26,389 nt of DNA from a virus. The translations under genes and the position numbers were made by a program. The notes under the pieces were generated by a model. That model ran no database searches and was not told the origin of the DNA. It saw only the letters and a list, made by a program, of their open reading frames with translations. The first letter of the stretch is position 1, and each line of letters starts with the position of its first letter. The DNA lies in IMG/VR virus record IMGVR_UViG_3300010397_000082, positions 1 through 26,389 of that record; one strand, written 5' to 3'. Below are positions 1 through 26,389 of this stretch, piece by piece.

Positions 1-1781
1 CAGACGACGATCTGTGCGTTCGTCGGCGGCGGATCGGTGAACGTGAAGGTGGTCGAGGTGGTTTCGGTGAAGTCCACCCCCGAATCGAGCTCGACCCCGT
101 TCATGTCCACGTGGAGCGAACCCGGGGCAAAGGGGTACAGGGTCGTGAACACCGTCTCGACCCCATCGGGATCGGGAGTCGGGGTTTCGTCCTCGACGGG
201 GTTGCCGGGTGACGCCTCGGCCGCGCCCGCACCGGTGATCCAATCAGGCGGATCGACCCAGAAGCTGACCGTCCCGACGACATCGTGGCCGTGCGGTGCC
301 TGCGCCGCCGCGCCGAACAGGTGGTACGGGTTGTTCAGGTGCCCGGCGTCCGGTGCCGTGAACGTGCCGTCGAACGTGTACGACCCCGCGCCGTCGGGCA
401 TGTCCGTGAAGTCGAAGTCGAGCACGCCCGGCGCGATCCCGAGCTGCAGGACGTGGGCGTAGCTGATCGCGTCCCACGTCACGGAGATGTGGTACGTGTA
501 GACCTGATCCGCGACGAGGACGGTCGTGGTCGGGGATTCGCCGGCAGGATCGCCGACGAGGTTGTCGCCAACGACCGTGAACCCGTCCGACCACCAGTGG
601 ACCGCCTCCTGCGGCGGGCCGACCGGGAAGTTGTCGGTGGAGCCCGTGCCGGTTCCGCCGCCGCCCCGGATGCCGTAGGTCGAGAGGGTCAGCACCACGT
701 CGTAGTTCGTCGGGTCGCCCTCGGTCTGGGAGACGACCTTGCGCTCGACCCGGGTCCATGCGAACGAGGTGAACCCCGGGAGGTGCGAGAAGCGGACGCT
801 GATCCGCTGCCCGGCGTCGATCAGCCCGACCTTGGTCGAGGGCAAGCGGACGGTGCAGGTGATCGTGACGTGCTCGACCGAATCGCGGGCCAGGATCCGG
901 TTGGCGAAGGTCGTGGCGGTCGTGCGTTTGCCGACCCGATCGTTCTCGACGTTGATCCCGCGACGGAGGAGGGGCGAGGGGAAGAACGTCGCGGCGGTCG
1001 TGGGGTTGTTGGCGTAGACCGCGCCTCCGGTGTACTTGTACCGGATGTGCGAGTAGACATCCGACGGGTCGGACTGGAGCTCGCCGTCCTTGCTCGGCGG
1101 GTAGCAGGTCCCGGTGACGATCCCGTTGACATCCCGGGTGACGTCGGTGAGGACGTTGGAGATCGTCAGGCTCGACGTGTTCGTCGTGCTGTCGGGCGCA
1201 TCGAAGAACAGCCCGACCCGGTTGACCGAGTGGTCCCACGCGGCATAGAAGATCTGGCCCCGTGGCCCGGCCAGGTCGTAGAGGACATCGGCCGGGTATT
1301 GGCCGTGGTAGTCGGTGGCATCGAACGTCCGTCCCGCCCCGGTGACCCAGCCCGTGTCGTAGACGAGCCCGTCGAGGTAGTCCGATCCGAGCAGCCATGC
1401 GAGGCGCGCGGTGTCCGTCTCCTCCGGGCGCTTGGCGTCGCTGCCCGTGATGAGGCGCATCGAGAGGTAGATGTTCTGGTCGTTGATCGTCGTGTCGATC
1501 TCGCGCCCGGCGTCCACGAGATACGGACCGCGCCGGTAGGTCCGATCGGCGACCAGCCCGGTGAACAGCCGACGGGCCGAGGCGCAGTCGGGTTCCTCCG
1601 CGATGTACGTCTGCCAGCCGGTGACCGTCAGGCTGCCGGTCGGATCGTCGAACACGACGGCGCCCTGCGAACCCGTCCCGTCGGCCGCGGCGGGCAGTTG
1701 CGGCCCCGGATACCCATTGCCCCGGAGGCGGATGCTCGAGGTCGCCACGAGCGTTCCCTGGAGGTACGAGAACAGGCTCAC
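1..1781 (-). CDS. Minor tail protein / tail-tip protein, partial (runs off left edge)
   Basis: I translated this frame by hand; it is open from GTG at 1781 to the left edge, about 593 codons with no stop, so the C-terminus is missing. The GTG overlaps the tape measure stop by four bases (GTGA), and the position right after the tape measure is where siphophages encode distal tail and minor tail proteins. The N-terminal part (about residues 1-370) is rich in beta-type sequence with many Thr, Asp and Tyr. It is followed by a Gly-rich linker (GGGGTGTG) and then a domain with Trp and His typical of carbohydrate-binding-like folds. The last visible stretch (VETVFTT...SLHVDMNGVELDSG...FTFTDPPP) matches the style of repeats found in phage tail fibres and minor tail proteins. 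The role in host binding or tail-tip assembly is inferred from position and composition. Confidence 0.75.
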   Translation of the reverse strand, partial: MSLFSYLQGTLVATSSIRLRGNGYPGPQLPAAADGTGSQGAVVFDDPTGSLTVTGWQTYIAEEPDCASARRLFTGLVADRTYRRGPYLVDAGREIDTTINDQNIYLSMRLITGSDAKRPEETDTARLAWLLGSDYLDGLVYDTGWVTGAGRTFDATDYHGQYPADVLYDLAGPRGQIFYAAWDHSVNRVGLFFDAPDSTTNTSSLTISNVLTDVTRDVNGIVTGTCYPPSKDGELQSDPSDVYSHIRYKYTGGAVYANNPTTAATFFPSPLLRRGINVENDRVGKRTTATTFANRILARDSVEHVTITCTVRLPSTKVGLIDAGQRISVRFSHLPGFTSFAWTRVERKVVSQTEGDPTNYDVVLTLSTYGIRGGGGTGTGSTDNFPVGPPQEAVHWWSDGFTVVGDNLVGDPAGESPTTTVLVADQVYTYHISVTWDAISYAHVLQLGIAPGVLDFDFTDMPDGAGSYTFDGTFTAPDAGHLNNPYHLFGAAAQAPHGHDVVGTVSFWVDPPDWITGAGAAEASPGNPVEDETPTPDPDGVETVFTTLYPFAPGSLHVDMNGVELDSGVDFTETTSTTFTFTDPPPTNAQIVV

Positions 1782-4207
1782 CGGTTGTGGTCCCCGGTGA
1801 CGAAGTAGCTGTGATAGACCGCCGCCGAGGATGCGACCTCGCGCGAGTTGACGACGACGGTCGTCGGGTTGGAGATGTTCGTCGTGACCGAGAGGTCCTT
1901 CTCCATGACCGCGTGGGTGGTCCGGGCGATCTCGTGGACCTGCGCCCGCTTGGCCGCGTCGATCTTGTTGTGGAGCGTGGTGGAGTCGGTGTGCTGCTTG
2001 GCTTTCAGCGCCACGATCGCGTCGTGGACGCGCTTGGTCTCGTGAGCATCCCGGTTGCCGATGGCCTTCTCGACCCCTTGGAGCGCGACGATCTTCTGGG
2101 CCGTCGTCAGGTTGGAGCCGAGGATGTCCTTGAGCTTGGCGGTCTGCTCCGCGACGATCTGGCGGCTGGCGAGCTTGCGCTCGACCTTCTCGATGGCGGC
2201 CTTGAGGACGGCTTGCAGCTTCGGGTCGTGGGTGTTGGCGAGCTGCGCCTTGAGGTCGCCGAGCGTCCGGGATGCTCCGCCCACCCCGCCGAGTCCGCCG
2301 CCGATGAGCGACGCCATGACCCGCTTGATCGCGGCGGCGATCTGCTCGGCGCCCTTGGCGTTGCGCAACCCCGACTGGGCTTGGAACAGCTCGCGGTGGA
2401 TCGCATCGACCACGCTGGAGAAGCCGCGCCGCGTTGCCTGACTTGTCCGGGCGAACTCACCGGCGAACTGGCCGAGCCGTTCGTCGAGCTTCGCCGCTGC
2501 ATCGCTGAGGTTCTGGCGATCCTCGGGCGACAGGCCTCCGGTCTGCACTCCGCCGGCGTGGTGGGCCGCGATCGACGCCTGGAGGACGGACGGCTGGTCG
2601 GTCACGCCGGGCACGTTCACGCCGAACGCACCCGCTTTGATCTGGGCGATGCCGAGGTTGGCCGTCTGGAGTTGAGACAGGATGACGTCCGTCCCGATCA
2701 GCAGCCCGGCACCCGCGAGGACGGCCTTGAGCCCGGTCCCGGCCGCTGCCCCTCCGGCCCCGCCCAGCCCGCCGCCGACTTCGGCCACCCACATCGGATT
2801 GGCAGGCGACGAGCCGCGAGTAGCGAAGTTCCCGAGGATCGCCCCGCCGAGATCCTTGGCGATGGACGTGCCGAGGCCGCCGGTGACCTTGTTGAGAGCG
2901 AAGCCTGCGATGACGAGCTTCTGCAGATCCGCGGGCAGCGAGCGGAAGGCGCCGATGACGGTCTTGGCGATGTCGCCCGACAGTTTCAGCCCGTCGATGA
3001 ATGGGCTCCAGTCGACCTTGCCGATGGCGTCGGCGAGCTTCTCGAACCCGCTCGCGAGCTTGGTCCCGAAGTCGGCGATCTTCGATTGGTTGCTCGAGAT
3101 GAAGGCGTTGAGCTTCTCGACCAGCGGGGTGAGCTTCGGCAGCAGCGCCGAGCCGATCGTGATCCCGGCATCCTTCGCCAGCGCCTTGAGCCGTGCGAGC
3201 TGGAAGTTCAGCCCCTGCTGGCGCTCGGCCATCTGGGCTGCGGCTGTTCCGGACGCCTGCTCCATCTTGGCCAGCTCGGTGTTGTAGGTCTGGAAGTTCG
3301 GCCCGGTCGTCTGGAGGGTGTACTTGACGGCCTCGATCCGCCCGAGCAGGGCGATGAGCGGGATGCCGGTCTTGTCCGAGTAGACCCGGAGTTCCTGGAG
3401 CGCCCCGACGAGGCCCTTGCTGGCGATCTCCTTGGTGAAGCTGATGCCGAGCTTCTTCTGGGCGATCTCCAGGTCCTTGGTCGGGTTGATGAGCGAGATG
3501 ATCGCCCGCTGCATCTCCGTGGTGACTTCGCCCGCCGGCACGCCTTGGGCGGTCAGGACGGCATACGAGGCGGCGATCTGGTCGATCCCGACCTTGTACG
3601 TCTTGGCGACCGATGCCACGTCGGCGAAGGTCGCTGCGATCTCCGACGCCTTGACCTTGCCGTCGGCGACCGCAAGGGCGAACTGGTCGGTGGCCTTGGC
3701 GGCGCCCTTGGAGTCGAGCTGGTAGGCGTTGATGGCGGTGGTCAGCAGATCGACCGTCTCGGCCGTCGTGGCGAGGCCGCCGATGCCGAGCATCACCGCG
3801 TCGTTGAGGGCGTCGGTGGCGAGCTGGCCCTTGACCCCGGCCGAGGCGAGATCGTAGTAGGCGGAGGTCAGATCCTCGAGCGAGATGCCGGTGTCGCGGG
3901 CGGTCTTGCGGAGGGCTTCCCCGATCCGGGCGATGTCCTTGCGATCGACGATCGTCGCGATCGTGTTCATCTCGGCTTCGAAGTCGCCCGCCGCCTTGGC
4001 GACAGCAACAAATCCCCCAGCAGCCGCCGCAGCCCCGAGCACGATGCCGCGCTCGATGTTGCGTCCGAACTTGCTGAGGGATTGCTGCGTATTGCTGGTC
4101 GCCCGGTCGAAGCCCTTGAGCGCTCGCGCGGCGTCGCCGAGCTTCGCGTTCAGGTTGCCCTTGAGGTCGAGCTCGACGACGAGCTTCTGCGTCTCGGCGA
4201 ACGCCAC
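1778..4207 (-). CDS. Tail tape measure protein (TP901 type)
   Basis: 809 residues, the largest tail gene, placed directly after the tail chaperone pair as in siphophages. The tape measure fills the tail tube and sets its length. The N-terminal 50 residues are polar and coiled-coil-like, followed by an Ala/Gly-rich hydrophobic stretch (about 55-72). The region at about 75-330 has the pattern of TP901-type tape measures (FEAEMNTIATIV, then alternating helices with YYDLASAGVKG and EVTTEMQRAI). Further hydrophobic segments lie near residues 430-520 and long charged helices follow to the C-terminus. The GTG start at 4207 is supported by a GGAG six bases upstream. The end overlaps the next gene by four bases. 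The family assignment is by sequence style and context; no search was run. Confidence 0.9.
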   Translation of the reverse strand: MAFAETQKLVVELDLKGNLNAKLGDAARALKGFDRATSNTQQSLSKFGRNIERGIVLGAAAAAGGFVAVAKAAGDFEAEMNTIATIVDRKDIARIGEALRKTARDTGISLEDLTSAYYDLASAGVKGQLATDALNDAVMLGIGGLATTAETVDLLTTAINAYQLDSKGAAKATDQFALAVADGKVKASEIAATFADVASVAKTYKVGIDQIAASYAVLTAQGVPAGEVTTEMQRAIISLINPTKDLEIAQKKLGISFTKEIASKGLVGALQELRVYSDKTGIPLIALLGRIEAVKYTLQTTGPNFQTYNTELAKMEQASGTAAAQMAERQQGLNFQLARLKALAKDAGITIGSALLPKLTPLVEKLNAFISSNQSKIADFGTKLASGFEKLADAIGKVDWSPFIDGLKLSGDIAKTVIGAFRSLPADLQKLVIAGFALNKVTGGLGTSIAKDLGGAILGNFATRGSSPANPMWVAEVGGGLGGAGGAAAGTGLKAVLAGAGLLIGTDVILSQLQTANLGIAQIKAGAFGVNVPGVTDQPSVLQASIAAHHAGGVQTGGLSPEDRQNLSDAAAKLDERLGQFAGEFARTSQATRRGFSSVVDAIHRELFQAQSGLRNAKGAEQIAAAIKRVMASLIGGGLGGVGGASRTLGDLKAQLANTHDPKLQAVLKAAIEKVERKLASRQIVAEQTAKLKDILGSNLTTAQKIVALQGVEKAIGNRDAHETKRVHDAIVALKAKQHTDSTTLHNKIDAAKRAQVHEIARTTHAVMEKDLSVTTNISNPTTVVVNSREVASSAAVYHSYFVTGDHNR

Positions 4208-4210
4208 GTT

Positions 4211-4824
4211 TCACTCCTGTTGGCGACGCTGCAGCTCGCGGGCAGACTTGGCGTACTGCGCGGCGAGGGCGGCTTCCTTGCGGGCCGTCTCGCGCTCGTG
4301 TTCACGGAATCGGGTGCCGACCTCCTTCTCCCAGAGCAGGGAATAGAGGTCGAACAGGTCCCGGAAGTCGTCGGGCAGGGGGCCGTACTCGGAGCGGAGG
4401 ATCGCCTTGGCCGCCCGAGGGGTCTCGGTCAGCGCTTGGTACGGCGGGGGGGCGATTCGGTAATCGGCCCACTCTCGGAGGACTCCTTCATCCTGCGCAC
4501 TAAAGGGGCGAGCACCGTGCCCTGATAGATGTCGTCGGCGCGGTCGGCGATCTCCCACTGGTCGGCGAAGTCGAGGGCGTCCAGCGCCTCTCGGGTGAGG
4601 GGCACCGGCTCGCCCTCGGCATCGACCAGGTTCCACGCCACCGGGCCTTGGTGGAGGTAGACCTCCCAAGCCTTGTTGATGTTGTGGTCGCCATCTCCGG
4701 AGAAGATGGCCGACACCGCATCGACGTTGGCCTGGAAGGGCAGCCGCTCGCGAAAGGTCACGGTGTCGCCCTTGGCGTGGGGCGTGTTGGGACAGGCGCA
4801 GTCCCGGAACTTGACGGGGGTCAT
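4211..4824 (-). CDS. Tail assembly chaperone, frameshifted long form (gpGT-like)
   Basis: This is the predicted fusion made by -1 ribosomal frameshifting. The short form is read in frame from 4824. At 4507-4501 the minus strand reads CCCTTTA, which in the short-form frame is C CCT TTA and fits the canonical X XXY YYZ slippery heptamer. After slippage at Leu108 the ribosome enters the -1 frame, which adds 96 residues (starting SAQDEGVLREWADYR) and stops at 4211, giving about 204 residues. The extension ends in a charged helix (EHERETARKEAALA). It has no convincing start of its own and lies just upstream of the tape measure, as gpT does in lambda-like phages. The long form is known in the family to bind the tape measure and recruit tail tube subunits. 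Frameshifting here is inferred from sequence. Confidence 0.8.
4429..4824 (-). CDS. Tail assembly chaperone, short form (gpG-like)
   Basis: 131 residues, starting at ATG 4824, between the major tail protein and the tape measure. It is the zero-frame product of the chaperone pair. The N-terminus has two nearby cysteines (RDCACPNTPH), then a mixed alpha/beta region (VTFRERLPFQANVDAV, INKAWEVYLH) and a helical part with DALDFADQWEIADRADDIYQ, a pattern common in chaperones of high-GC phages. The last 23 residues after the slippery site are low-complexity and charged, as expected for a short tail that has to overlap the other frame. In known systems the short form is made in large excess over the fused form. 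Confidence 0.8.
   Translation of the reverse strand: MTPVKFRDCACPNTPHAKGDTVTFRERLPFQANVDAVSAIFSGDGDHNINKAWEVYLHQGPVAWNLVDAEGEPVPLTREALDALDFADQWEIADRADDIYQGTVLAPLVRRMKESSESGPITESPPRRTKR
4501..4507 (-). promoter_or_regulatory. Programmed -1 frameshift slippery site CCCTTTA
   Basis: In the chaperone frame (start 4824) the codons are GCC CCT TTA, so the heptamer is C CCT TTA and both tRNAs can re-pair after slipping back one base to CCC TTT. The downstream -1 frame is open to 4211 and gives a sensible protein. A run of seven C lies about 60 bases further on (minus strand, near 4445-4451), but it is preceded by G in the phase needed and is a poorer candidate. I did not find an obvious strong stem directly after the site. 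Confidence 0.75.
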
Positions 4825-4842
4825 GAGCGCTCCTAGTAGGGC

Positions 4843-5868
4843 TTACGGAAGGGCGGACAGGCTGTTGACCACGATCGACTTGAACGCATACGTGAGCGTC
4901 GAGTCGTAGAAGCCGTGGTAGGTCAGGACGTAGTTGGAGTTGCCGTCGATCTCTCCCTCCGTGACTGAGAACAGCCGGACCGGGAGATAAAACTCGGCCA
5001 TGTACTTGGTCGAGGTGCCCGCGTTCTCGGTCGAGTTGGCGGCGATCTTGATGTACCGGTTGGGGACCGGCGTGTCGTCGAGGGTGTTGGCCTCGGCGAT
5101 CATCGCCGTCGTCTTTTCGACGGTCATGGTCAGCTCGATCGTGCGCGGCCCGCGGCCGTAGGCACCGAGCTGGAAGCGGGTGTTGGAGCCGTTGGCGTAG
5201 CGCTTGAGGTCGAGGTTGTCGCCGATCGTCAGCGACGCTCCACGGACGGCATCGACGATCTGGGTTGCCCCGATCGCGCCGGCCACGGAGTTCAGGTAGA
5301 ACGCGGTGTCCGCGCCGAACATGAACGCGGGATTGGAATCGACGTTGAGCGCGCCGGTCCGGTTGCCGTAGGTGGCGCCCGCGAACACCCAGTCATCGCT
5401 GACCGTCCACGGCCCGAGATCCTGCGGCATCGTCATGCCGAACTGGTTGATGACCCCGCCGAAGCCGTTGATCCCGGCGCCCGCCGAGTCGGAGGTGTCG
5501 TCGCCGGTCTGGACGGACCAGTAATCGAAGGCGTCTGCGGTCAGGGACGCGGCGGTGAACGTCCACGTGTACCCGGCGCCGGCGGAGCCGGTCGGGGACA
5601 CGCCGCCCTTGACGCCTGCCGACAGGCGGATCGGCAGGTCGTTGAACGTCTGCGGCCCGGCGGCACCGGGCATCGTGACGTCGAGCGCCGTGGCATACGG
5701 CGCGATGACCGGATCGAGCGACCCGACGTCCACGTCGGGATCGGTCCGGTTGGGGTTGACCACGATTGCGGAGCGGTACGGCAGGACCCGGGTCGCGGGA
5801 ACAGCGGTGCCGATGACACTCTGCTTCGCAACTTGAATCTTCCGGAACCGCGTGAAGCCCTGCGCCAC
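4843..5868 (-). CDS. Major tail protein (tail tube)
   Basis: 341 residues, start GTG 5868 with AAAGGGA about eight bases upstream, stop TAA at 4843. The protein is beta-rich, with few cysteines and many Thr, Gly and Asn. It begins MAQGFTRFRKIQVAKQS, a start common in tail tube proteins that pack as hexameric rings. The central region contains GYTWTFTAASLTADAFDYWSV and the end contains SVTEGEIDGNSNYVLTYHGFYD, in the style of siphophage tube proteins where a small domain may follow the tube fold. It is followed immediately by the frameshifted chaperone pair, the usual neighbour. A hairpin terminator (5905-5926) just upstream suggests its expression is partly uncoupled from the connector genes. 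Confidence 0.85.
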   Translation of the reverse strand: MAQGFTRFRKIQVAKQSVIGTAVPATRVLPYRSAIVVNPNRTDPDVDVGSLDPVIAPYATALDVTMPGAAGPQTFNDLPIRLSAGVKGGVSPTGSAGAGYTWTFTAASLTADAFDYWSVQTGDDTSDSAGAGINGFGGVINQFGMTMPQDLGPWTVSDDWVFAGATYGNRTGALNVDSNPAFMFGADTAFYLNSVAGAIGATQIVDAVRGASLTIGDNLDLKRYANGSNTRFQLGAYGRGPRTIELTMTVEKTTAMIAEANTLDDTPVPNRYIKIAANSTENAGTSTKYMAEFYLPVRLFSVTEGEIDGNSNYVLTYHGFYDSTLTYAFKSIVVNSLSALP

Positions 5869-5904
5869 GGTCGATGTCCCTTTCTCTCTGGGCTGGACAC
5901 GAAG

Positions 5905-5926
5905 AAGCCCGTCGGATGACGGGCTT
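5905..5926 (-). terminator. Rho-independent terminator-like hairpin before the major tail protein
   Basis: AAGCCCGTC at 5905-5913 pairs perfectly with GACGGGCTT at 5918-5926 around a four-base loop. On the minus strand the stem is followed by CTTCG, so the T-tract is short. It lies in the 111-base gap between the stop at 5980 and the GTG at 5868, the widest gap of the tail module. It could terminate or attenuate transcription from the head-tail genes, or stabilise a processed end of the abundant tail tube message. Confidence 0.6.
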
Positions 5927-5979
5927 TCGTTGGTGGTTCGGCCCAGAGCGGGCCGGGGCTGAGCGCTATCAGCGGCGTC

Positions 5980-6198
5980 TCAGGACGCGGCCACGACTGG
6001 TCGGGGCACGAAGGCCATGCGCCCGCATTGGCAAGCCACGAAATCGGGGTCCACTCCACCCGCTCGATAGTGGACTTCGTGGAACTCGTGTGGCTGATCG
6101 GGATGGGGCTGTCCCGGCTCGGCGTAAACGTGATCGACCTCAACGACAAAGGTTTCCACCACATCGCCCGAATCGAAGACGAATTGGTTATCACTCAC
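5980..6198 (-). CDS. Hypothetical small protein between tail terminator and tail tube genes
   Basis: 72 residues. The start is GTG 6198, set by an excellent Shine-Dalgarno (AGGAGGTGA) seven bases upstream, so expression is likely strong. The protein is acidic and His-rich (HPDQPHEFHEVHYRAGG) and has a single CQCG near the C-terminus, which could hold a metal together with the histidines. I do not recognise a family. Position suggests an accessory virion or tail protein. It ends ahead of a hairpin, so it may be the last gene of the connector transcript. Confidence 0.6.
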   Translation of the reverse strand: MSDNQFVFDSGDVVETFVVEVDHVYAEPGQPHPDQPHEFHEVHYRAGGVDPDFVACQCGRMAFVPRPVVAAS

Positions 6199-6209
6199 AT
6201 CGTCACCTC

Positions 6210-6641
6210 CTAGGTGCGGCCTTCGAGGATCGAGATGTTCCCGAAGGTGAAGCGGACGGCGGCGAAGTACGTCTCGCCGTCCTGCAGGGACTCGTCCGAG
6301 ACCGTCATGGCATCCCAGACGGTCCCCGCGACGATGTGGGGATAGGAGGTGAACCAGTCGACCAGGAGATCGACTGCGGCGTCCTGCAGGATCGTCGTCT
6401 CGCCGTTGTCAGTCAGCCGGAACACCGCCACGATGGCCGGGCTCATCAACCGCTGGCGCAGGCCGGAATCGTGGCCGATCGCCTCCGGTCGGAGGTCGAG
6501 GAACGTGAACGGCATGTCCGTGTTCGACGACGGCGGCCGCGAGCGGAAGTGGCGCAGGATGATCGTCGGGTGGGCCGCGATGAATGCGGCCATCATCGTC
6601 CCGAACCCGGTGACGACATCGCTCCGGAAGGTGGTCGCCAT
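6210..6641 (-). CDS. Tail terminator / tail completion protein
   Basis: 143 residues, start ATG 6641, only one base after the stop of the gp10-like gene. It has the size and alpha/beta pattern of tail terminator proteins, which cap the tail tube and join it to the head: an N-terminal helix (VVTGFGTMMAAFIAAHP), strands (ITLR-like segments, IVAVFRLTDNG), a helix with LQDAAVDLLVDWFTSYPHIV, and a C-terminal strand region (ETYFAAVRFTFGNIS). The order connector, gp10-like, terminator, tube, chaperones, tape measure is the conserved siphophage order, which is the strongest argument for the role. Confidence 0.65.
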   Translation of the reverse strand: MATTFRSDVVTGFGTMMAAFIAAHPTIILRHFRSRPPSSNTDMPFTFLDLRPEAIGHDSGLRQRLMSPAIVAVFRLTDNGETTILQDAAVDLLVDWFTSYPHIVAGTVWDAMTVSDESLQDGETYFAAVRFTFGNISILEGRT

Positions 6642-6642
6642 G

Positions 6643-7089
6643 TCAGGCGGCCTTGTTCCAGAGGGTCACGATGATGTCCTTGAGGTCCGCCACGGCTTTG
6701 CGCGCGCCCGGGATCAGGTACGGGTAGGGCTTGTTGCCCGGGTGGTGGACGAGCCGCGCGAAGTTCGTGGGCTTGCCTCCCGAGCGGAGCCTGCCGGTCA
6801 ATCTCCGGGGACCGCCCCACGCAAGCACCTTGGCCCGCTTCGGGCGGATGACGTGGGGCTTGGCCCCGAGCTCCAGGGATGCCGCGTACGGGGTGTTGGC
6901 GACGACCTTGGCCGATGTCGCGCTGATCGCGCCGGGCTTGATGTTGCGCTGGAGGAACCCGGTCCTGCGGTGGACGAGTTTTTGCGCTTCCTGCACCGTC
7001 TTGAGCTGCGCCGCGCGCAGGACCGGATGGGGATCGCCGATCGCCTCGAGCCGGCGGATGAGGTCGTCGAGGCCTTGGACGTTAGACAC
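6643..7089 (-). CDS. HK97 gp10-like head-tail (neck) protein
   Basis: 148 residues. It begins with a helical segment (LDDLIRRLEAIGD...LRAAQLKTVQEAQKLVHRRTG), then a TGFLQRNIKPG turn and the YAASLELGAKPHVIRP motif, where a residue pattern of Y-A-x-x-x-E-x-G and P-H-x-I is typical of HK97 gp10-type minor head-tail proteins. It ends with HHPGNKPYPYLIPGARKA, also characteristic (proline-tyrosine rich, P-A-R-A-like). It overlaps the connector gene by eight bases. The family is placed at the head-tail interface. Confidence 0.8.
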   Translation of the reverse strand: MSNVQGLDDLIRRLEAIGDPHPVLRAAQLKTVQEAQKLVHRRTGFLQRNIKPGAISATSAKVVANTPYAASLELGAKPHVIRPKRAKVLAWGGPRRLTGRLRSGGKPTNFARLVHHPGNKPYPYLIPGARKAVADLKDIIVTLWNKAA

Positions 7090-7720
7090 CGGCCACCGCC
7101 GTCCGGATCCGCCAGTTGTGGACGAACACCGGGGACGACACGGGTTCCGCTCCGAGGTCGATCTCCTCGCCCGTGGGCGTCTGGATCACCCCCGATGCGC
7201 CAGACTTGGCCCGCCAGTAGAACCACGCCGCGAGGAAGCGGACCTGCTCATACACGTCCGCGGTCCACGTCGGATGGCCCACGAACGAGGTGATCCGGAG
7301 ATCGAGCGGGATCGCCCCGTACCGCCGCCAGAACATATCGAGGTTCTTGTCCCACCACATCGGGTCAGCCTTGAACCAGTCGGCCCGGTTCGTGTCGAAC
7401 GCCGCGAGCTGGATCGTCGTCGAGATGTCCGGGTTCCTCCGATCCGGGAGGAGCCAATAGCCCTGCGTCTCGGTCAGGGCCACCCCGTTGAGGGTGACGA
7501 CCCGCGTCGCGTCGGTCTTGGGGATGTCGGTGATCTGGACGAGCACCTGACCGTCGGTCGAGTAGTCGCGCGTCGTGTTGCTGGCGTAGCTGAACGTCCG
7601 GCTCGTGTCGTGCTCGGCCTGCGCCGTGCCCGAGTTGATGGCGCTCGTGAGCAGGGCGTCGTCACCCGAACCCGTGAGCCCGAGGTAGGTCTTGAGTTCA
7701 GACAGCGTTGGCGCGGGCAT
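7082..7720 (-). CDS. Head-tail connector / adaptor protein (gp6-like)
   Basis: 212 residues, longer than a minimal HK97 gp6 adaptor. The start MPAPTLSELKTYLGL with GDDALLTSAINSGTAQAEHDTSRTF is the usual helical N-terminus of the connector family (phage gp6-like, which forms a ring beneath the portal). It continues with a beta-rich insert (QVLVQITDIPKTDATRVVTLNG) and a C-terminal helix (YEQVRFLAAWFYWRAKSGASG). It overlaps the upstream glycosyltransferase by 23 bases. Together with the gp10-like and terminator genes downstream it completes the neck, so the glycosyltransferases sit exactly between capsid and neck genes. Confidence 0.75.
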   Translation of the reverse strand: MPAPTLSELKTYLGLTGSGDDALLTSAINSGTAQAEHDTSRTFSYASNTTRDYSTDGQVLVQITDIPKTDATRVVTLNGVALTETQGYWLLPDRRNPDISTTIQLAAFDTNRADWFKADPMWWDKNLDMFWRRYGAIPLDLRITSFVGHPTWTADVYEQVRFLAAWFYWRAKSGASGVIQTPTGEEIDLGAEPVSSPVFVHNWRIRTAVAGV

Positions 7721-8960
7721 GGGGTTCCTCGAGGAGGGCCAGGAACTCCGCGATCGCGAGGTCCCAGTTGAACGAGCGCTCGACGTGCCTGCGCCCGGCC
7801 GCGCCCATCTCGCGCCTCCGGGCGGGCTTGGCGAGCAGGCCGAGGACCGGCTCGACGAAGCCCTTGGGATCGGGCACCGCCCAATCCATCCCGTAGGTCG
7901 AGTGGTAGCGGACCGGCTCGCCGTAGCTGTCGTGGAGCGGCGGGATCATCACCCCGCCGGGGCCGATGACCTCGGATTCGGCGGCCCAGTCCGACGACAC
8001 GACGGGCACCTCGCAGGCCAGCGATTCCGCGAGGGTCAGGCCGAAGCCCTCGCCGCCGGTCGTGGTCATGTACAGGTCGGCCGCGTTGTACAGCGCGACC
8101 AGCTTGTCGGTTGAGAGCCCGACGAAGGTGTCGGTCATGCCCGTGAACTGGACCCGCTTGTTGTCCCGGATCTCGGGCGGCATCCGCATCAGCTCGCCGA
8201 TGAGGTCGGAGCCCAGCGGGTCGTTGGCGGCGCAGTGGAGGATCAGATCCACCTCCGGATCCGCGAGGGCGATCGGGACGAACGCCTCGATGAGCGCCGG
8301 GTAGAACTTGCGGAGCGCGTTCCGGTCGGCGCGCAGGATGACCTTCCGCCCGGCCAGCCCGAAGTAGTCCTTGCAGGCGTCCTTGGTCCCCAGCCTCCGT
8401 CCGTCGACGATCACCGGGTCGCGCAGGCTGACCGGCCGGAATACCTGGGTGTCCACGCCGTGGTAGATCCGCGGCACGTACCGCCCGATGTGGGCCGAGA
8501 TGACCCGCTGCCCGTAGTCGCTCATCGCGACCGGCTGGATCAGGCCCCACACGTCGCGCCATGCCGGGGTCAGGTTGTCGCCCTCGATCGGGCAGTAGTG
8601 GAGGATCGGGATCGACCGCCACGCCGTCAGCTTGTCCGGTGTGGCCTGCCCGATGTGCGACAGGAGGCCCGTCATGTCCGAGATGACCAACCCCGCATCG
8701 GGCTTCCAGTCGTCGAGCGGATCGAGCCGCCGCCAGAACCCGCCTCCGATGACCTCGGCGCTGACGTTGCCGCCGTAGTCGTCACCGAAGATGCCCGCCG
8801 GCCAGACCCGCCCCGCCAGTGGTCCCTTGACAGGCTCGCCGCGATGGTTGACCGCGAGGACGCGCACGTCCAGCCCCGCCGCGAGGAAGCGGTTGGCGAG
8901 CTCGACCGTGACCGTCCCGAACCCGGTTGCCGAGTAGTGGCCCCAGATCAGGAGCCTCAC
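7698..8960 (-). CDS. Glycosyltransferase, GT4 / GT-B type
   Basis: 420 residues. The N-terminal Rossmann-like start is MRLLIWGHYSATGFGTVT, with a glycine-rich loop and strand DVRVLAVNH. The C-terminal half contains NKRVQFTGM, then a donor-binding segment GGEGFGLTLAESLACEVPVVSS, with glutamates near residues 304 and 312 that fit the E-x7-E motif of GT4 enzymes using nucleotide sugars. It acts in the host cytoplasm. Its start overlaps the stop of the preceding glycosyltransferase (ATGA), so the two are coupled. Together with the other transferases and the FkbM enzyme it may glycosylate capsid or other virion proteins; the target is an inference. Confidence 0.88.
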   Translation of the reverse strand: MRLLIWGHYSATGFGTVTVELANRFLAAGLDVRVLAVNHRGEPVKGPLAGRVWPAGIFGDDYGGNVSAEVIGGGFWRRLDPLDDWKPDAGLVISDMTGLLSHIGQATPDKLTAWRSIPILHYCPIEGDNLTPAWRDVWGLIQPVAMSDYGQRVISAHIGRYVPRIYHGVDTQVFRPVSLRDPVIVDGRRLGTKDACKDYFGLAGRKVILRADRNALRKFYPALIEAFVPIALADPEVDLILHCAANDPLGSDLIGELMRMPPEIRDNKRVQFTGMTDTFVGLSTDKLVALYNAADLYMTTTGGEGFGLTLAESLACEVPVVSSDWAAESEVIGPGGVMIPPLHDSYGEPVRYHSTYGMDWAVPDPKGFVEPVLGLLAKPARRREMGAAGRRHVERSFNWDLAIAEFLALLEEPHARANAV

Positions 8961-9979
8961 GGGAGCACCTGCGCGAACAGCGCCCGGATGGCCTGCTCCT
9001 CCTCATCGAAGTCGACGACCTCTCGGAAGCGGGCGGCCATTGCATCGCCCATCCGAACCCGTGTCTCGGGGTCCAGTGAGCGGACCACCCGCCGGATGTC
9101 GTCGGCCGAGCGTCCGGTGATGTCGAACGACGTGACGCCTTCCTGCCAGAGCGGCCCGGCGAGCTGGTTGGCGTAGTAGGACTGGAACCCGATGACCGGA
9201 CGCCCGACGGCGGCCCAGTTGTGAATAACGTGCCCGAACCCGTCGCTCCATTGCTTCGTGTGCCACGCGATGTCCGAGGCCCGCATCCGGTCCCCGACCT
9301 CGGCGCAGCGGGCCACGTCCTCGGTGGCGTACTCGTCGCGCGGGAGCTGCCCGTACGAGCCGTAGATGCGCCAGTCGATCTCGGTGGCGAGGTGGGCGAC
9401 CTCCCGGAACAGCGCGTAGCCCTGCGGGTTCTCCGGGAAGCAGTTGACGAACGATGAGACGACCGTCCGCTCGTGGTCCTCAGGTGGTTCGTGGCGGAAG
9501 TCGTCGAGGCTGAACTCCTGGTGGACGACGACGTGCGGCTTCGGGATCGGCCCCGGCATCAGGCTCGTCACGATCCCGAATGCCGCGAGATCCCAGCGGT
9601 CCTCGGCCATGTCGATCGGTGAGAAGCGGACGTTGCCGAGGTGGATGCCGAACGTCGCCCCGACCTCCGAGGCGAACCGCGCCAAGCCCTCGTGGTTGTG
9701 GGCGACCGACGCGATCACGATGTCCGGTCGGAGATCCCGCGCCTCCTGGAGGCTGAGGAGCTTGTGGAGCCGCCCCGGGTGGGACTTGTCGGCCCGAACG
9801 TCCGTGTCCGTGGGCAGCGGATCGAGGTACTGGCGGGCGACCCGATCGCCGTGCGCCGCCCGTTCGAAGTTCCAGTAGCCCTCGGTGAACCAGTCCATGC
9901 CGATGGGCCTGTAGAGCGTCCAGCCGAGCCGGGCGCAGAGGAGTTCGAGGCTCTCCCAGAGGTCGTGGTGGTGGACTAG
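8957..9979 (-). CDS. Glycosyltransferase, body of a gene split from its start by an HNH insertion
   Basis: The recognisable protein begins LVHHHDLWESLELLC and continues through RPIGMDWFTEGYW to the stop at 8957, about 340 residues. It shows a GT-B-like C-terminal half (DGFGHVIHNWAAVGRPVIGFQSYY, then a helical end). No ATG, GTG or TTG lies in this frame near the conserved start; the first in-frame codon upstream that could initiate is ATG 10138, antisense to the HNH gene, which would add about 55 unlikely residues. Joining the 14 bases 10510-10497 to 9974 gives an uninterrupted 343-residue protein starting M-K-V-L-V-H-H-H-D-L-W, with its ATG overlapping the previous gene's TGA. The frame is therefore whole except for a 522-base insertion. 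Whether the gene is dead, spliced or expressed from another start cannot be told from the sequence. Confidence 0.75.
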   Translation of the reverse strand, partial: LVHHHDLWESLELLCARLGWTLYRPIGMDWFTEGYWNFERAAHGDRVARQYLDPLPTDTDVRADKSHPGRLHKLLSLQEARDLRPDIVIASVAHNHEGLARFASEVGATFGIHLGNVRFSPIDMAEDRWDLAAFGIVTSLMPGPIPKPHVVVHQEFSLDDFRHEPPEDHERTVVSSFVNCFPENPQGYALFREVAHLATEIDWRIYGSYGQLPRDEYATEDVARCAEVGDRMRASDIAWHTKQWSDGFGHVIHNWAAVGRPVIGFQSYYANQLAGPLWQEGVTSFDITGRSADDIRRVVRSLDPETRVRMGDAMAARFREVVDFDEEEQAIRALFAQVLP

Positions 9980-9980
9980 T

Positions 9981-10006
9981 GGTAGTCCGCGAGAACGCGG
10001 ACTACC
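9981..10006. other. Perfect 11-bp hairpin at the left end of the HNH element
   Basis: GGTAGTCCGCG at 9981-9991 is the reverse complement of CGCGGACTACC at 9996-10006, with a four-base AGAA loop on the plus strand. It lies one base inside the left direct repeat. There is no T-tract on either side, so it is not a typical terminator. It could be an element end recognised as a structured DNA, part of an RNA, or an operator. Confidence 0.7.
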
Positions 10007-10028
10007 TGGGACCCTCCGTTGTTGGTGA

Positions 10029-10059
10029 CTGACATGGGAGGTGAGCGCTCCTGTATAAT
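10029..10059 (+). promoter_or_regulatory. Promoter of the HNH gene, likely leaderless
   Basis: CTGACA at 10029-10034 (five of six matches to TTGACA) and a perfect TATAAT at 10054-10059 are 19 bases apart. The ATG of the HNH gene is at 10067, seven bases after the -10 box, so transcription would start at or next to the start codon and the message would be leaderless. The palindrome GAGCGCTC at 10043-10050 sits between the two boxes and is a possible operator. Confidence 0.6.
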
Positions 10060-10066
10060 CTTGGTG

Positions 10067-10501
10067 ATGGTTAGGAAGTACGAGACGGACGAGGAACGGG
10101 CCGAAGCGCGACGTCAGGCGCTCTATCGGTACAACCATTCCGAGAAGGGCCGGGCCGCGCAGGCTCGTCGCGAGGCTGGCCCGTTGGCTCCTCTCCGATA
10201 TGCCCGCTATCGAGAGACCGCGAAGTACGAAGCGACCCAGCAGCGATTCAAGGACAGCGGCGGTCGGAACCGGCTAGCCGTGAAGCACCGCGCGGTCGTC
10301 CGAGCCGAACGGCCCGAACTTCTGGATGCATGGAAAGCCGTCGGTGCCGCTCTCCGCAGCGGACACCTAGTCCGCCCGCAAGGCTGTCAGGGATGCGGTC
10401 GCGAACTGCACCTCGTGGCGCATCACCACCTCGGCTATGCGCCCGAGCACTGGCTGGACGTTGAGTGGCTCTGTCGGCGATGCCACAAGAAGGCGCACTA
10501 G
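10067..10501 (+). CDS. HNH endonuclease-like zinc protein
   Basis: 144 residues from ATG 10067 (MVRKYETDEERAEARR). The first two thirds are basic and helical with many Arg, Ala and Glu, likely binding DNA. The last 38 residues hold CQGCGRELHLVAHHHLGY...WLCRRCHKKAH, i.e. C-x2-C, His-rich centre, then C-x2-C-H, the pattern of HNH nucleases of phages, with the zinc knuckle holding the beta-beta-alpha metal fold. It is on the opposite strand to every neighbouring gene, ends five bases before the end of one glycosyltransferase and lies within the broken start of the next. An Asn at the classical central position is not obvious, so catalysis is not proven. Likely the mobility function of the insertion it sits in. 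Confidence 0.75.
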   Translation: MVRKYETDEERAEARRQALYRYNHSEKGRAAQARREAGPLAPLRYARYRETAKYEATQQRFKDSGGRNRLAVKHRAVVRAERPELLDAWKAVGAALRSGHLVRPQGCQGCGRELHLVAHHHLGYAPEHWLDVEWLCRRCHKKAH

Positions 10502-10510
10502 CACCTTCAT
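10497..10510 (-). other. Displaced 5' end of the split glycosyltransferase
   Basis: The minus strand reads ATG AAG GTG CTA GT at these positions. The ATG shares ATGA with the stop of the preceding glycosyltransferase, the same coupling seen at nearly every junction of this operon. Read on without removal of the insertion, this start gives a 47-residue peptide that ends at a TAG inside the HNH gene's complement. Joined to 9974 it opens the full glycosyltransferase frame. Confidence 0.7.
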
Positions 10511-11532
10511 CGAAGGAACTCGACCCACTGCGTGCCGACCGTGGCGACATCGAACAGGTCGATGGCGCGCTCACGAACACGATCGCTCAGACCGGCAGCG
10601 ATCTCGGTTTCGTCGAGGAGCGTCCCCGCGACCGTCCCTGCTGTCAGGGCATCGTCGTAACCGTGCGGCCATGCGATTTCGTGACCCTCGAACAGCGCGG
10701 ACGGGCCACGCCATGCCTCGGGTCCCATGCTCACCATCGGCACCCCCGACAGCATCGCCTCGATCAGGCCGAGGGTGTAGGACGCGGGCGTGGTGCCTGT
10801 GTAGAGGTACGCCCGGAGGTGGCGGAGGTAGTCGAGCATCGCCGAGTACGAGAGGAGCCCGAGCCCGCCCATCTCCTCCGAGCCCGCCCCGGCCGGTTGG
10901 ACGGGGAGCCCTTCGGTGGCCGCCACCCAGAACCCGTAGCCGCAGGCGTCCCCGCGCTGCTTCATGTGCTGGGTGATGTTGCCGACGACCAGGTTGTCCC
11001 CGATCCACGGGCCGTAGTCGTCGGGGTACTTGCCGAACCGGATCAGGGCGTCCTGACCGGCCCATTGGCCGATGGCCTCGAAGTAGCGCCGTTCGGCGGG
11101 GGAGTAGCGGACGATCTGGAGGCCCTGCCGATGCAAGGGCTCCATGACCATCTCGAGCCTCGGATCGGACTGGCCGCAGGTGCGCCAGATGACCCGCTTG
11201 TGCTTGATCCGGTCCCACTGACCGACGATCCACTGCTCGGGGAAGTGGTGGACGATGACCGCGTCGGCCCAGTCGATGATGTTGTCGTGGAGCGCCGCCT
11301 TGCCCCAGTCGATCGCCGGGCCGGGCTCGCCGCGAGCCGCACGGACCTCTTGGAGGCGGGCCACGAGCTCCGGGTGATGCGGAGCGTCCGGGAGCGCGGG
11401 CCGGATACCCTCACCCGAGCGGGACGGGACCTCGTAGCCGCCCGGAGCGAAGGTGTCGAAGCCAAGGTCGGTGAACATCCGCAGGTCGTCGTATTCGGCA
11501 ACGGCGTGACTTGCGAGCAACAGGATGTTCAT
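10507..11532 (-). CDS. Glycosyltransferase (GT-B-like)
   Basis: 341 residues, start ATG 11532 overlapping the capsid-like small frame's stop (ATGA). The start MNILLLASHAVAEYDDLRMF is a Rossmann-type strand-turn-helix. Residues about 90-120 (ADAVIVHHFPEQW, HKRVIWRTCGQ) and the C-terminal segment YTGTTPASYTLGLIEAMLSGVPMVSMG (about 244-270) match the donor-binding region of GT-B glycosyltransferases, with a glutamate in LIEAM in the usual place. The acceptor is not known. It is the first of three transferases in one coupled string, and its stop overlaps the ATG of the displaced start of the second. Confidence 0.8.
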   Translation of the reverse strand: MNILLLASHAVAEYDDLRMFTDLGFDTFAPGGYEVPSRSGEGIRPALPDAPHHPELVARLQEVRAARGEPGPAIDWGKAALHDNIIDWADAVIVHHFPEQWIVGQWDRIKHKRVIWRTCGQSDPRLEMVMEPLHRQGLQIVRYSPAERRYFEAIGQWAGQDALIRFGKYPDDYGPWIGDNLVVGNITQHMKQRGDACGYGFWVAATEGLPVQPAGAGSEEMGGLGLLSYSAMLDYLRHLRAYLYTGTTPASYTLGLIEAMLSGVPMVSMGPEAWRGPSALFEGHEIAWPHGYDDALTAGTVAGTLLDETEIAAGLSDRVRERAIDLFDVATVGTQWVEFLR

Positions 11533-11705
11533 CCCGGCAGACGCCAGCGCTGTTCTCTCGGCAGCAGCCTACGTGTGTGACGCAATGGCCTGAACGGAAC
11601 GACAGCCTCGGCAAGGCGACCGGCGTTCACGAGTAAGGTGTTGCCGACGTCGTAGATCTGCGCCAGCGTGTAGAGCGTGCGCGTATATGGGCCGAAGTCG
11701 TTCAC
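11529..11705 (-). CDS. Capsid-like fragment (58 residues) coupled into the glycosylation cassette
   Basis: The frame starts at GTG 11705, overlapping the FkbM stop (GTGA), and stops at 11529, overlapping the next ATG (ATGA). Its first half, VNDFGPYTRTLYTLAQIYDV followed by GNTLLVNAG, resembles the major capsid protein of this same window, which has VRDFGFARATATLYTIAQIA followed by DIGNQLLRQSNG (around 13570-13450). After that the two diverge and the remaining 25 residues are Arg-rich and unlike capsid. It looks like a truncated copy of a capsid gene segment, from this phage or a relative, retained between two cassette genes. Because both ends are translationally coupled, it may be translated. 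Function unknown; it could equally be a recombination scar. Confidence 0.55.
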   Translation of the reverse strand: MNDFGPYTRTLYTLAQIYDVGNTLLVNAGRLAEAVVPFRPLRHTRRLLPREQRWRLPG

Positions 11706-12400
11706 TTCGGAGCCGCCCAGAACCAGCCCGTCGCCCCGACCGGCTTGAACGTCAGGACGTGGCTCTCGCCGAGCATCCGCTCCAAGCCTGGAGGGCCGGG
11801 ATCCCCGTGGTATTCGCCGAAGATGTACGGGATGTCGTTGACGAGCGGGCTGTCGAGCAGGCCCCACTCCCCGCCTTCGCAGTCGGTTTTCAGGGCTGCG
11901 ACCTTGCCCCCGGCCAGCTTCACGAGCTGGCGCAGGCTGTACTTGCGGACCTTGCGCGTCTCGTACTCGGGGAAGTCGAGGTTGCCGATGAAGCGGTCGT
12001 TGTGGGACAGGCCGATCTTGACCTCGGACGTCCCGACCGCGCCGTGGACGACCGTCGCATTGAGTTGGTTCTCGGCGATCGTGGCCTCGATCAGCGCGAT
12101 GTTCTCGACGAGCGGCTCGACGATGATCGCGCTGGCCTTCGGGTTGTCGAGCAGGACCGCGAGGCTGACCGTGCCGATGTGGCCGCCGACATCGAGGAAC
12201 ACGCCGTCGATGTACAGGTCGGCGAGGTGGTATTCGTCGTCGCCCTTCTGCCACGAGTTCGACAGCGTGGACAGGACCACCGATAGGTCCGACGTGTGCT
12301 CGCGGATGGCGATCCTGCCCGCATGAGCGCGCGGCGAGGAGATGTCCTCGAACCCGTCCCCGACGCCGTTTACCCGTTGGTCGACAAAGGTGCTGTTCAT
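11702..12400 (-). CDS. FkbM-family SAM-dependent methyltransferase
   Basis: 232 residues from ATG 12400, which overlaps the previous stop as TGATG; a GTG two codons upstream (12406) is possible. Residues about 66-77 (DGVFLDVGGHIGTV) are SAM-binding motif I, followed by AIIVEPLVENIALIEATI, where the glutamate of VEP should hold the SAM ribose, and VVHGAVG. Later come LKTDCEGGEWGLL and an IFGEYHG segment, both typical of FkbM enzymes, which methylate hydroxyls of sugars and related compounds. Adjacent glycosyltransferases suggest it methylates a sugar attached to a virion protein. The substrate is not shown by the sequence. Confidence 0.85.
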   Translation of the reverse strand: MNSTFVDQRVNGVGDGFEDISSPRAHAGRIAIREHTSDLSVVLSTLSNSWQKGDDEYHLADLYIDGVFLDVGGHIGTVSLAVLLDNPKASAIIVEPLVENIALIEATIAENQLNATVVHGAVGTSEVKIGLSHNDRFIGNLDFPEYETRKVRKYSLRQLVKLAGGKVAALKTDCEGGEWGLLDSPLVNDIPYIFGEYHGDPGPPGLERMLGESHVLTFKPVGATGWFWAAPK

Positions 12401-12726
12401 CAGCACTCACCGGGACCGGCGACAGGCCGGTCTGGGTCAGGCGTGGTGATCGTCGTGGTGATGGGGAAAGCCGGACTGTGGAAGGTGGCGCTGTTCTCGC
12501 GGATCAGCGTGTCGCGTAAACGGTGGTAGTCAGCTTCCAGTTCGATCCAGATGGCCCGTGCGAGGCTCGCCATCGGATAGTCGTCTTCTGCCGCCGCATC
12601 GCGGAAGTCGTCCGGTTCCTCACCGGGGCCGAACCATTGCTTGAACGGACTCCACGCCATGTGTTCGAGTTCGGCCGGGCCGACCATCGCTAGGGCATGA
12701 GCAAGTTGCTCGACGGTAATAGTCAC
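12400..12726 (-). CDS. Hypothetical protein at the head of the glycosylation cassette
   Basis: 108 residues, start GTG 12726 with GGAGG nine bases upstream, stop TGA shared with the ATG of the FkbM gene. The N-terminal helix (VEQLAHALAMVGPAELEHMAW) is followed by an acidic stretch and a helix with ASLARAIWIELEADYHRLRDTLI. The tail is Thr/Pro-rich (TTTITTPDPDRPV). No family recognised. It is the first gene after the two hairpins behind the capsid gene, so it opens the cassette's transcription unit or is read through at low level. Confidence 0.65.
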   Translation of the reverse strand: MTITVEQLAHALAMVGPAELEHMAWSPFKQWFGPGEEPDDFRDAAAEDDYPMASLARAIWIELEADYHRLRDTLIRENSATFHSPAFPITTTITTPDPDRPVAGPGEC

Positions 12727-12772
12727 GGCAGAGCGCCTCCGTGTGATGAACGAGCGCAGTCGGGTGGGGAGA

Positions 12773-12802
12773 ACCCCGGACGGGCGCTCTACCGTCCGGG
12801 GT
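12773..12802 (-). terminator. Hairpin downstream of the capsid gene (second of two)
   Basis: ACCCCGGACGG at 12773-12783 pairs perfectly with CCGTCCGGGGT at 12792-12802, an 11-base-pair GC-rich stem with an eight-base loop. It lies in the 145-base gap after the capsid stop. No T-tract follows it on the minus strand, so it may act with the neighbouring hairpin as an attenuator or protect the capsid message from decay. Confidence 0.5.
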
Positions 12803-12812
12803 CCATGCGAAA

Positions 12813-12832
12813 TGGCCCCTTACGTGGGGCCA
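12813..12832 (-). terminator. Terminator-like hairpin downstream of the capsid gene (first of two)
   Basis: TGGCCCC at 12813-12819 pairs with GGGGCCA at 12826-12832, six-base loop. On the minus strand the stem is followed by TTTCGC, a short T-run. It is 40 bases after the major capsid stop, where phages commonly place a terminator to keep capsid expression high over downstream genes. Confidence 0.55.
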
Positions 12833-12871
12833 GTCGGACTTGATGTCGCACAGTCAGGCGTGCAAGGGGGG

Positions 12872-13933
12872 CTAGATGCCGGTGACCTTCTGGACACGGC
12901 CGGTCCGCACGTACGGCTCGGCGTTGAACCCGAACTCCTCCTCCGCCCGGAACCCGGTGATGTTCTGGTCGAAGCGGTTGCCCGCCTCGGACGAGACGTC
13001 GATCCGGTATTCCTGACCGGTGTAGATCTCCACGTCGGAGCGCTCGATGATGAGCGCGGTGCCCGTCTGGGCCGACGGCCAGTTCGGGTCGCTCCGCATC
13101 GGAACGCCCCACGCAGAGGTGATCGGGGGATTGGCCGCCGCACCACCGGCGGGATCGACCGCCCAGCCACCGGCATACGAGGTGCCGAGGCCTTCGACGG
13201 ACGTCTCCCAGAAGTCGGTCGGGCTCATCACGATGACGAGGTTGTCGCGCGGAACGCCACGCGTCTCGAGGGCCGCGATGCCCCGGCCGAGGGCCGCGAG
13301 CCGAGGCTCCGAGGACAGCGCGGTCTTGAACAGGGCCGGGTCGCCGTAGGCGAGGAAGGCCTGGAAGAAGCCGAGCGGCTGGGACGAACCCGTGCCGTTC
13401 GTGATGTACGTGGCCTCGAGGATGCCGATCGATTTGCCCAGCCGGCGCCGGGCGGCGGATTCGGCGGCACCGTTGCTCTGGCGAAGGAGCTGGTTGCCGA
13501 TGTCCGCGATCTGGGCGATCGTGTACAGGGTCGCGGTGGCCCGGGCGAACCCGAAGTCACGCACGTCCTTGTTCGAGCCGTAGGCACCGGTCGCGCCTTG
13601 GAGCATCGCCGCGGTGATCGCGGTGACCTCGTACGGGATGTCGACCGCGGCGCCCGACACCCCATCGACCACGTTGAAGATGTCGCGGTAGATGTTGTTG
13701 GCCGCGATCTGGGTGACCAGACCGGCGACGAAGTTGTTGGGGACGACCGCGAGGCCGGTGGCGGTCGTCGTGCCGAGGACGGCCTTGACGAACTCCACCG
13801 CGTCGGGGTCGCCGTTCTTGCGGTTGATGAGGGCCGACAGGAAGTTCGTGTCGCTGTACTGGCCGACCGACTTCGTGCTGTCGGGAGCGCCCGCGCCGGC
13901 GAGGATCGCCGACGCCTTGGCCGATGCCGCCGA
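12872..13933 (-). CDS. Major capsid protein, HK97 fold (start not clear)
   Basis: The frame is open from just after a TAG at 13936-13934 down to a TAG at 12872. The first ATG, GTG or TTG is GTG 13798, giving 308 residues, but the 45 codons before it are coding-like (…SVGQYSDTNFLSALINRKNG) and run directly into AVEFVKAVL. No Shine-Dalgarno precedes GTG 13798. Features of HK97-type capsids include ATATGLAVVPNNFVAGL near the mature N-arm, RDFGFARATATLYTIAQIAD and GNQLLRQS (spine helix region), ETRGVPRDNLVIVMSPTDFW, and a C-terminal strand with NITGFRAEEEFGF. The coiled-coil gene upstream is in the same frame, so a read-through product would be about 429 residues, the usual size of a capsid protein with its delta domain. 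Confidence 0.85.
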   Translation of the reverse strand, partial: SAASAKASAILAGAGAPDSTKSVGQYSDTNFLSALINRKNGDPDAVEFVKAVLGTTTATGLAVVPNNFVAGLVTQIAANNIYRDIFNVVDGVSGAAVDIPYEVTAITAAMLQGATGAYGSNKDVRDFGFARATATLYTIAQIADIGNQLLRQSNGAAESAARRRLGKSIGILEATYITNGTGSSQPLGFFQAFLAYGDPALFKTALSSEPRLAALGRGIAALETRGVPRDNLVIVMSPTDFWETSVEGLGTSYAGGWAVDPAGGAAANPPITSAWGVPMRSDPNWPSAQTGTALIIERSDVEIYTGQEYRIDVSSEAGNRFDQNITGFRAEEEFGFNAEPYVRTGRVQKVTGI

Positions 13934-14161
13934 CTAGCGGAACGCCTTGAGCTGCTCGTCGAGACCGGCGAGCTTCGCATCGACTTCCTGCTGGCGCTTC
14001 TCGGCGATCAGCTCGTCGATGGCGGCCGACTTGGCGGTGATCTCCTCCTCGATGGAGGCGATCCGGTCCTTGGGCATGTCCGACTTGTCGCGGAGCTCCT
14101 CCGCGAGATCCCTGACCTGCTTGGTCAGGGCTTCGACCTGGCTATCGAGTTCCGGGGGCAT
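13934..14161 (-). CDS. Coiled-coil scaffold / delta-domain-like protein
   Basis: 75 residues from ATG 14161, with AAGGGA six bases upstream, to TAG at 13934. It is almost entirely heptad-like helix (LDSQVEALTKQVRDLAEEL, then IASIEEEITAKSAAIDELI) and ends LDEQLKAFR. It lies between the prohead protease and the capsid frame, where HK97-like phages carry the scaffolding delta domain as the N-terminus of the capsid protein. Here an amber codon ends it, and the capsid frame follows with no shift. It may be a separate scaffold or the first part of a capsid precursor. Confidence 0.75.
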   Translation of the reverse strand: MPPELDSQVEALTKQVRDLAEELRDKSDMPKDRIASIEEEITAKSAAIDELIAEKRQQEVDAKLAGLDEQLKAFR

Positions 14162-14201
14162 TGGTGTCCCTTTCTGGACACCACGTAGAGCGCGCCGTGG
14201 C

Positions 14202-14831
14202 TTATCGACGAAGGCTTTTGAGCGTCTCGTCGAGGAGGCTGAGGGTTGACGCCAGCCGCGCCATCGCCGGGTCGTCGCCACCTTGCGGCAGGTCGGAGCC
14301 AAGGTCGGACGGGACTTCGGTGAGCACGTCCCGCAGTTCGGGATCGAGTGCAATACCGGCAGAGGTGAAGTGATCGAGCGCCTTGGATGCGGTGATTCGC
14401 GACAGGCGGTTGATCGGCACGGGCGTGATGGTCTGCTCGGCGTGCGGCCAAACGAGGATCTCGCCGCTGCTGCGGTCGATCTTGACGAGGTGGCTGATCG
14501 AACCGGAGGAGCCGTAGGCCTTGCCCGCTCGGATCATCGCGTCGATCTGGGCGAAGTAGCGGTTCTGGCGATCGAGCCAGAGCGAGGCCCACCACCCCTC
14601 GTCGCCCTTGGTCAGCTCGCCCTCGACCCCGACATCCTCGTCTCCGAGGGTCGGATCCTTGCCGTGCTGGAAGATGACGGGGTGGTCCTTGAACCAGTGC
14701 GGCTTGACGTCGGTCCGGGGGCTAAAGAACTCCCCGTCACGATCCTTGCCGCCCTTGAACTCGCCCCCGAACGGGATCGCGAGGACGCGCCACTTGGCGG
14801 TACCGAGCTGCTCGGCTTTGAGGGCTTCCAT
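14202..14831 (-). CDS. Prohead (capsid maturation) protease
   Basis: 209 residues, start ATG 14831 with AGGAGA five bases upstream; that Shine-Dalgarno overlaps the stop of the preceding gene. Matches the HK97-like serine protease pattern: after an N-terminal strand pair (WRVLAIPFGG) comes PVIFQHGKDP with the candidate catalytic His56, then GEGWWASLWL-type strands and a helix RYFAQIDAMIRAGKAYGSSGS with the candidate serine at about 108-111. The third part of the catalytic set is less clear (His114 in SISHLVK may contribute). It would cleave the scaffold portion during head maturation. It sits directly before the coiled-coil and capsid genes, the conserved position. Confidence 0.85.
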   Translation of the reverse strand: MEALKAEQLGTAKWRVLAIPFGGEFKGGKDRDGEFFSPRTDVKPHWFKDHPVIFQHGKDPTLGDEDVGVEGELTKGDEGWWASLWLDRQNRYFAQIDAMIRAGKAYGSSGSISHLVKIDRSSGEILVWPHAEQTITPVPINRLSRITASKALDHFTSAGIALDPELRDVLTEVPSDLGSDLPQGGDDPAMARLASTLSLLDETLKSLRR

Positions 14832-14840
14832 CGAGTTCTC

Positions 14841-15431
14841 CTACGCGGCGAGCACGAGCGCTAGGTCGTCGTCGTTGACGGTGATCCGGGGTTCCGCCCC
14901 GACGAGAGAGAGTCGCGCTGGGATCGGTTCGGCCGATACCGGCTTGGGTGCTGTGCGCGGCAGTTGCCGCAGGAAGCGAGGCCCGACGCGGTGCGAGCCC
15001 TGTGCCATCCCTGTGTCCGGGACGGCCCCGGTGAGGACCAGCGAGGCCGGAGTTGGCAGGACGATCGCGCTGCCCGCCACCTCGACCGTCGGGACGGCCC
15101 CCGTCAGCGTCAGCGAGGCGAATGCGGGTTGGACCGCGCGCGGAGCGAGAACGGCGGGTGTCGCGCCCGTCAGCGTCAGGCTCGAGGCGGATGGCTGGGC
15201 GACCCGAGGCGTCGAGATGACCGGGACCGCGCCGCTGACCGTGAGGCTCGCCGCCGTCGGCAGGGTCACTCGCGGCGTCAGGACGACCGGCGTGGCCCCA
15301 GTGAGGGTCAGCGCGGCTGCGGGCGGCAGGACCACGACCGGATCGGCCGCGACACTCGCGTCCTGCCAGAAGTGGTCCCACGTCTGGCCGCGCTCCGAGA
15401 AGTTCTCCCAGCGGGCGTCTAGCCGTGCCAC
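14841..15431 (-). CDS. Repeat-containing structural protein (probable head decoration)
   Basis: 196 residues, start GTG 15431, one base after the stop of the fibre-like gene. The first 30 residues (RLDARWENFSERGQTWDHFW) may be an anchoring helix. Residues about 36-141 are five tandem units of 22-24 residues built around P-x-x-A-S-L-T-L-T-G-A-x-P, and a sixth degenerate unit is near the C-terminus (PIPARLSLVGAEP). Such beta-repeats suggest a surface-exposed, elongated protein. Located between portal-associated and protease genes. No enzyme motif is visible. The role as a virion surface protein is inferred. Confidence 0.65.
   Translation of the reverse strand: MARLDARWENFSERGQTWDHFWQDASVAADPVVVLPPAAALTLTGATPVVLTPRVTLPTAASLTVSGAVPVISTPRVAQPSASSLTLTGATPAVLAPRAVQPAFASLTLTGAVPTVEVAGSAIVLPTPASLVLTGAVPDTGMAQGSHRVGPRFLRQLPRTAPKPVSAEPIPARLSLVGAEPRITVNDDDLALVLAA
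15009..15326 (-). repeat. Tandem protein repeat, five units of about 66-72 bases
   Basis: Units begin at protein residues 36, 58, 80, 102 and 126, each with the core SLTLTGAxP or a close variant. The first three units are exactly 22 residues. The DNA copies have diverged but keep GTC-AGC-GTC-like and GGC-GCG-like runs, so the repeat is old or under selection at protein level. Confidence 0.7.
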
Positions 15432-15432
15432 C

Positions 15433-16593
15433 TCAAATCTTCACCCAGTCGATCGCCGCGTCGTGCCACGTCAGCGTCGTCGTGGTGGCGGCGGTCACGC
15501 AGGTCAGCTCGATCAGCTTGGTGGCCGTCGTATCGACCACGACGGTGGCGGCGGTGGCCGACAGGTTCACCGAGCGGGACCACGCGGTGAGGGCCGCGGA
15601 TTCGGTTCCGCCGAGGAGGCAGCCGTTGCCGATGGCCGTGCCGCTCGCGCCGTTCGACCGGACCGTGATGAGCATGTCAACCGCGAACGGCGCGGCGACC
15701 CCGGTCGTGGTCCCGGTCGCGGTGAGCGTGCAGGGGATGTTGCCGGTCAGGGTCGTGGTCCCGATCCGACAACGGATCGTCACGAGGTTGGCGACGGTGG
15801 TGGTACAGATCCCGTGGCCCGTGATCCGGAACGTCGTGCCGACGATCATCAGGTTGGCCGGGATCGAGAAGTTCTTGATGACCGTCTCGGTCGTGTTGAT
15901 GCCCGAGGTCGCGGCGGTCAGGCTGACGATCCCACCCGATTCCTGGTGGATGTGATCGCGTCTCGCCGCGAAGGCGACCGAGCCCGTGGCCGAGGCAACG
16001 CCCGGAGAGGCAGCCTGCGGGGTCGTCGCATCGAAGGCGGCGATCGTATCGTTGGAGCGCAGCGTGGACGTCGCGGCGCCTGCGGCGGCAGCGGTGCCGA
16101 GCAGGATCGCGTTCGTGGCGACCGACACCTGGTGGTCGTGATCCGAGGCCGAGACCTGGAGCGACGTGCCTGCGGTGCCGGCGCCCGCATCCGTGACCGA
16201 TGGCGTGGCGGAGCTGATCGTCAGCCCCTGAGCCTGCGACCGGCCGGTCGAATCGTAGACGGTCCAGCCCTGTCCGTCCTCGTAGATCGCCATCCCGCCG
16301 ATCGGCAGCGTGATGACCGGGGTGATCGCGTTGGCTGCCGCCGTGCCGCCCCGGAAATACTGGAACGTCCGGGTCACCGAATCGTTGTTGACGACCGTGA
16401 TCGAGCGAATGAACGCGGTCGTGCTGGTCGGAACGGTGTAGATCGTCGCGGCTGCCGCGGCGAGCTGGCGCTGGTCGAGGACCTTGTACGTCTCGACCCC
16501 TGCCGCGAGTTCCATCCCGAAGATCGTCGAGGTGACGATCGTCCCGGCCGAGGCGACTCCCGCCAACGTATCGGCGGCGGCGAGGGTGAGCAT
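15433..16593 (-). CDS. Fibre-like virion protein with two H-x-H motifs
   Basis: 386 residues, very rich in Thr, Ala, Ser and Gly and poor in charge. The first 110 residues look like a beta domain (TAFIRSITVVNNDSVTRTF, MAIYEDGQGWTVYDSTGR). The centre has two segments ending in SASDHDHQ and AARRDHIHQ, each followed by a Ser/Gly-rich stretch. This D-H-x-H pattern is common in phage fibres and is thought to bind a metal in a trimer. The C-terminal 170 residues form a likely jelly-roll type domain (FSIPANLMIVGTTFRITGHG, ITVRSNG, WHDAAIDWVKI). ATG 16593 overlaps the upstream stop by one base. It may be a head fibre or receptor-binding protein, since the gene sits in the head module. Confidence 0.65.
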   Translation of the reverse strand: MLTLAAADTLAGVASAGTIVTSTIFGMELAAGVETYKVLDQRQLAAAAATIYTVPTSTTAFIRSITVVNNDSVTRTFQYFRGGTAAANAITPVITLPIGGMAIYEDGQGWTVYDSTGRSQAQGLTISSATPSVTDAGAGTAGTSLQVSASDHDHQVSVATNAILLGTAAAAGAATSTLRSNDTIAAFDATTPQAASPGVASATGSVAFAARRDHIHQESGGIVSLTAATSGINTTETVIKNFSIPANLMIVGTTFRITGHGICTTTVANLVTIRCRIGTTTLTGNIPCTLTATGTTTGVAAPFAVDMLITVRSNGASGTAIGNGCLLGGTESAALTAWSRSVNLSATAATVVVDTTATKLIELTCVTAATTTTLTWHDAAIDWVKI

Positions 16594-17015
16594 CAGGCGA
16601 GCGTGAACACGGTGCTGCCGTTGGACCCTACGGTCAGCGTGTTGCCATCCGTCGCGGTCACGTCAGCGGGTGTGCTATCGAGGAGGCAGTAGCAGAGGAC
16701 GCGGCCGCCGACCTCGTAGATGGCGGCGTAGCGGGCGGTGATCGACCCTCCGGCGGCGGTCCAGACGGGCGCCGTGGTCATCGCGATCGTCACCGTCGTC
16801 GTGCCGGATGCGGTCAGGGCGACGGCGATCCCGCCCGTCGTGTAGCCGAGCCCGTTGGCGACCTCGTTGGTAAGCCCCGCGTAGGTCGTTGACGCGGCAC
16901 CGATGTTGCTGGTCGAGAGGAACAGCGCGCACTTGTACGAGTCGCCGGTCGCGAGCGTGCCGGCGAGGATGTCCGTCCTGCCGGCACTCGTGAACGTCCA
17001 TGCCCCGGCAGCCAT
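16593..17015 (-). CDS. Small virion protein of a common phage family (probable head decoration)
   Basis: 140 residues, start ATG 17015 directly after the portal stop TAG. The sequence reads WTFTSAGRTDILAGTL, then YKCALFLSTSNIGAAST, LTNEVANGLGYTTGGIAV, then YAAIYEVGGRVLCYCLLD and STPADVTATDGNTLTVG. I recognise this as a frequent type in tailed-phage genomes of unknown fine role. It is beta-rich, with no membrane segment and three cysteines near residues 30 and 110. Placed between portal-MuF and a fibre-like gene, it is most likely a virion surface or decoration protein. Confidence 0.7.
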   Translation of the reverse strand: MAAGAWTFTSAGRTDILAGTLATGDSYKCALFLSTSNIGAASTTYAGLTNEVANGLGYTTGGIAVALTASGTTTVTIAMTTAPVWTAAGGSITARYAAIYEVGGRVLCYCLLDSTPADVTATDGNTLTVGSNGSTVFTLA

Positions 17016-19667
17016 CTAGGACTCCTCGATGCGGTCGATGGCGCCCGAGCGATCACGGATGATCTTGCGAGTGACCGGCTTCGGATCAGGGACGTGGACG
17101 TCGACCTGGACCGTCGGTGCAGGGGGTGTCTCGACGGTCACCACCGGGGCGGGCTGCTCTGGGACATTGACGTTGACGACTCCCGGCACCACGGTCACGT
17201 CGGCCGGCTGGACGGTGATCGGCACAACGGCCTCGGGCACGGTCACGTTGACCACCGGCTCGGGCACGTTCACCGTGACATCCGGGGTCGTGACGTGAAC
17301 GGGCTGGACGGTGACCTGCGTCTCGGGCGTCGTCACGTTGACGATCGTGGGTGGAACATTCACCTCGGCTGCCGCGACGCTGACCGGGATGGTGGTCGGG
17401 GCCATCTCGACGTGGACATCGGGCGGGGTGACCGCGTTGTGGACGTGGATCTCGGACTTCGTGCCGAGGCTGTCGATCGCCTTCATCGCCAACTCGAGCA
17501 GGCGATCCTCCCGATCGTCATACGCCTTGTCACCGATGACCGGCGACCAGACGAGCGTCCCGTTCGGGTGGTCCTCGATCGACAGGGCCTCGTCGACCGA
17601 GAAGATCTCGCCTGCCCGGTTGGCGCACTGCTCGTCCCCGTCGCCGTCGTACGCCTGCAAGCGCTCGACCCCGAACGCCCGATACCCGGTGACGGCGGAG
17701 CGGTTGTAGCTGAGCATCGTCTCGGTCCGGGCGATCGTCTCGGCTCGGAGGTCGTCGAAGGCGGGCACGCCGTTGTCGAGGAGCGCCCCTTTCAGCCCGC
17801 CGTAGCTCTCGGACGGGACGCCCTCGATCATCTGGTTGAGCGAGTAGCCCCTCCGAGTCCCCTCGGCGAGGATCTGCTGGACCGCGCCCCGGGTCGCCTC
17901 GTTGATGCCCGTGATCCGTTCACCGCCGTAGGTGAACAGGTCGTCGATGACGCTGTTGAGCTCGAACTTGCCGATGATCCGCTTGAGGTTGTCGGCGACC
18001 GCCTGTAGTCCAGCTCTCCCGACGGACACGTAGATGCCGCGCATCGTCTCGCGCAGCGCCTCGTCCTCGGCCGCCTGGTCCCACCAGTCGCCGGGATCGG
18101 CCTTCATCCCCCTACGGGCCTTCTGGCCCTTCGTGGTGATCCGTTCGGCGATCCGCTCGCGCTGGGCGTCAAGGAACATCGACAGGCTGCTCTTGGCCGT
18201 GCCCACGGCGTTCCGGACCAAGGCATCCCGCTGGTCCTCGATGGGTGCCGCCTTGACGAGGTTCTGCTGGACCTGCGCCAGATCCCGCCGGTTGGTGTCG
18301 GTCGCCGCGACCGTCAGGCCCGTCGTTGCCTCGGTGCCCGGCAGGGCCGGAGGAGGAGCGGGGCGGCCGAGGAACTTGATGTGATCCAACCCGACCGCTT
18401 CGACGGCGCCCTTCTCGTCGAAGCCCGCGTCCCACAGCGCCTTCAACGCGCCGACCTTCTCGATCAGGGCGGGGGCCGTGTCGAGGTTCGGCTCGGCGAC
18501 CTCGAAGTCGTAGGTCGTGCCCATGATCGCTTCGTACCGGGACAGCAGCCCGACCTGGACGATCTCCTCGAACAGCTCCACCCGCGGATGGATCGTGTCC
18601 TGCTGGTAAGCGAGCCGCTCCTCCCTGCGGACCTCGCCCGAGGCGTTCATGCCGCCCGGGACGGGGATGCCGAGCATGTACGGGCTGATCGGGAAGGCGG
18701 TCAGGATGTTGTCGCGGTTGAGCGTCGCGAGCTCGGGGATGCCGATGTCGGCCGGGGTCGAAGCGCCGGCCGAATACTCCATCGGCTCGGGGAACAGGAG
18801 CAGCCGGCGGGCCGCGTTGGGATCTGACGCGACGTTGCGCCATGCCCGCTGGGCATCCTGGAACTCGTCCTCGGTGAGGCTTCGCTCCTTCGGGGAGAGC
18901 ATCCCCGCCAACCGCCCGCCCGTCGTGAGGAGGTCGGTGACGTGGCGGGCCATCAGGTCCGACAGCGGCAGCTCGGAGTACACCGCATCCACCACGCCCA
19001 CTCCGAACGGATCGCCGTCGTCGGGGGAGGTGGTGGCGAAGGTCAGGATCTCGTCGACCTCGAACGGAACACCACCAGACGGCTTGTCGCGGTCCATGAC
19101 CCAGCCGATCAGGTTGCCCTGCCGGTCGTGGGACGGGAACATCCGGGCCGGGCTGATCCCGTAGATCGCGGTCGGCAGGCCGAGGGTCATGCCCTCCAGG
19201 TACCAGAACGCGGTCCCGGCCATGTCCAGCCGGATCTGCGTCTTGGCCCGGAGCTGGCGACCGGTCTGGTTCGGATTCGGGCGTTCCATGAGCCGCAGGA
19301 ACTGGCCGATCGGGTCCAGTCGCTCCCACGGGGTGAACAGGTCGGGCTCGATGACCGTCCGCTCGTTGTCGCCCTCGGTGTCCTCCGGGGCCACGGACAC
19401 CTTGAGGACCGCGATGTCCTCGGCGATCTTGTGCTCGGCCTTGTAGAACCAGCCGACCTTGTACGCCCTCATCGCCGCCGCGGCACGTCGCTGGGGCGTG
19501 TCGAGCAGGCTGTTGAGCGGGATTCCAGTGGCCCACGGTCCCAGCGCAGTGACCGCCTTGAGCGAGGCGGGGCGGATCGTCTGGAGGGCCTTCATCGGCT
19601 CGATGACCGTGGCCTGACCGGCCCACGGCGTGCCGTCCCATTCGCTCACCCGGATGTCGTCGGTCAC
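17016..19667 (-). CDS. Portal protein fused to a MuF-like head morphogenesis domain, with Val-Pro tail
   Basis: 883 residues, start GTG 19667 with AAAGGA six bases upstream. Residues about 1-430 form an HK97-type portal (MRAYKVGWFYKAEHKIAEDIA, FLRLMERPNPNQTG, IRLDMAGTAFWYLEG, then GEVRREERLAYQQDT). From about 500 to 730 comes a MuF-like minor head domain (RAETIARTETMLSYNRSAV, then AYDGDGDEQCANRAG). The portal forms the dodecameric DNA channel, and MuF proteins sit inside the head or aid assembly. The final 140 residues (about 735-865) are a run of V-N-V-T-V-P-E-type repeats with alternating valines and prolines, which should form an extended beta structure. The fusion and the repeat tail are directly visible; the role of the tail is unknown. 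Nearly twice the length of a plain portal. Confidence 0.9.
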   Translation of the reverse strand: MTDDIRVSEWDGTPWAGQATVIEPMKALQTIRPASLKAVTALGPWATGIPLNSLLDTPQRRAAAAMRAYKVGWFYKAEHKIAEDIAVLKVSVAPEDTEGDNERTVIEPDLFTPWERLDPIGQFLRLMERPNPNQTGRQLRAKTQIRLDMAGTAFWYLEGMTLGLPTAIYGISPARMFPSHDRQGNLIGWVMDRDKPSGGVPFEVDEILTFATTSPDDGDPFGVGVVDAVYSELPLSDLMARHVTDLLTTGGRLAGMLSPKERSLTEDEFQDAQRAWRNVASDPNAARRLLLFPEPMEYSAGASTPADIGIPELATLNRDNILTAFPISPYMLGIPVPGGMNASGEVRREERLAYQQDTIHPRVELFEEIVQVGLLSRYEAIMGTTYDFEVAEPNLDTAPALIEKVGALKALWDAGFDEKGAVEAVGLDHIKFLGRPAPPPALPGTEATTGLTVAATDTNRRDLAQVQQNLVKAAPIEDQRDALVRNAVGTAKSSLSMFLDAQRERIAERITTKGQKARRGMKADPGDWWDQAAEDEALRETMRGIYVSVGRAGLQAVADNLKRIIGKFELNSVIDDLFTYGGERITGINEATRGAVQQILAEGTRRGYSLNQMIEGVPSESYGGLKGALLDNGVPAFDDLRAETIARTETMLSYNRSAVTGYRAFGVERLQAYDGDGDEQCANRAGEIFSVDEALSIEDHPNGTLVWSPVIGDKAYDDREDRLLELAMKAIDSLGTKSEIHVHNAVTPPDVHVEMAPTTIPVSVAAAEVNVPPTIVNVTTPETQVTVQPVHVTTPDVTVNVPEPVVNVTVPEAVVPITVQPADVTVVPGVVNVNVPEQPAPVVTVETPPAPTVQVDVHVPDPKPVTRKIIRDRSGAIDRIEES

Positions 19668-19722
19668 GGTCGGTCCTTTGGAGACTGACCGCCGAGCGTC
19701 GCGGTCGGGAGAAGGCTAGTCA

Positions 19723-19743
19723 GTGGCACGTGCCACGTGGCAC
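19723..19743. promoter_or_regulatory. Two overlapping perfect palindromes (operator candidate)
   Basis: GTGGCACGTGCCAC at 19723-19736 and GTGCCACGTGGCAC at 19730-19743 are each perfect 14-base palindromes and overlap by seven bases. They lie between the divergent portal gene (start 19667) and the small ribbon-helix-helix-like gene (start about 19754). A repeated half-site read in both directions is the usual target of cooperative ribbon-helix-helix repressors, so autoregulation is a reasonable inference. CACAAT at 19741-19746 could be the -10 box of the plus-strand gene, placing the operator over its promoter. Confidence 0.6.
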
Positions 19744-19753
19744 AATGCACGGT

Positions 19754-20047
19754 ATGGCAACCATGAAGCGCCGCGTGATCTACCTGTCGGATGAAGATTG
19801 GGCGACGGCCCAAGAGGAGGCGAAACGATACGACTCGTCGATCAGTGCCTACTTCCGATCGCTAGTCGTCGGCGGTCGGGTCATCCCGATTGCGGTTCGG
19901 GATACGCTCCAGCCGCTCCGGCCGAACCCAACGGTTGATGCTGCGGGCCGAGGTTCGGATGATCCGCACTTCGGCTCGTTCAACCCATTGGACCGTTTCC
20001 GCTCCAAGCCGTTCACGCCTGCTCCGAAGCCGGGGCAGAAGCGATGA
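19754..20047 (+). CDS. Ribbon-helix-helix-like DNA-binding protein (putative repressor)
   Basis: 97 residues from ATG 19754 (MATMKRR); ATG 19763 and upstream ATG 19745 or GTG 19730 are alternatives, and none has a Shine-Dalgarno, which fits leaderless translation. Residues 4-45 read KRRVIYLSDEDWATAQEEAKRYDSSISAYFRSLV in the pattern strand, helix, turn, helix of the ribbon-helix-helix (MetJ/Arc) fold. The rest is Pro-rich and likely disordered. It is on the strand opposite to the structural operon and lies behind overlapping palindromes. It is probably a small regulator, by analogy with the fold. Coupled to the next gene by ATGA. Confidence 0.6.
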   Translation: MATMKRRVIYLSDEDWATAQEEAKRYDSSISAYFRSLVVGGRVIPIAVRDTLQPLRPNPTVDAAGRGSDDPHFGSFNPLDRFRSKPFTPAPKPGQKR

Positions 20048-20256
20048 ACCATGTCGAGCCACACGATTTTGAGGCTGGCTGGTTCGGCCCACTGTTGGAC
20101 CGACGCGGACGCCTGATCCCGAATCCGAACCGTGAACCCACCTGCGTCAAGGTGCTAGGAGACGGCCACGTATGCCGCGCTATTCGTTCGGCTCCGTGGC
20201 ATTACGCCACTGCCCCGAACGAGCTGACCCGCCTGCGTCCTCGTGATCGGGCATAG
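20044..20256 (+). CDS. Small hypothetical protein paired with the RHH-like gene
   Basis: 70 residues, ATG 20044 overlapping the previous stop (ATGA), so the two genes form an operon. Sequence MNHVEPHDFEAGWFGPLLDR is followed by GRLIPNPNREP, one Cys pair (CVKV…CRAI) and a basic end. No family recognised. Its last 55 bases overlap the end of the large terminase gene on the other strand. The size and pairing resemble two-gene regulatory or toxin-antitoxin cassettes, but nothing in the sequence identifies a toxin, and I do not claim one. Confidence 0.5.
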   Translation: MNHVEPHDFEAGWFGPLLDRRGRLIPNPNREPTCVKVLGDGHVCRAIRSAPWHYATAPNELTRLRPRDRA

Positions 20257-21716
20257 AGGCTCAGGCAGAACGCATCCGCGAGGTCGGGGGAGGGCAGGCC
20301 GCGGGCCTTCATCTCCTCCTTCGACTCGATCTGGACCTTGCCCGATGAGGTCATCCGGTAGGTGGCTGCGCTCAGCTCCGAGCGAAGTCGCTGGTAGTCC
20401 AGATCGCTCAATCGCTGGAGGCTGAGCGGTTCGTCCGTCGTGTTCGTGGGATCGAACGCCCGTCTCGCGTCCCACCACACCTGCGCCCGGAGGTTGACGA
20501 GCAGATCCGAGTCATGATCGGGCGATTCGGCCACGTTCACCGCCAATAGCTGGCCCGGTGGCTTCTGCTCGCGGATCCGGTCCACGACTCCACCGCCGAC
20601 CCCGATGACATCGACCGCCAACGAACCTCTGCGGGAGTTGAGATAGCGCATCCCCATCCCGGCCACCTGCATCGTGTCCTGCCCGTGGACGATCTCGACC
20701 GACTCGGGGCCGTTACCGGAGCCCTCCAGGAGCACCGAATCGTCGGTCCCGAAGCGGGCCACGTCCAAGCCCGCCCATTCCCTCGCGTCGGGGAGGTGCT
20801 GGCGGTTCCTCGCCTGCTCCAGCCATGCCAGCGGGATGACGCTGTTGGACGCGGTGTCGGGGAACTGGCCGAGGACCTTGGCCTGCCACCACGGCGTCCC
20901 CTCGAGGCCTTCCTGGCGGCGTTGCTCGAGCCAGAACGGGCTGACCAGCTCGGCCTGCGCCTTGGCGTTGACCGGTTCGCCTGTGAAGTTCGGCGTATCG
21001 AACACGCTGATCGTGATGACGTGCCATGTCGCGGATTGGCAGGCCTCATGGAACGGCCCGGCTGGCTCGTACGGGTTGCCGATCGCCAGCCGTCGGCTGC
21101 GCTCATTGACGACGAGGCCCTTGGTCGCTTCCCAGAGCGGAGCCCCAACGCCGTTCGCCTCGTCCACGATGACCAGGACCCGGGGACCGTGGACGCCCTG
21201 CATTCCCTCAGGGTCGTTGTCCTCGGGCTTGACGCCGATCGCCCATGCCCCGGTTTCGGTGATCTCCCAGCGGAGATCATTCCCGTTGGACGGGCTACCG
21301 GGGAGGCTGCCGACTCGCCATGCCTTCCGAAGCTCGCGCCAGAAAATGTTGCGAAGCTGCGGGAACGAGTTGGACGTGGCGACGACGATCCCACCGGTAC
21401 AGACCCACCATGCCGCCAAGCGAGCCGCGATCCAGTCCTTGCCCGAACCGAAGCACGATGGGACGGCAACGTTCGGATGATCGCGGACGGCCTCCGCGAT
21501 CTCTACCTGGATACGCCACGGATCCTCACCGAGGACATCGCAGATGAAGCCGATCGGGTCCTCGACGTAGGCCGAATAGTCAGTCTCCCGGCTGAGGGTC
21601 CGGTTCACCTCCAGCTCGTACTGGAGGTCGCCGGCGGCTTGCGAGGTGATCGCGGATAGCTGCGGCGAGAGCTTCACGTTCGTGATCCGGGACCTTGGAG
21701 AGGTCGCGAGTGTCAA
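20202..21716 (-). CDS. terL: Terminase large subunit
   Basis: 504 residues. The TTG start at 21716 is chosen because GGAGG lies exactly five bases upstream; it overlaps the small subunit gene by 137 bases. Walker A-like SCFGSGKDW (residues about 86-94), followed by WWVCTGGIVVATSNSFPQLR, and Walker B VLVIVDEANG (about 180-189) form the packaging ATPase. The nuclease domain starts with WAGLDVARFGTDDS (Asp near 318 and 325) and has AVDVIGVGGGVVDRI and a C-terminal SPDLADAFCLSLYA, whose Asp residues should complete the metal-binding set. It cuts concatemeric DNA and powers packaging through the portal. It precedes the portal in the same direction, separated by a two-gene plus-strand island. Confidence 0.93.
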   Translation of the reverse strand: MTLATSPRSRITNVKLSPQLSAITSQAAGDLQYELEVNRTLSRETDYSAYVEDPIGFICDVLGEDPWRIQVEIAEAVRDHPNVAVPSCFGSGKDWIAARLAAWWVCTGGIVVATSNSFPQLRNIFWRELRKAWRVGSLPGSPSNGNDLRWEITETGAWAIGVKPEDNDPEGMQGVHGPRVLVIVDEANGVGAPLWEATKGLVVNERSRRLAIGNPYEPAGPFHEACQSATWHVITISVFDTPNFTGEPVNAKAQAELVSPFWLEQRRQEGLEGTPWWQAKVLGQFPDTASNSVIPLAWLEQARNRQHLPDAREWAGLDVARFGTDDSVLLEGSGNGPESVEIVHGQDTMQVAGMGMRYLNSRRGSLAVDVIGVGGGVVDRIREQKPPGQLLAVNVAESPDHDSDLLVNLRAQVWWDARRAFDPTNTTDEPLSLQRLSDLDYQRLRSELSAATYRMTSSGKVQIESKEEMKARGLPSPDLADAFCLSLYARSRGRRRVSSFGAVA

Positions 21717-22083
21717 TCGGTCCTCCGTCGGGTCCGCTCATCTCAACAGCCTCGCGTCGGCTGTAGTCCTTCGGCCATCGTCGCTCGAGGACCCATGCCG
21801 CCGCCTGCCACGCACCCGGCGATTCGATGACCGTCCCATCAGGCCGCGTGGTCACCGTGCCATGAGTCGAGGCATGGACGATCGTGTCGATGAGGGCGTT
21901 CTGGGCGATGCCCTCGGCCTTTTGAAGGGCCTCCGCAAACTCAGGAAACGCCAGCTCCCACTCACGCATCGTCGTGTAGGAGACGCCGCCGAACGCCGCA
22001 GACGCCTTGCGGGTATAGCCCTTGGTCAACGCCTCGATGATGGCGTCTTCGTTCTCGGGTGTGCGCTTACTTGGCCGACCCAC
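21580..22083 (-). CDS. terS: Terminase small subunit
   Basis: 167 residues, start GTG 22083 within the end of the preceding gene. The N-terminal MGRPSKRTPENEDAIIEAL is followed by a helix-turn-helix (KGYTRKASAAFGGVSYTTMREWEL), then FPEFAEALQKAEGIAQNALIDTI, the usual central helical region of small terminases that recognise the packaging start site and form a ring. The C-terminus is acidic, then basic, and includes PDHEREALAAAIRDHL. It lies directly upstream of the large subunit. Family assignment by motif and position. Confidence 0.8.
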   Translation of the reverse strand: MGRPSKRTPENEDAIIEALTKGYTRKASAAFGGVSYTTMREWELAFPEFAEALQKAEGIAQNALIDTIVHASTHGTVTTRPDGTVIESPGAWQAAAWVLERRWPKDYSRREAVEMSGPDGGPIDTRDLSKVPDHEREALAAAIRDHLASRRRPPVRAGGEPDPQPGD

Positions 22084-22366
22084 TCTTGGCCTTCGCCTTC
22101 GGGGCCGCTTCCGCCTTGACGGGCTCGGGCTCGACGACAGGTTCGGGTTGGACGATCTCGGCCTCGCGCAGCTCGTCGAGCGCCGCTGCGGTCTCGTCGG
22201 CCTTGGCGCTCATCGTCTTGCACTTGGAGCAGACCGAACCCTCGGGCTCCGTGGTCCAGGGCGAGTTGTATGGGATCGCCTCACCGCAGGCGGTTCGCTG
22301 GCCGTCTCCGATGATGTGCTCGGCCTTGTCGTCGGGCAGGTGGACGTACTGGGTACGGTACGACAT
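22067..22366 (-). CDS. Small zinc-ribbon-like protein
   Basis: 99 residues from ATG 22366, which has GGAGG five bases upstream; an upstream GTG-type extension to 22399 lacks one. The pattern His…TACGEAIPYNSP…GSVCSKCKTM has one cysteine, then a Cys-x2-Cys, and an earlier His (EHIIGDGQRTACG), like a small zinc-ribbon found in phages and actinobacteria. The C-terminal third is Pro-Glu-Ala-Lys-rich (EPVVEPEPVKAEAAPKAKAK) and probably disordered. Role unknown; the stop overlaps the small terminase start by 17 bases. Confidence 0.65.
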   Translation of the reverse strand: MSYRTQYVHLPDDKAEHIIGDGQRTACGEAIPYNSPWTTEPEGSVCSKCKTMSAKADETAAALDELREAEIVQPEPVVEPEPVKAEAAPKAKAKSGSAK

Positions 22367-22455
22367 GGGAACCTCCAAGGGGTGCCGTCGCTGAACCATC
22401 GAGGTTGGGTCCCGGCCCTGATGCAGGCAGCCGGGAGGAGCGAGGCGTCATGAGT

Positions 22456-22788
22456 CTACGCTACCGGGGCAACGGCCTCGGAACGGGTCAGCCAGAGGGT
22501 GCCGCTGGTCGCGTCGGGATCGACCTCGATCGGCCACCCGAACAGGAGTTTGGTCACGCCTTCCGCTGTCTTAGGGTTGACGATGCGGTACGGCGGCGGA
22601 GCGGCCTCGGTCAGCGCCTGCATCACGTCCCGAGACACGCGCCAGTGATGCTCGGGCATGGCGACGGGCCGACCGAACGGCTGTGCGATCCGCGGGTCGC
22701 CGTCAGGAACGTCCTCGTTCAATGGAATGCCGCGCCACTGATCGCACTTGGCTGTGTGGATCATCGCGGCGAGGTCAAGGATGCTCAT
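22456..22788 (-). CDS. Hypothetical protein
   Basis: 110 residues, start ATG 22788, overlapping the stop of the preceding gene (ATGA). It begins MSILDLAAMIHTAKCDQWRG, with FGRPVAMPEHHWRVSRDVMQALTEAAPPPY in the middle and a strand-rich end (TKLLFGWPIEV…GTLWLTRSE). No membrane segment or known motif. The end reads WPIEVDPDATSGTLWLTR. Such proteins of unknown role are common upstream of the terminase in phages of high-GC hosts. Confidence 0.6.
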   Translation of the reverse strand: MSILDLAAMIHTAKCDQWRGIPLNEDVPDGDPRIAQPFGRPVAMPEHHWRVSRDVMQALTEAAPPPYRIVNPKTAEGVTKLLFGWPIEVDPDATSGTLWLTRSEAVAPVA

Positions 22789-23447
22789 GCCGCCACCGTA
22801 CCACCGGGCACGTCCACCCGAACGTCCGTCAACCTGCGCAAGAACGCGCACAGGGCATCGAACACCACGAGCTTGGCATCGAGCGGGTGGCAGCCCTCGG
22901 AGGTGGCGGCCTCGACCGGATCCATGCCGAACGCGACGTGCTGGACGATGGCGGCGCGTCTCCGGGTGGCTTCCTCGCGGGCCTTCTCCATGTCGGCCAT
23001 CGTGGCTCGGAAGGGATGCAAGTAGAACGCGATGACGGGGCGGTTCCGGGGATGGGCCGGGCAGTCCAGGTAGTGATGATGCGTCGCTGGGAGGTATGGC
23101 GGCCACGGCGGACCCTTGCTCTGGGCGACGGCCTTGCACGAGCAGCGGCGCGGACCCGCGTCCGTCCATGACGGGTCGCCGAAGATGAACGTCTCGGCGT
23201 CCCCGGTCATCTTGGGCGAGCCGTCGTCCGCCAACCCGTCGCGCTCATGAAGTTGGTACGGCACCTCGTCACGGTAGGCGCGCCGGACCAGCTCGCAGGC
23301 GTGGCGCAGGTCGCGCGGTCCGCGTTTGCTGGGATCCCATGAGAAGCGCAGGCTCGCGGCGTTGCGGTCGGCGTACGTCCGGCCTCGGTTGGCAAGGGCC
23401 TCGGCATTGGCTTGTGCATCTGACTTCCAGCGGTCGGCGCGGCTCAT
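22785..23447 (-). CDS. Hypothetical protein with a Cys/His-rich centre
   Basis: 220 residues, start ATG 23447 overlapping the previous stop (ATGA). The N-terminus is Arg/Asn-rich (MSRADRWKSDAQANAEAL). The middle has GPRRCSCKAVAQSKG, then THHHYLDCPAH, that is C-x-C, H-H-H and C-x2-H spaced as in a small zinc site. A helical C-terminal part follows (RATMADMEKAREEATRRRAA) and ends in a possible HTH-like segment MDPVEAATSEGCHPLDAKLVV. I do not recognise the family. The large ORF that continues upstream to 23792 in this frame lacks its own signals and overlaps the next gene. Confidence 0.6.
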   Translation of the reverse strand: MSRADRWKSDAQANAEALANRGRTYADRNAASLRFSWDPSKRGPRDLRHACELVRRAYRDEVPYQLHERDGLADDGSPKMTGDAETFIFGDPSWTDAGPRRCSCKAVAQSKGPPWPPYLPATHHHYLDCPAHPRNRPVIAFYLHPFRATMADMEKAREEATRRRAAIVQHVAFGMDPVEAATSEGCHPLDAKLVVFDALCAFLRRLTDVRVDVPGGTVAA

Positions 23448-23698
23448 GCGGTTCGCCTCAGCCAGTACGGAAGCCGCCGATACCACGGCAATCCCTGTCG
23501 CCACGTCCGAACGATCTGCGCCTCTCCCTCGATGAGGAGGTCCGCATACATCGTCAACGTGACCTCGGCCATCCGGTCCACGCCAATCTCGAACGACGCC
23601 ACGGTGACGCCGCGCAGAGGCTCGCCGTCGAGTTCGATGGTCGTCAGGATGCCTCGGCCGTCGGGGCACTTGATCCGGATGGAGTGGAGGTCGCTCAC
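23444..23698 (-). CDS. Hypothetical small beta-rich protein
   Basis: 84 residues, ATG 23698, overlapping the end of the HTH gene and coupled at its own end (ATGA). The sequence alternates strands (HSIRIKC, ILTTIELDGEPLRGVTV, FEIGVDRMAEVTLTMYADLLI) and closes with a basic Trp-rich end (WRQGLPWYRRLPYWLRR). This layout is frequent in phage proteins of unknown role near morphogenesis genes. No catalytic motif seen. Confidence 0.6.
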   Translation of the reverse strand: MSDLHSIRIKCPDGRGILTTIELDGEPLRGVTVASFEIGVDRMAEVTLTMYADLLIEGEAQIVRTWRQGLPWYRRLPYWLRRTA

Positions 23699-23946
23699 CG
23701 TCGTCCCTCATCGTCGCGCTTCTGATCCCGCCGGCCGAGCATGTAGAACGCACCCGCCAGGGCACGGCCCGGAGCGAGCTTGGCGAACGCATGGAGGCGA
23801 TGCTTCCAGAGCGTGCTGTTGCCGATATGCAGGGCGTGGGTGATCTGGTCGCGGGTCTGGCCCTGCTCTGAGCGGTGCATGACGTCGGCCTCGGTGGGGG
23901 TCAACGGATCCCCTTCGACGTCACGGGCCTGCTCGAGATCGTCCAT
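23695..23946 (-). CDS. LuxR/GerE-type HTH protein
   Basis: 83 residues. LTPTEADVMHRSEQGQTRDQI and THALHIGNSTLWKHRLHAFAKL (about residues 15-58) match the four-helix LuxR C-terminal DNA-binding domain, with the recognition helix around NSTLWKHRLH. No receiver or ligand domain is present, so it is a stand-alone DNA-binding domain, or may bind DNA as a dimer. It could be a small transcription regulator of the phage. It sits between a DNA methyltransferase and unknown genes. Confidence 0.65.
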   Translation of the reverse strand: MDDLEQARDVEGDPLTPTEADVMHRSEQGQTRDQITHALHIGNSTLWKHRLHAFAKLAPGRALAGAFYMLGRRDQKRDDEGRR

Positions 23947-23950
23947 GGCG

Positions 23951-24589
23951 TCACGCGCTCAGCCCCAAGACTTCCTGCGAACAGCGTGTCGCGGCGATCT
24001 CGCAGTAGCGCTCCTCGATCTCGATGCCGATGGCCTTGCGGCCGAGCAGTTTCGCGGCGACGAGCGTCGTGCCAGATCCAAGGAATGGATCGAGGATGGT
24101 TCCGCCCTCGTCAGTCAACTTGACGATCGGAGCAGGACAGATCGGCTGCGCCCACGCGTGGAGTCGCTTCGCCCAGTCCTTGCCAATCCGCCCGAGGTCA
24201 TCGTCTAGGATCACCTTGCGGTCGGCTCGAGCGCCCTTCGTGAACCACGCAACGGGCTTGAAGTTGACCTTGACTCCTAGTCCGTGGAGCAGCGGCGTGA
24301 TTCCGCCGGCGTTCGGCTGAATGCATAGCCAGTGGAATCGGAGCGACACGCCGAGCGATGCCAACACAACCGGCAACTGTTGGTGCCCGCAATAGGCGAA
24401 CAAGGACGAGCCGCCGCGCATCAGGCGCGGGGCGGTCGCCGCCAGATCACCCCAGATGTGGTCGAACTCGTGGGCATATGGCGGATCGGTCAGCACGAGA
24501 TCAACCGACTCATCCGCGAGCCTCGGCATGACATCTGCGGACGCGCCGTGGTAGATCGTCACCAGGTCGTCGGAGTAGTAGGGCGTCAC
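23951..24589 (-). CDS. DNA N4/N6 methyltransferase, beta order of motifs
   Basis: 212 residues from GTG 24589, which overlaps the stop of a tiny membrane protein gene. The catalytic DPPY motif is at about residues 35-38 (VDLVLTDPPYAHEFDHIWG) and the SAM-binding DPFLGSGT motif near the C-terminus (167-174), so the order DPPY first, then FxGxG, is that of the beta class (N4-cytosine or N6-adenine). The spacer between them is about 130 residues, too short for a large target-recognition domain. It may protect phage DNA from restriction or act as an orphan methylase. No nuclease gene is adjacent. Target sequence not predictable. Confidence 0.88.
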   Translation of the reverse strand: MTPYYSDDLVTIYHGASADVMPRLADESVDLVLTDPPYAHEFDHIWGDLAATAPRLMRGGSSLFAYCGHQQLPVVLASLGVSLRFHWLCIQPNAGGITPLLHGLGVKVNFKPVAWFTKGARADRKVILDDDLGRIGKDWAKRLHAWAQPICPAPIVKLTDEGGTILDPFLGSGTTLVAAKLLGRKAIGIEIEERYCEIAATRCSQEVLGLSA

Positions 24590-24687
24590 CGCTGCGCCGT
24601 CCCGATGAGGATGGCCAGACCCAAGATCACGAGTGCGAGCCCTCCGAGGATGAGGTTGTGGGTACGGGAGAGGCCCGGCTTCGTCAC
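24586..24687 (-). CDS. Very small single-span membrane protein
   Basis: 33 residues from GTG 24687, overlapping the previous stop as GTGA, stop TGA overlapping the methylase start. Basic N-terminus (VTKPGLSRTHN) followed by a single hydrophobic helix LILGGLALVILGLAILIGTA and QR. It is one of three short membrane proteins in a row. Together they could be a holin set, with a basic short one able to act as an antiholin or spanin-like factor, but there is no sequence proof. Confidence 0.5.
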   Translation of the reverse strand: MTKPGLSRTHNLILGGLALVILGLAILIGTAQR

Positions 24688-24875
24688 GGTCGCCAGCCCG
24701 AGAAGAACGCCCACAGACCGGCAAGGATGCCGATGGCCCATGCGAACTGCTCAAGGAACCCGCCCACGGCCTCGGCCGGTGGCACGTTGACCGCCTTGAG
24801 GAGGCGGGCCACGAGGATGCACACGAGGCCGATGACGACGGCGATGATGACCGCGAGGACGATGCGCTCGAGCAT
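24684..24875 (-). CDS. Small membrane protein (holin-like)
   Basis: 63 residues, ATG 24875. Two hydrophobic spans: residues about 3-25 (RIVLAVIIAVVIGLVCILVARLL, partly read in pieces) and about 42-58 (FAWAIGILAGLWAFF), separated by a short polar turn with VPPAEA. Size and layout match class II holins, which permeabilise the membrane for lysis. Adjacent to two other small membrane proteins. Confidence 0.55.
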   Translation of the reverse strand: MLERIVLAVIIAVVIGLVCILVARLLKAVNVPPAEAVGGFLEQFAWAIGILAGLWAFFSGWRP

Positions 24876-24878
24876 GGG

Positions 24879-25181
24879 TCAGCCTCCGGGCTTGGGTTCA
24901 GGGTCGATGGTCGGCCTGGTCGCAGCGGGTGGCGTCGCGACCGTGGCCTCGTAGTTCGGCTGACCTGTCGGGGTCTGGATGTGGTAGGTATCACCGGCCG
25001 AGAGCGTCGGCGGCTGGCCAGCGACGACGAGGATGATCGCGCCGAACACCGCGCCCCATGCGCCGGAGATCGTGGCGGCGATGACTCCATCGACTCCGAG
25101 CGCGACGACCGTGACCGTGACGGCGCCTTGAATGGCCGTGGCGAGTCCGAGCCAGAGGTTGACGGGCCGACCGAAGATCAC
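24879..25181 (-). CDS. Membrane protein (holin-like)
   Basis: 100 residues, GTG 25181, overlapping the previous stop by four bases. Short N-terminal segment (MIFGRPVNLW), then two hydrophobic spans: about 10-28 and 33-54, followed by a polar C-terminus of about 45 residues rich in Pro and Thr. A cytoplasmic or external C-terminal tail after two spans is usual for phage holins. The neighbouring peptidase-like gene upstream could be the associated lysin, but this is not established. Confidence 0.5.
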   Translation of the reverse strand: MIFGRPVNLWLGLATAIQGAVTVTVVALGVDGVIAATISGAWGAVFGAIILVVAGQPPTLSAGDTYHIQTPTGQPNYEATVATPPAATRPTIDPEPKPGG

Positions 25182-25333
25182 GGCTCGACTCCCGATGCCG
25201 TCTCTGACTCACCGTCCGTCTCGGGGGCTGCGGGATCGTCCACCGGATCGGTCTTGACGTCCGGGGCACCCTCCTCTGAGGGATCGGGTGGGGTCTGGAC
25301 GATGACGCCGGGATCTTCGATGTCGTCGGTCAC
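25178..25333 (-). CDS. Very acidic 51-residue protein
   Basis: The frame starts GTG 25333, directly after the stop of the peptidase-like gene, and ends TGA 25178, inside the GTG of the holin-like gene. It begins VTDDIEDPGVIVQTPPDP and is mostly Asp, Glu, Pro, Thr and Ser, without hydrophobic or aromatic residues, so it is likely disordered. It could be a small linker or virion-associated protein. Both junctions are coupled, which supports translation. No family known. Confidence 0.55.
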   Translation of the reverse strand: MTDDIEDPGVIVQTPPDPSEEGAPDVKTDPVDDPAAPETDGESETASGVEP

Positions 25334-26224
25334 CTAGACCTCCTTTGAGTAGCCGGAGCTGAGGAACCAGCCGTCCATCCGGGAACCGGCCTTGTGGATC
25401 TGGACGAGGCTGATCCGCGTCCCGATGTTCGTGGGGTAGGACTTCGGGCCGCCGCACGCGAGCTGGAAGCCCTCGGTCTCGCGGACCTGTCGGAGATCCA
25501 TCCGGGCCACCCCATCGACGACCTGGTGACGGGTGTACCGGCGCACGATGGCAGGCTTGATGGGGCGCACGGTGACGACGTAGTTGGCCGTGATGTCGCG
25601 GGTGAACGCGCAATTGGCCTTGCCGATGCCGAGCAGTCCGTCGCCCAGATCGAGGGTGCCCGCGAACCGCTCCAAGACCGCCCATGTCGTCGCGACGCGC
25701 TTGGTCAGCGGGTCATCGAACCACGGCACGCCGTAGTCGGCTCCGCACTCGATGGCGTGGTTCTTGGCGAAGCCGTTGCCGTAGCCCTGACCCGCCTCGA
25801 TGAGCGCCCGGCGCGCCCCATTGAGGATGGCCTGATCGCCGGCGATGACCCGGCTCTTGAACGATGCGAACGGGTAGCCGGTGTGGACGTCGAGGTCGAT
25901 CTTGCCGTTGGACAGCTTGTATATCGCCGCATGGACCTGGGTGAGGGTCAGCCCCGGCGATTCGGGGTCCGGGATGGGTTCGTTCGTGGCGGCACGGATC
26001 TGCGCCCCGGTGAACAGGAGCGCCCCGCACGTGTCGGCCTGCCCTGCCATCCCAGCCGAGCACGCCTGACAGTTGACGTTGCCGTACTTGCCGCCCCACT
26101 TGTACTCGAGCTGGGCCTGATGGGTCGGGTGGAAGCCGGTGCACTTGCCGGTCGTCATGGCTTCCTCTCGGGCGATCCTTTGGCAGATCGAACACTCCCT
26201 CGGATCGTGGAACCAGCGGTCCAA
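25334..26224 (-). CDS. Possible Cys-His-Asp (papain-like) peptidase or amidase
   Basis: 296 residues from TTG 26224; ATG 26158 with a GAGAGGA four bases upstream is a good alternative start (274 residues), in which case the CSIC motif is lost. The core has GNVNCQACSAGMAG (Cys52), later FAKNHAIECGADYG (His156) and VPWFDD (Asp170), in the order and spacing of the papain/C39-like fold. This suggests a cell-wall or protein hydrolase such as a lysin, though no known wall-binding domain is visible. The C-terminal 100 residues are strand-rich. The three holin-like genes downstream fit a lysis role, but the evidence is weak. Confidence 0.5.
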   Translation of the reverse strand: MDRWFHDPRECSICQRIAREEAMTTGKCTGFHPTHQAQLEYKWGGKYGNVNCQACSAGMAGQADTCGALLFTGAQIRAATNEPIPDPESPGLTLTQVHAAIYKLSNGKIDLDVHTGYPFASFKSRVIAGDQAILNGARRALIEAGQGYGNGFAKNHAIECGADYGVPWFDDPLTKRVATTWAVLERFAGTLDLGDGLLGIGKANCAFTRDITANYVVTVRPIKPAIVRRYTRHQVVDGVARMDLRQVRETEGFQLACGGPKSYPTNIGTRISLVQIHKAGSRMDGWFLSSGYSKEV

Positions 26225-26225
26225 G

Positions 26226-26389
26226 TCATGCCGCGCTCAGTTGGGAACGCCGCTTGGACGTAGAGCCAGCACACGACTCGTCGCCGACGTCCACTGACGG
26301 CGTTCCCATGCTTGGAACCACCAGCCACCCGAGGGCTGACCAGACCTCGGCCATCGTCCCCACGTCGGCCTTGCGCAAGGCGGCTTGGC
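26226..26389 (-). CDS. C-terminal fragment of an upstream gene (runs off right edge)
   Basis: In one minus-strand frame the DNA is open from the right edge to a TGA at 26226, giving about 53 residues: QAALRKADVGTMAEVWSALG, then WLVVPSMGTPSVDVGDESC, then AGSTSKRRSQLSAA. The stop lies next to the candidate TTG start of the peptidase-like gene. The other frames have stops or are less coding-like. Too short to identify. Confidence 0.4.
   Translation of the reverse strand, partial: QAALRKADVGTMAEVWSALGWLVVPSMGTPSVDVGDESCAGSTSKRRSQLSAA

Follow-up and report, generated by a model that had tools for sequence, protein, structure and literature searches.

A candidate free-standing HNH homing endonuclease gene inserted antisense at a glycosyltransferase gene overlap in an uncultured tailed phage

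The glycosyltransferase cassette

The DNA analyzed here, from now on called the window (26,389 nucleotides, one metagenomic contig from IMG/VR), is that of an uncultured tailed phage. Near the capsid gene, positions 7698-12406 (minus strand) harbor three glycosyltransferase-like genes and a possible FkbM methyltransferase, the match to which (E 6e-4) is below cut-off. At the joint between two glycosyltransferase genes, GT1 and GT2, an HNH endonuclease gene is found on the opposite strand. The features from GT1 to GT2 are:

10507-11532, minus strand: GT1, the upstream glycosyltransferase-like gene, the TGA of which (10509-10507) overlaps the former ATG of GT2 (10510-10508)
10500-10510, minus strand: stranded native 5′ end of GT2, ATGAAGGTGCT (M-K-V-L), identical to the GT2 start in the close relative L001
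10067-10501, plus strand: HNH endonuclease gene (144 amino acids) with an AHHH motif and two CxxC/CxxCH zinc ligand pairs, its stop TAG inside the right ACTAG (see below)
10054-10059, plus strand: TATAAT, a −10-like hexamer, 7 nt before the ATG of the HNH gene
9979-9996, minus strand: native GT2 codons GTT CTC GCG GAC TAC CAC (V-L-A-D-Y-H), within the 522-bp insert proposed earlier and out of frame with the rest of GT2
9971-9978, minus strand, placement ambiguous: eight extra bases, TAGTCCAC, recognized by comparison with relatives
8957-9970, minus strand: body of GT2, a conserved GT-B fold glycosyltransferase without a good start codon, 97% identical to L001 at the DNA level

Neither GT1 nor GT2 has a match in Pfam or PHROG, and no relative of either was found in the cultured phage records searched; GT2 is present in about 60 uncultured phage contigs. 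A structure model of GT2, made from the intact copy in L001 and 41 relatives, has a GT-B fold (pLDDT 94) with MshA as best match in the PDB (E=6.6e-11). Its first strand comprises residues 2-5 and is followed by Asp6, which like His8 is invariant in the 41-sequence alignment. In the relatives the N-terminus reads M-(K/R)-V-L-A-D-Y-H-H-H-D-L-W. A contig of a Candidatus Nanopelagicales MAG (L202) contains a GT2 relative (35%) with an intact start, which is a hint of actinobacterial hosts.

Elsewhere in the window, a small ORF (19748-20047, plus strand) with a weak NikA-like (ribbon-helix-helix type) match adjoins the portal gene in opposite orientation to its neighbors, and positions 23954-24700 (minus strand) encode an N6/N4 DNA methyltransferase (Pfam PF01555, E 5e-19).

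The HNH gene and its product

The HNH reading frame is intact, the invariant residues being C107, C110, H119, H120, L130-V132, W134, C136, C139 and H140, and it ends just past the last zinc ligand region, as does the related frame in contig L061 described below. The protein matches the endonuclease family PHROG 2340 (E=4.4e-16); the match to the HNH families of Pfam is only below cut-off. In the structure model the HNH part is confident, and a comparison of the whole model with the PDB yielded nothing significant. The GC content at third codon positions is 0.715, the lowest among the window genes checked (0.84-0.94 for the others); the codon composition of the HNH gene is foreign. Among the matches listed, the nearest full-length HNH protein in viral contigs is 43% identical. 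The relatives in cultured phages are encoded by stand-alone genes, many of which adjoin polymerase, helicase or ATPase genes.

There is no close ribosome-binding site before the ATG of the HNH gene, and no full promoter for it turned up in a simple sigma-70 scan. Judged from the TATAAT so near to the ATG, its mRNA is probably leaderless and transcribed from a promoter of its own.

Empty joints in related contigs

GT2 relatives from IMG/VR and one bacterial MAG, with amino acid identities from 99% down to 28%, were collected and 61 contigs were compared. As probed with the HNH profile, the GT1/GT2 joint is without HNH gene in 60 of them; the single exception is L061, and a profile match recorded in L179 is the same locus as that in L061. 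The HNH gene is thus patchily distributed, the homologous sites in the relatives being empty. In 36 of the 37 relatives checked, the stop of the upstream frame and the start of GT2 overlap as ATGA or GTGA, and the flanks in the window have kept the same overlap (10507-10510). Alignment with these relatives therefore indicates that the GT2 gene has received the HNH gene as an insertion at its start, in opposite orientation. The original prediction had placed an insertion there, in this orientation, and had noted that the ATG at 10510-10508 overlaps the upstream TGA; the empty joints bear out the former and the sequence confirms the latter.

Boundaries of the insert

The six codons for V-L-A-D-Y-H share up to 16 of their 18 bases with relatives at the homologous position, which was reached by none of 20,000 shuffles. 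Since these native codons occupy 9996-9979, the approximate end of the HNH-bearing segment on that side is 9992-9997. The eight extra bases set V-L-A-D-Y-H and H-H-D in different frames. This scar is known from one metagenomic contig; as an exact string it has no second copy in other IMG/VR contigs. The boundaries given here would imply CGATGAAGGTGCTCGCGGACTACCAC as the sequence of the empty site.

Two inverted repeats are found at the junctions:

9981-10006, no strand: perfect 11-bp hairpin, GGTAGTCCGCG-AGAA-CGCGGACTACC, identified in the sequence
10489-10508, no strand: 8-bp inverted repeat with one mismatch, GAAGGCGC-ACTA-GCACCTTC, across the other junction

In the hairpin, the arm at 9981-9991 belongs to native GT2, and the arm at 9996-10006 repeats it in inverted form. 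Likewise, TAGTCC within the eight extra bases is native GGACTA inverted. Both the inverted copy and the extra bases could stem from one fold-back or template-switch event at this junction. An IS200/IS605-like end hairpin was considered and rejected: with one of its arms being part of the GT2 coding sequence, the hairpin is not the end of an element. The repeat at 10489-10508 is probably due to chance, since 178 such inverted repeats are present in the window, and it was given no weight.

A second occupied joint

L061 is from a distant phage with the same glycosyltransferase gene order as the window. Its HNH protein is 43-45% identical along its length to that of the window, and the two genes agree in joint and orientation:

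L061:2477-2935: HNH reading frame, the last codons and stop of which (H-R-R-stop) are borrowed from the antisense of GT1

The GTG start of this frame is preceded at a distance of 5 nt by GATAAT. On either side of the insert is a copy of the 7-bp sequence CTCATCG (L061:2443-2449 and 2922-2928); the repeat consists of the overlap between GT1 stop and GT2 start in duplicate. The two neighbors are intact, GT1 ending with W-A-A-Y-L-R and GT2 starting with M-R-V-L-L-D-A-H-H. L061 is the cleanest view of an undamaged insertion; its empty site was seen in no near-identical relative.

Among the matches listed, the window and L061 are the two occupied joints. Neither an HNH profile from both nor the L061 HNH protein alone revealed a new one. 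The sequences make a common origin of the two HNH genes at this joint likely, which is short of proven because there are just two occupied joints and the identity of the HNH proteins is no higher than 43-45%. A more specific proposal, which we put forward tentatively, is an HNH-only mobile gene specific for the ATGA overlap of paired glycosyltransferases: its antisense insertion would duplicate the 7-bp overlap and so spare both genes, as in L061, and imprecise repair would kill the second gene, as in the window.

Fate of the second glycosyltransferase

In the window the start of GT2 is broken. Relative to L001 the GT2 body differs by 29 synonymous and 4 nonsynonymous codon changes, from which it follows that GT2 was under selection until recently. 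In the frame of H-H-H-D the sole upstream ATG, GTG or TTG start is the ATG at 10138, inside the HNH gene in antisense. A second ATG (10035-10033, minus strand) opens a peptide in the native frame, MSVTNNGGSQVVRVLADYH (M-S-V-T-N-N-G-G-S-Q-V-V-R-V-L-A-D-Y-H); this frame overlaps the upstream region of the HNH gene and ends at the TAG 9978-9976 within the eight extra bases. With no plausible start and the frame from ATG 10035 terminated by TAG, the GT2 product as read from the contig is probably inactive or much reduced in activity, unless the eight bases are an assembly error. A programmed frameshift across these bases was considered and dropped, no slippery heptamer being seen.

It is unlikely that the HNH insertion provided GT2 with a new start at ATG 10035, yielding a working fusion broken only by the 8-bp scar, or that the eight bases are an assembly error and GT2 is intact. 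The ATG is open and in the frame of V-L-A-D-Y-H, and the GT2 body has been under purifying selection versus L001, but in the contig as assembled the frame runs into the TAG, the Shine-Dalgarno spacing is poor, such an ATG is possible by chance, and no second copy of the locus was found in IMG/VR for comparison.

Replacement of a patch relative to a close relative

The window and L001 differ in one patch around the HNH gene:

9958-10740, no strand: mosaic patch versus L001, covering the 3′ end of GT1, the HNH gene and the first GT2 codons

On both sides of the patch (GT1 up to about 10740, GT2 from about 9958) the two contigs are about 98% identical. Within it L001 is without HNH gene and has a divergent GT1 3′ end: the stretch of ~780 bp in the window replaces a divergent stretch of ~330 bp in L001 (about 2610-2943). 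Neither version is clearly ancestral. Nuclease genes, HNH endonucleases included, have been documented at boundaries of genetic exchange of this kind (PMC10448857; PMC2988022). A replaced patch containing the HNH gene is what co-conversion during homing would be expected to leave, the recipient, window or L001, being ambiguous.

Two distant phages sharing joint and orientation, and an HNH divergence resembling that of GT2, could also mean that the joint has long housed the HNH gene, which would have been passed on vertically, retained because it serves the phage (e.g., in packaging) and lost from most relatives. We consider this quite improbable: it needs losses in all other lineages, which nevertheless retain the exact ATGA overlap, and it has against it the foreign composition of the HNH gene and the close relative L001 without one.

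The ACTAG repeats and the 522-bp segment

The original prediction was that hairpin, promoter and HNH gene form a minimal mobile element of 522 bp flanked by a target duplication, the removal of which restores GT2 exactly. The repeats in question are:

9975-9979, plus strand: left ACTAG, present, not above chance
10497-10501, plus strand: right ACTAG, present, not above chance

Both copies exist, with the stop TAG of the HNH gene inside the right one, and removal of 9980-10501 indeed gives an open in-frame join, MKVLVHHHD. This join does not restore the ancestral gene, however, since A-D-Y including the invariant Asp6 is missing from it, and the native codons reside inside the 522 bp. The empty site so predicted, ATGAAGGTGCTAGTCCACCACCAC, should differ from the occupied one by exactly 522 bp and contain a single ACTAG, but no relative carries ACTAG there. 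When pairs of 30-nt windows ~520 bp apart were drawn at random from this contig, 65% of the pairs had a 5-mer in common, and 36% of all pairs had one at a spacing that is a multiple of 3. The ACTAG repeat is therefore within chance and does not qualify as a five-base target duplication. Also the L061 insert at the same joint has different boundaries and a different repeat, and the hairpin-bearing unit was not found elsewhere among the matches listed, no such hairpin being seen upstream of the HNH gene in L061. The 11-bp hairpin and the TATAAT are there as described, but one arm of the former is native GT2. The 522-bp element is thus very improbable. It takes more than a direct repeat and an in-frame join to define the ends of an element.

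Removal at the RNA level is likewise very improbable. That a self-splicing intron (or another form of RNA removal) in the minus-strand transcript, with the HNH gene on its opposite strand, restores GT2 has in its favor a minus-strand RNA somewhat more stable than shuffles (z −1.96) and the occurrence of antisense endonuclease genes in protist group I introns. Against it, in line with the earlier remark that intron signals are lacking, no Rfam intron family matches at any E up to 5, the core of a group I or II intron would not fit into the only about 70-90 nt outside the HNH frame, and removal at the repeat never restores the native N-terminus, the eight extra bases remaining out of frame. An intein is ruled out by the location of the HNH gene on the strand opposite to the host genes.

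Relation to known HNH genes

The insert had been regarded as belonging to no known class. Stand-alone HNH insertions are known, however (PMC2988022; PMC11855218), and a homologous HNH gene is present at the joint in L061. Within or between conserved phage genes they include T4 mobA (topoisomerase gene) and mobE in nrdA of Aeromonas phage Aeh1 (PMC2988022). In both cases, as in the window, a stand-alone HNH gene splits a conserved gene without intron or intein, and co-conversion is expected (PMC2988022). They differ in that the HNH gene of the window is antisense and located at a glycosyltransferase stop/start overlap rather than in genes of nucleotide metabolism or replication, and in that the GT2 start is apparently lost, whereas there the host gene is split into two working parts. 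The likeness is one of gene arrangement.

The ShiLan element is an HNH-only insertion in methylases of actinobacteriophages (PMC11855218). It shares with the window an HNH-only insert in a phage gene, the lack of splicing machinery, a proposed leaderless expression and a patchy distribution (PMC11855218). Its HNH gene is a sense-strand gene in a different frame from the host gene, whose own frame is open throughout, in contrast to the opposite strand and the broken host N-terminus in the window. A ShiLan-type element was rejected for the window because the HNH gene is antisense and the native codons for V-L-A-D-Y-H are in another frame than those for H-H-D.

The HNH proteins of the Bacillus phages Moonbeam and Grass, of Vequintavirinae and of Vibrio phage phiVC8, encoded beside DNA polymerase, helicase and ATPase genes, have a related domain (about 30-48% identity). 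Most of these proteins contain an N-terminal CxxC zinc finger that is missing from the window protein, and, where annotated, their genes have the same direction as the neighboring genes, unlike that of the window.

HNH endonucleases of Skunavirus have been sorted by insertion site (PMC12724721). The window resembles the cases in PMC10448857 and PMC12724721 in having a nuclease gene in a mosaic patch between close relatives and the same site re-occupied. In the literature searched here, no description of such a case for these glycosyltransferase cassettes was found.

Proposed mechanism and implications

From these comparisons we propose with good confidence that a free-standing HNH homing-type endonuclease gene, probably with its own leaderless promoter, has invaded the conserved ATGA overlap of GT1 and GT2 in antisense, nuclease activity and homing being deduced from sequence. 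By analogy with MobA and MobE (PMC2988022), a co-infecting phage with an empty joint would have this joint nicked or cut by the HNH enzyme and would acquire the HNH gene together with flanking sequence during repair. In the window, a fold-back (template switch) during insertion or afterwards would have rearranged the right junction, leaving an inverted copy of GCGGACTACC and eight extra bases and thereby destroying the start of GT2.

The locus has, as far as sequence can tell, the features of a free-standing HNH homing endonuclease gene. It adds one more case to a type of phage mobile gene already known and is not a new class of transposable element; slightly unusual are its antisense position and the repeated use of a stop/start overlap by HNH genes in distant phages. 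The same gene overlap is re-occupied by an HNH gene in distantly related uncultured phages, one copy sparing the neighbors and one damaging them. This gives a clean pair of empty and occupied sites for studying the entry of free-standing HNH nucleases into new sites and extends the possible targets of these enzymes to a phage glycosyltransferase cassette.

Follow-up and report, generated by a model that had tools for sequence, protein, structure and literature searches.

The delta-capsid frame of the window, a 26,389-base fragment held as an IMG/VR virus record, carries an in-frame TAG at codon 76 (minus strand, 13936..13934), for which the best explanation (probability about 0.86) is a private lesion of the contig that plays no programmed part and arose either by recent nonsense mutation or as an error of the consensus. 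The TAG is present in the sequence as read, but we do not regard it as functional. If it is a mutation, the sampled virus would yield only a free delta peptide of 75 residues and no capsid, and no full-length product would be expected from the TAG allele; in the alternative case, the TAG would be a mistake in the consensus sequence. Recoding cannot be read from one private stop in a metagenomic contig, and relatives settle most of such a stop-codon question quickly.

On the minus strand, the frame runs from an ATG at 14161 through the 75 codons of the delta-domain segment (13937..14161) to the TAG (13934..13936), and then through 353 open codons of the major capsid frame (12872..13933), closing at a second TAG (12874..12872). 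This reading of the frame upheld the in-frame amber between the delta segment and the capsid frame described in the original prediction. A likely ribosome-binding site of the delta-capsid gene, GAAAGGG (minus strand, 14168..14174), ends six bases before the ATG, and the same motif is found in L003, the nearest relative covering this site. Past the TAG, the first ATG, GTG or TTG is the GTG at 13798, with 45 codons in between, and no Shine-Dalgarno match was found upstream of it, in agreement with the earlier claim of a 45-codon gap leading to a start that lacks a ribosome-binding site. By base composition alone, the 353 open codons past the TAG have a probability of ~3e-4; because many shadow frames are open at the G+C of the window, coding status was rested on homology and not on this chance probability. 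The frame aligns on both sides of the TAG with 34 relative records and, judged by these alignments, is real coding sequence; a chance open frame was set aside on the same grounds.

The read-through product comprises 429 residues. PF05065 (Phage_capsid) matched residues 138-412 with 71.0 bits (cut-off 24.2), the corresponding score in the unmodified window being 71.7 bits, and a match to phrog_10 (major head protein) spanned residues 8-413. A structure model of the product, built from 30 sequences and of moderate confidence (mean pLDDT 64.6, pTM 0.52), predicted two helices (residues 2-25 and 31-87) ahead of the capsid body, with the TAG position towards the end of the second helix, within a low-confidence stretch. 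Foldseek matched the model to HK97 Prohead II chain 8cfa_B (probability 1.00, TM by target 0.63), and further to the T5 capsid, the T7 capsid and encapsulins, and a profile search retrieved HK97 gp5 (1if0_A) with an E value of 0.0009. The helical N-terminal scaffold domain stands in one frame with the capsid in the relatives, and in the window only when the frame is followed past the TAG. In this HK97-type tailed phage, delta domain and capsid belong to one ordinary fused gene, and the expectation of a 429-residue delta-capsid precursor in the standard HK97 arrangement, were the TAG absent, was supported by the PF05065 match, the predicted helices and the fused frames of the relatives.

The arrangement resembles that of HK97 gp5 in the fusion of an N-terminal helical domain to a PF05065/HK97-fold capsid, with the portal and presumed protease genes upstream, and differs from it in the TAG at codon 76 of the window copy. 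According to PMC10275583, the capsid protein of HK97 includes the scaffold as one of its domains; coiled coils have been modelled across residues 2-66, and the cleavage site is K103/S104. In the window, the portal gene lies at 17016..19667 (minus strand, PHROG and Pfam matches). The upstream neighbour of the delta segment (14202..14831, minus strand) is presumed from its position to encode the prohead protease, and neither PHROG nor Pfam gave a match for it.

Relatives were gathered by two viral scans, one with the capsid and one with its alignment, and by one pattern scan. None of the 34 related viral records has a stop interrupting the delta-capsid frame. Of these, 33 encode an amino acid at the homologous codon (29 Arg, 2 Lys, 1 Gln and 1 Thr), and in the remaining record, L009, the codon falls in a gap, the end of its delta domain being missing. 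The figure of 34 counts records and not independent lineages, as it includes near-identical sets such as L044/L045, L007/L053 and L011/L014/L057/L058. More distant relatives at ~40% identity (L026-L028), left out of the 34, also have open frames, and four others (L017, L021, L025 and L029) do not cover the TAG site. Among all relatives readable at the site, the TAG is, on this sequence comparison, private to the window contig. The comparison with related phages called for in the original prediction found a sense codon in all 33 relatives having the position, which argues against a conserved programmed function of the TAG. An intron at the TAG was considered not likely, the number of codons around the site being about the same as in the relatives.

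The window's own population and further relatives were also looked for. No other viral contig among those open to the search matched a 30-base pattern in which any codon was allowed at the TAG position. A degenerate junction pattern retrieved 10 records, of which four were already known and the remaining six had open frames, and a second such pattern retrieved the L003 contig only. Two scans of the genome collection gave no relatives, and neither DNA nor protein searches of the phage collection found any.

If this virus, like some Crassvirales, read TAG as an amino acid, the frame would be uninterrupted; we regard such a reassignment as extremely improbable. In amber-recoded phages, including Crassvirales and others, TAG is read as Gln (PMC11210395). 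The window shares with them an in-frame TAG in a structural gene, and differs in having a single such codon, in using TAG as an ordinary terminator and in yielding no suppressor tRNA. Among the 27 relatives whose sequence includes the end of the capsid gene, 21 close it with TAG and six with TAA, so that TAG terminates in this family. In the window, 9 of 34 closed ORFs, a hand-picked set that includes the capsid ORF, end at TAG. These terminators, in the window and in the relatives, corroborate the original view that TAG is not simply reassigned. Of the genes then listed as ending at TAG, the portal and capsid genes do so; the peptidase-like gene is doubtful, as TAA closes the presumed prohead protease gene (14202-14831), although an ORF at 25334-26224 that ends at TAG may be the gene that was meant.

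A survey for internal stops, in which 20 window genes were compared with 7 relative records and 17 of the genes found relatives, covered 90 alignments and 27,931 relative codons without a stop, and the only internal stop in the 20 window genes is the amber at codon 76. No tRNA genes, and with them no suppressor tRNA, were found in the window, itself a fragment of a genome, or in 15 relative pieces. A TAG-recoded genome (table 15) was rejected, with TAG common as a terminator and one internal stop in 20 genes.

The age of the stop was constrained by the nearest relatives, L029 and L025, which are contigs of metagenome 3300044711. In L029, which spans residues 1-61 of the delta domain, one synonymous and no non-synonymous codon differs from the window; in L025, which spans the 148 codons for residues 282-429 of the read-through product, 12 synonymous and no non-synonymous codons differ. 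With L003 as the outgroup, 7 of these 12 changes fall on the window's branch and 3 on that of L025, with 2 undecided. The neutral opportunity in the distal capsid is 2.56 non-synonymous changes per synonymous change, so that a capsid without function along the whole of the window's branch should have gathered ~18 non-synonymous changes there, against 0 observed. By a Poisson estimate, any dead period of the capsid takes up no more than about a sixth of this branch. As far as codon changes can tell, this pattern shows purifying selection on the distal capsid until recently, and by the same estimate the stop would be younger than about a sixth of the branch, absent from the real genome, or non-inactivating.

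These figures bear directly on whether the window might represent an old decaying provirus or a defective phage that lost its capsid long ago. The private stop, together with a private 3-residue insertion described below, would fit such decay; however, 12 synonymous against 0 non-synonymous codons in the distal capsid argue against a long-standing loss of capsid function and largely refute it, and no further internal stop was found in the 20 genes, leaving old decay scarcely credible. Since the sister contigs end at window position 13977 and resume at 13318, breaking on both sides of the TAG site and leaving it outside their coverage, the amber may possibly be clade-specific and common to the sister population.

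Programmed or host-suppressed read-through would have most ribosomes release the delta scaffold while a fraction make the precursor, thereby setting the scaffold:capsid ratio. It would accord with a frame open on both sides of the TAG, with purifying selection on the distal part, and with the placement of the TAG in the model, near the end of the delta helix and before the presumed maturation site. It would also accord with a predicted RNA hairpin beginning 18 nt after the TAG (minus strand, 13893..13915). The 100 nt starting with the TAG folded at -48.7 kcal/mol (z -3.1; 1 of 200 shuffles as good), and a repeat run gave z -2.7, the lowest of 27 members, as the 26 relatives go down only to -2.2. 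However, z fell to -3.3 and -3.2 in two windows elsewhere in the gene (starts at 13111 and 13061), and two other windows around the TAG gave -1.0 and -0.9. The hairpin is thus ordinary within its gene and, because equal or lower z values occur elsewhere in it, its signal is weak support for read-through.

Against read-through also stands the absence of a stop at this position from all 34 relative records. Read-through levels are typically low, whereas a capsid protein is needed in hundreds of copies. We consider read-through quite unlikely. If true, it would be a rare tailed-phage instance of a stop codon exerting control between scaffold and capsid. In Q-beta, read-through adds a C-terminal extension to an already complete coat protein and relies on a conserved signal; the window resembles it in having a stop inside a capsid-related frame, but this stop lies ahead of the entire capsid domain and lacks conservation in relatives. 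No case of an amber between a delta domain and a capsid was found in the open-licence literature.

The gene might instead be split, with a separate delta scaffold and a capsid restarted after the TAG from GTG 13798 or from a non-standard start. Many tailed phages have a separate scaffold gene, and one in-frame candidate, ATC 13906, has a 3-base Shine-Dalgarno run, with AAGG 8 nt upstream. The candidate starts are nevertheless poor: ATC 13906 overlaps the predicted hairpin, and CTG 13840, ATC 13828 and GTG 13798 have no Shine-Dalgarno run. A start at GTG 13798 would lose N-arm residues that are conserved in relatives, and no relative is split. We consider a split gene highly improbable. Five options had been offered for the TAG in the original prediction; a mutation and a sequence error stand as likely, whereas read-through, rare initiation and recoding were weakened by the tests above.

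A further proposal is that the amber and its 3' hairpin were recently recruited at the delta-capsid junction, where partial read-through would give both free scaffold and fused precursor; we hold this to be very unlikely. That such a recruitment would be a first step from a fused to a separate scaffold, possibly also in the sister population, is just as doubtful a suggestion.

The lesion is accompanied by a second private change. A 9-base in-frame insertion (minus strand, 13589..13597), adding three residues (189-191), falls in a capsid stretch of otherwise constant length, is absent from all 30 relatives compared and is private to the contig. It lies within a low-confidence loop of the model (residues 170-209), probably at the tip of the E-loop. 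The two private changes lie less than 350 bases apart, in an interval across which the sister assembly is broken, and this slightly raises our suspicion of strain mixture or assembly trouble.

Identity with the sister contig G002 (L067) rises from ~75% at 14401-14800 to 99% at 14001-14200. On these values the jump, located between the protease and the delta segment, is a mosaic border of the kind seen in ordinary phage mosaicism. The same comparison demonstrated no chimeric join at the TAG.

Several other features of the window were recorded. Downstream of the capsid, a minus-strand cluster (7698-8960, 8957-10138, 10507-11532 and 11702-12406) comprises a group-1 glycosyltransferase (Pfam), two proteins without a family match and an FkbM-type methyltransferase below the cut-off; it has counterparts in relatives and may modify the virion. 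An endonuclease gene (phrog_2340; plus strand, 10019-10501) lies on the opposite strand among these genes after the capsid. Two ORFs without a family match (minus strand, 4211-4824) overlap in different frames and directly precede the presumed tape-measure gene, at the position of tail assembly chaperones, which are usually joined by a frameshift. Finally, an ORF at 14841-15431 (minus strand), which has no PHROG match, consists of repeated segments around 'LTLTGA.P' and is present in two of the seven relative records.
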